Source: Akkermansia muciniphila (GTDB lineage Bacteria > Verrucomicrobiota > Verrucomicrobiia > Verrucomicrobiales > Akkermansiaceae). From it: DNA of 43,980 bases. Numbering within the stretch: position 1 is the first letter of the stretch; every line of letters starts with the position of its first letter. Of this stretch, positions 1 through 43,980 are shown in pieces. Under the pieces are notes generated by a model. It was not told where the DNA came from. It ran no database searches and saw only the letters and a list, made by a program, of their open reading frames with translations. Where the stretch lies: NCBI RefSeq assembly GCF_018709685.1, contig NZ_JABDHQ010000018.1, positions 1 through 43,980 of the forward strand. Reading direction: 5' to 3'. Position numbers and translations under genes: made by a program.

Positions 1-34
1 CAAATGTAAATACCGACTCTTACTCCAAAAAGAT

Positions 35-742
35 ATGAAGAAAACACTCTGCACCATTTTTCTTGGCGTGGCGGGGCTGGTAGCTTCGGCCTCCGCGGCC
101 ACTATCCAGCTGATGCCTGAAATCAGCGGTATTACCGGGAAAGGTCTCAGTACTGCCGGCCGTCTTCCCGGCAATGGAATTACATCGGCCGATGTCAAAA
201 ACTGGCTGGGCAGCAGTTCCGTAACTGACGGATGGTATTCCACCACGGGCAACGGAGACATGCAGTGGGGCAAGGCCTCCGTGAACGTAGCCAACCAGAC
301 AATCACCCTTCCCAATATGAACGGCACCCAGGGCGTCTGTGCCGGCCTGAAAATGACCATTGACAACATGCAGGCCTATGATGGCCTCTCCTTCAGTTTC
401 AGCCTTACGCCTCCAGGCACCGGCCCTACGTTCACGTATTCCCTGTGGTATGAGACCGCAGACGGTGACATGGTGAATCTTTGCCAGGGAACCAGGGGCA
501 ACAATGCTTCCGTATGGAATGTTTCTTATGACCTGACGGATGAACAGATGTCCGCTTTGAAGACGAACGGCAATGGAAAGATTTACGCCGTTCTGGGCAG
601 TACCGGAGGTACCGGCGGAAATAACGCCGTTATCACGGACATTTCCCTGGAAGGTACGCTGGCCGTCGTCCCGGAACCGGCTGCGGCATCCCTGGGATTG
701 CTGGGGCTGGCCGCGCTGTTGATGCGCCGCCGCAGGGCCTGA
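35..742 (+). CDS. PEP-CTERM sorting domain protein
   Basis: Secreted protein of 235 residues. It has a Sec signal peptide (Met-Lys-Lys, then a hydrophobic run ending near Ala-Ser-Ala-Ala at residues 18-22), a Gly/Thr/Ser/Asn-rich beta-type middle, and a C-terminal PEP-CTERM tail: Val-Pro-Glu-Pro, a helix rich in Leu/Gly/Ala, then Arg-Arg-Arg-Arg-Ala. In this class the tail is removed by an exosortase-type transpeptidase and the protein ends up at the envelope or in extracellular matrix; that role is family knowledge. The middle region matches no enzyme motif I recognise. The same tail occurs in the genes at 11818 and 43199, so this is one of three dispersed members. A strong terminator follows directly. 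The upstream control region lies mostly outside the window. Confidence 0.9.
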   Translation: MKKTLCTIFLGVAGLVASASAATIQLMPEISGITGKGLSTAGRLPGNGITSADVKNWLGSSSVTDGWYSTTGNGDMQWGKASVNVANQTITLPNMNGTQGVCAGLKMTIDNMQAYDGLSFSFSLTPPGTGPTFTYSLWYETADGDMVNLCQGTRGNNASVWNVSYDLTDEQMSALKTNGNGKIYAVLGSTGGTGGNNAVITDISLEGTLAVVPEPAAASLGLLGLAALLMRRRRA

Positions 743-760
743 CGCATTCTCCGTGCTTCC

Positions 761-800
761 TAAAAAGGCTGTTTTTCCCGTGGGAGGAACAGCCTTTTTA
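761..800 (+). terminator. Rho-independent terminator
   Basis: A 13-bp perfect inverted repeat (761-773 with 788-800) encloses a 14-nt loop. The right arm ends in a run of T. It lies 19 bp after the stop of the PEP-CTERM gene. The left arm begins with a run of A, so the hairpin could also work on the other strand. Confidence 0.85.
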
Positions 801-837
801 TTCGTGCACGCTTCCCCTTTCCTGATAAGCTGTGCCC

Positions 838-1473
838 ATGTCCCCTCTGGATTTTAAAAAAGAAGAAAAGCGCTTCTATCTCCCTCCTTCACACCCCGTG
901 CTGGCGGACATCCCGGAAATGAACTTTTTCATGGTGGAGGGAGAGGGAGACCCCAATGACCCGGCAGGAGCTTACCAGCACGCCGTGGAACTGCTGTACG
1001 CCTTGTCCTATACCGTGCGCATGGGAGGCAAAAAAAAGACTTTCCCCATTCCGGATTACCATGAATACGTCGTCCCGCCGCTGGAAAGCCTGTGGTGGAA
1101 CGGAGAAGCCGCCGCGCCTGCGGGCAAAAAGGATTTCCGGTGGTTATCCATGATCCGCCAGCCCGGCTTCGTCACGCAGGAGACCCTGTCATATGCGAAG
1201 GAGCAGGTCGCCAGGAATAAAACTCACCTGAATACGGAAGCCGCCCGCCTGGGCTCCCTGCGGGAAGGCCTCTGCGTGCAGTGCCTGCACACAGGCCCCT
1301 ATGACGACGAACCGGCCACGCTGGCGCGCATGCACGCTTTCATGGAACAGGAGGCGCTCCTTCCGGACACGGAGGGCGCGCGCACCCACCATGAAATTTA
1401 CCTGTCCGATCCCCGGAAAACTCCGCCGGAACGCCTGAAGACTGTTCTCCGTGTTCCGGTAAGGAATCGTTAA
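838..1473 (+). CDS. GyrI-like small-molecule-binding domain protein
   Basis: Cytoplasmic protein of about 211 residues resembling the GyrI-like/SOUL-type ligand-binding proteins (AraC effector-domain fold). Recognisable parts are the N-terminal Phe-Phe-Met-Val-Glu-Gly-Glu-Gly strand, a central Pro-Pro-Leu-Glu-Ser-Leu-Trp-Trp segment typical of this family, and the late Gly-Pro-Tyr-Asp-Asp-Glu-Pro motif near residue 150. The protein is free-standing, with no helix-turn-helix domain. Relatives are thought to bind small or hydrophobic cationic molecules; no ligand can be read from the sequence. A GTG two codons upstream (832) is in frame; I prefer ATG 838. The next gene is convergent and only 19 bp away. 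Confidence 0.75.
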   Translation: MSPLDFKKEEKRFYLPPSHPVLADIPEMNFFMVEGEGDPNDPAGAYQHAVELLYALSYTVRMGGKKKTFPIPDYHEYVVPPLESLWWNGEAAAPAGKKDFRWLSMIRQPGFVTQETLSYAKEQVARNKTHLNTEAARLGSLREGLCVQCLHTGPYDDEPATLARMHAFMEQEALLPDTEGARTHHEIYLSDPRKTPPERLKTVLRVPVRNR

Positions 1474-1492
1474 GCTTCCGTTCCGGGAGGCC

Positions 1493-1696
1493 TTATTCGT
1501 TGTCCATGAAGTAAGCCTGCAGAATGCAGATGATATGCAGGACAATGGGAACGAGAGCGAAGACGAACCAGTACAGGAGGCCGTAGGCTGCGCCCACCAC
1601 CAGGAACCAGATGATGGCCTGGACGAAGTGGCCCTTGTACAACTGGCCGAGGCCGGGAACGAATAAACTTAAAATGGCTGCTAAAAAGGATTTCAT
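1493..1696 (-). CDS. small membrane protein, TM2-like
   Basis: A 67-residue protein beginning Met-Lys-Ser-Phe-Leu-Ala. It has two hydrophobic helices joined by a short turn; the first carries Pro-Gly-Leu-Gly-Gln-Leu-Tyr-Lys-Gly. That pattern (PGlGqlY.G) is characteristic of small TM2/DUF5683-like bacterial membrane proteins of unknown function. A nine-codon longer start at 1723 is possible, but the inner Met gives a normal membrane N-terminus. The gene is monocistronic, between a convergent neighbour and the divergent lepA. Confidence 0.7.
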   Translation of the reverse strand: MKSFLAAILSLFVPGLGQLYKGHFVQAIIWFLVVGAAYGLLYWFVFALVPIVLHIICILQAYFMDNE

Positions 1697-1957
1697 ATGC
1701 TGACAAAGTAAAAGTGGCTGCACGGAGAAGGACTCGCGTGCCTGCAGCTGTTAAGAGCCTCCCCTTCCCCTCCACGTTCAATCTACCGGTTCCGCCCCTG
1801 TCATGAATGACGGTTTTTCCGGAACGGGGAAAACCGGTGCGGCGCGGCCTGCCGGCAAGGAACGGCGGGCAGTCATGCTCCGGTCTTGACCGCCGCACGG
1901 GCTGTGTTACCCTCCCCGCGCACAGGGCACTCACGTTTTAGAAGGGTAGAGACCACC

Positions 1958-3757
1958 ATGTCCATTGAACTGACTCGCAATTTCTCCATCATCGCTCACA
2001 TCGACCACGGAAAGACCACCCTTTCCGACCGGTTGCTGGAAAAGACGAATACCATTTCCGAACGGGAAAAGCAGGATCAGCTTCTGGATGCCATGGACCT
2101 GGAACGGGAAAAGGGCATCACCATCAAGTCCCACCCCGTCACCATCTTTTACAAGGCCAAGGACGGAAAAACCTACAAGCTCAACCTGCTGGACACGCCC
2201 GGCCACGTTGACTTCTCCTATGAAGTGTCCCGTTCCCTGGCCGCGTGTGAAGGTGCCCTCCTCATCGTAGACGCGGCCCAGGGCGTGGAGGCCCAGACGC
2301 TCGCCAACATGCACCTGGCGATGGACCTGAACCTGGCCATCATCCCCGTCATCAACAAGATTGACCTTCCCAGCGCCAACCTGCCCAACGTGTACCGCCA
2401 GTTGGAGGACATCGTCTGCATCCCCCATGAGGAGGCCATCCATGCTTCCGCCAAGATGGGCATTGGCATTGACGACATTCTGGAAGCCGTCGTCCAGCGC
2501 ATCCCTCCCCCCAAGACGCAGGAAGACGGCCTCCTGCGCGCCCTGGTATTTGACTCCGTTTATGACGCCTACCGCGGCGTGGTCTCTTATGTGCGCGTCA
2601 TTTCCGGCAGCGTTCAGCGCGGCATGAAGGTGAAGCTCTTCGCCACGGATGAAGTGTATGAAGTGAAGGAAGTGGGCATTTTCACCCCCAAGATGACCCG
2701 CACGGACTCCCTGGAAGCCGGCGATGTGGGCTATATCATCGCCAACATGAAATCCGCGGCGGACGTCAAGATCGGTGATACCTACACGGACTACATGCGC
2801 CCGTGCCCCTCTCCCCTGCCCGGCTTCAAGGAAATCCGCCCCATGGTCTTTTCCGGCATTTATCCGGTGGATTCCTCGGACTTTGAAGCCCTGAAGGCCG
2901 CCATGGCCAAGCTCCAGATCAACGACGCCGCCTTCTCCTTCCAGGCGGAATCCTCCGTGGCCCTGGGCTTCGGGTTCCGCTGCGGCTTCCTGGGCCTGCT
3001 CCACATGGAAATCATCCAGGAGCGCCTGCGCCGGGAATTCAACATGGACATCATTTCCACGTACCCCTCCGTGATTTACGAGGTCACCAAGACCAACGGG
3101 GAGGAAATCAATGTGGACAACCCCAGCCTGCTCCCGGAACAGCAGGAAATTCAGGAAATCCGGGAACCCATTGTCAAGGTGTTCGTCATGCTCCCCGGAG
3201 AATACATCGGAGACATCATGCAGCTGGTCCTGGAAAAGCGCGGCAGCGTGACCAATACGGAAACGATTGACGATACGCGCGTGATGCTCACCTGTACCGT
3301 GCCTCTGGCGGAAATCCTGGTGGACTTCAACGACAAGCTCAAATCCATGACCCGTGGCTACGGCTCCATGGACTATGAGTACGCCGGCTACCAGGCGGCC
3401 AAGCTTATCAAGATGGATATGCTCATTGCCGGGGAACCGGTGGACGCCTTCTCCATGATCGTCCACCAGGACAAGGCCGCCTCCCGTGGCCGCGAGCTGG
3501 CGGAACGCCTGAAAAACGTCATTCCCCGCCAGCTCTTCACCGTAGCCATCCAGGCCTGCATTGGCGGCAAGATTATTGCCCGTGAAAGTATCTCCCCCAT
3601 GCGCAAGGACGTGACGGCCAAATGCTACGGCGGTGACGTCACCCGCAAGCGCAAGCTTCTGGAAAAGCAGAAGGAAGGCAAGAAGCGCATGAAGGCCATC
3701 GGGAAAATCAACATCCCGCAGGAAGCTTTTATCAAGGTGCTGAAAACGGGGGACTGA
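1958..3757 (+). CDS. lepA: Elongation factor 4 (LepA), back-translocating GTPase
   Basis: Translational GTPase of 599 residues, the usual LepA length. It binds the ribosome and can reverse or remodel translocation under stress. Near the N-terminus are the G1 loop Ala-His-Ile-Asp-His-Gly-Lys-Thr-Thr, the G2 Thr in the Gly-Ile-Thr-Ile segment, G3 Asp-Thr-Pro-Gly-His and G4 Asn-Lys-Ile-Asp. The LepA-specific C-terminal domain follows, with Tyr-Gly-Gly-Asp-Val-Thr-Arg-Lys-Arg-Lys-Leu-Leu-Glu-Lys-Gln and a Lys-rich tail. The reading frame runs 24 codons further upstream, but Met-Ser-Ile-Glu-Leu at 1958 matches the family start and has a GAAGGG purine stretch upstream. A short hairpin (3773-3795) without a T-run follows the stop. 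Confidence 0.98.
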   Translation: MSIELTRNFSIIAHIDHGKTTLSDRLLEKTNTISEREKQDQLLDAMDLEREKGITIKSHPVTIFYKAKDGKTYKLNLLDTPGHVDFSYEVSRSLAACEGALLIVDAAQGVEAQTLANMHLAMDLNLAIIPVINKIDLPSANLPNVYRQLEDIVCIPHEEAIHASAKMGIGIDDILEAVVQRIPPPKTQEDGLLRALVFDSVYDAYRGVVSYVRVISGSVQRGMKVKLFATDEVYEVKEVGIFTPKMTRTDSLEAGDVGYIIANMKSAADVKIGDTYTDYMRPCPSPLPGFKEIRPMVFSGIYPVDSSDFEALKAAMAKLQINDAAFSFQAESSVALGFGFRCGFLGLLHMEIIQERLRREFNMDIISTYPSVIYEVTKTNGEEINVDNPSLLPEQQEIQEIREPIVKVFVMLPGEYIGDIMQLVLEKRGSVTNTETIDDTRVMLTCTVPLAEILVDFNDKLKSMTRGYGSMDYEYAGYQAAKLIKMDMLIAGEPVDAFSMIVHQDKAASRGRELAERLKNVIPRQLFTVAIQACIGGKIIARESISPMRKDVTAKCYGGDVTRKRKLLEKQKEGKKRMKAIGKINIPQEAFIKVLKTGD

Positions 3758-3854
3758 TTCCCGCATCCCACGCTTCTTCCTTCCCCGGGAAGAAGGGCCG
3801 GAGACTGCAAATTCCCGGTTGCGAACCGCTCCCGGTTATGCTATCAGATCAGGC

Positions 3855-4829
3855 ATGAGTCTCCCCAGGCTATCCATGCTTCTGTTTGTCTCCGCCGCCC
3901 TGTGCTCCTGCGTGGGAACCTCTCCGGAATCAGGGAAACCGAAGGTGAAAAAAAGCCTTTCGGAATACATGCAGGACAATATGGCCAACTCCATCGCCAA
4001 CGTTCCGACCGGATTGCTGGGCACCACGCCGGGCCAGCAGCAGGCCCACCAGCTCACCGCCTCCACGCAGGAGGAGATGACCAGGACGGACAGCGGCGCC
4101 GTCTACTATACGGACGCGCATGACCCGGAAGCCCCCATCCCCGGACTGGATGAAGCCTTCGCCCAGCGCAAGGAAAACGAACGCTGGATCCAGAGCTACC
4201 CCTCCGCCCTCCGGGAAGCCCAGAGCACCGGAAAACCCATCCTGATCTGGTTCCACCATTCCGCAGGCAGCCCCCCCAGCCGGAAGCTGGCGGCGGAACT
4301 TCTCCATACGAAGGAATTTGAGGACTGGGCGAAAAACAACGTCGTCCGGGTCTGTTACGACCAGGCGGAAAAGTTTGAAAGCGAACCCATTTTCAAAAAG
4401 CGCAGAAAAATGCTGGAATATGTGCAAAAGGCCCCTTCCCTGTTTGGCGTAAGGGGTACCCCCGTGCTGCTGGTCATGTCTCCGGATGGAACCAAGGTGG
4501 ACACCATACGCGGTTATTATACGGGCCAGAACGCCCTTTACTTTGACCAGATCAAAAACAGCGTCAAACTGGCCGGGCAGCAATATGAGGAATTCAAGAA
4601 GACTCTCATACCCAAGGGATACCGAGTCTGGACGGGACTTAACGGGAACACTGTCTTCGCCAAGCTTTCACGCTACTCGGAGAAAGACCGCGCCCTCTGG
4701 CTCCAGGAACTGGACGGCCACCAGAGCAGGACGTCCCTGCAAAAAATCAGCCCCCAGGACAGGAAATGGCTTCTGGAACAGAAAAAGGCCCATGAAAACA
4801 GCAGAAGGAACGGGCGCCACGCTCCCTGA
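3855..4829 (+). CDS. thioredoxin-fold lipoprotein lacking the CxxC
   Basis: Predicted lipoprotein of 324 residues with an N-terminal hydrophobic segment and lipobox-like Leu-Cys-Ser-Cys (Cys19). The centre resembles the thioredoxin_7/DUF255-type fold: Ser-Thr-Gly-Lys-Pro-Ile-Leu-Ile-Trp-Phe-His-His, where the active site should follow, then an Arg-Lys-Leu-Ala helix, and later Phe-Gly-Val-Arg-Gly-Thr-Pro-Val-Leu-Leu-Val with the conserved cis-Pro. The redox Cys-x-x-Cys is replaced by a Gly-Ser-Pro-Pro-Ser stretch, so disulfide exchange is unlikely. A structural or chaperone role at the inner face of the outer membrane is inference. The reading frame extends 12 codons upstream, but only the inner Met gives a signal peptide. 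Confidence 0.75.
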   Translation: MSLPRLSMLLFVSAALCSCVGTSPESGKPKVKKSLSEYMQDNMANSIANVPTGLLGTTPGQQQAHQLTASTQEEMTRTDSGAVYYTDAHDPEAPIPGLDEAFAQRKENERWIQSYPSALREAQSTGKPILIWFHHSAGSPPSRKLAAELLHTKEFEDWAKNNVVRVCYDQAEKFESEPIFKKRRKMLEYVQKAPSLFGVRGTPVLLVMSPDGTKVDTIRGYYTGQNALYFDQIKNSVKLAGQQYEEFKKTLIPKGYRVWTGLNGNTVFAKLSRYSEKDRALWLQELDGHQSRTSLQKISPQDRKWLLEQKKAHENSRRNGRHAP

Positions 4830-4846
4830 GGCGCCCGGCCCTTTTT
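4811..4846 (+). terminator. terminator overlapping a stop codon
   Basis: CGGGCGCC (4811-4818) pairs with GGCGCCCG (4830-4837) and is followed by CCC and TTTTT. The left arm lies inside the last codons of the thioredoxin-fold lipoprotein. Confidence 0.75.
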
Positions 4847-5207
4847 CCCATCCGTACAGGAATGCCGCAACCTGAGGAAATCCGGCATTTCAGCGTTATC
4901 CTCCGCCACGCCATCCGGCGTGCAGGGAGGCATCCCCGCTGCCGGAATCTGCCGTCATGCCTTTCATTCGGGCCCGGGCCTCTTCCCTCCTGCCGCTCCG
5001 GCGGAAGAGGGCTCTTTTTCCCGCTTCCCGGCATTACTCCTATTTTTGTATTGAAATATAAAACTGATGTTTTATTTTTCCTAAAACTCTCTTCTGTCAG
5101 TTTTTTCTTTCGGGGCTGTGGTCTTTTTCCCCTCCGGAGACAATTTCCTTCCGGACAAATCACCGCTCCTGTTCAACCATTCACCTGTTTAATTCATAAT
5201 CCCTACG
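4847..5207. other. gene-free interval before the sulfatase
   Basis: About 360 bases without a convincing gene. The first part is GC-rich and holds a second terminator-like hairpin (4978-5019). The part from about 5040 to 5110 is AT-rich (TTGAAATATAAAACTGATG and several T-runs) and is the likely site of the sulfatase promoter. I could not define -35 and -10 boxes with confidence. Confidence 0.5.
4978..5019 (+). terminator. terminator-like hairpin
   Basis: CCTCTTCC (4979-4986) pairs with GGAAGAGG (5003-5010) around a GC-rich loop and is followed by GCTCTTTTT. It is 150 bp beyond the previous gene and behind another terminator, so it may be a back-up stop or may end an unannotated short transcript. 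Confidence 0.55.
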
Positions 5208-6953
5208 ATGAACCGTCATGCCGTCACCGCATTGATGCTTGCGGCCTGTTCCCTGCCAGCTTCCGCGGACCAGCCGCAGAAGCAGGCGCCGGACCAGCGC
5301 CCCAATATCCTGGTTATTGTTACTGATGACCACTCCTACCAGACCCTGGGCACCTGTGACAAGGATTCCCCCATGCCGTATCCGAACTTCCGCAAACTGG
5401 CGGATGAAGGCATGGTCTTTGACCGGAGCTACTGCGCCAACTCCCTCTGCGGCCCCTCCCGCGCCTGCATCTACACGGGGCGCCATTCCCATATGAACGG
5501 CTACCTTTTCAATGAACATGCGGCCCCTTTTGACGGTTCCCAGCCAACCTTCCCCAAGATGCTCCAGAAGGCCGGCTACCAAACAGCCATCGTAGGCAAG
5601 TGGCACCTGGAAGCCATTCCGCCGGACGCCAAGGGAGACACGTCCAAATATGAGTCCAATCCCACCGGGTTCGACTACTGGGAAATCTTTCCCGGCCAGG
5701 GCAATTATTTCAATCCGGATTTCATCACCCCCGGCAAAGACGGCAAACGCGTGGTGAAGACGGAACCCGGCTACGCCACGGAGCTGGTCACGCAGAAAAG
5801 CCTCAAATGGCTGGAACAGCGGGACAAGGACAAGCCCTTCATGCTCGTCGTGGGCCACAAGGCCCCCCACCGCTGCTGGTGCCCCTCCATCCAGAACCTG
5901 GGCCGCGCCAAGCAGTACGCGGACGCCATTGACCCGCCCGCCAACCTGGAAGATGACTTTGCGGACCGCCCGGAATTCCTGAAAATGACGGAACAGACGC
6001 TGCTCAACCATTTCAACGTCTGGTCTGACGAACACCTGATCAAGGACGTGGTGCCGGAAGACATCCAGAAAATGCTCTCCTGCCCGGAATCCAAAACCCT
6101 GCATACCAAGTATGACTGGGAAATGCCGGAATGGGTGCGCATGGACCCGCAGCAGAAGGAAGCCTGGTACAATTACCACAAGGCGCGCACCGTTCATCTC
6201 GTGAAGGATATTCAGAGCGGAAAAATCAAGACGCAGCGGGATATCCTGCTGCGCCGCTGGCGCCACTACATGGAAGACTACCTGGGCACCGTGCTCTCCG
6301 TGGATGAAAGCATCGGCCAGATCATGGACTACCTGAAGCAGAACGGCCTGGACAAGAATACGCTGGTTCTCTACTGCGGGGACCAGGGCTTTTACATGGG
6401 AGAACACGGCCTGTATGACAAACGCTGGATTTTTGAGGAATCCTTCCGCATGCCCCTCATCATGAAATGGCCCGGCCACATCAAGCCCGGAGTGCGCTCC
6501 GCCGCTATGGTGCAGGAACTGGACTACGCCCCCACCTTCTGCGAAGTGGCCGGAGCCGCCACCCCGGAAAACATGAATACCTTCCAGGGCCGCAGCCTCA
6601 CCCCGCTGTTCAAGACGGGGGAACACAAGGAATTCACGGACCGCCCCCTTTATTACGCCTTTTATGAAAATCCGGGGGAACACAACGCCCCGCGCCACGA
6701 CGGCCTCCGCACGGACCGCTATACCCTGTCCTACCTCTGGACGAGTGACGAATGGATGCTCTTTGACAATGAAAAGGACCCGGCCCAGATGCACAACGTA
6801 GCCGGCAAGGCGGAATATGCGGAAACCTTGAAAGAACTCAAGGAACTGTACGGCAAACTGCGCAAGGACTGCCAGGTGCCGGAAGGCTTCCCCGGCGCCA
6901 CGGGCAAGCTCTCCGTCAAACCGCAATGGGACTGCGCCCCCTCCAAAAACTGA
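5208..6953 (+). CDS. secreted sulfatase (type S1), probable mucin GlcNAc-sulfatase
   Basis: Exported sulfatase of 581 residues with a signal peptide (cleavage near Ala-Ser-Ala at 18-20). The catalytic Cys-Gly-Pro-Ser-Arg at residues 81-85 is the Cys-type sulfatase signature whose Cys becomes formylglycine. Metal ligands include Asp40-Asp41 (Val-Thr-Asp-Asp-His) and the late Cys-Gly-Asp-Gln-Gly-Phe-Tyr-Met-Gly-Glu-His-Gly. A Gly-Lys-Trp-His segment supplies the usual Lys/His pair. The Gly-Gln-Gly-Asn-Tyr-Phe-Asn-Pro motif recalls GlcNAc-6-sulfatases, and the next gene is a GH20 hexosaminidase, so a 6-sulfo-GlcNAc substrate is a reasonable inference, not a demonstrated one. Formylglycine installation in an anaerobe is expected from a radical-SAM anSME; none lies in this window. 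Confidence 0.92.
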   Translation: MNRHAVTALMLAACSLPASADQPQKQAPDQRPNILVIVTDDHSYQTLGTCDKDSPMPYPNFRKLADEGMVFDRSYCANSLCGPSRACIYTGRHSHMNGYLFNEHAAPFDGSQPTFPKMLQKAGYQTAIVGKWHLEAIPPDAKGDTSKYESNPTGFDYWEIFPGQGNYFNPDFITPGKDGKRVVKTEPGYATELVTQKSLKWLEQRDKDKPFMLVVGHKAPHRCWCPSIQNLGRAKQYADAIDPPANLEDDFADRPEFLKMTEQTLLNHFNVWSDEHLIKDVVPEDIQKMLSCPESKTLHTKYDWEMPEWVRMDPQQKEAWYNYHKARTVHLVKDIQSGKIKTQRDILLRRWRHYMEDYLGTVLSVDESIGQIMDYLKQNGLDKNTLVLYCGDQGFYMGEHGLYDKRWIFEESFRMPLIMKWPGHIKPGVRSAAMVQELDYAPTFCEVAGAATPENMNTFQGRSLTPLFKTGEHKEFTDRPLYYAFYENPGEHNAPRHDGLRTDRYTLSYLWTSDEWMLFDNEKDPAQMHNVAGKAEYAETLKELKELYGKLRKDCQVPEGFPGATGKLSVKPQWDCAPSKN

Positions 6954-6970
6954 AAACAGCCATCATTCCG

Positions 6971-6995
6971 CCCTCCGGCACGCAATGCCGGAGGG
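6971..6995. repeat. intercistronic 10-bp hairpin
   Basis: CCCTCCGGCA (6971-6980) and TGCCGGAGGG (6986-6995) form a perfect 10-bp stem with a 5-nt loop between the sulfatase and GH20 genes. No T-run follows on the plus strand, so it looks more like a processing or stabilising element, or an attenuator, than a full terminator. Confidence 0.55.
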
Positions 6996-7043
6996 CCGTA
7001 AAAAGAGATCATCCTCCCTAAACAACAATCCACACCACATGAT

Positions 7044-8600
7044 ATGAAAGCGCTTTTATTAGCGGCAGCGTTCCTCGGCTCCCTTTGCTGGGCCGGGACC
7101 AATCCCTACAACATCATTCCGGAGCCCGTGAAGGTAACCACGGCTTCCGGCACCACCAAGAACCTCAAAATCCTGAACGAGCAAAAAGTCTCCGGCCTGG
7201 GCAATGAAGGATATTCCATGAAGCTCACGCCCGGCGGCGTGGAGCTCCGCTACACCACCCCCAACGGAAAAGCCATGGCCATGGCAACCCTGTTCCAGCT
7301 TCAGGACCAGCTCGCAGACTCCCCGGAAGGCCTTCCCTGCGGCTCCATCCAGGACGCTCCGGACTTTGGCTGGCGCGGCATGATGGTGGACGTGGGCCGC
7401 TATTACTACCCCATGAAGGAGCTCTACAACTTCGTGGACGCCATGCACTACTACAAGTACAACGTCCTGCACCTTCACCTGACGGAAGACCAGGGCTGGC
7501 GCCTCCCCGTGCCGGGCTATGACAAGCTCCGCACCATCGGCTCCGTTCGGCCCTCCGCCCCGGAAGGCCAGAACAACTCCCTGCTGGCCAACGAAGGCAT
7601 GTACACCAAGAAGGAACTCCAGGACCTGGTGGCCTACTGCCGCACCCGCGGCATCCAGGTACTCCCGGAAGTGGAAATGCCGGGCCACAACATGGCTCTG
7701 GCGGCCTCTTACCCCGAATTCTGCTGCAACACCAAGCGGGCCCAGTTATGGACGCACGGAGGCGTTTCCTCCAAGCTGATCTGCCCCCAGAAAGCGGGCA
7801 CCAAGAAATTCCTCAAGGACACCTATGACACCCTCCAGCAGATTTTCCCCTTCGGGTACGTCCACATCGGCGGAGACGAATGCCCCATGGGCGACTGGAA
7901 AAAATGCCCGGACTGCCAGGCCGCCCGCGCCAAGAAGGGCCAGGGGGACGACGTGGAAGCCCAGATGAGCGACTTCACCAAGAGCCTGGGAGCCATGCTT
8001 GCCAAGAATAAGAAAAAGCCCATCCTGTGGTACGACATCAACAAGAGCTACTACCACAAGGGGGAAACCGTCATGTCCTGGCTACCGGGAGAATTCCCCC
8101 GTTGCATTGACAAGACGAAGGAACAGGGCATCGACCTCATCGTCACGCCCCAGTACAAGTATTACCTGGCCCGCACCCAGATGAAATTCCCGGCGGACGA
8201 CGTGCGCGCCCGGCCCGGCGGCGGCCCCATCCTGCTGAAAGACTGCTACAACTTTGATCCCCGCAACGGGCGTGACAAGAACGACGTCAAGCACATCAAG
8301 GGCATCAACCTCTGCATGTGGGCGGAATGGATTCCCTCCGGAGAACTGCTGATGTACATGACCTATCCGCGCGCCATGGCCGTATCTGAAAGCGCCTGGG
8401 GCAGCCACAAGGAACGTCCCAGCCTGGAGGATTTTGAAAAGAAAATGGAAACGCACAAGAAGCGCTTCCAGAAGCGCTTCGGCTACACTCTGGAACGCAC
8501 GGTGGAAAACAAGCCCTACCGGGAATCCTTCATCACCCAGGAAGAAATAGACCGCATTAACGCGAACTATAAGAAGGGCCAGCAGGGCGCTGGCAAATAA
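7044..8600 (+). CDS. GH20 beta-N-acetylhexosaminidase, secreted
   Basis: Exported glycoside hydrolase of 518 residues that should release terminal beta-linked GlcNAc or GalNAc from mucin glycans by substrate-assisted catalysis. The signal peptide ends around Cys-Trp-Ala-Gly. Residues 20-100 form the small GH20b-type domain. The TIM barrel begins at Asp-Phe-Gly-Trp-Arg-Gly-Met-Met-Val-Asp, includes His-Leu-His-Leu-Thr-Glu-Asp-Gln-Gly-Trp-Arg, and has the catalytic pair in His-Ile-Gly-Gly-Asp-Glu (Asp278, Glu279). Length is normal for a single-domain GH20. It lies 90 bp after the sulfatase on the same strand, which suggests desulfation followed by hexosamine removal. A strong terminator closes the pair. 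Confidence 0.95.
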   Translation: MKALLLAAAFLGSLCWAGTNPYNIIPEPVKVTTASGTTKNLKILNEQKVSGLGNEGYSMKLTPGGVELRYTTPNGKAMAMATLFQLQDQLADSPEGLPCGSIQDAPDFGWRGMMVDVGRYYYPMKELYNFVDAMHYYKYNVLHLHLTEDQGWRLPVPGYDKLRTIGSVRPSAPEGQNNSLLANEGMYTKKELQDLVAYCRTRGIQVLPEVEMPGHNMALAASYPEFCCNTKRAQLWTHGGVSSKLICPQKAGTKKFLKDTYDTLQQIFPFGYVHIGGDECPMGDWKKCPDCQAARAKKGQGDDVEAQMSDFTKSLGAMLAKNKKKPILWYDINKSYYHKGETVMSWLPGEFPRCIDKTKEQGIDLIVTPQYKYYLARTQMKFPADDVRARPGGGPILLKDCYNFDPRNGRDKNDVKHIKGINLCMWAEWIPSGELLMYMTYPRAMAVSESAWGSHKERPSLEDFEKKMETHKKRFQKRFGYTLERTVENKPYRESFITQEEIDRINANYKKGQQGAGK

Positions 8601-8636
8601 CCTTTCCTGATCCCTCAGCACCATCCGGTTCTTCCA

Positions 8637-8679
8637 GGGCCGGGGACGCGGGCAGCCGCCAGTCCCCGGCCCTCTTTTT
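8637..8679 (+). terminator. strong terminator after GH20
   Basis: GGGCCGGGGAC (8637-8647) pairs perfectly with GTCCCCGGCCC (8662-8672) and is followed by TCTTTTT. It separates the glycan-degrading pair from cysS. Confidence 0.9.
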
Positions 8680-8722
8680 CCCGCTTGACCGGACGGCTCT
8701 CTTCCCTTCTAATCGTCCCGCC

Positions 8723-10138
8723 ATGTTACACCTTTACGATACCCGCACCAGAACGGCACAGGACATTTCCCCCATGGATGGAAAAAGGCTGCGTTTCTAC
8801 TGCTGCGGCCCCACGGTGTACGGGCCGGCCCACATCGGCAACTTCCGCACCTTTGTCATGCAGGACATTTTCCGCCGCGTCGTGGAGCTGGGCGGGACCC
8901 CTACCATGCACGTCCGCAATCTCACGGATGTGGATGACAAGACCATCCGTGATTCCCAAAAGGCCGGCGTTACCCTGGCGGAATTTACCGCCGGCTGGGC
9001 GGACCTGTTCCACCGGGACTGCACGGCCCTCAACTGCCTTCCTCCGCACGAGGAACCCTCCGCGGTAGGCCACATTCCGGAACAGATTCAAATGGTGCAG
9101 GCGCTGGTGGAAAAGGGCCACGCCTATGTCTCGGAGGACGGTTCCGTCTACTTCAAAATTTCCTCTTTCCCGGAATACGGGAAACTCTCCCACCTGGATG
9201 AACGTGAACTGGACCTGGGCAAAACCGCGAATGCCCGGTCCAACGCGGACGAATATGAAAAGGATTCCGTGGCGGACTTCGTCCTGTGGAAAAGCCGCCG
9301 TCCGGAAGACGGGGATAACTTCTGGCCCTCCCCGTGGGGAGAAGGCCGCCCCGGCTGGCACCTGGAATGCTCCGCCATGATCCACAAGTACTTCGGCAAT
9401 GACTTTGATCTTCACTCCGGCGGCGTGGATCTGGTGTTCCCCCACCATGAAAACGAGGTGGCGCAGTCCCGCTGCGCCTGCGGCGGAGGTTTTGCGCGGC
9501 TGTGGTTCCACATCACGCACCTGCTGGTGAACGGCGGCAAGATGTCCAAATCCCTGGGCAACATGTACACGCTGGCGGACCTGGACAAACTGGGCCACAA
9601 GCCGTCAGCCGTCAGATACGTGCTGGCCGGCGGCTACTACCGCCGGCCGCTGAACTTCACCCTCTCCTCCCTGGATGACGCCAAAGCCGCTCTGAACCGC
9701 CTGTCCAAATTCGACGCGCAGCTCTGCAGCGCCTCCGGAACGGACTCCGTTCCATCCTATGAGGAATTCTGTGCGGCTCCCCCGGAACCGGGCATCTTCC
9801 AGCCGGCATGGGACAGCCTGAACGATGACCTGAACACTCCGGAGGCCCTGGGCCACGTCTTCAGCGCCATCAAAAAGGCGGATGTTCCCTCCCTGGCTCC
9901 GGAGGAAGCGCGCCGCATGCGGAATGCCTTCCACTTCATCCTGGCTGCCTTCGGCATCCTCCTGCCGGAAGAGGAACAGGAGGAAGCACCGGAGAAAGTA
10001 CGCTCCCTGGCGGAACAGCGCTGGCAGGCCAAACAGAACCGGGACTGGGCGGAAGCCGACCGGCTGCGGGCGGAAGTGACGGAACTGGGCTGGACCATCA
10101 AGGACCGCAAGGACGGGTACGACCTGGCGCGCAACTGA
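8723..10138 (+). CDS. cysS: cysteinyl-tRNA synthetase
   Basis: Class I aminoacyl-tRNA synthetase of 471 residues that charges tRNA-Cys in the cytoplasm. The HIGH-type motif is Pro-Ala-His-Ile-Gly-Asn (His37), preceded by a zinc-binding Cys27-Cys28. Further zinc-site residues appear in His-Leu-Glu-Cys-Ser-Ala-Met and His-His-Glu-Asn-Glu. The KMSKS loop is intact at about 273-277, followed by Leu-Gly-Asn. The DALR helical domain and a short C-terminal tRNA-binding region complete a normal-length enzyme. The start at 8723 gives the canonical N-terminus with the beta-strand Leu-His-Leu-Tyr-Asp-Thr. The cupin and transporter genes follow closely and are probably cotranscribed. Confidence 0.98.
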   Translation: MLHLYDTRTRTAQDISPMDGKRLRFYCCGPTVYGPAHIGNFRTFVMQDIFRRVVELGGTPTMHVRNLTDVDDKTIRDSQKAGVTLAEFTAGWADLFHRDCTALNCLPPHEEPSAVGHIPEQIQMVQALVEKGHAYVSEDGSVYFKISSFPEYGKLSHLDERELDLGKTANARSNADEYEKDSVADFVLWKSRRPEDGDNFWPSPWGEGRPGWHLECSAMIHKYFGNDFDLHSGGVDLVFPHHENEVAQSRCACGGGFARLWFHITHLLVNGGKMSKSLGNMYTLADLDKLGHKPSAVRYVLAGGYYRRPLNFTLSSLDDAKAALNRLSKFDAQLCSASGTDSVPSYEEFCAAPPEPGIFQPAWDSLNDDLNTPEALGHVFSAIKKADVPSLAPEEARRMRNAFHFILAAFGILLPEEEQEEAPEKVRSLAEQRWQAKQNRDWAEADRLRAEVTELGWTIKDRKDGYDLARN

Positions 10139-10144
10139 CCTGCC

Positions 10145-10489
10145 ATGGACGCTTTTTCCCCTATCCCCAACCATACCGGCTTCACGGCCAGGCCCCTGTT
10201 TGCAGAAGCGCAGGGAGTCCTGAAAGACGGAGCCTTCGCCAAAATGGAACCCGGCGGAGGCGGCCCTCTCTCCCCGCACCGCCACGCGCACGCCCATCTG
10301 TTCATCGTTACCCGCGGAACGGTCACCGTCCTGATGGATGAAGAGGAAAAAACGGTCCGTGAGCATGAATCCCTGCTCGTGCCCGGCGGCGCCCTCCATG
10401 CCGTCTGGAACAGGAGAGCGGAACCGGCGGAAATCGTAGGCCTGACGCTGGAAGCCTCCTGCACTCCCCCAATCCCGTCCAACCGATGA
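10145..10489 (+). CDS. small cupin-domain protein
   Basis: Single-domain cupin of 114 residues. Cupin motif 1 reads Pro-His-Arg-His-Ala-His-Ala-His-Leu-Phe-Ile-Val with an excess of His, then the Gly turn of Thr-Arg-Gly-Thr-Val-Thr-Val. Motif 2 reads Val-Pro-Gly-Gly-Ala-Leu-His-Ala-Val-Trp-Asn. It should fold as a metal-binding beta-barrel; whether it is an enzyme, a sugar- or signal-binding protein, or an isomerase cannot be told. It starts 6 bp after cysS and its stop overlaps the start of the transporter gene in an ATGA, so the three probably form one operon. Confidence 0.85.
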   Translation: MDAFSPIPNHTGFTARPLFAEAQGVLKDGAFAKMEPGGGGPLSPHRHAHAHLFIVTRGTVTVLMDEEEKTVREHESLLVPGGALHAVWNRRAEPAEIVGLTLEASCTPPIPSNR

Positions 10490-11421
10490 GCTCCCGCCAG
10501 CGTACCCTGGGCCATGCCGCCGCCCTGATGACCATCCTGATCTGGGGAACCACCTTCGTTTCCACCAAGGTGCTTCTCCGGGACTTCACGCCCGTCACGG
10601 TGCTCTTTACCCGGTTTGTCATCGGATACGCTTTCCTCTGGTGCCTGAAGCCGCGGCTGCTTCCGCTCTCCGGCTGGAGAAAGGAACTCCTGTTCGCCGG
10701 AGCGGGCCTTACGGGCGTTACCCTGTACTTTCTGCTGGAAAACATCGCCCTCACGTACACCTTCGCTTCCAATGTGGGCATCATCGTGGCCGTAGTGCCC
10801 TTCTTCACCGCCCTGCTGGCCCACTTCCTGCTGAAAGGGGAAGGCTTCTCCCGGCGTTTCTTTCTGGGCTTCGCCGCCGCCTTTACGGGCATCTTCCTCA
10901 TCATGGCGAATGGCGCCTTTGTGCTGGAGCTGAACCCGGTGGGGGATGTGCTGGCCCTGGGCGCGGCCTTCGTCTGGGCCGTGTATTCCATCCTGATGAA
11001 AAAAATCGGCGTCAACACGTCCAACATGATCATCTGCACGCGGCGAATCTTCTTTTACGGTATCGTGCTGATGATTCCGGCCCTGTTCCTCCTTCCGGTA
11101 AATATGGACTGGCATCTGATGGTGAAGCCCGTCAACGCCCTCAACCTGCTGTACCTGGGCCTCTTCGCCTCCGCCCTGTGTTTCCTGTCCTGGAACCGCG
11201 TGGTGGAAATCCTGGGAGCAGTCAAATCCAGCGTTTACATCTACATGGTTCCCGTCGTGGCCGTGGTGGCTTCCTCCATCATTCTGGGAGAACGCCTGAC
11301 CTGGATTTCCCTGACGGGAATTCTGCTGACCCTCTGCGGCGTCACGATTTCCGAGTACAGGAAAAAAACGCGGAAAAGCTCACGAGACAAGGAAGAAAAG
11401 GCCATCCTGCAAAAAAGCTGA
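10486..11421 (+). CDS. EamA/DMT-family transporter
   Basis: Polytopic inner-membrane protein of 311 residues with about ten hydrophobic helices arranged as two homologous EamA halves. The first half opens with Ile-Trp-Gly-Thr-Thr-Phe-Val-Ser-Thr-Lys, the usual W-G-s/t-t-F motif near the N-terminus of drug/metabolite transporters. The second half begins around residue 150 with Ala-Phe-Val-Trp-Ala-Val-Tyr-Ser. The tail is Lys/Arg-rich and cytoplasmic. Members export amino acids, metabolites or drugs; the substrate cannot be predicted. It is translationally coupled to the cupin gene by the ATGA overlap. Confidence 0.9.
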   Translation: MSSRQRTLGHAAALMTILIWGTTFVSTKVLLRDFTPVTVLFTRFVIGYAFLWCLKPRLLPLSGWRKELLFAGAGLTGVTLYFLLENIALTYTFASNVGIIVAVVPFFTALLAHFLLKGEGFSRRFFLGFAAAFTGIFLIMANGAFVLELNPVGDVLALGAAFVWAVYSILMKKIGVNTSNMIICTRRIFFYGIVLMIPALFLLPVNMDWHLMVKPVNALNLLYLGLFASALCFLSWNRVVEILGAVKSSVYIYMVPVVAVVASSIILGERLTWISLTGILLTLCGVTISEYRKKTRKSSRDKEEKAILQKS

Positions 11422-11624
11422 TTCCGTCCGCTTCCGGCCCATGCCGTTTTCCATGAAGGGAAATGAACGGGAACCATTTCCCGGACAGGATTTCCCCTGC
11501 ATTTCCGGTTTTTGGAAGCATGGTCCTCTTTTTCCTTCTACAGAGAAAAAGGCATGCCATGCGAGATGATGCCCTGTTTCAGCCAAACGTTCATTCTGTT
11601 ACACCATGGAAAGATTCCTGCTAC

Positions 11625-11639
11625 CGGATTAGATATCCG
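11625..11639 (+). promoter_or_regulatory. dyad element, distal copy
   Basis: The 15-mer CGGATTAGATATCCG consists of half-sites CGGAT and ATCCG separated by five bases, as expected for a dimeric DNA-binding protein. Its exact reverse complement recurs at 11789-11803, next to the start of the PEP-CTERM gene. The binding protein is unknown. Confidence 0.5.
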
Positions 11640-11788
11640 CAAACAACAAAATTTTTTGAGGAAAAACGAGTTTCACCGCAGGTAAAGGGGAAGAATAAGA
11701 AATACGGCCAAAATGCCATGAAGCGCCGTTTTCATGAATCCTTGATAATAAACTATTTTACTTACTCCTATTTTCCTTTTCCCATTGC

Positions 11789-11803
11789 CGGATATCTAAT
11801 CCG
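11789..11803 (-). promoter_or_regulatory. dyad element, proximal copy
   Basis: CGGATATCTAATCCG is the perfect reverse complement of the element at 11625-11639 and ends 14 bp before the ATG at 11818. A regulator bound here would cover the promoter or the translation start. Two identical sites about 164 bp apart could support DNA looping. Confidence 0.5.
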
Positions 11804-11817
11804 CTAATATAGAATTC

Positions 11818-12471
11818 ATGAAGAAGCTCCTTTCCATCTCAGCTTTTTTAATGTGCATTTCCGGGGGTACACAGGCAGCGACTACCCTGTATGAAACCCA
11901 GTTTCATCAAACCTCCATTAATGCGGACAGTGATTTTCTGGACGGCGCTTCCGTTACGCTCTCCAATCCCTCCACATCCCTTTCCGGCAACCTGGCTGCG
12001 AACCTCCTTGTTCCCAATGTCCAGATGCAGAATAACAACGCCGGATGGACCGTCACCTTTTCCTTCACGGCTGCGCAGGACATCACCCTTTCTTCCCTCA
12101 ACCTTGGCTTCCAATTCGTCACCGGAACCGGCACACGGCACGGCAATACGGACTCCAAGACGGGAACCGCTACCGTTACGCTAACCGCCGGAGATTCCTC
12201 CGCTACGGCTGATCTGAATTTCGAGCGCGTCCAGGCCGACAAGGACGGCACGCCGACAGCGGATATCCAGCAGGCTTCCTTCAATACCCCGGTCACAGTC
12301 AAGGCGGGAGAAACCTTCACCCTTACCGTGAACGCCAAGGCGCCCAATACCGGGGGCACCTTCCTGGGGCTTTCCCAATTGGGCCTTCAGGGAGACGCGG
12401 TGCCGGAACCGGCAACAGCCTCCCTCAGCCTGCTTGGCTTGGCCGCCCTGCTTCTGCGCCGCCGGGTATAA
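11818..12471 (+). CDS. PEP-CTERM sorting domain protein
   Basis: Exported protein of 217 residues. The signal peptide is Met-Lys-Lys-Leu-Leu with a hydrophobic core, ending near Thr-Gln-Ala-Ala. The middle is Thr/Ser/Asn-rich with alternating hydrophobics, consistent with a beta-sandwich. The tail is Val-Pro-Glu-Pro-Ala-Thr-Ala, a Leu-rich helix and Arg-Arg-Arg-Val. No catalytic motif was seen. Sorting by an exosortase-like enzyme is family knowledge. It is a single-gene unit with an unusually long upstream region bearing paired dyads, which suggests regulated expression. Confidence 0.88.
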   Translation: MKKLLSISAFLMCISGGTQAATTLYETQFHQTSINADSDFLDGASVTLSNPSTSLSGNLAANLLVPNVQMQNNNAGWTVTFSFTAAQDITLSSLNLGFQFVTGTGTRHGNTDSKTGTATVTLTAGDSSATADLNFERVQADKDGTPTADIQQASFNTPVTVKAGETFTLTVNAKAPNTGGTFLGLSQLGLQGDAVPEPATASLSLLGLAALLLRRRV

Positions 12472-12511
12472 CCGCAGGCATCATTTAATCTCTGCTTTAT
12501 TCCTGCACCAA

Positions 12512-12547
12512 AACAGGACCGCCCCGCCGGGGAACGGTCCTGTTTTT
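12512..12547. terminator. terminator between convergent genes
   Basis: AACAGGACCG (12512-12521) pairs perfectly with CGGTCCTGTT (12535-12544), followed by TTT. It ends the PEP-CTERM gene and, because A-residues precede the left arm, may also act on the converging ABC-F gene. Confidence 0.85.
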
Positions 12548-12562
12548 CGTTGAAAAATCCTC

Positions 12563-14557
12563 TTAGTTTCCGGAAACGTTTCTTTCCGCCTCTTCTTCAA
12601 TGCGGGCTTCCGTCTCCTCAATCTTCTCTGAAAGATCAGCCCACTGCGTGAAGCAGGTTTCCAACTGGCGGTCCGCCTGCTGGAAGCGGGAGGTAAGCTC
12701 CATGACCGCCTCCGTATCAGCCGCCACTTCCGGGCGTTCCAGCTGGGAGGTAACCTCCGTCTTTTCCGTTTCCAGACGCGCTATCTCCGCTTCCAACTGT
12801 TCCAGTTTTTCCTGGAGGGGACGGAGCAGGCGCGTCTTTTTCTGGCGGATTTCCGCCTCCATGCGCCTGCGCGCCTTGCGGTCCACTCCGGCTCCCGGTT
12901 CACCCGCCCCGGAGGAGGAAGACACGGCAGAGGAAGCCAGGGCCTGGTCCCGCTCCACCTTTTCCAGATAATCGGAAACATTGCCTATGTAAACGCGCGG
13001 CTTCTCTCCCGGCACGAATTCCAGCACCTTCGTCACGATGGGGTCCAGGAAGCTGCGGTTGTGGGAAACAATGCAGTAGGAGCCCGGATATTCGGACAAC
13101 GCCTGTTGAAGCACTTGCTGGGACTGGATGTCCAGGTGGTTCGTCGGTTCGTCCAGAATCAGGAAATTGGCCGGATGCAGCAGCATGCACACCAGAGCCA
13201 CGCGGGAGCGTTCACCCCCGGAAAGCACACCCACACGCTTGTGCACGTCATCCCCCCGGAACAGGAAACAGCCCAGCAGGTTGCGCACCATGGGCGCGGA
13301 TTCCCGCGTGGCTGCCGCCTCCACGCATTCCAGAACCGTTTTTTCCGGGTCCAGGTCATCGGCATGGGTTTGGGAGAAAAAGGCGATCTGCGTATGGCGG
13401 CCCATCGTCACACTGCCGGAGCTGGGCTCCTCCCCGCCGGAAATGAGGCGGGAAAACGTGGACTTGCCCGCGCCGTTTACCCCCACAATGGCGATGCGGT
13501 CCCCCTTCACGATTTCAAAATCCACATCTTCAAAGACGGAAATGGCGCCGTAACGCTTGGACACCTTCTCCAGCCTGACCACGGAATGCGCTCCGGCGGG
13601 AGGGGTGGGAAAATGAAAATTCATCACGGCGTCGTCCTCCTCCACCTCAATCAGCTCCACTTTTTCCAACTGCTTGATGCGGGACTGCACCAGGGACGCC
13701 TTAGTGGCCTTGTAGCGGAAGCGGTCAATAAACTCCTTCGTCTTGGCTATTTCCCGGTCCTGGGCCTTTTTCTGGCGCAGCAGGATTTCCTTTCGCAGCA
13801 CGCTTTCCTTCAGGAAATAGGAGAAATTGCCCGCATACTCCTCCGCCCGGCCATGGTAGAAGGCAATGGTGCGGGAAACCAGGGAATCCAGCAGCGCCAC
13901 GTCGTGGGAAATGAGGATGATGGCGCCCCGGTAGGTGCGCAGGTACTGTTCCATCCACCGCTGGGACTGAATGTCCAGGTGGTTCGTCGGTTCATCCAGC
14001 AGCAGTACTTCCGGCTCCCGGAGCAGCAGCTTGGCCAGGGCGATGCGCATCTGCCAGCCGCCGGAAAATTCCCCGCAGTCCCGTTCAAAGTCCCGGTCCT
14101 TGAACCCCAGCCCGCGCAGAATGGATTCCGTGCGGGGGCGGAGGCGGGCGGAATCATGGGCGTGCAGCACCAGCTCCAGTTCCCCGATCTCGTTGAGCAC
14201 CTCGGAATACGCGGCGGAGCGCGGGTCCAGCTCCGCCATCTCCTTCGTCAGCGCGTCAATGCGCTTCTGGAGCTCCATCAAATCCGCAAAGGCGGACATG
14301 GCTTCATCAATGAGCCTGCGCCCGCGGACGTGGATGCCCTCCTGGGGCAGATACCCCACCTGGGAGTTCCTGGCCTTGATGATGGCCCCGGAATCCGGTT
14401 CATTAAGCCCGGCGATGCATTTCATCAGCGTGGACTTGCCCGCGCCGTTATGGCCCGCCAGGGCAATTCTTTCCCCATCCTCAATCGTGAAGGAAAGGTC
14501 ATTAAAGAGAACGCGCGCGCCATACTGTACGCGCAGATTTTGAACAGCCAGAACCAT
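12563..14557 (-). CDS. ABC-F ATPase, Uup/YheS-like
   Basis: Soluble protein of 664 residues with two ABC domains and no membrane segment, acting on ribosomes or in translation stress. Domain 1 has Walker A Gly-His-Asn-Gly-Ala-Gly-Lys-Ser-Thr, signature Ser-Gly-Gly-Trp-Gln and Walker B Leu-Leu-Leu-Asp-Glu-Pro-Thr-Asn-His-Leu-Asp. Domain 2 has Gly-Val-Asn-Gly-Ala-Gly-Lys-Ser-Thr, Ser-Gly-Gly-Glu-Arg-Ser-Arg and another Asp-Glu-Pro-Thr-Asn-His-Leu-Asp. A charged linker separates them, and a C-terminal coiled coil rich in Glu/Gln/Arg/Leu (about residues 560-655) resembles the Uup DNA/RNA-binding tail. I chose the Met-Val-Leu-Ala-Val-Gln start at 14557 because the longer frame would run into the cyclophilin gene. 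Confidence 0.93.
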   Translation of the reverse strand: MVLAVQNLRVQYGARVLFNDLSFTIEDGERIALAGHNGAGKSTLMKCIAGLNEPDSGAIIKARNSQVGYLPQEGIHVRGRRLIDEAMSAFADLMELQKRIDALTKEMAELDPRSAAYSEVLNEIGELELVLHAHDSARLRPRTESILRGLGFKDRDFERDCGEFSGGWQMRIALAKLLLREPEVLLLDEPTNHLDIQSQRWMEQYLRTYRGAIILISHDVALLDSLVSRTIAFYHGRAEEYAGNFSYFLKESVLRKEILLRQKKAQDREIAKTKEFIDRFRYKATKASLVQSRIKQLEKVELIEVEEDDAVMNFHFPTPPAGAHSVVRLEKVSKRYGAISVFEDVDFEIVKGDRIAIVGVNGAGKSTFSRLISGGEEPSSGSVTMGRHTQIAFFSQTHADDLDPEKTVLECVEAAATRESAPMVRNLLGCFLFRGDDVHKRVGVLSGGERSRVALVCMLLHPANFLILDEPTNHLDIQSQQVLQQALSEYPGSYCIVSHNRSFLDPIVTKVLEFVPGEKPRVYIGNVSDYLEKVERDQALASSAVSSSSGAGEPGAGVDRKARRRMEAEIRQKKTRLLRPLQEKLEQLEAEIARLETEKTEVTSQLERPEVAADTEAVMELTSRFQQADRQLETCFTQWADLSEKIEETEARIEEEAERNVSGN

Positions 14558-14581
14558 GTACCGGAAAAGCAGAGAGAAGAA

Positions 14582-14619
14582 GGCAGCGGAAGGCGCGGTT
14601 AAAACGCCTTTCCGCCGCC
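14582..14619. repeat. imperfect hairpin between cyclophilin and ABC-F genes
   Basis: GGCAGCGGAAGGCG (14582-14595) and CGCCTTTCCGCCGCC (14605-14619) form a long stem with one bulge and one mismatch. It lies just after the cyclophilin gene on the minus strand and is followed there by a pyrimidine-rich stretch. It may be a leaky terminator. Confidence 0.45.
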
Positions 14620-14640
14620 TAGATGAAGTTGGAGGCAGCC

Positions 14641-15144
14641 TTATTTGCCCAGGGCCTTGTCCCATGCGGCAATGCGGTCCGCCTGCTCCGTGAACAAGTC
14701 GTCCGCAGCATCTTCAATGGTAATACCGGAAATGGTATCCCCCTGCCTGATGGAGTCCACCACGTCCTGGCCTTCCGTCACTTTGCCGAAGACGGTGTGC
14801 TTGCCGTTCAGCCAGTCAGTGGGAACGTGGGTGATGAAGAACTGGGAACCGTTGGTGCCGGGGCCCGCGTTTGCCATGGAAAGCACGCCGGGAGCGTCAT
14901 GCTTGAGGTCCGGACGGCATTCGTCCTCAAAACGGTAGCCGGGACCGCCCATGCCCGTGCCGGTGGGGTCGCCGCCCTGGATCATGAAATCCGGAATCAC
15001 GCGGTGGAACTTGAGCCCGTCATAAAACCCCTTGGAAGCCAGGTTCAGGAAGGAAGCCGCCGTCACGGGCGTCTTGGAAGCGAACACCGTGAGCTTGATG
15101 TCGCCCTTGGAAGTATGGATGGTGATATTCTTGTCGGTTGCCAT
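14641..15144 (-). CDS. cyclophilin-type peptidyl-prolyl isomerase
   Basis: Cytoplasmic cyclophilin of 167 residues; it has no signal peptide. It catalyses cis/trans isomerisation of prolyl bonds. The active-site signature [15 protein letters not shown] is intact, as are [16 protein letters not shown] and [10 protein letters not shown]. The C-terminus is extended by about 25 residues of helix (Ala-Asp-Asp-Leu-Phe-Thr-Glu-Gln-Ala) compared with minimal PpiB. It is divergent from the Hsp33-like gene, and the ABC-F gene follows on the same strand after 83 bp. Confidence 0.95.
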
Positions 15145-15305
15145 GGGTGCATGTTAAACGCGCGGAAAGGCATGGTAAAGACTGTATTGCGTGCAGTCGC
15201 CGGGCCTGCGCCGTTATTTCCGCGCCAGTCTCCTTTTCCTTTTTTCCGGGGTGCGTCAAGGGAGCGGCAGCGCGGCGGCTACCTGTCATGATCCCCGCTA
15301 ATGAC

Positions 15306-15311
15306 AGGAGG
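15306..15311 (+). promoter_or_regulatory. ribosome binding site deciding a TTG start
   Basis: AGGAGG lies five bases upstream of TTG 15317. Most genes in this window lack so good a Shine-Dalgarno sequence. It supports TTG initiation rather than the in-frame ATG at 15353, which has no such site. Confidence 0.55.
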
Positions 15312-15316
15312 AACGG

Positions 15317-16126
15317 TTGATTTTCTGCGGGGAAGAGCTGAATTTATATGATATGAGCGAAGAACTGGTAGAAGAATTCGTTACGGTTGAATCCATCTTT
15401 GTCCGGGAGCGCAACTGCCTGGTGCTGAAGGCGAAATTCTCCCCCCTGTTCACGGACTACTACCTCCATCTCATGCAGTACGGGCTGCGGAACGAGGAGC
15501 CTTACGACAGCCTCCTGAAAGAGCTGATGGCCTACTTCACCCTCTACATGGTCGCGCGCCCCTGGGCGGAACAGCACGCCTGGACAGTGAACCTGAAGAC
15601 GCCCGCCGTGGCCAACCTGTTTGTCACGGGCTCCTCCCTGACGGAATCCGTGGTGGGCCGCATCTTCACGCAGGACATCAAGGAGCCGGAGGAAAACACC
15701 CTTTACGCCACCATGCTCCGCAAGGGTTTTGAACCGCGTTACTCCGTAGTTCCCATTCCTGGAACCACCCCCGCCCAGTGGGTGAAGGAATTCTACAAGC
15801 AGAGTGAACAGAGGAATGCGCGCTGCATAGAACTGCCGGATGAATGCTACACCATGGTGACGGCCCAGCCGGACGCGGATGAAGAATGGCTGGCCTCCCT
15901 CACCTGTGAAAAACTGGCCCATCTGGAAGAGAATGAAGACACGCGCGTGCTTGAAACGCGCAGGTTCCGCTTTTACTGCGGCTGCACGCTGGACCGCATC
16001 CTGCCGACGCTGAAGGCTCTTCAGGAACGGGAGGAAGACCTGTTCCAGGGAGAAGACGAGCTGGAAGTCACGTGCCCCAGATGCGCCGCCATTTACCGTG
16101 TGACAAAAGAAAATCTGGAAGATTGA
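15317..16126 (+). CDS. hslO: Hsp33-like redox-regulated chaperone
   Basis: Cytoplasmic protein of 269 residues. The C-terminus has the Hsp33 zinc switch: Cys221-Gly-Cys223 and Cys253-Pro-Arg-Cys256, a Cys-x-Cys followed 29 residues later by Cys-x-x-Cys, almost the classical spacing. A segment Val-Lys-Glu-Phe-Tyr-Lys-Gln-Ser-Glu-Gln-Arg matches the S-E-Q motif of the family. In Hsp33, oxidation releases zinc and activates holdase function. The N-terminal half is divergent: the usual Arg-Gly and Gly-Asp-Gly motifs are not evident. The start is TTG with a perfect AGGAGG; the alternative ATG at 15353 removes 12 residues. I am fairly sure of the family, less of full function. Confidence 0.75.
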   Translation: MIFCGEELNLYDMSEELVEEFVTVESIFVRERNCLVLKAKFSPLFTDYYLHLMQYGLRNEEPYDSLLKELMAYFTLYMVARPWAEQHAWTVNLKTPAVANLFVTGSSLTESVVGRIFTQDIKEPEENTLYATMLRKGFEPRYSVVPIPGTTPAQWVKEFYKQSEQRNARCIELPDECYTMVTAQPDADEEWLASLTCEKLAHLEENEDTRVLETRRFRFYCGCTLDRILPTLKALQEREEDLFQGEDELEVTCPRCAAIYRVTKENLED

Positions 16127-16192
16127 GACATACATGATTTCTTTCTGACAATTAGCCTTTTCGGCAGCGAATTTCGTGCTTAAACTTCCTCC

Positions 16193-16813
16193 GTGCCGAC
16201 TTGTCCGAAGTGTTTACATAATTTCCACCGCGGGGCGGAATCATTGTGCCCTCACTGCGGCTTTTCCCTGGAAAACCTGGACAGGAAATACGGCCGGGAT
16301 TCCATCCCCTACCGCCGCGTATGCGACAACGCCGGAGCCCTCCGGCAGCAGGACCGCGTGAAGCTGAACGCCCTGCTGGAGAAGCTGGAACGCCGCATCC
16401 CCCCCGTTCTCCTTTCCGTTTATTTCCCCAACATTCTGGAGCCCTTCTCCCTCATCCCCCACAGCTTCTGGATGATGAACCACCTGACGGTGGACGAGGC
16501 CGGCTTCCCCAACCACCGCGGGCCCCTGGACCCGCAGTGGCTCCTGATCCTGGTGCTGGACGTGCGCACGGACACGGCCTGCTTCATGTGGGGTTATGAA
16601 CTGGACCCGTACGTGGAGCCGGACCTGATCAACAAATCCATCATGAAGGCCCGCATCCCCCTGCGGGAAAGCATGCTGCTCCAGGCCGTGGGATCCATCA
16701 TGAAGGATGCCGTCCAGCTCGTAGCACGGAAAGCGCGCTCCAAGGTCAGGCACCCCATGCGCTACGGATTGACGCCCCCTCTCCCCGCGGACCGGAAAGG
16801 AGGCGGCGCATGA
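16193..16813 (+). CDS. zinc-ribbon TPM-domain protein
   Basis: Protein of 206 residues starting with GTG. The first 25 residues form a zinc ribbon (Cys-Pro-Lys-Cys then Cys-Pro-His-Cys). Residues about 55-185 resemble a TPM domain: an initial helix, Pro-Pro-Val-Leu-Leu-Ser-Val-Tyr-Phe-Pro, a Trp-Leu-Leu-Ile-Leu-Val-Leu-Asp strand, and Gly-Tyr-Glu-Leu-Asp-Pro-Tyr-Val. In TPM proteins the last motif corresponds to the conserved 'gyGle..l' region. No membrane helix or signal peptide was found, so it is probably cytosolic. TPM domains occur in photosystem repair proteins and in bacterial membrane proteins of uncertain role. The gene overlaps the next by ATGA and is the first gene of an operon. 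Confidence 0.65.
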   Translation: MPTCPKCLHNFHRGAESLCPHCGFSLENLDRKYGRDSIPYRRVCDNAGALRQQDRVKLNALLEKLERRIPPVLLSVYFPNILEPFSLIPHSFWMMNHLTVDEAGFPNHRGPLDPQWLLILVLDVRTDTACFMWGYELDPYVEPDLINKSIMKARIPLRESMLLQAVGSIMKDAVQLVARKARSKVRHPMRYGLTPPLPADRKGGGA

Positions 16814-17868
16814 AATTCCCCTTCCTCCCCTTCCTGCTGACAGCGGCCGTGTGCGCGGCCACGGCCCAGGAGCTTCCGGCCCTGAAATGGACGCCCCGCG
16901 ACCAGCAATCCCTGATGAAGGGAACCTGGTGGGACGCCCATGCCCCCCTGCTGCCTCCCGTGGATGCAGTGGCCTCCCCTTCCTCCTCCGCGCCGGAGCC
17001 TGCCGCCAGCACGGACTCCCCCGCCGTGGACCCCGTTCCGGAGGACTTTACGGACGTGAACGAATACTTTCTTCCGGACTACATCCGCACCTCCACCGGG
17101 CTGATCGACCCCCAGAAGCTGCTTACGGAAGTGGAGAGCAATGACGTCATCGAACTCATCAAGCTCATCAAGTCCCGGTACAACGTCAACCTGTTCGTCA
17201 GCATCTTCGCCGCCGGGCAGAAGGTGCCCCCCTCCGTCAATGCCCCCACCATTGCCCGCCAGATTTTCAGGAACAAGGAGCGCAACCTGCTGCTCCACTT
17301 CCACATGGGCGACATTAAAAGCGCCCAGATTGCACTGGACCCGGAACTGAGCGCGCAGCTTGGGGATGCGGGGCGCCGGGACCTCCTGTACCAGGTGAAG
17401 CAGGACGCCTCCCGCTTCACCCACCCGCAGGACGAACTTATTGAAGCCATGATCTCCCTGGCGCGCAGGACGGAGGCGGACATGGCCTCCGCCCCCAAGC
17501 CCACGCTGCCCGCGCTGGACCCGGACAACCCCGCCAGCATCCCGGAGGCCAACATTACCATTAAGGAGCCGGAGGAAGCGCGTGAATCCCACCTCCACGC
17601 CATGATGAAGGCCTGGATGTCCTTCGCCCTGGCCAATGTAGCCGGCATCATCCTGCATGTCTCCGCGCTGGCGGCCGTGGTGGTGCTGTGGCTGGTCTGG
17701 AAAAACAAAAGAGTGGTGCATCTGCTGCCGTCGGAACCGGACAAGCGCCTGGGCGCCCCGCACGGCGCCTCCCAGAGCCGCCCCGTGAACTACTGCATGC
17801 AGGACGGCCGCGGGCCGGACTCCATCGGCCGCAGGCAGATGCGCCAGCACATGCGCGACGTCTCATGA
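16810..17868 (+). CDS. exported membrane-anchored protein with TPM-like domain
   Basis: Protein of 352 residues with a cleavable-type signal peptide (ending near Ala-Thr-Ala-Gln), a Pro/Ser/Ala-rich linker (about 55-75), a periplasmic alpha/beta domain (about 80-220), one strong membrane helix near 280-300 (Ala-Gly-Ile-Ile-Leu-His-Val and onward to Leu-Val-Trp-Lys) and a basic cytoplasmic tail. The domain starts Thr-Gly-Leu-Ile-Asp and contains Asn-Val-Asn-Leu-Phe-Val-Ser-Ile-Phe followed by a Leu-Leu-Leu-His-Phe strand, resembling the TPM fold of the preceding product. The two are likely partners across the inner membrane. It is coupled to both neighbours by ATGA overlaps. Confidence 0.65.
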   Translation: MKFPFLPFLLTAAVCAATAQELPALKWTPRDQQSLMKGTWWDAHAPLLPPVDAVASPSSSAPEPAASTDSPAVDPVPEDFTDVNEYFLPDYIRTSTGLIDPQKLLTEVESNDVIELIKLIKSRYNVNLFVSIFAAGQKVPPSVNAPTIARQIFRNKERNLLLHFHMGDIKSAQIALDPELSAQLGDAGRRDLLYQVKQDASRFTHPQDELIEAMISLARRTEADMASAPKPTLPALDPDNPASIPEANITIKEPEEARESHLHAMMKAWMSFALANVAGIILHVSALAAVVVLWLVWKNKRVVHLLPSEPDKRLGAPHGASQSRPVNYCMQDGRGPDSIGRRQMRQHMRDVS

Positions 17869-18830
17869 CAGAACCTTCTCCACCCCCCGGGATCCGCGCC
17901 GTCCTGAACGGCGCCGGAGAACTGGAACTCTCCACGGTAAACGCCCCTCCTGGCGCAGTCGTCCGCATGGACATAAATGCGGACTCTCCCCGCATGCTCT
18001 GCACGCAAGGCCGTTACCTGGCTCCGGTGCAGGCCCCCCCCGGCACGCGCATCCGTTACCGCCTGTTTCAGGGCAGGCGCGGGCTTACGGAACCGGAAAC
18101 CTTCATCATGCCGGGCATTCCTCCCGCCCAGCCTGTGCCGTCCACGCTGATTCCCTGCACCCAGAACCGGGATTTCATGATTTATGACTGGCCCGCGCGC
18201 CATGAAGCCGTGTGCCGCCTGGTGCGGGAAACGCATCCGGACCTTCTCTTCATCGGTGACTCCATCACCCACTTCTGGGGAGGGCCGCCTGTGGACGAGC
18301 CCCACCGGGACATCCTCCAGAAATCTCCGGAAACATGGAACCTGTGCACGGCGGGAATGACGGCGGCCAATCTGGGCTTCGGCTATGACCGGGTGGAAAA
18401 CGCCCTGTGGCGGCTCCGCCACGGCGAGCTGGACGGCGCGGCGGAAAATGCCGTCTGCGTGATCCTCCTGGGCACGAACAACCTCACGGAAAACACGGAC
18501 GCGGAAATCCTGGAAGGCGTCCGCGCCGTCTGCCGGGAAATCACCGGAAGACTGGAAAAAGCCGCCATCATCCTCCAAGGCTTCTACCCGCGCAACAGCG
18601 CGCGGGAAGGCACGGCGGAACGCATTGCCTCCATTAATCTTCTCCTGAACCGCCTGGCCGCGGAACAGGGTTTCATTTACACGGAACCGGGCCGCGTCAT
18701 GGCGGACGCCTCCGGATACGTTCCGGAAGAACTCTCCAGCGACGGCCTTCATCCCTCCGCGGCTGGTTACGAACGCATCGCCGCCGTGCTGGCACCCGTC
18801 ATCAGGCAGGCGGCGGAACGGAAAAAATAA
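17865..18830 (+). CDS. SGNH/GDSL-type esterase with N-terminal beta domain
   Basis: Hydrolase of 321 residues. Block I is Phe-Ile-Gly-Asp-Ser-Ile-Thr-His-Phe-Trp (nucleophile Ser). Block II has Gly-Met-Thr. Block III is Leu-Gly-Thr-Asn-Asn. Block V is Asp-Gly-Leu-His-Pro-Ser-Ala-Ala-Gly-Tyr, giving the Asp/His pair. The arrangement is that of PAF-acetylhydrolase-like SGNH enzymes that remove acetyl groups from sugars or lipids. Residues 1-110 form an extra beta-rich domain with no signal peptide, so the enzyme should be cytoplasmic unless exported by another route. The frame runs 59 codons further upstream, but ATG 17865 overlaps the previous stop in the same ATGA pattern as the other pair. 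Confidence 0.85.
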   Translation: MTEPSPPPGIRAVLNGAGELELSTVNAPPGAVVRMDINADSPRMLCTQGRYLAPVQAPPGTRIRYRLFQGRRGLTEPETFIMPGIPPAQPVPSTLIPCTQNRDFMIYDWPARHEAVCRLVRETHPDLLFIGDSITHFWGGPPVDEPHRDILQKSPETWNLCTAGMTAANLGFGYDRVENALWRLRHGELDGAAENAVCVILLGTNNLTENTDAEILEGVRAVCREITGRLEKAAIILQGFYPRNSAREGTAERIASINLLLNRLAAEQGFIYTEPGRVMADASGYVPEELSSDGLHPSAAGYERIAAVLAPVIRQAAERKK

Positions 18831-18842
18831 AGCCGCCAAGAA

Positions 18843-18867
18843 ACCGGACGCGCTTTCCGGTGTTTTT
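18843..18867 (+). terminator. short terminator
   Basis: ACCGGA (18843-18848) pairs with TCCGGT (18856-18861) and is followed by GTTTTT. It separates the TPM/SGNH operon from the small membrane-protein gene. Confidence 0.6.
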
Positions 18868-18897
18868 CCTCATAGAAACCTCAGCAGAAATACCACA

Positions 18898-19305
18898 ATG
18901 AACGAACAGGACGATACAAAACTCTGGCAGATTCTGGGCCATGCCTCCCAGCCTGCGCCGGGGGATGATTTTGCCCGCAAGGTCATGATGCGTATTGCCG
19001 GGGAAGAAAACGTCCCTGCCGTTCCGGTGGAATCCATCCTCCACTTCAAGCGGCACTCCTTCCACATCTGGGGGGCCGCCGCTGCGGCCCTGGTGGCAGC
19101 CGTCATCGGCATTGCCGCCCTGATGGAACCCTCTGCTCCGGAAACGGCTCCCATGTCCTTCGCCACCATGAACATTGACGATGTGCTGGTGGAAGAAGCC
19201 GGGCTTGCCCTGGGCCAGGAAAACCTGGTGGACGCCCTCTGCGTGCTGTCCTCCACGGAAACGGGCGTCATCTCCTCGGACAACATCCAGGACCTCCTTC
19301 TGTAA
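18898..19305 (+). CDS. small single-pass membrane protein, anti-sigma-like
   Basis: Protein of 135 residues. The cytoplasmic N-terminus (about 1-55) has Trp-Gln-Ile-Leu-Gly-His-Ala followed by Asp-Asp-Phe-Ala-Arg-Lys-Val-Met-Met-Arg-Ile, a pattern often seen at the start of verrucomicrobial anti-sigma-like proteins. One membrane helix spans about 58-80 (Ala-rich, Val-Ala-Ala-Val-Ile-Gly-Ile-Ala). The C-terminal part is acidic and presumably periplasmic. No zinc-type anti-sigma motif is present and no sigma factor gene is adjacent, so the functional label is weak. Confidence 0.6.
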   Translation: MNEQDDTKLWQILGHASQPAPGDDFARKVMMRIAGEENVPAVPVESILHFKRHSFHIWGAAAAALVAAVIGIAALMEPSAPETAPMSFATMNIDDVLVEEAGLALGQENLVDALCVLSSTETGVISSDNIQDLLL

Positions 19306-19441
19306 CTCCGGAAACGGGAGCATTCTGCATGCCCGGCGACCGGGAAAACTCCCCGCAGGGCAATTCGGGTTTCTTTTTCAGGAACCCGGAGCACCCAGGC
19401 ACAGGAAGATCCGGAACACATCCAAACTACTGGAACTTAAC

Positions 19442-19474
19442 TTGGCGGGTGCTGGATAGCATCCGCCAATTTTT
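19442..19474 (+). terminator. strong terminator, orphan position
   Basis: TTGGCGGGTGCT (19442-19453) pairs with AGCATCCGCCAA (19458-19469) through 12 positions, including one G-U, with a tetraloop, and is followed by TTTTT. Confidence 0.9.
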
Positions 19475-19555
19475 ATATAAACCGGTTGATATCTTCCCTC
19501 TCATCACGTATGAGGCGTCTTGTTGCTGGCCCAGGAACTCTTCATGATTCCCGGT

Positions 19556-19572
19556 GAACTAAACGTTAGTTC
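19556..19572. promoter_or_regulatory. perfect 7-3-7 palindrome upstream of HExxH gene
   Basis: GAACTAA-ACG-TTAGTTC is a 17-bp perfect dyad ending 23 bp before the ATG at 19596. Its position fits an operator that controls the downstream gene and its paralog array. The cognate regulator is unknown. Confidence 0.5.
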
Positions 19573-19595
19573 GGAAACAAGAAACGATCAGGAAA

Positions 19596-20816
19596 ATGAA
19601 TAACTATATTCCTCTAAATAAGGCTGTTGGTCCCGTTTGCATCTATGATGGAAGTGAACCTCTCATTGACAAGAAGCTTGGTGTAGAAGCCACGGAATGC
19701 CGCTTTGACGGCTCGGAGTGCGAACACGCTTCCTGCTCCGGAGCTCCGGAAATGTTTATCAAGGTGGAAGAGGACGGCCTTTACTATTTCGGCCTTGAAG
19801 CAGACGACAAGGGGTTCCTCAAAATCGCGGGTGAGGAAGTCTGCGTCAAAGATGGTATTCCCCCTCACGGACGCCTGGAACTGGCCACCGGGTCAAGAAA
19901 CCTGAAAGCGGGCTATTACAAGGTTACTCTTCTGTGCATCAATGAGGGATATTCTCCTACCAGCGGCAATGCGATTGCCTTCAATGTAACGATGGACAGG
20001 GAACCCATCAAGGAAGGCGATTATTCCGGCAATTCGACAATGAAGCGCACCTTTTCAGCATCCCCAAAGATGAAATTGTGGACCATCGTGAAAGAGGCCA
20101 CCATCACCTGTGAAGAATCCCAGGAGGTGGAAATCGGATTTGACGAAAAGGAACCGACTTTTTCCAATGAAGGGGGAGATTGCATCACCACGCCTATCAT
20201 GCCCAAAATCTTTGTTACGGCGTGTAAGGATGAAGTAGCCGATGTTTGGAGGCTCCGGGTTGCCCATGTTTCCTGCGGTACTGAGATACTGATTCGCACG
20301 GGAGGCTATCGGGACGCTCTTGTCAATCCACCGACAACGGAAGGGGAAGCCATCATAGCAGTTGAGTGTATGAACGGAGAACAAGCCAGGGGAGGTGTTT
20401 TAGGTTGGAGCACCAAAGAAGCCAGTATTGCTCATGAAGAACACCACCGCCAGCAGTGGAAGGAATCATACCAGTTTTACTGGAAACATTTAAAGGTTCA
20501 GGAAGAACTGGAAAAGGAAAGCGTCTCCTGCAAGGAATACCCGGATATGGACCAGGCATTGGAAGCGATGAAGAAGGCCGTTACCGATTGGGAGAAGAAA
20601 TTCCAACAAGAAGTCTGGGCCTATGTCCAAAAACTTCCGGATGATGCGAACAGCCGTCCTTATTGTGCAGGGCAAAAAGTCTTGAATGAAGCGACCAGGA
20701 GTGTTATCGCTTTAGCGGATGCCAACGGCTGGACCCGGGTTCCCCGGAACGTCACGGTGCCGGGAGTAACGGAACCCGTGTGTTTCCTTCCCCCGGTCAA
20801 CGGTGAAGAAAACTGA
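19596..20816 (+). CDS. PA14-like / HExxH-motif protein of unknown function
   Basis: Protein of 406 residues with no signal peptide or membrane helix. Residues about 55-120 look PA14-like: Asp-Gly-Leu-Tyr-Tyr-Phe-Gly-Leu-Glu-Ala-Asp-Asp-Lys-Gly-Phe-Leu-Lys-Ile-Ala-Gly, then Leu-Lys-Ala-Gly-Tyr-Tyr-Lys-Val. A Cys-rich stretch lies at about 35-48. Near residue 283 is His-Glu-Glu-His-His-Arg-Gln-Gln-Trp, an HExxH sequence of the kind that binds zinc in metallopeptidases, followed by a long charged helical region that could supply a third ligand. Peptidase activity is only a possibility. AGGA lies just before the start. The gene is 18 bp upstream of the tandem secreted paralogs and more AT-rich than the flanking housekeeping genes. 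Confidence 0.6.
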   Translation: MNNYIPLNKAVGPVCIYDGSEPLIDKKLGVEATECRFDGSECEHASCSGAPEMFIKVEEDGLYYFGLEADDKGFLKIAGEEVCVKDGIPPHGRLELATGSRNLKAGYYKVTLLCINEGYSPTSGNAIAFNVTMDREPIKEGDYSGNSTMKRTFSASPKMKLWTIVKEATITCEESQEVEIGFDEKEPTFSNEGGDCITTPIMPKIFVTACKDEVADVWRLRVAHVSCGTEILIRTGGYRDALVNPPTTEGEAIIAVECMNGEQARGGVLGWSTKEASIAHEEHHRQQWKESYQFYWKHLKVQEELEKESVSCKEYPDMDQALEAMKKAVTDWEKKFQQEVWAYVQKLPDDANSRPYCAGQKVLNEATRSVIALADANGWTRVPRNVTVPGVTEPVCFLPPVNGEEN

Positions 20817-20834
20817 ATGTTTCCTTATTAAATC

Positions 20835-21362
20835 ATGAACAAAGCCTGTCTCTTCGTCAATTTGTTGGTTGGCGTGTTGCTGGCCGGAGCCGCTCTGGGC
20901 GATCAGGCGGACAACGGCCTGGAATGCACCATCAAGATGGAAAAAACTTTCTTTGACGTAAGAGACAGGCTACGGGATTTTACGCTCGTTTTTACCAACA
21001 AGGGAAAAGAGCCGGTCCGGCTTTATGATGGTTTTTATCCTGAGCCAACTTTAGGTCCTCATATCATGATAAAACTTTGGAGCCAGCAAACAGGGAAGGA
21101 GAAGAAAGAAGTTGGCTCGTATCTAGGAGCCTACCACGTTAACCCGATGTTTCAGGACATCCGGTTTATTACCTTGAAGCCCGGAGAAAAACACGAAGTC
21201 CCCATTAAGGACGTTTACTTGCTGGTGGAATTTCTCCCTGAGACGCTGCGTTTGTCCAAGGGAGAAATCTACTTGCTGGAAGTGGAGTACATGGATGAGC
21301 GCGGCGAACCGGGAGTTCGCAGGACATACAAGGGAGAGACAAAATTCTGTACTAAGCCTTAA
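20835..21362 (+). CDS. secreted paralog, copy 1 of 3
   Basis: Exported protein of 175 residues with a signal peptide (ending Ala-Ala-Leu-Gly-Asp). The mature part looks like an Ig-like beta-sandwich. Shared family motifs are Asn-Gly-Leu-Glu-Cys near the N-terminus, Leu-Val-Phe-Thr-Asn-Lys-Gly, Val-Arg-Leu-Tyr-Asp-Gly-Phe-Tyr-Pro, Phe-Ile-Thr-Leu-Lys-Pro-Gly-Glu-Lys-His-Glu-Val-Pro-Ile-Lys-Asp and a late Glu-Pro-Gly-Val-Arg-Arg. The F-T-N-K-G and L-K-P-G-E motifs recall BsuPI-like inhibitor or carbohydrate-binding Ig folds, but I do not recognise the family by name. It lies 18 bp after the HExxH gene, likely in the same transcript, and is followed by a terminator-like hairpin. Confidence 0.7.
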   Translation: MNKACLFVNLLVGVLLAGAALGDQADNGLECTIKMEKTFFDVRDRLRDFTLVFTNKGKEPVRLYDGFYPEPTLGPHIMIKLWSQQTGKEKKEVGSYLGAYHVNPMFQDIRFITLKPGEKHEVPIKDVYLLVEFLPETLRLSKGEIYLLEVEYMDERGEPGVRRTYKGETKFCTKP

Positions 21363-21376
21363 CAAATGATTAAAAT

Positions 21377-21409
21377 ATCCTCGCTTATATTCGATGAGGG
21401 AGGATTTTT
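21377..21409 (+). terminator. terminator-like hairpin between paralogs 1 and 2
   Basis: ATCCTC (21377-21382) pairs with GAGGAT (21400-21405) and the right arm runs into TTTTT. The loop can form a further small stem. Stability is moderate. Confidence 0.5.
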
Positions 21410-21471
21410 CCTTTGTGGAAGCCAGCTCATTTCCTGGGGACTCTCCGGGCGACGGCCAAACTCTCGCTGTG

Positions 21472-22041
21472 ATGAAAAAAATCTTCCGGTATTTAGGAAT
21501 TTTGGGTTGCCTGTCCCTCCATGCAGCAGCATGGGGGGATACGGCTGACAACGGAGTGGAATGCTCCGTTGTGATGGAAAAAACCCTGTTTGACGCGAGA
21601 GAGGCTTTTCCGGACTTCAAGCTAGTGTTCACGAACAAGGGCGAAAAGACCGTTCGCCTTTTCGACGATTTCTATCCCATCAAAGGATATGGACCCAATA
21701 TCCACATCGAAATATGGCAAAAGGAAGGCGGGAAGAGATTTGGGAAAAGAGTAGGAAAAACAGAAAATCCTATAGCTTGGTATGGAGCCGGGTATCAAAT
21801 TGAACGGGCAGCGGACTCCATACGCTTCATCACGTTAAAGCCCGGTGAGAAGCATGAGGTGCCTATCAAGGACGCTTACCTGTTGCTGGTGTATTTCGAA
21901 CATCTTCGCAATGGAAAGAGGTACGAGCTTGAAGTAAGTTTCAGGGATGGATGGGCGGAACCCGGTGTTCGGAGAAAGTATGTAGGAAGATCTGATTTTA
22001 ACACGATGTGTAGATCACCCAAAGGTGCCTTTCCGGGTTAG
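21472..22041 (+). CDS. secreted paralog, copy 2 of 3
   Basis: Exported protein of 189 residues, clearly homologous to copy 1 (Asn-Gly-Val-Glu-Cys-Ser-Val, Leu-Val-Phe-Thr-Asn-Lys-Gly, Val-Arg-Leu-Phe-Asp-Asp-Phe-Tyr-Pro, Phe-Ile-Thr-Leu-Lys-Pro-Gly-Glu-Lys-His). It has an extra central segment with Ala-Trp-Tyr-Gly-Ala-Gly-Tyr-Gln-Ile-Glu-Arg that is absent from copy 1 but present in copy 3. I chose ATG 21472 because it begins a proper signal peptide (Met-Lys-Lys-Ile-Phe, ending Ala-Ala-Ala-Trp-Gly); the frame is open 26 codons further upstream. The ATG is followed by seven A residues. Upstream bases are also shared with copy 3, so the duplication included the leader. Confidence 0.75.
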   Translation: MKKIFRYLGILGCLSLHAAAWGDTADNGVECSVVMEKTLFDAREAFPDFKLVFTNKGEKTVRLFDDFYPIKGYGPNIHIEIWQKEGGKRFGKRVGKTENPIAWYGAGYQIERAADSIRFITLKPGEKHEVPIKDAYLLLVYFEHLRNGKRYELEVSFRDGWAEPGVRRKYVGRSDFNTMCRSPKGAFPG

Positions 22042-22085
22042 TAGTTTTATAGGACTCTCCGGCCAACATTCAAGTTCGCGCTGTG

Positions 22086-22634
22086 ATGAAAAAAAATCTT
22101 CCGGTATTTAGCACTTCTGGCAAGCCTGTCCCTCCACGCTGCGGCATGGGGCAACGGGATCGAATGTTCCGTGATGATGGAAAAGACCAAGTTTGACGCA
22201 AGAGAGACTTTCCCGGACTTCAAGCTGGTATTCACGAACAAGGGCGAAAAGACCGTGCGCCTTTTTGATGACTTCTATCCCCTCAAGGATTATGGCCCGA
22301 ATATTTTCATAAAGATTTTTTTTTAACGGGAAACGGGAAGAAGATGGACAAACCCACAGCTTGGTATGGAGCCGGGTATCAAATTGAACGAAGAGCTAAC
22401 TCCATACACTTCATTACGTTACAACCGGGAGAAAAACATAAAGTGCTCATCAAGGATGCGTATTCATTGTTAGTCTATCTTGGTCCTTTTCCACGTCTTT
22501 TCAACGGAAAGAAGTACGAGTTGGAAGTAAGCTTCCGGGATGGATATGGAGAGCCGGGGATATGGAGAAAGTATGTGGCCAGAAAAGATTTTGAACCAGT
22601 AAGCCGATCCCCTAAAGGAGTTATTCCTCAATAG
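22086..22634 (+). pseudogene. secreted paralog, copy 3, broken at two homopolymers
   Basis: Third tandem copy, closest to copy 2. After ATG 22086 there are eight A residues where copy 2 has seven, so translation shifts frame and stops at 22194. In the correct frame the sequence continues Gly-Ile-Glu-Cys-Ser-Val through Phe-Asp-Asp-Phe-Tyr-Pro to a run of nine T (about 22316-22324) that gives a stop; ten T would rejoin the downstream frame at Met-Asp-Lys-Pro-Thr-Ala-Trp-Tyr-Gly-Ala-Gly. The rest, to 22634, is intact and conserved. The two length changes have opposite sign. This could be real decay, slipped-strand phase variation, or assembly error in homopolymers. The even conservation outside the tracts argues for recent change. 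Confidence 0.75.
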
Positions 22635-22794
22635 CTGTTCCCCGCCTCCTTAAAAATACTATGGCATTCTACACAAAATCTGCCGGGATCCTTAAACCGC
22701 TTTCCAGATGTAAGGCCCCTGTTCCGGCTCTGGTGAAGAAAACAGCCAGCCAAACGGGGAAAATTTCCGCTGGCGGCGGTTCTCTTTGACGCAC

Positions 22795-22820
22795 ACGCCC
22801 GTATCGTTTACAACGGGCGT
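22795..22820. repeat. hairpin just upstream of marC-family gene
   Basis: ACGCCCGT (22795-22802) and ACGGGCGT (22813-22820) form an 8-bp stem with a 10-nt loop that ends five bases before ATG 22826. It would lie in the 5' leader at the ribosome binding site. Confidence 0.4.
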
Positions 22821-22825
22821 ATTCC

Positions 22826-23431
22826 ATGCAGGATTTCCTTTCCACCGTTATTCTCCTGTTCATCGTCATTGATCCCGTAGGACTGGCTCCGATGGTTCAG
22901 GGCATGCTGAAAAAGTATTCTCCGGCCCGGCAGAAGGCCATTCTGATGCGTGAACTTGTGTTCGCGCTGAGCCTGTTGCTGCTATTCTTCTTTTCCGGCA
23001 AATTCCTGCTGAACCTGCTGGGGCTGGAACCGGCCACCCTGAATATTTCCGGAGGCATCCTGCTATTCCTCGTGGCGCTGGGCATGGTATTCCCGGCCAA
23101 GGACATGCTTGCCTCCGCCGGACGCACGGCAGGCCAGGACGAGCCTTTCATCGTTCCCATCGCCATGCCCCTGATGGCCGGGCCTTCCTCCCTGGCCATC
23201 ATCATGCTGCATGCTTCCCAGAGCCCGGACAGCATTTCCCAGATGACCTACGCCGGGGCCATCGTGACGGCATGGCTCCTTTCCGGAGTGGTGCTTTTCA
23301 TTGCGCAGAGGTTCCTGCGCCTGCTGGGGGAAAAGGGAACAATCGCCCTGGAACGGATGATGGGCATGGTGCTCATCATGATTTCCGTCCAGATGTTTAT
23401 GAATGGCCTCGCCGGATACGGCGTGAAATAG
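22826..23431 (+). CDS. MarC-family (UPF0056) membrane protein
   Basis: Inner-membrane protein of 201 residues with six hydrophobic helices. The N-terminal Leu-Phe-Ile-Val-Ile-Asp-Pro-Val-Gly-Leu-Ala-Pro matches the family's 'i.DPiG..P' motif, and the middle Pro-Ile-Ala-Met-Pro-Leu-Met-Ala-Gly-Pro-Ser-Ser-Leu matches 'P.a.Pl..GPg.i'. Relatives were once linked to multiple antibiotic resistance, a role later questioned; a small amino-acid transport function has been proposed for some. Length is normal. The MenH-like gene begins 15 bp downstream. Confidence 0.93.
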   Translation: MQDFLSTVILLFIVIDPVGLAPMVQGMLKKYSPARQKAILMRELVFALSLLLLFFFSGKFLLNLLGLEPATLNISGGILLFLVALGMVFPAKDMLASAGRTAGQDEPFIVPIAMPLMAGPSSLAIIMLHASQSPDSISQMTYAGAIVTAWLLSGVVLFIAQRFLRLLGEKGTIALERMMGMVLIMISVQMFMNGLAGYGVK

Positions 23432-23446
23432 GAAAGGGCTTTCACC

Positions 23447-24151
23447 ATGCTTTGGCTCCTGCACGGCAACCTGGGATCTCCGGCGGACTGGAAGCCCGCC
23501 ATGGAAGCCCTGCGCGCCGGAGGAATAGAGGCCCGCGCCCTGAATCTATGGAAGTATCTGGAATGCTGCCCCAAGAGCCTGGAGGACATGGGGCGCGTGC
23601 TGTGCTCTGAAATAGCCGCCCAGGACAAGCATCCCTGGCTCTGCGGCTATTCCCTGGGAGGCAGGCTGGCCATGCAGGCCGTTCTGGCCCATCCCCCCCT
23701 CTGGAAAGGCGCCGTATTCGTCAGCGCCCATCCCGGGCTGGAAGATGAAGCGGAAAAAGCCGCGCGCCGCGCAAAGGATGCGGAATGGGCCGTCAAATGC
23801 CTTTCCGCCCCATGGGAGGATTTTTTAAAGGAATGGGACGCGCAGGCCGTGTTTGGCGGAGAAGCGGGAAATCCTGACCGCTCCTCCCTGAAACCGTGGC
23901 GCAAGTCCATCTCCCGCGCGTTTATTGACTGGTCCGTAGGCGCGCAGAAAAACCTGGCCCCGCTCCTGCGCCAGTCCCCCGTGCCCCAGTTGTGGATAGC
24001 CGGAGCGCGCGATCCCAAATTCGCCGCCCTGGCCCGCCGGGCGGCGGGGGAACAAGCCGTCATCATCCCCCACGCCGGCCACCGCCTCCCCCTGGAAGCT
24101 CCGGCACGGCTGGCGGAAAGCCTTCAACAATTCATCCTGCAAAACCCATGA
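23447..24151 (+). CDS. alpha/beta hydrolase, MenH-like
   Basis: Hydrolase-fold protein of 234 residues. The oxyanion segment is Leu-Leu-His-Gly-Asn-Leu-Gly-Ser; the nucleophile elbow is Cys-Gly-Tyr-Ser-Leu-Gly-Gly-Arg; a late Gly-Ala-Arg-Asp-Pro-Lys-Phe supplies the acid; and His-Ala-Gly-His-Arg-Leu-Pro-Leu-Glu-Ala-Pro supplies the His. Gly-Tyr-Ser-Leu-Gly-Gly-Arg and the His-x-Leu-Glu-x-Pro end are typical of MenH (SHCHC synthase of menaquinone biosynthesis), and a cap with Phe-Leu-Lys-Glu-Trp fits. No other men genes are nearby, so the exact reaction is uncertain. The stop overlaps the next start (ATGA). Confidence 0.75.
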   Translation: MLWLLHGNLGSPADWKPAMEALRAGGIEARALNLWKYLECCPKSLEDMGRVLCSEIAAQDKHPWLCGYSLGGRLAMQAVLAHPPLWKGAVFVSAHPGLEDEAEKAARRAKDAEWAVKCLSAPWEDFLKEWDAQAVFGGEAGNPDRSSLKPWRKSISRAFIDWSVGAQKNLAPLLRQSPVPQLWIAGARDPKFAALARRAAGEQAVIIPHAGHRLPLEAPARLAESLQQFILQNP

Positions 24152-24468
24152 ACGATCCCAAAATACCGGACGCGGAAGATTTGAGAAACCTGGTGGAGGA
24201 AATCGCCCGGACCCACGTCCCCTTCGGCATGTACGGCCCGGCCAAGTACCCGCCCCAGGGGTGCCCGCTGATGGACGTGCCCCAGGAGTACCTGGCATGG
24301 TTCCAGGCCAAGGGCTTTCCCAAGGGAAAACTTGGCCGCCTGATGGAACAGTGCCTGCTACTGAAGGGTAACGGGCTGGACCCGCTTTTTGACCCCTTCC
24401 GCAAGGCCAACGGCGGACGGACGAAGAAAAACGGCCGCCGCCGCGTGTGGGATTTTGAGAACGAATAA
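24148..24468 (+). CDS. DUF3820 family protein
   Basis: Small cytosolic protein of 106 residues. It has the family hallmarks Val-Pro-Phe-Gly-Met-Tyr (usually PFGKY), Leu-Met-Asp-Val-Pro-Gln-Glu-Tyr-Leu-Ala-Trp-Phe, Gly-Phe-Pro-Lys-Gly-Lys-Leu-Gly, and a Gly-Asn-Gly-Leu segment. The C-terminus is highly basic (Arg-Thr-Lys-Lys-Asn-Gly-Arg-Arg-Arg). Homologs are annotated as putative quorum-sensing-regulated factors, but the biochemical function is unknown. It is translationally coupled to the MenH-like gene, so I set the start at the overlapping ATG 24148 although the frame is open further upstream. Confidence 0.85.
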   Translation: MNDPKIPDAEDLRNLVEEIARTHVPFGMYGPAKYPPQGCPLMDVPQEYLAWFQAKGFPKGKLGRLMEQCLLLKGNGLDPLFDPFRKANGGRTKKNGRRRVWDFENE

Positions 24469-24496
24469 CCTTCCCTCCGGAAGGGACGCATCTTTT
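24469..24496 (+). terminator. weak terminator candidate
   Basis: CCTTCC (24469-24474) pairs with GGAAGG (24479-24484), and TCTTTT follows a few bases later. It lies between convergent genes. Confidence 0.35.
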
Positions 24497-24504
24497 CCGG
24501 GGAA

Positions 24505-24858
24505 TCAGGAGGAGGGAACGAGCCTCACTTCCCGCCTTGTCCTGTCCTCTTCCGTGACGGTCAGCACATAAAATACCCCGTCCTCCTTCTTCCCGCGCGT
24601 GACGATAATGGTCAGGGTGCCGCGGGACAGCTTCACGCCATCCTCCGGAACGGAGACAACGCCCAGTTCGCCCAGCAGCTCAAGCGCCCTGGCTCCGTCC
24701 CTCACACGGATGGTCTGGCCGTCGCCTGAAATTTGCTTCTTCACGTCCTGCCAGGCGGCGGCCAGCTGGCCCGGCTCCCGCTGCTGCATCTCCGCCTGGG
24801 AAAGGGGAGGCAGAGCCATGCAGAGCACGGCGGCCAGCATCATCAACAGTCTCTTCAT
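24505..24858 (-). CDS. small exported protein at the end of the DUF2589 cluster
   Basis: Protein of 117 residues with a clear signal peptide (Met-Lys-Arg, hydrophobic core, Leu-Ser-Gln-Ala cleavage region). The mature part is an alpha/beta segment with Ala-Trp-Gln-Asp-Val-Lys-Lys-Gln-Ile, Gly-Thr-Leu-Thr-Ile-Ile-Val-Thr-Arg-Gly-Lys-Lys and Phe-Tyr-Val-Leu-Thr-Val-Thr-Glu. I do not recognise the family. Its ATG overlaps the zinc-ribbon gene's stop, so it is translationally coupled and probably part of the same unit, but it is the only exported product of the cluster. Confidence 0.65.
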   Translation of the reverse strand: MKRLLMMLAAVLCMALPPLSQAEMQQREPGQLAAAWQDVKKQISGDGQTIRVRDGARALELLGELGVVSVPEDGVKLSRGTLTIIVTRGKKEDGVFYVLTVTEEDRTRREVRLVPSS

Positions 24859-25085
24859 GACAGGGAGGCGGCAGGAAGCTGTTTGTCAAGGGTAGCCTGG
24901 AACTTTTCCAGGGCCTGCATGGCGTGGTCGGAAGACTTCCGGTCAATGGAAAGCTTCAGCCCGCAGTGGGGGCATTCAATGCCGCCGGACAACAGGTCCG
25001 GAATGGTTGTGGGGAAATACACACCGCATTTGGGGCAGTCAAGCCCCGGAGTGCGCTGGTAGGAATAAGTGGTTTTCTGGTCCAT
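24855..25085 (-). CDS. small zinc-ribbon protein
   Basis: Protein of 76 residues. A two-knuckle zinc ribbon (Cys-Pro-Lys-Cys and Cys-Pro-His-Cys, 20 residues apart) occupies residues about 17-42. A charged helix follows (His-Ala-Met-Gln-Ala-Leu-Glu-Lys-Phe-Gln). It could bind nucleic acid or be a protein-interaction module. It lies 15 bp after the second DUF2589 gene and overlaps the following gene by ATGA. Confidence 0.75.
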   Translation of the reverse strand: MDQKTTYSYQRTPGLDCPKCGVYFPTTIPDLLSGGIECPHCGLKLSIDRKSSDHAMQALEKFQATLDKQLPAASLS

Positions 25086-25099
25086 GTTTTTTCTTTCAA

Positions 25100-25693
25100 T
25101 TAGTTATTTTTCTCCTGGGAGGGAGAGTCTTCATAATGCGGCCTGGAGGTCAGCTGGAGGAATTGGGACAGGCCGGAAGGCATGTCCGCCTGCTGCATGG
25201 CTACATGGATTTTCATGTTCGCCTGCAGGGAGGAAGAGGCGCCCCCCCTGCCGGACTGGGGCGCCAGGGAAGCCCGGAAGTTCAGGCCGTCACCCTGCCC
25301 CTGCCCGGCGGAGGAATCCACCTCGCCCTTGTTCAGGGAAAAGCGTTCATCCGGAGCGGAGGCAACCGCGTCAATGATGTTGATGTCAAAGTCAAAGTCC
25401 GCCTGCTTGATTTGCAGCAGAGGCAGCGTCACCAGGCTGATGAGCGGCACGCTGACTTTCTTCTCCGCGCCGCCGGAAGCGTCGCTGTCCGTAAAATTAA
25501 AGCTGATGAGCCTTAACGCCCCCGTGGAACCGTCCGCGGGATTGTAGGACTCAAAAGCCAGGGACATGAAATGCTTCATGTAGCGTTCCGTGGACATCGC
25601 GTCCGCATCAATCGTCGCGACCAGCGGGGCCGAGATCAACTGCTGCAGGCTCATGATGTGCCCGTTCACCTTGTTGTTTGTAGAATCACTCAT
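25100..25693 (-). CDS. DUF2589 protein B
   Basis: Protein of 197 residues, without signal peptide or membrane helix. It shares with protein A (26550-27389) a start of Ser-Leu-Gln with Ala/Gly-Pro-Leu-Val-Ala, a central strand pair Val-Ser-Val-Pro-Leu-Ile-Ser-Leu-Val-x-Leu-Pro followed by Phe-Asp-Phe-Asp-Ile-Asn, and the C-terminal motif Met-Lys-Ile-His-Val-Ala-Met-Gln-Gln-Ala-Asp-Met-Pro-Ser-Gly. These are hallmarks of DUF2589, whose function is unknown. A Gly/Ser/Gln-rich loop (about 120-150) separates the two halves. I set the start at ATG 25693; a GTG four codons earlier overlaps the upstream stop. Confidence 0.8.
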   Translation of the reverse strand: MSDSTNNKVNGHIMSLQQLISAPLVATIDADAMSTERYMKHFMSLAFESYNPADGSTGALRLISFNFTDSDASGGAEKKVSVPLISLVTLPLLQIKQADFDFDINIIDAVASAPDERFSLNKGEVDSSAGQGQGDGLNFRASLAPQSGRGGASSSLQANMKIHVAMQQADMPSGLSQFLQLTSRPHYEDSPSQEKNN

Positions 25694-25704
25694 AATAAAT
25701 ATCA

Positions 25705-26511
25705 CTATTGCGCGGCCAGTCCGGAGACGTCATTCTGCTCCGCCAGGACGGCGGGAACGGCGGCGGGCGCGATGTTGAGGTGCAGCGTCTGGATGGAGTT
25801 CTCCGGCATCTTTTTCAGCTTTTCCGTCTCCACCTCCACGTCCACCACCACATTGCTTACCTGCCGGGTGAACGCATACTTTTCCGCAAGCACGTCAATG
25901 AAAGAGGAGAGGCCTTCCCGTAGATTCGTGCGGCACTCCTGCCTGAGGGCGTCGCCCTGCGCTCCCTGGAACAGGTCCGCCAGATCGGGATTGTCCATGA
26001 ATTCCTTCTCCGCCACATCCGCCAGAAGTTCCGCCAGCAATCCCTTGTCCAGTCCGGAGTCCGCCCGCAGGAGGGCCCCCTCATGGCCTGAAACGGCCGC
26101 AGTGATCTTCTTTCCCAGGTAGAGGCAGAAATTCCTTTTCCACTGTTCCTCCCTGGCAAGCAGGGAGGAAAAGTCACTTCTTACCTCATCCGCCGGGAGA
26201 TTGGAGTGCACCACGGCCATCACAATGGAACGGATGGCGTACGCAGGCACGCGCTCCGCCAGTTCCTGCTGGAACAGGCTGCACTGCTCCGCATCCAGCA
26301 CCTGCTTCTCCTCCACCCCGGAGGTTCCCGTCACCGCATACTTCAGATCGAATTCCAGGGACCCTATCTGGGCGCTGGGAAGCTGGAAGCCACGCACACC
26401 GCCATGCTTCCCGTACTGGCGCGCCAGCCCCGCCGCATGGCAGTTTGCCGCATGCTGCGCTTCAATAATGTCCCTCAGCAGGGATTCGACAATCAGATTC
26501 AGACGAGACAT
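25705..26511 (-). CDS. DUF2589-associated protein of unknown function
   Basis: Protein of 268 residues between the two DUF2589 genes. The N-terminal helix carries Leu-Leu-Arg-Asp-Ile-Ile-Glu-Ala-Gln-His-Ala-Ala-Asn; a strand Ser-Leu-Glu-Phe-Asp-Leu-Lys-Tyr-Ala-Val follows; the rest is helical, ending with strands Val-Val-Val-Asp-Val-Glu-Val and Leu-His-Leu-Asn-Ile-Ala-Pro. Those strands resemble the alternating beta motifs of the DUF2589 proteins, so it may be a distant relative or a partner. No signal peptide or catalytic motif was seen. Spacing is 38 bp from gene A and 11 bp to gene B, which supports one transcript. Confidence 0.65.
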   Translation of the reverse strand: MSRLNLIVESLLRDIIEAQHAANCHAAGLARQYGKHGGVRGFQLPSAQIGSLEFDLKYAVTGTSGVEEKQVLDAEQCSLFQQELAERVPAYAIRSIVMAVVHSNLPADEVRSDFSSLLAREEQWKRNFCLYLGKKITAAVSGHEGALLRADSGLDKGLLAELLADVAEKEFMDNPDLADLFQGAQGDALRQECRTNLREGLSSFIDVLAEKYAFTRQVSNVVVDVEVETEKLKKMPENSIQTLHLNIAPAAVPAVLAEQNDVSGLAAQ

Positions 26512-26549
26512 GGCTCTGGGATGAAGGAGAAATCGTTATGGTCCGGTTA

Positions 26550-27389
26550 TCAGGCGCCTACAGCCACTTTCCTTTTGAGTTCTCCGGCGTTCACCGTGCA
26601 GTTCCTGGCGTCCTCCTTGGAAATCGTGTATTCCTTGCCGGAATCCGTTTTCACAATCTTGGCTTCATTCCCCGCACCGTTATCAAACGGGTCCGTGGCT
26701 TCCCCTATCCGGAGAGTGATGGCGTCCGGATCAAACAGGCCTTCCTTGTTCTTGTAGGAGGTCATCAGTTTCACGGTTCCGTCGTCCTGGATGGCATGCT
26801 GCACTTCCAGGGAACCTTCCGGGGATATTACGGAAATGCTGTTATTCAGCATTTCCAGCACCTTGGCCATCCCGGCGGGCATGCTGTCCTGTCCGGCATG
26901 GACGGCCACGTCCATCGTGTATTCCACGCTGTACTTGGAGTCCTTCGTGGCGGAGGAGTCCTTCTTGCTGGAATAACTGGCGCTCATGCTGCCGCGCGCC
27001 CAGAAGCAATTTGCAGAGGCAGAAACGCTGGTGTCTACGGAGCTGGAGGAATTCTCCGTTTCCGTACTGGCGGCGGAAGCGCTGATGTTCGCCTTGAAGT
27101 TGATGTCAATGGAGTTGATGGCGATGTAAGGAATGGGGACGATGGTCAGAAGGGGGACCGTGATCTGGGCCATATGGCCGTCCTTGATGAACTGGAAGGA
27201 GACGTTCACCGTCTTCTTCTCTTCTCCCTCCGTGTACAGGCCCACATTCTGGATGAACTCCCAGGAGGTCCGGGCCGCCTGGGCCTGGGCTTCCACACAG
27301 GCGACCAAGGGACCGCCGATGATGTTGCCGAAAGGCAGCGACTGCAGGGAGGAAGTCGCCACGTCGGCTGCTGATTTATCAATTGCCAT
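26550..27389 (-). CDS. DUF2589 protein A
   Basis: Protein of 279 residues. The N-terminal helix region has Ser-Leu-Gln-Ser-Leu-Pro-Phe-Gly-Asn-Ile-Ile-Gly-Gly-Pro-Leu-Val-Ala. Strands Ile-Thr-Val-Pro-Leu-Leu-Thr-Ile-Val-Pro-Ile-Pro and Ile-Asp-Ile-Asn-Phe-Lys-Ala follow, then a Ser/Ala/Thr-rich low-complexity stretch (about 100-150), then Met-Asp-Val-Ala-Val-His-Ala-Gly-Gln-Asp-Ser-Met-Pro-Ala-Gly-Met with Val-Leu-Glu-Met-Leu-Asn-Asn. The C-terminal 80 residues form an extra domain not seen in protein B. DUF2589 has no known activity; paired copies imply a hetero-complex or polymer, which is inference. Confidence 0.85.
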   Translation of the reverse strand: MAIDKSAADVATSSLQSLPFGNIIGGPLVACVEAQAQAARTSWEFIQNVGLYTEGEEKKTVNVSFQFIKDGHMAQITVPLLTIVPIPYIAINSIDINFKANISASAASTETENSSSSVDTSVSASANCFWARGSMSASYSSKKDSSATKDSKYSVEYTMDVAVHAGQDSMPAGMAKVLEMLNNSISVISPEGSLEVQHAIQDDGTVKLMTSYKNKEGLFDPDAITLRIGEATDPFDNGAGNEAKIVKTDSGKEYTISKEDARNCTVNAGELKRKVAVGA

Positions 27390-27536
27390 ATTATTTTATT
27401 TTCTGGTTGAGGTTAATATGATGTGCCGCCTTCCGGCGACGTTGTCATGATTGTTCCATTCCGGCGCCTTTTCCACCCCGCCTGTCCGGAAGGCCCGTTC
27501 CGCCTTCCCAGAGCGCCGGCGGGGCATGGCTGGCGG

Positions 27537-28022
27537 CTATTTGGAAAACGACAGCATGTTCAGGCTTCCCAGCACTTTCTTTTTCATGAACTTGCTGACG
27601 GGGATGGAGACATTCCCCACCTGGAGGAAATTACCCGCAATGGACTCTATATGCAGCTTGTTAACCAGGTAGGAACGATGCACACGGATGAAATATTCCC
27701 CGTCCAGGTGTTCCGCCACCCGCGCCAGCGGCGCGGATACCAGAATGGACGACATGCCGTGCACATGCAGCGTGCAGTAGCTTCCTGCGGCCTCCACATA
27801 CAGGATGTGCTTCATCAGAATGCGCTGGAATCCGTCATTCATTTTAACGAACACCATGGGATTCCTGGATAGGGAAACCGCAGTCGCCCTGCCCGCCGGC
27901 GGAGAGAAGGCCCCCTCCTTCATTTCCATGATTTCCAGCTTGTCCCCCTGTTCTACCGGCTCCGGGACCGGAGCGTAGCAGACCCTATCTTTTTTAGTGA
28001 CTTTAATAAATTTAACGGTCAT
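27537..28022 (-). CDS. LytTR-type DNA-binding regulator without receiver domain
   Basis: Protein of 161 residues whose C-terminal 100 residues form a LytTR domain: Ile-Leu-Tyr-Val-Glu-Ala-Ala-Gly-Ser-Tyr-Cys, Phe-Ile-Arg-Val-His-Arg-Ser-Tyr-Leu-Val-Asn and Ile-Pro-Val-Ser-Lys-Phe-Met-Lys-Lys-Lys-Val. The N-terminal 55 residues are not a response-regulator receiver, so activity is probably set by another signal or by abundance. It is the first gene of a minus-strand run leading into the DUF2589 genes; a 147-bp gap with nested GC-rich stems and an AT-rich stretch before 27389 separates them. It is a likely regulator of that cluster or of itself. Confidence 0.85.
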   Translation of the reverse strand: MTVKFIKVTKKDRVCYAPVPEPVEQGDKLEIMEMKEGAFSPPAGRATAVSLSRNPMVFVKMNDGFQRILMKHILYVEAAGSYCTLHVHGMSSILVSAPLARVAEHLDGEYFIRVHRSYLVNKLHIESIAGNFLQVGNVSIPVSKFMKKKVLGSLNMLSFSK

Positions 28023-28204
28023 TCAAAAATCATAACAAAAACTATAAATACTCAATAAATTCATCAATGAACAGCAGAAATGACCTTCTGAAACCAAATT
28101 CCTCTCTTCCGAACGGCCCTGAAAACCGAGCCTTACCAACGCATTCAGGCCGTGGAAACCCTGTTCCACGGCCTGAATTTCCCCCATATCCGGCGGGAGA
28201 AAAC
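28023..28204. other. upstream region of the LytTR gene
   Basis: AT-rich next to the LytTR start (28021-28075), as expected of a minus-strand promoter. The rest contains the 15-bp stem-loop listed separately. No pair of LytTR-box direct repeats stood out on inspection. Confidence 0.45.
28143..28178. repeat. perfect 15-bp stem-loop
   Basis: ATTCAGGCCGTGGAA (28143-28157) and TTCCACGGCCTGAAT (28164-28178) form a 15-bp perfect stem with a six-base loop. No T-run follows on either strand. It lies between the LytTR gene and the remnant at 28205. It may be a Rho-independent-like stop, an RNA processing element, or a protein-binding site. Confidence 0.6.
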
Positions 28205-28475
28205 CTAATTCATCAGCCCTGGCGGCCTCTTCAGCAATTCAACCGTCAGCATGAAATGGCCCTCCGCCGGGTCCGCGCAATCAAGGGCCAGGCCTCCCTT
28301 TTTGTGCGCCACTTCCCCGATGCGCACCTTTTTCAATGTCCGGAGCCGGAATGTTCCAGATGCAGCCCGCGTTCCATTCCAGAAAGAAAAGCCTTCCGCG
28401 CCACACGCGGAACCCACGGCACAGCCAAAACAGGCGGCACAGAAAAAAGAGGCTGGGGACATAATTCCCCACCAT
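28205..28475 (-). pseudogene. possible frameshifted small gene downstream of sulfite reductase
   Basis: Two minus-strand frames overlap here. One (from 28475) reads like a short membrane segment: Tyr-Val-Pro-Ser-Leu-Phe-Phe-Leu-Cys-Arg-Leu-Phe-Trp-Leu-Cys, then Phe-Phe-Leu-Glu-Trp-Asn. The other carries a plausible C-terminus to 28205: Leu-Lys-Lys-Val-Arg-Ile-Gly-Glu-Val-Ala-His-Lys-Lys-Gly-Gly, then His-Phe-Met-Leu-Thr-Val-Glu-Leu-Leu. One shift near 28340-28380 would join them into a single protein of about 90 residues. I infer a decayed or misassembled small gene, but either frame could be chance. Confidence 0.3.
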
Positions 28476-28571
28476 ACCCGCTCCGGAAACCGCCTGAACC
28501 ATTTTCACGTCAAAAATCGCCACACAACGGCTTCCCCCGCTCCGTGGAGCGGCACAACGCCGTGCCGACAT

Positions 28572-30038
28572 TCACGCCTGCGGCGGAATTCCCGGACGGT
28601 GGGCGCAGCACGGCCCCACCTCCCCGGCCTGAAGACGGTCAAAGGCCCATTCCCCGAACGTCCACGCCCCATTCTCCCTTTTGGCCAGGGCAAACTGGCG
28701 GAAAATCTCCCGGAACAGCTCCCGCACCTTCCCGATGGGAACGGCCCGGCGCAGCAGGAACGCCGTCCTGTCGCCCTGGGCGCGTCCTCCGGCAAACACG
28801 TCGTAAACGCCTTCGCTCCGGCCCACCAGGGCCAGCTCCGCAAACAGGGGGCGGGAACAGCCGTTGGGGCAGCCGGAGATGCGGAACACCACGGGCTCGT
28901 CATCAAGCCCGAATTCACGCAGGATTTCCTCCAGCCAGCCGTTGAGTTCCTGATGAATCAGGGAGGAAGCGGCACGGGCGCGGCGGCAGCCGGGCAGGCC
29001 GCGGCAGGAACAGGACTCTATGGAGAGCGGAGAAAAGCGCCTGGACCCGCGCAGCAGCGCCTTGATGCGTTCCGCCACGCACCTGTCCGCCGGATGAAGC
29101 CGGAGATTGCCGCGCGGCGTGATGCGCACCGGAGCCGTCAGGAAGGGGGCCACGCGCCGGAATGCCGTCGCCACCGCATATTCCGGCGTATCCTCCAGGC
29201 TTCCGGAAGGGAGCGCCACCAGCAGCCCGTTGTAGAAGTCATTGCGGCTCCATTCCCCGGATGAGGAAAATTCCGGCTCCTCCCCTTCTCCCGGATACAA
29301 TCCGGCGTTTTTCAATTCGTTCCGCACCCAGTCCAGGCCACGCGTGGCGAACAAGGACTTCAACCGCCTTTTGCGCGGGTTCTCCGTTTCCCCGAACCGT
29401 TCATTCAAGGCCGCCAGCACCGCCGCCGCCTTCAGGGCTTCCGGCAGGGAATACCGTCCCAGCCATGACGCGGCCCGCGGGGCCAGGGCCGGACTGCCGG
29501 CGGGGATGCCGCCCCCGCCTCCGGCAAACAAATGCACGCCGCCTTCCGGATGGCCGCCTTTGGGGACCGCAAAACCCAGGTCACAGGAGAACAGGCCGAA
29601 TTCATGGTGCGGGGCTTCTTCCAGGCAAATCCTGACGCGCTTGTGCAGGGCGGAGAAGCGTTCTTCCGGCCTGGGATCCGAGGAAAAGAGGCATTCGCGG
29701 TTCCTGCGTATTTCATATGCAGGGAAGGAAACGGGGGAGGAAAACCGATTCAGTTTTCCGGCAAATTGCAGCCATGCGTCCCGGTTTTCCCCCCAGCAAA
29801 GGGAAGAACCCACATCCACGGCCTGTTCCGCATACGGGACCAGGCGGGAAAGCTTCTCCGCCAGGGCCATGCCTTTCCGCACGCATTCGCGCTCATCCAC
29901 CCCGTCCAGGGGAATGGACAGGGTGGAGAAGGAAACAAGGCGGCATCCGCCGTCCACGGCCTCCAGAATGGCGTGCCACTGGGCGGGTTCCATCCAGCCC
30001 CCGCAAAAAGGGTATTCCAGGGTGTAGGTATCTCTCAT
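28572..30038 (-). CDS. siroheme sulfite/nitrite reductase family protein
   Basis: Protein of 488 residues with the siroheme-[4Fe-4S] ligands of the sulfite/nitrite reductase family: Ser-Cys-Ser-Cys-Arg-Gly-Leu-Pro-Gly-Cys (a C-x5-C pair) and Gly-Cys-Pro-Asn-Gly-Cys-Ser-Arg-Pro (C-x3-C). The Asn-Asp-Phe-Tyr-Asn-Gly-Leu segment and Ile-Thr-Pro-Arg-Gly-Asn-Leu-Arg-Leu match the half-repeats of CysI-like hemoproteins. It is somewhat shorter than E. coli CysI. The frame extends 66 codons upstream into the ferredoxin gene; ATG 30038 lies 17 bp after that gene's stop and gives Met-Arg-Asp-Thr-Tyr-Thr-Leu-Glu-Tyr. Sulfite reduction is more likely than nitrite, but not proven. Confidence 0.85.
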   Translation of the reverse strand: MRDTYTLEYPFCGGWMEPAQWHAILEAVDGGCRLVSFSTLSIPLDGVDERECVRKGMALAEKLSRLVPYAEQAVDVGSSLCWGENRDAWLQFAGKLNRFSSPVSFPAYEIRRNRECLFSSDPRPEERFSALHKRVRICLEEAPHHEFGLFSCDLGFAVPKGGHPEGGVHLFAGGGGGIPAGSPALAPRAASWLGRYSLPEALKAAAVLAALNERFGETENPRKRRLKSLFATRGLDWVRNELKNAGLYPGEGEEPEFSSSGEWSRNDFYNGLLVALPSGSLEDTPEYAVATAFRRVAPFLTAPVRITPRGNLRLHPADRCVAERIKALLRGSRRFSPLSIESCSCRGLPGCRRARAASSLIHQELNGWLEEILREFGLDDEPVVFRISGCPNGCSRPLFAELALVGRSEGVYDVFAGGRAQGDRTAFLLRRAVPIGKVRELFREIFRQFALAKRENGAWTFGEWAFDRLQAGEVGPCCAHRPGIPPQA

Positions 30039-30055
30039 GATCGGATTGAATGATG

Positions 30056-31366
30056 TCAGACTCTCGCCGTGGCCAGAAACACCACGTGCATGACGGAAAT
30101 CAGCGTTATAAAGTACAGGTCCGCCCGCGCGGACGGAACGGAGGAAAAGGGCCCGGCCATGCCGAGGCCAAGCGCGCCATGGGAACACCGGGAAATGCAG
30201 TCCCGGCACAGGGTGCAGCGGCGGGAAATACGGCAAACCCCTCCCTCACGGGAGATGGCCAGGTCACGGCAGGCGGAGGCGCATTTCATGCAGCCGGTGC
30301 ACGTCTCCCCCACACGCATGCGCCAGGGGGAAAGCCTGCCCAGCAGACTGGCCGCCAGGCCCATGGGGCAGAACCTGCTGCAATATTCCCGCACGCCGTT
30401 TGCGGAGCTTCTCTTCCAGACAAAGGGAGCCGCGAGCGCCGCGGCAAGCGCGGCCGCCAGGGCGTATTCCAGCGGCACGCCCAGAACGGACAGGAGGAAC
30501 GGGAGCCCCACTGCCGCGGCCAGGAAACCCCATCTCCAGTCACGGGAACTTTTGCCGCCCTTCACCGGGCGCCCCTTCCTGCGGGAAGAGGTGGCGGACA
30601 AGCAGTCCCAAACCCCGAAGTAGCACAGGTGGCTGCACCAGGCGCTTCCAACCAGAAGCACGGACACGCTGAACAGCGCCAGCATGAACATCCCCTCTCC
30701 CCGGTACACCGGGCCGGAAAGCATCATGAACGGCACGGGAAGATGGAGCCTGCCCGTCATCAGCAGGGAGGAAGCCACCGTGACGCCCAGCAGGAATTGC
30801 AGGAAAAAGACGGAGGCAAACACGGTCCACATCACGCGCCGCCTGCGGGGAGACGCCTGCGGATTCAGGAGGCTCTCCGCGCAATAGCCGCCCCACCACG
30901 CCAGAAGCAGAATCGCAACTCCGTTGACGCCCTGCCATGGCAGCACGCGCTCTCCCAGCAGAAGGGGGAAAGGAGCCAGCGCATCCAGCGCAAAGAGAAG
31001 CGCCACAGAGGCGGAAAACACGCGGCTGCGCGCCAGTTCCGGCGCGGACAAATTCCTCTCCCCCCGCCTGCGCCACAGAATGGCTCCGGCATGGAGCAGC
31101 AGGACGCCCAGGAGAATGGCGCCCAGGCGCGCGAACGGCAGCCCCGCCACTATCCGCAGCCTCACCAGATGGACCAATTCCACTCCCCAAAGAACCAGTG
31201 AGGCCAGCAGAAGGAATGTTACGCTCCTGCGGAGCCAGCCGCGCCCGGAAAAAGACAGGACCGCCAGCGCCAGGCACAAAATGGCCCCCGTATCCGCGCC
31301 GCCGCGTAAAAAATGGGCGGCCGTCATCAGAAAACAGAAGAAGGAGATGAGTCCGGGGCCAATCAT
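30056..31366 (-). CDS. polytopic membrane ferredoxin (NapH/CcoG-like)
   Basis: Membrane protein of 436 residues with about nine hydrophobic helices. It has two Cys-x3-Cys type sites facing one side (Cys-Ser-His-Leu-Cys and Tyr-Cys-Ser-Arg-Phe-Cys-Pro-Met-Gly), as in NapH- and CcoG-like proteins, and a C-terminal pair of [4Fe-4S] ferredoxin motifs (Cys-Thr-Gly-Cys-Met-Lys-Cys-Ala-Ser-Ala-Cys and Cys-Thr-Leu-Cys-Arg-Asp-Cys-Ile-Ser-Arg-Cys). A last helix follows. It should pass electrons from the quinone pool to a soluble acceptor; the sulfite-reductase-type gene 17 bp downstream is the natural candidate. A GTG start 16 codons upstream is possible; ATG 31366 is preferred. Confidence 0.85.
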   Translation of the reverse strand: MIGPGLISFFCFLMTAAHFLRGGADTGAILCLALAVLSFSGRGWLRRSVTFLLLASLVLWGVELVHLVRLRIVAGLPFARLGAILLGVLLLHAGAILWRRRGERNLSAPELARSRVFSASVALLFALDALAPFPLLLGERVLPWQGVNGVAILLLAWWGGYCAESLLNPQASPRRRRVMWTVFASVFFLQFLLGVTVASSLLMTGRLHLPVPFMMLSGPVYRGEGMFMLALFSVSVLLVGSAWCSHLCYFGVWDCLSATSSRRKGRPVKGGKSSRDWRWGFLAAAVGLPFLLSVLGVPLEYALAAALAAALAAPFVWKRSSANGVREYCSRFCPMGLAASLLGRLSPWRMRVGETCTGCMKCASACRDLAISREGGVCRISRRCTLCRDCISRCSHGALGLGMAGPFSSVPSARADLYFITLISVMHVVFLATARV

Positions 31367-31597
31367 GGCATCATGGGCGCCTGGCAGGCGCCCCCAACAT
31401 ACGTGAAAAGGCACGGCTCTCCAGCAAAAAACGGGCCATCCGCCCGCGGAGGAAGCCTCATTGCGTCACCCCGCGTCTCCGGAACATGCGGAAGGGCGCC
31501 CGCGCGGCGCTGAAAGCCGCGGGACGCCCCGCCGGGAGATGTCGGCCCCATGCGCCGGCTCTTTCAACCGGAACACGGGACCGCACCGGTAAGCATG

Positions 31598-34500
31598 CTA
31601 CAGCTTCTTGGTATTCAGCTTTTTATCCACCACCATGCCGTCCGTAAGCTTCGGCTGGAATTTCACGTCGCGGCGGGCCTTGAATTTCAGCACAAAGAGC
31701 TCGGAGGTACCTTCAAGGGGCTCCTTGTCTCCAATGTTGACGAAGGTGGGATACAGGGCCTTGGTCCCGTTCGTATGGAGCCTGTCGTTCGTCAGGTTCT
31801 CCATCTTCTTCATGCCCTTGACCTCCACGCCCACAAACTCCAGATCCTGCGGATTATAAGGGAGGGCGAAGCTCAGCGCATTCACCATGCGGAGGTTCCT
31901 GCCCTTCACGGTCACCTTGACGGCGTCTCCCTTGGCGTATTTCTTCTTGTCGGCGCTGAGCACCAGCTTCCCGTCCACATGGGCCTTCTTCTGGTCCTTC
32001 GCGGCGGCCTTTTCCTTGTCTTCATCGCCGTCTTTCTTTTCGGCATCTTCATCCTTCGCTGCGGCTTCCTCCTGCGGCTGGTCGGCTTCGTCCTCCAGCT
32101 GAGTGGCCACTACGGAAATATCATAGGCGTCAATGAGGCCATTCTTGTTGATGTCCCCGTTGCTGATATAGCCCTCGAAGTCGGAATCGCCCTTCCTCAA
32201 GCCCGTGTAGTTGATGTAGGAAGTCAGGTCATTCCGGTCAATCTTGCCGTCGTTGTTGATGTCGCCCGGCAGGTAGCTTTCCGTGCCCGGAACCTTGAAG
32301 ACGTAGATTTCCCGTCCGGAACCGTAGTCGCCTACGCCCTCCGTGATATTCAGCTTGATGTAGCGGGCCGTGGGGGCGTCCTTGAAGTTGAAGATCTTCA
32401 CTTCGCCATTCTTGTCCCACTGGAACGTTCCGGCCTTCGTCCAGTTTTCCCGGTCCATGCTGTAGGAAACGGAGCCCTTCAGAAGCGTTCCGTTGCCGCC
32501 GTCCTCACGGGGAACGTAGTGGAACTTATCAAGCTTGTTGATGGTCTTCAGGTCCAGGACCAGGTCAAACGGCACGGCCTTCTCATTGTACTTCGTGTGC
32601 CACGTGTCCTTTTCCTTGAAGTCAAAGAGCTTCGTCAGGGAATTGCCCTGGTTTTCCACGCTCGTTTCACCTTCGATACCCGGAATGGCGAACTCAAGCG
32701 GGTTGGCCTTGGTCTTCGCGCTGATGGACGTCCAGGCGGAATGGCCGTCCTTGTTGACGGCGCGCACGTTGAAGGAATAGGACGTTTCAGCCTCCAAATC
32801 CTCAAACAGGAATTCCGTGCCCTTGATGGTGGTGTACAGCATTCCGCCGAACTCGATTTCATAGAAATCCGCGTTCGGAACAGCATCCCATGAGGGAGTC
32901 AGGGTGTATGCGGCCGCGTTTTCCTCCGTCACCCTGGCATTCGTGGGAGCGGCCAGGGCGCCGGAAGAGACACGGTATTTTTCAGCGGGTTCAAAGCGGA
33001 AGCCCTCCACGGAAAGCACGACGGGGGCAGCCGTAATATCCGCCGCGGCCAGCTTCACCAGCAGTTGCGGATTTTTGGCAATCACTTTCTTCTCAAAATC
33101 GCTTCCCTTGGTCGCAAACCTGTTCAGGCTGGGAGCCTGGTCATAAAAATACACGTTTTCGCGGGAATTGAAATCATCCCTGGAATTAGCTTCCGCCAAG
33201 TTGACCTCATTTTCCCCCACCCTGGCGGAAACCCTGGACGGCTTCTCCGTCACGTTCACGCGGAACTCCGTGGCCTTCTTCTTCCGGAAGCCCGTGAAAT
33301 CCCCCACCGCCGGATGAACGGTGACGGTCGCGTTGTTCTTGTCGTCCACCCTGGATTCCACCAGAGTGCGCACGCCCTTGCCGGCCCGGTATTCCTCCGT
33401 CACGCCGTCGTCGTCATACGTGGAGAAAGAGGTATGCCCGTGCGGGTAAAGCTCGTAAATGCGCAGGTCCGGGTTGATTTCCGCAACGTTGTTGTTCGGA
33501 TTCGCCATGGGAATGATCGCTCCGTTTTTCACGAACACGGGCAGTTTCCACAGGGGAGCGTTAAAATCATTGTGAATCTTGCCACCCTCGTACAGGTCCC
33601 CGGTGAAGTAGTCGATCCACTGGCCTTCCGGCAGGTAAATGCCGTGGCGCACGTCATTCCCTTCCTTGTCCGCCCGCGTTTCCTGGTAAACGGGAGCCAC
33701 CAGGAAATAAGGGCCGTACATGAACTGGTACTGCGTGGCCTTCCCCAGGGTATAGGGATTGGGGTACTCCAGGAACATGGCCCGGATCATGGGCTTTCCG
33801 GAAACGGCTTCCTCCGCAATGCTGTACGCGTACGGGAGAAGTTCCGACTTAAGCTTCAGGTACCACCGGTTGATGGAGGTGTAGGGTTCACCGAAGGCGT
33901 GGGGATATTTTTCATTGGCCCCCCAGCCGTCCATGTTCAGCTCCATGGGGGTGAAGGTCTTCCACTGGAAATCACGGGTGTTCACCACCGCGTTCTTCCC
34001 GCCGAAAATGCCGTCCATGTCGGAACAGATGTTCGGCTGGCCGGAAAGTCCGGACCCGATGTAAGTGGGGATGTGGAAACGGATGTATTCCCAGACGCCG
34101 CCCGTCTGGTCGCCGGACCAGATGCCCGCATAACGCTGGGTCCCGGCCCAGCCGTCCAGGGAGATGATGAACGGACGGCTGTTGTTCCCGTAATAGGTCA
34201 TGATCTGAGCTACGTCCGTAATGCCGTTCAAGCCAAAGGAATAGCCCGCGCCCACCCAGGCGACGTCCGTCTTCAGCACGCGCACTCCGGCGTCCCGCAC
34301 TTCCTTCACGATGTCACGCTGGAGCAGGGCGCTGATTTCCGGCTTGGGGTGCAGGTCGGACTGCGTCCACAGGCCGATCTCCACGCCATTCTTCTTGGCG
34401 TAGTCCGCCAGGCTCTTCAAATTCGCGATGTTGCCGTCCAGCGTATCCGTCTGTCCGTACCCGGCGCCGTAGCCGTCATTAGGCAGAAGCCAGCCCAGGG

Positions 34501-35533
34501 GCATGTCATGGGCCTTGTAGCGGTCCACCACGGCCCGGGCGGAAAACTGGTAATTGTCCTTTTCCCCGTTCAGGGATTCCTTGGTGCCGCCGTTATCCTT
34601 CTGGCTTTCCTTGTACCGCTTGCCGTCCTCAAACAGGATGCCCTTCTCGTCCTCCTTCCAATAGTCACGGTTATAGGCATTCAGGTGGCCCTGGTAAAAG
34701 GCGAACTTGGGCAGCAGCACGGGCGTGCCGGTAAGCTGGTAGAAATCCCCCAGCAGGCTGACGGCCCCGTCATTGACCATGAAAAAGACGTCCAGATAGT
34801 TTTCATCATGCTGGAGGTTGACCAGGTTCTTTTCCTTGGAACCGAAGTCATACTGGCCCTTCTTGAAGGTATGCCACATGACGCCGTAGCCGTTGGTGGA
34901 CCAGTAAAAGGGAGTGGGAGAGGCCACGCCGCCGTCCGTCCAGCTGTTCTGATTTTCAATGGAAATCACCTTCCCCTTGTGGGAAAAGCGGCCGTTTTGC
35001 ACACCGCCGCCGTAGAAATACTCATCCGGATTCGCCTTCAGGGAAAAGCTGGTTTTACCCTTCTCAAAAAGGACGGGGGACGCCTGCTCCACCACCACGG
35101 AATGGTCCTTCAGGTTGATGATCTTGAACAGGGAGGTTTTCTTGTCTATTTCAATCCTGATCTTGCCGGTGGTGATGGTGATCACGCCGTCCTTCTGGTC
35201 CACGTCCAGCCTGGAAACCGGTTTCCGCGGATTGTCCACCAGGATTTTAGCTTCCGGTTCCGCCTTGGGGTCCCGGATGATGCCGCCCTGGTCGTCCCGG
35301 AAAATCCGGAAAACATTGTCCCCGTAAAAATCAAACGTCATCCGCTGATTTTTTCCAAGCAGCACTTCCACGGCGGCAGGATTGATTTTCCTGGCGCCTT
35401 CAACGGCCTGGACCTGTTGTTCCGGTGCCTGCGCGCCTGATGCGGCAAGAGCCAGGCCGGAAAAGGAAAAGGACAATCCGCAAGCCAGCAGAACGGACTT
35501 CCGGAACATGCCATGGTCAATTGAGTTTCCCAT
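31598..35533 (-). CDS. GH31 glycosidase with Fn3, F5/8C, dockerin and cohesin-like modules
   Basis: Secreted protein of 1311 residues. Signal peptide 1-36; N-terminal beta domain about 50-270; GH31 barrel about 270-600. The nucleophile is probably Asp423 in Leu-Lys-Thr-Asp-Val-Ala-Trp-Val-Gly, and the acid/base Asp475 in Trp-Ser-Gly-Asp-Gln-Thr. C-terminal beta domains run to about 850, Fn3 about 862-945, F5/8 type C (CBM32-like) about 950-1083. A dockerin with two calcium loops (Gly-Asp-Ile-Asn-Asn-Asp-Gly-Lys-Ile-Asp, 1090-1099; Gly-Asp-Ile-Asn-Lys-Asn-Gly-Leu-Ile-Asp, 1126-1135), an acidic Lys/Glu/Ala linker 1148-1188 and a cohesin-like domain 1189-1311 follow. The K-T-D-V-A-W-V motif recalls GH31 alpha-N-acetylgalactosaminidases, so action on core GalNAc of mucin is plausible. 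An alternative start is Met9 (35509). Confidence 0.88.
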   Translation of the reverse strand: MGNSIDHGMFRKSVLLACGLSFSFSGLALAASGAQAPEQQVQAVEGARKINPAAVEVLLGKNQRMTFDFYGDNVFRIFRDDQGGIIRDPKAEPEAKILVDNPRKPVSRLDVDQKDGVITITTGKIRIEIDKKTSLFKIINLKDHSVVVEQASPVLFEKGKTSFSLKANPDEYFYGGGVQNGRFSHKGKVISIENQNSWTDGGVASPTPFYWSTNGYGVMWHTFKKGQYDFGSKEKNLVNLQHDENYLDVFFMVNDGAVSLLGDFYQLTGTPVLLPKFAFYQGHLNAYNRDYWKEDEKGILFEDGKRYKESQKDNGGTKESLNGEKDNYQFSARAVVDRYKAHDMPLGWLLPNDGYGAGYGQTDTLDGNIANLKSLADYAKKNGVEIGLWTQSDLHPKPEISALLQRDIVKEVRDAGVRVLKTDVAWVGAGYSFGLNGITDVAQIMTYYGNNSRPFIISLDGWAGTQRYAGIWSGDQTGGVWEYIRFHIPTYIGSGLSGQPNICSDMDGIFGGKNAVVNTRDFQWKTFTPMELNMDGWGANEKYPHAFGEPYTSINRWYLKLKSELLPYAYSIAEEAVSGKPMIRAMFLEYPNPYTLGKATQYQFMYGPYFLVAPVYQETRADKEGNDVRHGIYLPEGQWIDYFTGDLYEGGKIHNDFNAPLWKLPVFVKNGAIIPMANPNNNVAEINPDLRIYELYPHGHTSFSTYDDDGVTEEYRAGKGVRTLVESRVDDKNNATVTVHPAVGDFTGFRKKKATEFRVNVTEKPSRVSARVGENEVNLAEANSRDDFNSRENVYFYDQAPSLNRFATKGSDFEKKVIAKNPQLLVKLAAADITAAPVVLSVEGFRFEPAEKYRVSSGALAAPTNARVTEENAAAYTLTPSWDAVPNADFYEIEFGGMLYTTIKGTEFLFEDLEAETSYSFNVRAVNKDGHSAWTSISAKTKANPLEFAIPGIEGETSVENQGNSLTKLFDFKEKDTWHTKYNEKAVPFDLVLDLKTINKLDKFHYVPREDGGNGTLLKGSVSYSMDRENWTKAGTFQWDKNGEVKIFNFKDAPTARYIKLNITEGVGDYGSGREIYVFKVPGTESYLPGDINNDGKIDRNDLTSYINYTGLRKGDSDFEGYISNGDINKNGLIDAYDISVVATQLEDEADQPQEEAAAKDEDAEKKDGDEDKEKAAAKDQKKAHVDGKLVLSADKKKYAKGDAVKVTVKGRNLRMVNALSFALPYNPQDLEFVGVEVKGMKKMENLTNDRLHTNGTKALYPTFVNIGDKEPLEGTSELFVLKFKARRDVKFQPKLTDGMVVDKKLNTKKL

Positions 35534-35857
35534 TATTGTAGTGTTTTATGTAATATGATTCAGCCGGAACGGCGGCACGGGAGGAGGGCAAACGATCGTT
35601 TCAAGCCGGCCAGAGGCCGTTTTCATTCATCTTGCCGTCCATGGTGCAGGTTATCTTGCAGCACCATACTCTTTGTCTGTAATCGCCACAAGGCCAAAGA
35701 AAGCAAGTAATGGCGCGCCGGTATTCCATCAGTCCCAGAAATACCTGTTCGTTCCGGCCTGCCTTTCAAGGATGACCTTCTTAATGGACTTCCGCAGCGT
35801 GTCCGGCGCGCGGACACGGAAAAGCCCTGCAAGCTTTTGACTTGCAGGGCTTTCAAA
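35534..35857. other. gene-free region between GH31 and the initiator tRNA
   Basis: About 320 bases. The GH31 promoter should lie in the AT-rich stretch near 35535-35560 (TTGTAGTGTTTTATGTAATATG on the plus strand). The remainder to the tRNA terminator shows no convincing gene or repeat. Confidence 0.45.
35819..35853 (-). terminator. terminator of the initiator tRNA
   Basis: AAAGCCCTGCAAG (35821-35833) and CTTGCAGGGCTTT (35841-35853) form a 13-bp perfect stem. Read on the minus strand the stem ends in a run of T. It directly follows the tRNA 3' end. Confidence 0.88.
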
Positions 35858-35934
<77 letters not shown>

Positions 35935-36287
35935 ATTTAGAGAGCATCCGTAGAGGAGTGCGGGATTGTTTTAACTTATTCCAGCAATATGTCAAGTATT
36001 TTCATATAAAAAATTTTGTGCAGCCGCTCGTATGACAGAGCGCCGGGAACGCTTTGCGGAGGCGGCGCAAGACGGCGAAAAAACGCACTTCCCCTGCGGC
36101 GGCTTGGATCACAACAGGTAGGGCGCGCGCCGCTCTTCCGCAAGCGCGGGGTGGCACCAAGAGCCCCCCCCTGCCCCGCACACGGAAAAAAAGAAAGGAT
36201 TCCTCGACAAACATTGTCAAATCAGTATATCTTGAAAGGTGCGGACTGGGTTCCGCGCATTAACATCAACTAGAAAGAGGTACGACA
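35935..36287. other. divergent region between tRNA and hpf
   Basis: About 350 bases without a gene. The tRNA-proximal part is AT-rich (35960-36015) and should contain the tRNA promoter. The middle is GC-rich and uninformative. The hpf-proximal part carries the promoter and dyad listed separately and a short purine-rich ribosome site (AAAGAGG) before ATG 36288. Confidence 0.5.
36204..36231 (+). promoter_or_regulatory. probable hpf promoter with embedded dyad
   Basis: TCGACA (36204-36209) resembles a -35 box and TATATC (36226-36231) a -10 box, with a 16-bp spacer. Inside lies GACAA-ACA-TTGTC (36206-36218), a perfect 5-3-5 dyad covering the end of the -35 and the spacer, the position of a typical repressor site. 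Assignment is by eye. Confidence 0.45.
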
Positions 36288-36881
36288 ATGCAAAAGGTAA
36301 ACGTAAACACACCCATTACGATCACGGGCCGTCACGTGGAAGTCACAGACGCGATCCGGGAATTCGTGACGAAAAAAATTGAGGGGATCCGGCTGGACTT
36401 CCCGCGCATTATGGAGGTTAAAGTATTGCTTGATGTGCAACGCGACCGCAAGATTTCCCAGGTGATCCTGTTCTGCTCGGACCACATCACCATTGACGCT
36501 TCCACGGAAGGGACGGACATGTACGCCTGCATTGATGAGACGATCACCAAAATCATGCGCCGCATGCGCAAGCACAAGACGCGCCTGATGAAAAATTACC
36601 GCCCCCATCACCAGGAAACCATCCGCAAGCTGGATGAAACGGTGTATGACGATTCCGTACTGGATTATCCCGGAGAGTCCAAGGAAGACCCGGAACCCCT
36701 GCTCATTCACAGGGAAAGCTACAATCTCAAGAAGCTTTACAAGGAGGAAGCCATCATGGAACTGGAACTTTCCGACAAGCCGTTCGTGCTCTATAGGAAT
36801 GCGCGCCGTGACGTGCTCCAGATCGTATACCGCCGTCCGGACGGCGACTACTCCATTATTGAACTCGGCACCACATTATAA
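36288..36881 (+). CDS. hpf: ribosome hibernation promoting factor, long form
   Basis: Protein of 197 residues. Residues 1-105 form the HPF/RaiA domain, which binds the 30S decoding region: Ile-Thr-Ile-Thr-Gly-Arg-His-Val-Glu-Val-Thr-Asp-Ala-Ile-Arg near the start and Met-Tyr-Ala-Cys-Ile-Asp-Glu-Thr-Ile-Thr-Lys-Ile-Met-Arg-Arg-Met in the second helix, with Lys/Arg-rich surfaces. A linker leads to a C-terminal domain (about 140-197) with Pro-Phe-Val-Leu-Tyr-Arg-Asn and Val-Tyr-Arg-Arg-Pro-Asp-Gly-Asp-Tyr, the segment used by long HPF to dimerise 70S ribosomes into 100S particles. It is usually induced in stationary phase or starvation. The gene is monocistronic, with its own promoter and terminator. 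Confidence 0.95.
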   Translation: MQKVNVNTPITITGRHVEVTDAIREFVTKKIEGIRLDFPRIMEVKVLLDVQRDRKISQVILFCSDHITIDASTEGTDMYACIDETITKIMRRMRKHKTRLMKNYRPHHQETIRKLDETVYDDSVLDYPGESKEDPEPLLIHRESYNLKKLYKEEAIMELELSDKPFVLYRNARRDVLQIVYRRPDGDYSIIELGTTL

Positions 36882-36926
36882 CCGTAAAAAACGGTTTTAA
36901 AACAGGCCGTTTTCCATAACGGTTCA

Positions 36927-36966
36927 AAAAGAGCAGGGCTCCTGAAACCGGGGGTCCTGCTCTTTT
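36927..36966 (+). terminator. terminator of hpf
   Basis: AAAAGAGCAGG (36927-36937) pairs with CCTGCTCTTTT (36956-36966). A smaller hairpin, AACCGT with ACGGTT (36880-36896), precedes it right at the stop codon and runs into TTTT. Confidence 0.8.
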
Positions 36967-37037
36967 CTGTAATGCCGTGACATGGAACAAGAAAATCTCT
37001 TGATTTCTACTTGCCACCATTTACATTGGTCCCAGCA

Positions 37038-37059
37038 AACCTCCGTGGATGCGGAGGTT
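37038..37059 (+). repeat. 5' leader hairpin of the small lipoprotein
   Basis: AACCTCC (37038-37044) and GGAGGTT (37053-37059) form a 7-bp stem 35 bases before ATG 37095. It carries a GGAGG-like sequence but is too far from the start to be the ribosome site. Confidence 0.4.
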
Positions 37060-37094
37060 CCAGTAGTTAACAAACACTGTATTTAATTCGAATT

Positions 37095-37223
37095 ATGAAG
37101 AACATCGCTATCCTCGCCATCGCCGGCGCCGCTTGCCTGGTTGCTTCTTGCTCCCAGCAGCAGCAGCAACAGCAAACCACCGCTCCTGCTCCCGCTCCGG
37201 TTGTGCAGGCCAAGGGCAAGTAA
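37095..37223 (+). CDS. 42-residue lipoprotein with glutamine repeat
   Basis: Very small lipoprotein. A Met-Lys-Asn start leads into a hydrophobic signal and lipobox Val-Ala-Ser-Cys, with the lipidated residue at Cys19. The mature part is only 24 residues: Ser, seven Gln encoded by CAG/CAA triplets, Thr-Thr, an Ala-Pro repeat and a Lys-containing end. It should be anchored in a membrane with a short flexible tail. No function is known to me. It has its own leader hairpin and terminator, so it is a free-standing, apparently well-expressed unit. CAG/CAA repeats could change in length by slippage. Confidence 0.8.
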   Translation: MKNIAILAIAGAACLVASCSQQQQQQQTTAPAPAPVVQAKGK

Positions 37224-37272
37224 GTTTGCAGCAGGGCTTGCCCTGCAACATTAGCAAATCATCCAATTAATC

Positions 37273-37303
37273 CGCACTCGGTGTACGCACTGAGTGCGTT
37301 TTT
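37273..37303 (+). terminator. terminator of the small lipoprotein
   Basis: CGCACTC (37273-37279) pairs with GAGTGCG (37292-37298) and is followed by TTTTT. A second hairpin, GCAGGG-cttg-CCCTGC, lies between this and the stop codon. Confidence 0.75.
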
Positions 37304-37449
37304 ATTTGCCCTGAATCCGGTTTTCAGCCGTCGTTTCCCGGTTCACCCGCATTTCCCGTAAAAAACGGGCATAGCGTTACCTGGACAATTACCGGATACG
37401 CCGTTCCTTGCCGCCATGCGGGCGGCTCCATTCATCAACTCCGACCCTT

Positions 37450-38199
37450 TTAAACGGCCTCCTGCGCGCCGGAACCGCCAGCCTGTTTGCCGCCGTCCGC
37501 CGCAGGGCTGGCAGACTTAGCCTCTTCCTGCTGGCTGGACTGGAACATCCTCTGGATCAGCATCGGGCGCTTCTTGGCCCAGCCGGGCCAGACCAGGTGA
37601 TGGTCCATCCCGTAGGAATGACCTTCCGGGAATGCCTTGGATACGAAAGGCTCCCGCCAGTCTTCCTCCCATTTCCTGCCTTCCCGGTCCTTCTGCTTCA
37701 GCACCACCAGGTGGCCGCAGTTCTTCCAGGCGTCCAGAACAATGGAATCCTGCAATCCCCCGCCGGCCGCGTTTACGTACACGCAACTGTGCTCCCTGCC
37801 CGTTCCACGGTCGCGGATGGTCAGGCCCACCCGGAAATACTTCACGGGGCGGCGGCGCATGTCACGGTATAAATCCTGCTGGACCTGCCAGCAGAGGCCG
37901 CGGTCCCGCACGTTGGAGTTAACCAGGATGTTGTTCAGCCAGCCGAACAGAACAATCCTGTTCTCCCGGGCAATGGCGGCGGACTGGACCACGGCCGTGT
38001 CAGCCAGCCATTTGGCCTCCTCCCGCGCGGCGGGAAGGGCGGCTTTCTCCGGCGGAAGCAGGGTCAGGAAGTCATTGGCCAGGCCGGACATCTGCCGCTG
38101 CACGTAAGGTTTCTGTACAAAGTCCTCATCCGGGGGAGTACAGCAGGAACTCCACCCGCACAGAAGGGCGGCGGCAAGCAAAAGCCTGAATGTCTGCAT
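37450..38199 (-). CDS. lipoprotein with possible papain-like Cys-His-Asp triad
   Basis: Predicted exported protein of 249 residues. A hydrophobic N-terminus ends in Trp-Ser-Ser-Cys-Cys, a poor but possible lipobox. In the middle are Arg-Gly-Leu-Cys-Trp-Gln-Val-Gln, then about 35 residues later Glu-His-Ser-Cys-Val-Tyr-Val, then about 20 residues later Val-Leu-Asp-Ala-Trp-Lys-Asn-Cys-Gly. This Cys...His...Asp order, with Trp after the Cys and an 'LDaW' strand, is typical of papain-like or transglutaminase-fold cysteine enzymes. The C-terminus is low-complexity (Gln, Ala, Gly, Ser). Activity and substrate are unknown. The start 9 bases further out (38208) is also possible. Confidence 0.6.
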   Translation of the reverse strand: MQTFRLLLAAALLCGWSSCCTPPDEDFVQKPYVQRQMSGLANDFLTLLPPEKAALPAAREEAKWLADTAVVQSAAIARENRIVLFGWLNNILVNSNVRDRGLCWQVQQDLYRDMRRRPVKYFRVGLTIRDRGTGREHSCVYVNAAGGGLQDSIVLDAWKNCGHLVVLKQKDREGRKWEEDWREPFVSKAFPEGHSYGMDHHLVWPGWAKKRPMLIQRMFQSSQQEEAKSASPAADGGKQAGGSGAQEAV

Positions 38200-38330
38200 G
38201 GTCGGCATAGCGCGGCAAGGCTAGCAGATTGCGTGTAAAAATCCAGTAAAGCTTTCAAAAATGCCCGCTGACGCCCTGACAGCTCTTGCCTTCCCCTTTC
38301 CGGCCCGGTAGAATGCCGCCCTTCTTCACC

Positions 38331-39941
38331 ATGCTGACGATCAAAAAGCTCACGAAATCACACGCAGGACGCACCCTGTTCAGGGAAACGGAAATGACCA
38401 TTAACTGGGGGGAACGTGTCGCCCTGGTAGGCCCCAACGGCGCAGGCAAATCCACCCTGTTCCGCATGATTCTGGGAGAGGATACGCCGGACGAAGGCAC
38501 CATCAACATGGATGAATATGCCATGGTGGGCTATCTTCCGCAGGAAGCCAGCGAACCGAAGGATGAAACCGTGCTGGAAATAGCCATGGGCATCACGCCG
38601 GAGATGGAACGGGCCATCCACGTCATCCGCACGGCTGAGAACGCCAACAAGACGGACACGCCGGAGTACGCCGAAGCCATTGACACGTTCAATGCAGCCA
38701 ACGGCTACCAGCTGGAGCCCAAGGCCAAGAAAATCCTCAAGGGGCTGGCCTTCCGTGAAAGCGACTTCCACCGCCCGGCGCGGGAAATGTCCGGCGGCTG
38801 GATCATGCGCGCGTACCTGGCCAAGCTTCTGGTCCTGGAACCGGACCTCCTGATGCTGGACGAACCGACCAACCACCTGGACCTCCTTTCCCTGCTGTGG
38901 TTCCAGCGCTACCTGAAAAACTACCCCGGCGCCATCCTGATGATTTCCCACGACCGGGATTTCATGGATGAACTGGTGGAGAACGTGTACGACATCGACA
39001 ACGAGGAACTGGTGGAATACCGCGGCAACTACTCGGACTTCCTGAAACAGCGGGACCTGCGCTTTGAACAGCTTCAGGCCGCCTACCGCAACCAGCAGAA
39101 GGAAATCGCGCACATTCAGGAATTCATCGACCGCTTCCGCTCCATCAACTCCAAGGCCGGCCAGGTGCAGAGCCGCATCAAGCAGCTGGAAAAGATGAAG
39201 GTCATCCAGAAACCCGTGGCGCGCAGGAAAGTATTCAAATTCAACTTCCCCCAGCCGCCGCGCAGCACTCAGAAGGTCATGGAGCTGGAAAAAATCAGCC
39301 AGTCCTACGGCGACCACAAGGTTTATAAAAACCTGGACCTTCTGGTGGAACGCGGAGAACGCACCGTGCTGGTGGGCCCCAACGGCGCGGGCAAATCCAC
39401 CCTGCTGAAAATCCTGGCTGGCATTATCCCCATTGACTCCGGCAAACGCACTCCCGGCACCACCACGCGCATCGGCTACTTCTCCCAGGCCCGTACGGAA
39501 AACCTGAACCCGGAAAACACCGTTCTGGAGGAGATCATGAAGTGCAACGCTGAAATCCGCGAGGAAGAGGCCCGTTCCATCCTGGGCTCCTTCCTGTTCC
39601 GGAGGCTGGACGTGGAAAAACGCGTGAGCGTGCTCTCCGGTGGTGAAAAATCACGCCTCAGCCTGGTCAAGTTCCTGGTGGACCCGCCCAACCTCCTGCT
39701 GATGGATGAACCGACCACGCACCTGGACCTCCTGTCCGTGGAAGCCCTGGTCCAGGCCCTGAAGCATTATGAAGGGACCCTGGTGTTCATCTCCCACGAC
39801 GTGCACTTCATCCGCTCCCTGGCGGAGAAAACCCTGCACGTGAACCGCGGAACCATCACCGCCTACGCGGGCGGCTATGATTATTACCTGGAAAAATCAG
39901 GCATTCTGGACGACGAGAAGGGCGGCATCACGGCGGAATAA
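38331..39941 (+). CDS. ABC-F ATPase, second paralog
   Basis: Soluble twin-ATPase of 536 residues. Domain 1: Gly-Pro-Asn-Gly-Ala-Gly-Lys-Ser-Thr, Ser-Gly-Gly-Trp-Ile and Leu-Met-Leu-Asp-Glu-Pro-Thr-Asn-His-Leu-Asp. Domain 2: the same Walker A, Ser-Gly-Gly-Glu-Lys-Ser-Arg and Leu-Met-Asp-Glu-Pro-Thr-Thr-His-Leu-Asp. The linker contains Lys-Ala-Gly-Gln-Val-Gln-Ser-Arg-Ile-Lys-Gln-Leu-Glu. It lacks the long C-terminal coiled coil of the ABC-F at 12563-14557 and is nearer in size to EttA/YbiT. Domain 2 has Thr-Thr-His instead of Thr-Asn-His. The likely role is in ribosome function under energy or antibiotic stress. The frame is open 15 codons upstream; ATG 38331 gives the usual N-terminus. Confidence 0.93.
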   Translation: MLTIKKLTKSHAGRTLFRETEMTINWGERVALVGPNGAGKSTLFRMILGEDTPDEGTINMDEYAMVGYLPQEASEPKDETVLEIAMGITPEMERAIHVIRTAENANKTDTPEYAEAIDTFNAANGYQLEPKAKKILKGLAFRESDFHRPAREMSGGWIMRAYLAKLLVLEPDLLMLDEPTNHLDLLSLLWFQRYLKNYPGAILMISHDRDFMDELVENVYDIDNEELVEYRGNYSDFLKQRDLRFEQLQAAYRNQQKEIAHIQEFIDRFRSINSKAGQVQSRIKQLEKMKVIQKPVARRKVFKFNFPQPPRSTQKVMELEKISQSYGDHKVYKNLDLLVERGERTVLVGPNGAGKSTLLKILAGIIPIDSGKRTPGTTTRIGYFSQARTENLNPENTVLEEIMKCNAEIREEEARSILGSFLFRRLDVEKRVSVLSGGEKSRLSLVKFLVDPPNLLLMDEPTTHLDLLSVEALVQALKHYEGTLVFISHDVHFIRSLAEKTLHVNRGTITAYAGGYDYYLEKSGILDDEKGGITAE

Positions 39942-39987
39942 CCGTCACCCCCTTTTCAGGCATCCTTTTCTCCTTGCCTTGGGTTTC

Positions 39988-40010
39988 ATCCTGCCTTAAA
40001 AAGGCAGGAT
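39988..40010 (+). promoter_or_regulatory. stem-loop that covers the ribosome site and start codon
   Basis: ATCCTGCCTT (39988-39997) and AAGGCAGGAT (40001-40010) form a perfect 10-bp stem with an AAA loop. The right arm contains the purine-rich AGG ribosome site and the first two bases of ATG 40009. Folded, it would block initiation on the downstream gene. It could also be part of a terminator for the ABC-F gene, but no T-run follows. Confidence 0.5.
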
Positions 40011-40518
40011 GAAGACTTTCCTTCTCCCTGTTCTGGCTTCCGCCCTGATGGCCGGAGTTCCGCTCGCCTTTGGTGAAACGGCTGCTGCCCCGGCGGCCTC
40101 CCCCGCGCCCGCGGCCCCGGCGGAAAAAACTCCTTCAGCGGATTCCCTCCTCAACCAGGCCTTTTCCGTAGCCATTGACGTCCAGCAGACGCTGGCTGCC
40201 GTACAGGACAAGGAAAGTGGGGACAAGGCCGTCAAAAAGCTGCAAGGCATTCAGAAGGACATTCAGCGTCTCATGGACTTCCGGGAGAAATTGAGCGAAG
40301 CGGAAAAGGAAAAAATGGACGCCCTGTCAGAAAAAATGGAGGAACGGATGGACAGGCTGAGCGAACGCTGCGAGAAGGAGGGCAAGCGGCTGCTGGAAGC
40401 CCGCTATTACGGTTCTGCCGCGCTGAAGGACATCCTTGAAAACTCGGATGAATTCAGTGAACTCGTGGAACCGGATGAAGACGCCCCCGCTCCCGGGGAA
40501 ACAAGGGACGGCGAATAG
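40009..40518 (+). CDS. exported coiled-coil protein
   Basis: Protein of 169 residues with a signal peptide (Met-Lys-Thr-Phe-Leu, ending near Ala-Phe-Gly-Glu), an Ala/Pro-rich stretch (about 24-40), then a long amphipathic, highly charged helix (about 50-130) with heptad-like Leu/Met spacing, and an acidic Pro-containing C-terminus. It looks like a periplasmic rod or adaptor. No known family is recognised. Translation may be gated by the hairpin at the start codon. The preferred fabG start is 115 bp beyond the stop. Confidence 0.6.
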   Translation: MKTFLLPVLASALMAGVPLAFGETAAAPAASPAPAAPAEKTPSADSLLNQAFSVAIDVQQTLAAVQDKESGDKAVKKLQGIQKDIQRLMDFREKLSEAEKEKMDALSEKMEERMDRLSERCEKEGKRLLEARYYGSAALKDILENSDEFSELVEPDEDAPAPGETRDGE

Positions 40519-40633
40519 CCTTATCCCATTCCGGGCCATCTCCCGGGACTGCTTTTCCATGTGCGGGACCCGGCGCTCCGTTTCCCATTTCAAGCTTGCC
40601 GGAACCGTGAAAAACGGGTTTACTGTGGGCAGC

Positions 40634-41380
40634 ATGCAAAAGTTAGCAGGTAAAACAGCCATCGTTACCGGGGCAGGCCGTGGCATCGGCAATGCCATCG
40701 CCCGCCGCTTCGCTTCGGAAGGAGCCAAAGTCATCCTGATCAGCCGCAGCCCGTCCAGCTGCGGAGGAGCCGCAGAAGAAATCAACAGGGAATTCCCGGA
40801 CTCCTGCAAGGCCTATCCCTGCGACGTGGCGAATTACGCCGCCGTTCAGGAGACCGTCTCCGCCATCCTGAAGGATTTCCCGCAGATCGACATCCTGGTG
40901 AACAACGCCGGCATCACCCGTGATTCCCTCATGCTCCGCATGAAGGAGGAAGACTGGGACGCCGTCATGGATACCAACCTGAAAAGCGCGTTCAATACGG
41001 TGAAGGCCCTGCAGCGCGTGCTGATGAAATCCCCCGCCGGACGCATCATCAACATGAGTTCCGTCATCGGCCTCGTGGGCAACATCGGGCAGGCCAACTA
41101 CGCCGCCTCCAAGGCAGGGCTGATTGGCTTCAGCAAATCCCTGGCCCTGGAATTCGCGCCGCGCAAGGTGACGTGCAACGCCATCGCCCCCGGCTTCATT
41201 TCCACGGAAATGTCCAACGCCATTCCGGACAACCTCAAGGAAGAAATCGTCAAGAAAATCCCCTTGAAGGAACAGGGCTCCGTGGAAGACATCGCCGCCC
41301 TGACGGCCTTCCTCGCCTCTGACGATGCCCGCTACATCACCGGGCAGGTCATCGCCTGTGACGGGGGCATGACGATGTAA
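40634..41380 (+). CDS. fabG: 3-oxoacyl-ACP reductase
   Basis: Classical short-chain dehydrogenase of 248 residues that reduces beta-ketoacyl-ACP in fatty acid synthesis. The cofactor motif is Thr-Gly-Ala-Gly-Arg-Gly-Ile-Gly; Asn-Asn-Ala-Gly and Asn-Met-Ser-Ser-Val follow; the catalytic Tyr-x3-Lys is in Asn-Tyr-Ala-Ala-Ser-Lys-Ala-Gly. The end, Ile-Thr-Gly-Gln-Val-Ile-Ala-Cys-Asp-Gly-Gly-Met, is typical of FabG. The frame is open 66 codons upstream, overlapping the coiled-coil gene; ATG 40634 with Met-Gln-Lys-Leu-Ala-Gly-Lys fits the family. No other fab genes are adjacent. Confidence 0.92.
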   Translation: MQKLAGKTAIVTGAGRGIGNAIARRFASEGAKVILISRSPSSCGGAAEEINREFPDSCKAYPCDVANYAAVQETVSAILKDFPQIDILVNNAGITRDSLMLRMKEEDWDAVMDTNLKSAFNTVKALQRVLMKSPAGRIINMSSVIGLVGNIGQANYAASKAGLIGFSKSLALEFAPRKVTCNAIAPGFISTEMSNAIPDNLKEEIVKKIPLKEQGSVEDIAALTAFLASDDARYITGQVIACDGGMTM

Positions 41381-41402
41381 GGCCCCGGCCCACCACCATC
41401 CC

Positions 41403-42605
41403 ATGCGCGGCATTTTCCTTGTTTCCTGCTTTCTGGGGGGAAGCGCCCTGCTGACCGGGTGCCGTGACGGCAATTCCCCCCGGCCGGCCACGGAAGATGC
41501 CGCGCGCATTACCAGCGCGCGGCAGTGGGGAGAAAGCCGCTCCGCCCTCCAAAAACGTGAACTGGACCGTGCCGCAGGCCCCGCCCTCCCCATTCCGGAC
41601 GACCTTCCTTCCCGGGAGCTGGTAGGCACCACGCGCCAGATCCACCAGCTTATTGAAGCCTCCGGAACTCCGGCCCTCTTTGAATCCTACACGGAAGCCG
41701 TGCCCGCGGCGGGAGCCTCCCTGCGCATGATCGCCATTCCTGGGGGAACTTTCCTGATGGGAAGCCCTGCGGAGGAACCGGGCCGCAAGCCGGATGAAGG
41801 CCCCCGGCATGAAGTGGCCGTCTCCCCCTTCTGGATCTCGGAGATGGAAATTCCGTGGGAGCTGTATACGGCCTTTATGGAAAACGGACGCCCCCGCGCC
41901 AGGGACGGCCAGCTTTTGGAAGAACAGCCGGACGATGAACTGTGGGATTCCGTTACGCAGCCCACGGCCCCGTACACCGCCATGAACCTGGGCATGGGCC
42001 ACGGTTATGAACACGGCATGCCCGCCATCTCCATGTCCCACCATGCCGCCAGCAAATTCTGCGAATGGCTGAGCGCCCAGACCGGGCACTACTACCGCCT
42101 GCCCACGGAGGCGGAATGGGAATACGCCTGCCGTGCGGGGAACCCCGGCGCCTATTCCTACGGAAACGGGGAGGCCCCCCTGGACCAGTACGCCTGGTAC
42201 TGGGACAATTCCAACGACCGTTACCAGAAAACAGGGACCAAAAAGCCAAACGCGTGGGGGCTGCGGGATATGCACGGAAACGTGGCGGAATGGGTTCTGG
42301 ATTCCTACATGCCGGATACTTACGCCAGGCGGAACGGCCAATCCGTGAAAGACCCCCTGGTCATCACGCCCAAGGCTCCCCACGCCGTTCGCGGGGGTTC
42401 GTGGGAAGATGACCCGGAGGGACTGCGGAGCGCCGCGCGCCGCGCCAGTTCCCCGGCCTGGAACCGGCAGGACCCCCAGAACCCCAAAAGCATCTGGTAC
42501 CTGACGGACGGCGGCATGATCGGCTTCCGCGTGGTGCGCCCCCTGAACATTCCGGACGTCATCACCATGCACCGCCTCTGGAACTTCTCCAAGGGAGAGC
42601 CGTAA
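41403..42605 (+). CDS. SUMF1/FGE-like domain lipoprotein without catalytic cysteines
   Basis: Lipoprotein of 400 residues with lipobox Leu-Leu-Thr-Gly-Cys (Cys20). Residues about 105-385 form a formylglycine-generating-enzyme-like (SUMF1) domain: Ile-Pro-Gly-Gly-Thr-Phe-Leu-Met-Gly-Ser, Tyr-Arg-Leu-Pro-Thr-Glu-Ala-Glu-Trp-Glu-Tyr-Ala, Asp-Met-His-Gly-Asn-Val-Ala-Glu-Trp, Val-Arg-Gly-Gly-Ser-Trp and Ile-Gly-Phe-Arg-Val-Val-Arg. True FGEs have two copper-binding Cys a few residues after the R-G-G-S-W; here the stretch Glu-Asp-Asp-Pro-Glu-Gly-Leu contains none, so it should not make formylglycine. Related domains act as ligand-binding or structural parts of envelope proteins. Confidence 0.85.
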   Translation: MRGIFLVSCFLGGSALLTGCRDGNSPRPATEDAARITSARQWGESRSALQKRELDRAAGPALPIPDDLPSRELVGTTRQIHQLIEASGTPALFESYTEAVPAAGASLRMIAIPGGTFLMGSPAEEPGRKPDEGPRHEVAVSPFWISEMEIPWELYTAFMENGRPRARDGQLLEEQPDDELWDSVTQPTAPYTAMNLGMGHGYEHGMPAISMSHHAASKFCEWLSAQTGHYYRLPTEAEWEYACRAGNPGAYSYGNGEAPLDQYAWYWDNSNDRYQKTGTKKPNAWGLRDMHGNVAEWVLDSYMPDTYARRNGQSVKDPLVITPKAPHAVRGGSWEDDPEGLRSAARRASSPAWNRQDPQNPKSIWYLTDGGMIGFRVVRPLNIPDVITMHRLWNFSKGEP

Positions 42606-43198
42606 AAAAACTCTTTCATGGCTATTGAATTAGGAACGGAACAGCCCACAGAGACTATGCCGGACGGAGAACATCACGCGGGAAGCGTTCCGGAGCCATT
42701 GTTCCCCCGGCTGCAATGAGCATTGCCTGCTCCATGTTACGCGCCGCAGCCCCTCCTTCATCCCGGGACGGGATGCAGTTGCCGTCCGGGAACATCGTCC
42801 CTGTAAATCCGTTATCAAGACAGATGGCGGGAAGGAATGCAAGGCGTTGGGCATGAGCCCCATTTCCGTTCTTCCGGAACACCGGCGCCGGGGAATTGGA
42901 GAACAATGATCAGCCAAGCCAGGAAACAGGCGCGTGAAACGGGGTGCCGCGCCATTCTGCTCTACGGGGCCCGTATTACTGTTCACCGCGCCACGGGTTC
43001 GTACCCGCAGAAACGCCGGGCCTCAGGACGGCGCGTAATATGTCTGCGGAGGAGCTCCGGGCCTGTAAATTGCTGGAAGATGCCCTGCCGGCATGAGGGG
43101 CCGTTATGTGAAGCTACCGCCCTTCCCTCTACGGGAGTAAAAAATAAGGGCCGTTCCATAAGAACAGCCCTTACCCGTCAATTGCCTGTCATCAGGGC
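42606..43198. other. 593-bp region, possibly a decayed gene
   Basis: No intact gene that I trust. Minus-strand 42655-42906 reads Phe-Thr-Gly-Thr-Met-Phe-Pro-Asp-Gly-Asn-Cys, Ser-Arg-Asp-Glu-Gly-Gly and Met-Glu-Gln-Ala-Met-Leu-Ile-Ala-Ala-Gly-Gly, which looks protein-like but has no recognisable fold or start. The plus-strand frame to 43382 runs into the PEP-CTERM gene and is likely a shadow. A terminator for the minus-strand PEP-CTERM gene lies at the right end. Confidence 0.4.
43139..43173 (-). terminator. terminator of the third PEP-CTERM gene
   Basis: TAAGGGCCGTTC (43145-43156) and GAACAGCCCTTA (43162-43173) pair with one position that becomes G-U in the minus-strand RNA. Six A residues on the plus strand (43139-43144) give the T-run in transcription direction. 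Confidence 0.85.
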
Positions 43199-43945
43199 TC
43201 AGGCCCTGCGGCGGCGCATCAGCAACGCAGCCAGACCCAGCAGGCCCAGCGTGGCCGTAGCGGGTTCCGGAACCACCTCACCGCGGATTTCCGTAAAAAT
43301 GGGGGATAACTGGTTGAAGGTATTGGTTCCGTTAGCACCTGTGATGACAATGGAATCAGCGGGAGCCCCCGCGCTGTCATGATGGCCGCGGATACCGGGA
43401 GCCGTCAGTCCGTTGCTGATGGTTACAGTATCCCCATCCGTGGAGGAAGTGGGGGCGCCTGTCCCGCCCGCAGCATACAAATACGTTTTTGACGTATCCC
43501 CGTTGATGATGTCCATTACAGCCTGGCTTACGGTCAGGTAGCGGTACGTCGTGCCGGCGTCAAGAATCAGGGAGGAGCCGTCCACGGCAGAGAAATTGAA
43601 CGTCAGATTGACTCCGTTGCCGGAGGTCCCCATATTGGTGCTCAGGCCGATGACCGAATTGTCGGAAGCATTCAGCACTAGAAAACCGTAAGCGACGTTA
43701 ATGCCCGTAGTGCTGGAGGGGCCGCGCAGAGTAAAACTGTCCAGCCTGACATCTCCGGACAGGGAGGCGGGAGAGCCGGAACCGGCCACGGGAGCCAGGG
43801 CGGAAGAATCCAGCCCCAGATAGAACCCATGAATGGCGCTGTTGTAATTGTCTGTGCCGGGAGTGTAATAATTAAAAACAGTCGCGGCTTCAGAAGAAAC
43901 GGCGAAGGTTCCGAGCGCGGTTAAAATTATCAGTGTTTTCTTCAT
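43199..43945 (-). CDS. PEP-CTERM sorting domain protein
   Basis: Exported protein of 248 residues: signal peptide Met-Lys-Lys-Thr-Leu-Ile-Ile-Leu ending around Ser-Ser-Glu-Ala, a long Ser/Gly/Thr/Asn-rich beta-type region with no enzyme motif, and the tail Val-Val-Pro-Glu-Pro-Ala-Thr-Ala, a Leu/Gly helix, then Arg-Arg-Arg-Arg-Ala. The last 20 residues are almost the same as in the gene at 35-742, while the body is different, which suggests a modular tail on unrelated cargo. A GGAAGAGG ribosome site precedes the ATG at 43945. It is divergent to the window edge and has its own terminator. Confidence 0.9.
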   Translation of the reverse strand: MKKTLIILTALGTFAVSSEAATVFNYYTPGTDNYNSAIHGFYLGLDSSALAPVAGSGSPASLSGDVRLDSFTLRGPSSTTGINVAYGFLVLNASDNSVIGLSTNMGTSGNGVNLTFNFSAVDGSSLILDAGTTYRYLTVSQAVMDIINGDTSKTYLYAAGGTGAPTSSTDGDTVTISNGLTAPGIRGHHDSAGAPADSIVITGANGTNTFNQLSPIFTEIRGEVVPEPATATLGLLGLAALLMRRRRA

Positions 43946-43980
43946 GTCTATTGTCCTCTTCCTTTTAGGTCTTGTAGCGA

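What the first reader, a model, noticed from the sequence alone, without database searches (positions are those of the whole stretch)
24505..28022. LytTR-led cluster with two DUF2589 proteins, a partner, a zinc ribbon and an exported protein
Six minus-strand genes with short gaps or ATGA overlaps and one larger 147-bp gap after the regulator. Both DUF2589 proteins keep the same beginning (Ser-Leu-Gln...Pro-Leu-Val-Ala), central strand pair and C-terminal Met-Pro-x-Gly motif, but differ in loops and in an extra C-terminal domain of protein A. A 268-residue partner lies between them. A receiver-less LytTR protein begins the run. DUF2589 has no assigned function. Two diverged copies plus a dedicated partner suggest a hetero-oligomer or cytosolic assembly with dedicated regulation. 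A stress, density or phage-related role is speculation.
Basis: partly seen in the sequence, partly recalled or inferred. Interest (0 to 1): 0.75.

Follow-up and report, generated by a model that had tools for sequence, protein, structure and literature searches.

The report
DUF2589 four-gene operon, lysin-linked elsewhere
A gut bacterium carries an operon of unexplained proteins, run by its own switch, that recurs gene for gene in distant bacteria and there often sits beside wall-cutting enzymes of phage type, hinting at a membrane-opening or cell-lysis machine of a new kind.

Summary
Six minus-strand genes are present: LytTR, DUF2589 protein A, partner P, DUF2589 protein B, zinc ribbon Z, exported X. 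The order is the same in the 8 Akkermansia genomes, and dN is well below dS. A-P-B-Z recurs in 31 of 32 uncut loci, mostly Bacteroidota. P was found in 11 of 345 Bacteroidota genomes, all among the 25 with DUF2589; 14 of the 25 showed no P. In 19 of 29 non-Akkermansia loci a phage-type muramidase lies nearby; other loci have GH25, M15, CHAP, subtilase, trypsin-like, patatin or caspase-like genes. A has an amphipathic hairpin with aromatic tip and a probable C-terminal Ig fold. The operon is very probably Amuc_1010-1014, reported in 2018 as induced in co-culture (PMC5945754). Best reading: a LytTR-switched membrane-permeabilising assembly acting like a holin for co-encoded lysins. Akkermansia lacks the lysin, the DUF2589 fold is unsolved and no activity is shown, so the mechanism is inferred (about 0.35).

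The parts
27537..28022 (-). LytTR transcription regulator, 161 aa, no receiver domain; first gene
   Evidence: Pfam LytTR 53.3 bits, residues 67-149; conserved in the 8 Akkermansia
28023..28110 (-). Conserved block before the LytTR gene (candidate promoter and autoregulatory site)
   Evidence: By eye well conserved in the 8 aligned Akkermansia while sequence further upstream diverges; no sigma-70-like site found by the scan
27425..27440 (-). Conserved 6-bp GC hairpin GTCGCC-NNAA-GGCGGC in the 147-bp LytTR-A gap
   Evidence: Both stem arms invariant in 8 of 8 Akkermansia; only two loop bases vary. No compensatory changes, so no covariation support
26550..27389 (-). Protein A: DUF2589 domain plus C-terminal Ig-like domain, 279 aa, no N-terminal leader by hydropathy
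   Evidence: Pfam PF11655 98.2 bits; AF2 mean pLDDT 62.5; one internal hydrophobic stretch from residue 76, 19-aa mean 1.74
26964..27053 (-). Within A, residues 113-142: Ser/Thr-rich flank and amphipathic beta-hairpin with aromatic tip (candidate membrane-inserting part)
   Evidence: Period-2 hydrophobic alternation over 35 non-redundant A-type sequences; pLDDT under 50 at residues 103-157
26556..26825 (-). Within A, residues 189-278: probable immunoglobulin-fold domain
   Evidence: VIA-align Z 8.7, rmsd 2.6, 80 residues to MICA alpha3, only slightly above the tool's usual best Z of 7-8; the Chlorobaculum relative has Big_1 Ig domains
25705..26511 (-). Protein P: DUF2589 partner, 268 aa
   Evidence: No family above cut-off; adjacent relatives in other phyla; AF2 pLDDT 78.8: N-terminal helix, beta hairpin, helical middle, C-terminal strands
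25100..25693 (-). Protein B: second DUF2589 protein, 197 aa, no extra C-terminal domain
   Evidence: Pfam PF11655 57.0 bits
24855..25085 (-). Protein Z: small two-CPxC zinc-ribbon protein, 76 aa
   Evidence: Sequence shows CPKC and CPHC; four Cys invariant in 26 of 26 aligned relatives
24505..24858 (-). Protein X: small exported protein, 117 aa; fastest-evolving member
   Evidence: Hydrophobic N-terminal leader (19-aa Kyte-Doolittle mean 1.84 from residue 4); dN 0.15 and 0.38 to two relatives
24469..24484 (-). Terminator-like hairpin after X
   Evidence: Consensus scan only; 8 found in the region where shuffles give 4.4, so weak

Best explanation
A LytTR-switched operon makes a membrane-active hetero-assembly of DUF2589 proteins A and B with partner P and zinc-ribbon Z. 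When the LytTR protein turns the operon on, A, with B and P, oligomerises and inserts its amphipathic hairpins, permeabilising a membrane. In Bacteroidales the hole lets a co-encoded leaderless endolysin reach the murein, so the set works like holin plus endolysin without containing a known holin. The small exported last protein (X here; other small proteins elsewhere) would guard the envelope or gate the process. The Akkermansia version keeps the switch, the assembly and X but has no lysin in the operon, so here it would release contents, or act with an enzyme encoded elsewhere. Shown: gene set, order, co-conservation, purifying selection, phage-type muramidases next door elsewhere. Published for what is very probably the same operon: co-induction in co-culture. 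Inferred: complex formation, membrane insertion, holin-like role, guard role.
For: A-P-B-Z in 31 of 32 uncut loci. P found only with DUF2589, 11 of 11 genomes in a sample of 345, p 2.5e-14. PF11860 muramidase within 6.5 kb in 19 of 29 non-Akkermansia loci. In 21 cassette genomes checked, 15 have PF11860 and each of the 15 has a copy in the cassette, 15 of 17 matches. The three muramidases tested match phage endolysin family phrog_1224 over nearly their whole length. Of 19 muramidase sequences from DUF2589 loci, none has a 19-residue stretch above 1.6. Other lytic families stand in the neighbourhood at other loci: GH25, M15, CHAP. Alternating hairpin with W-G-P-F-like tip: column-permutation p 0.0001 and 0.004 for the two arms, preceded by Ser/Thr-rich sequence. 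Precedent for LytTR-family control of holin-like genes: LytST and lrgAB (PMC3507848, abstract start in the listing); CidA and LrgA support endolysin lysis (PMC8805020, abstract).
Against: Akkermansia has no lysin in the operon and no PF11860 match in the window's genome. Across 345 Bacteroidota, PF11860 overlaps DUF2589 genomes only weakly (5 of 23, p 0.018) and is adjacent only in G332, so the lysin link belongs to the Bacteroidales-type cassette. Eight of 29 non-Akkermansia loci show none of the hydrolases sought. The two GH25 enzymes have a hydrophobic N-terminus of their own and need no hole. Proteases and patatin at other loci do not need one either. The commonest small protein beside the lysin, C5, has no hydrophobic segment in 13 of 13, against a membrane guard. 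DUF2589-related genes occur in Archaeoglobus, which has no murein (recalled). Soluble beta strands also alternate, B lacks the tip hairpin by eye, and A has no solved relative. Amuc_1011, very probably A, was absent from sarkosyl-extracted membrane fractions. The hydrolase survey has no random-locus control.
Confidence: 0.35

Rival explanations
1. An antibacterial carrier: A, B, P and Z build a cytosolic particle that carries or accompanies a hydrolase effector (muramidase, peptidase, phospholipase) to rival cells, the small protein beside it being immunity; LytTR works as in bacteriocin regulation (recalled precedent).
For: Exchangeable hydrolases including proteases and patatin; small protein beside the lysin, in some loci with a hydrophobic N-terminus (C10, C24, L038; sequences); Ig-like domains; reported induction of the operon in co-culture with another species (PMC5945754).
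Against: Apart from the cassette families no gene family recurred in more than 4 of the 36 loci clustered, so no delivery machinery is linked, though those others were not annotated; Akkermansia has X but no effector; the small proteins of different loci are not clearly one family.
Confidence: 0.2
2. An intracellular defence or altruistic-death system: the assembly senses phage or stress and unleashes an exchangeable effector (lysin, protease, phospholipase).
For: Patchy distribution: 10 of 288 phylum genomes, 25 of 345 Bacteroidota, 2 of 140 in the Myxococcales MAG's phylum; a subtilase and a trypsin-like protein beside DUF2589 match PADLOC models.
Against: A, P, B, X, LytTR, one muramidase and one caspase-like protein match no PADLOC model, Z only weakly; the six genes are the same in all 8 Akkermansia examined rather than swapped. 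Defence-island context was not tested.
Confidence: 0.18
3. An envelope or storage scaffold: the proteins form a structural assembly and the lysins only remodel the wall so that it can be placed or exported.
For: Seven DUF2589 matches in one genome (G335), Ig domains, presence in archaea as reported, prediction of Amuc_1011 as outer-membrane protein.
Against: Proteases and patatin at related loci are not explained; phage endolysins are lytic enzymes (recalled); no leader seen on A, P, B or Z (hydropathy).
Confidence: 0.17

Closest known systems
Akkermansia muciniphila Amuc_1010 and Amuc_1011-1014 (PMC5945754)
   Same: Receiver-less LytTR gene followed by four same-direction uncharacterised genes, reported up in co-culture (regulator 5.28-fold).
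   Different: In the passages and section I read the paper gives no family, conservation or function, and does not say whether X is in that operon; the identity of the two operons is my inference
DUF2589 (PF11655)
   Same: A and B are members by curated cut-off
   Different: No assigned function; one paper naming it was found, and the passage read mentions no partner, lysin or Ig domain
Phage holin-endolysin cassettes
   Same: Phage-type muramidase without leader near candidate membrane-active proteins in Bacteroidales
   Different: No holin or other lysis family found for A, P, B or X; LytTR control; no lysin in Akkermansia
LytSR-lrgAB/cidABC
   Same: LytTR-type control of a membrane-permeabilising function, if my reading is right
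   Different: No family match links the proteins; CidA and LrgA are membrane proteins, while the window's A has one hydrophobic stretch and its P and B none over 1.6; the LytTR here has no receiver, and no kinase gene stands in the run

Membership tests
DUF2589 (PF11655) | Profile match above the curated 23 bits | tested here: met
   A 98.2 bits, B 57.0 bits
LytTR regulator | LytTR DNA-binding domain above cut-off | tested here: met
   53.3 bits against 22.6
LytTR two-component response regulator | N-terminal receiver domain | tested here: not met
   161 aa, no Response_reg match at E 1, while a LytTR protein near the G217 DUF2589 genes (L030) has one
Phage holin-endolysin cassette | Endolysin encoded in the unit | tested here: not met
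   None among the six genes; no PF11860 match in the genome (the same model matches). Other lysin families were not sought genome-wide
Phage holin-endolysin cassette | Recognisable holin or other phage lysis family | tested here: not met
   No PHROG lysis family for A, P, B, X
Beta-barrel pore-forming proteins | Amphipathic membrane-inserting hairpin | tested here: inconclusive
   Alternation and aromatic tip present, but not specific
Beta-barrel pore-forming proteins | Homology to or fold of a known pore former | tested here: inconclusive
   No PDB sequence match at E 10; DUF2589 part modelled too poorly; only the Ig domain was placed
Beta-barrel pore-forming proteins | Pore formation | not testable with these tools
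   Needs a leakage assay
Known anti-phage defence systems (PADLOC) | Match to a component model | tested here: not met
   None at E 0.01 for A, P, B, X, LytTR; Z weakly (E 0.0014)

The most novel reading that the evidence does not exclude
DUF2589 proteins are a new class of leaderless hairpin-inserting pore formers that, with a dedicated partner and a zinc-ribbon helper, replace the holin for domesticated phage endolysins in gut Bacteroidota; Akkermansia keeps a lysin-free version that it switches on when another species is present.
Probability: 0.22. Interest if true: 0.85.

Novelty: new variant of a known kind. Interest (0 to 1): 0.6.

Why it matters
DUF2589 has no assigned function, and this work ties it to a partner family found only with it, a zinc ribbon, a regulator and a recurrent set of lytic enzymes, which makes its role testable with a simple lysis-cassette or leakage assay. 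If the reading is right, gut commensals carry a non-phage lysis or release machine built on an uncharacterised fold, and the co-culture-induced Amuc_1010 operon of a widely studied organism gets a concrete hypothesis.

Tried and rejected
Phage origin of the cassette: the only phage-collection hit, MT839761, is a fragment whose A is 100% identical to a Segatella copri genome contig, and no IMG/VR contig encoded a relative of the A group searched. P as a diverged DUF2589: strand-motif resemblance seen by eye, but profile comparison gave 4% probability. X as the same family as the small proteins beside the Bacteroidota lysins: similar layout by eye, best hhalign P-value for X 0.0046 (with C10); among the others only C10 and the L050 protein linked clearly (4e-5); inconclusive. 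MHC-like Foldseek rows for A (none at E 0.001) reflect the Ig domain. Rows for P are generic helical matches. Linkage of PF11860 to DUF2589 across the phylum is weak, so I do not claim it as a general rule. An M15 hit in L065 lies on the opposite strand in what looks like a wrong frame and was not counted. Flanking-gene comparison for an empty site was not completed: the neighbour at 28572-30236 gave two strong matches and one at 30% identity in ten genomes. Paper searches returned nothing; one search returned one paper on polymorphic toxins, in whose held text LytTR and muramidase do not occur.
Full report
Observation. Pfam gives LytTR for 27537-28022 without a receiver domain, and DUF2589 for A and B above the curated cut-off; P and X match no family above its cut-off, and Z is a weakly matched two-CPxC zinc ribbon. 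PHROGs and NCBIfam add no convincing family for A, P, B or X; the LytTR protein matches phrog_8810, of unknown function.

Conservation in Akkermansia. The window lies in an Akkermansia genome, judged from named loci with the same cassette (L055, L056, L059). DUF2589 is patchy: 2 of 59 relatives searched, the window's genome included, 37 of the listed genomes being of the genus; and 10 of 288 genomes drawn from the phylum, 8 of them of this genus, the window's own included. In the 7 others all six genes are present in the same order. L055 (a further contig) has LytTR, A, P, B and Z; X was not sought there. dN/dS is 0.08 to 0.33 for the six genes in two comparisons, window with L025 and with L028; X has the highest ratios. 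A block just before the LytTR gene and a GC hairpin in the LytTR-A gap are conserved.

Conservation elsewhere. A scan of one genome for each of 84,980 species, by two peptide patterns from the A alignment, returned 35 loci, mostly Bacteroidales, plus Crocinitomix, Chlorobaculum, a Myxococcales MAG and three Akkermansia. Three loci end at the contig edge just after A (L034, L058, L066). Of the other 32, 31 hold A, P, B and Z; the exception is L065. In L042 B and the muramidase are read in two pieces. LytTR lies on the same strand within 6.5 kb in 20 of 32, with one more on the opposite strand. The profiles were built from these loci, so the counts describe shared families and are not an independent search; L056 and L059 have the contig lengths of G116 and G134, already counted among the 8 Akkermansia. 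More independent test: in 345 Bacteroidota genomes PF11655 occurs in 25 and P in 11, all 11 within those 25 and beside A by position, hypergeometric p 2.5e-14. The other 14 DUF2589 genomes gave no P match. In 22 further stretches fetched from more distant genomes, A and P stand together in 16 (17 with L031), often followed by a third helical gene in place of B; L131, L138, L141, L142 and L145 show no P. L144 repeats the L063 contig. In the phylum of the Myxococcales MAG 2 of 140 genomes have DUF2589.

Lytic enzymes. Next to the Bacteroidales cassette is an N-acetylmuramidase, PF11860, with a PG_binding_1 domain. Of the 29 uncut loci that are not Akkermansia, 19 have it within 6.5 kb, 17 of them downstream on the same strand; one has GH25, one a caspase-like gene, and 8 none of the hydrolases sought. 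Of 21 cassette-bearing genomes searched, 15 have PF11860 and each of the 15 has a copy in the cassette; 15 of 17 matches lie there (positions compared by hand with the loci). These genomes were chosen partly because their loci showed the enzyme, so the informative part is that 13 of the 15 have no second match. The three tested match phage endolysin family phrog_1224 over nearly their whole length. Nineteen muramidase sequences (a slightly different set, with L020, L022 and the near-identical L032, without L042 and L047) show no 19-residue hydrophobic stretch over 1.6; this is hydropathy only, no signal-peptide program was run. Elsewhere I found GH25 in Crocinitomix, M15 peptidase, CHAP, subtilase, trypsin-like protease and patatin, a second GH25, and two small caspase-like proteins named by eye from an AHG...STC pattern, without a family hit. 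Ten of the 22 distant stretches have one or two of these; several are near relatives of each other (three subtilase, two CHAP, two patatin-M15 loci), so there are fewer independent cases. Both GH25 enzymes carry a hydrophobic N-terminus. Seeds came from the same loci and there is no random-locus control. A cockroach-gut plasmid has two DUF2589 genes, a LuxR-type gene and a PF11860 muramidase on one strand. Against a general link, PF11860 and DUF2589 co-occur only weakly over the 345 genomes (5 of 23 PF11860 genomes, p 0.018) and are adjacent there only in G332, and the window's genome has no PF11860 match.

Protein A. AlphaFold2 gives a low-confidence model, pLDDT 62.5, with a long N-terminal helix, beta strands, a region at 103-157 under 50, and a C-terminal domain. 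That domain aligns to Ig folds (Z 8.7, rmsd 2.6, 80 residues), only a little above the tool's usual best Z, but the Chlorobaculum A has Big_1 domains. Over 35 non-redundant A-type sequences, the window's included (58 A-type, 51 with the alignment marker), the variable region shows alternation of polar and apolar residues in two arms around an aromatic tip; permuting columns gives p 0.0001 and 0.004 for the two arms, and 0.002 to 0.017 for three other window choices. This is what a membrane-inserting hairpin would show, but edge hairpins of soluble proteins can too, and B lacks it by eye. A also has a hydrophobic stretch from residue 76 (19-aa mean 1.74; 19 of 58 A-type sequences reach 1.6). 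No PDB sequence match was found for A or P at E 10. P models better, pLDDT 78.8, without a convincing relative.

Published data. PMC5945754 (passages and section 16 read) reports that Amuc_1010, a LytTR gene without receiver, rose 5.28-fold in co-culture with Anaerostipes caccae together with a putative operon Amuc_1011-1014, and notes predicted cis elements upstream. Genome G163 is one contig of 2,664,102 bases, the length I recall for the type strain, and its only LytTR match is the one of this cassette; I therefore equate the two, which is an inference. PMC4960237 (passages read) lists Amuc_1011 among 17 proteins predicted to be in the outer membrane but absent from the sarkosyl-extracted fractions, seen in low amounts in the whole proteome. 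The criteria were localisation programs, lipoprotein prediction, beta-barrel prediction or predicted non-classical secretion; which of them Amuc_1011 met was not in the passages, so this is no evidence for a barrel. The one paper found naming DUF2589 reports AF0414-AF0417 up on lactate in Archaeoglobus (PMC3949148, passage read). Searches for the family by accession and for Amuc_1010-1014 found no functional study in this library, which lacks most subscription papers.

Mechanism. I commit to a LytTR-switched membrane-permeabilising assembly, holin-like in action and not a holin by descent. Gene linkage, muramidases without leader and co-conservation are shown; co-induction is published for what is very probably the same operon; oligomer, insertion and guard role are inferred. 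The guard role is the weakest step: X is exported, but the commonest small protein beside the lysins, C5, shows no hydrophobic segment in 13 of 13. The carrier, defence and scaffold rivals remain open and the next steps would separate them. The lysin is missing from Akkermansia itself, which is the main weakness.

Noticed in passing
MT839761.1 (L022): A GenBank record labelled Bacteriophage sp. is a 4-kb fragment carrying the A-P-B-Z-muramidase cassette; its A is 100% identical to a Segatella copri contig (L032), so it is probably mislabelled.
   Followed up: yes
window 21394-22634: Two tandem related genes on the plus strand (21394-22041 and 22171-22634); the second is split into two short ORFs and looks broken.
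   Followed up: no
window 28572-31414: Neighbouring 554-aa and 452-aa ORFs look by eye like a sulfite/nitrite-reductase-type protein and a ferredoxin-type membrane protein; the first had strong matches in 2 of 10 Akkermansia genomes searched and a 30% one in a third, and the G017 copy reads through two TGA stops.
   Followed up: partly
L057 5686-7661, L060 2716-5404: In two Prevotella loci the cassette is followed by proteins that look by eye like radical-SAM maturases, repeated in L060.
   Followed up: no
L064 11590-11955, L142 8597-9025: Small proteins with AHG...STC motifs, caspase-like by eye, directly after DUF2589 cassettes; no Pfam family reached its cut-off.
   Followed up: partly
L150, L152: Vibrio plasmids carry paired DUF2589 genes near transporter substrate-binding proteins; one record also has type I secretion genes, the other a peptidoglycan-binding protein.
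   Followed up: no
L061 (G335): One Bacteroidales genome has seven DUF2589 matches in one cluster, some on open frames of over 400 aa.
   Followed up: no
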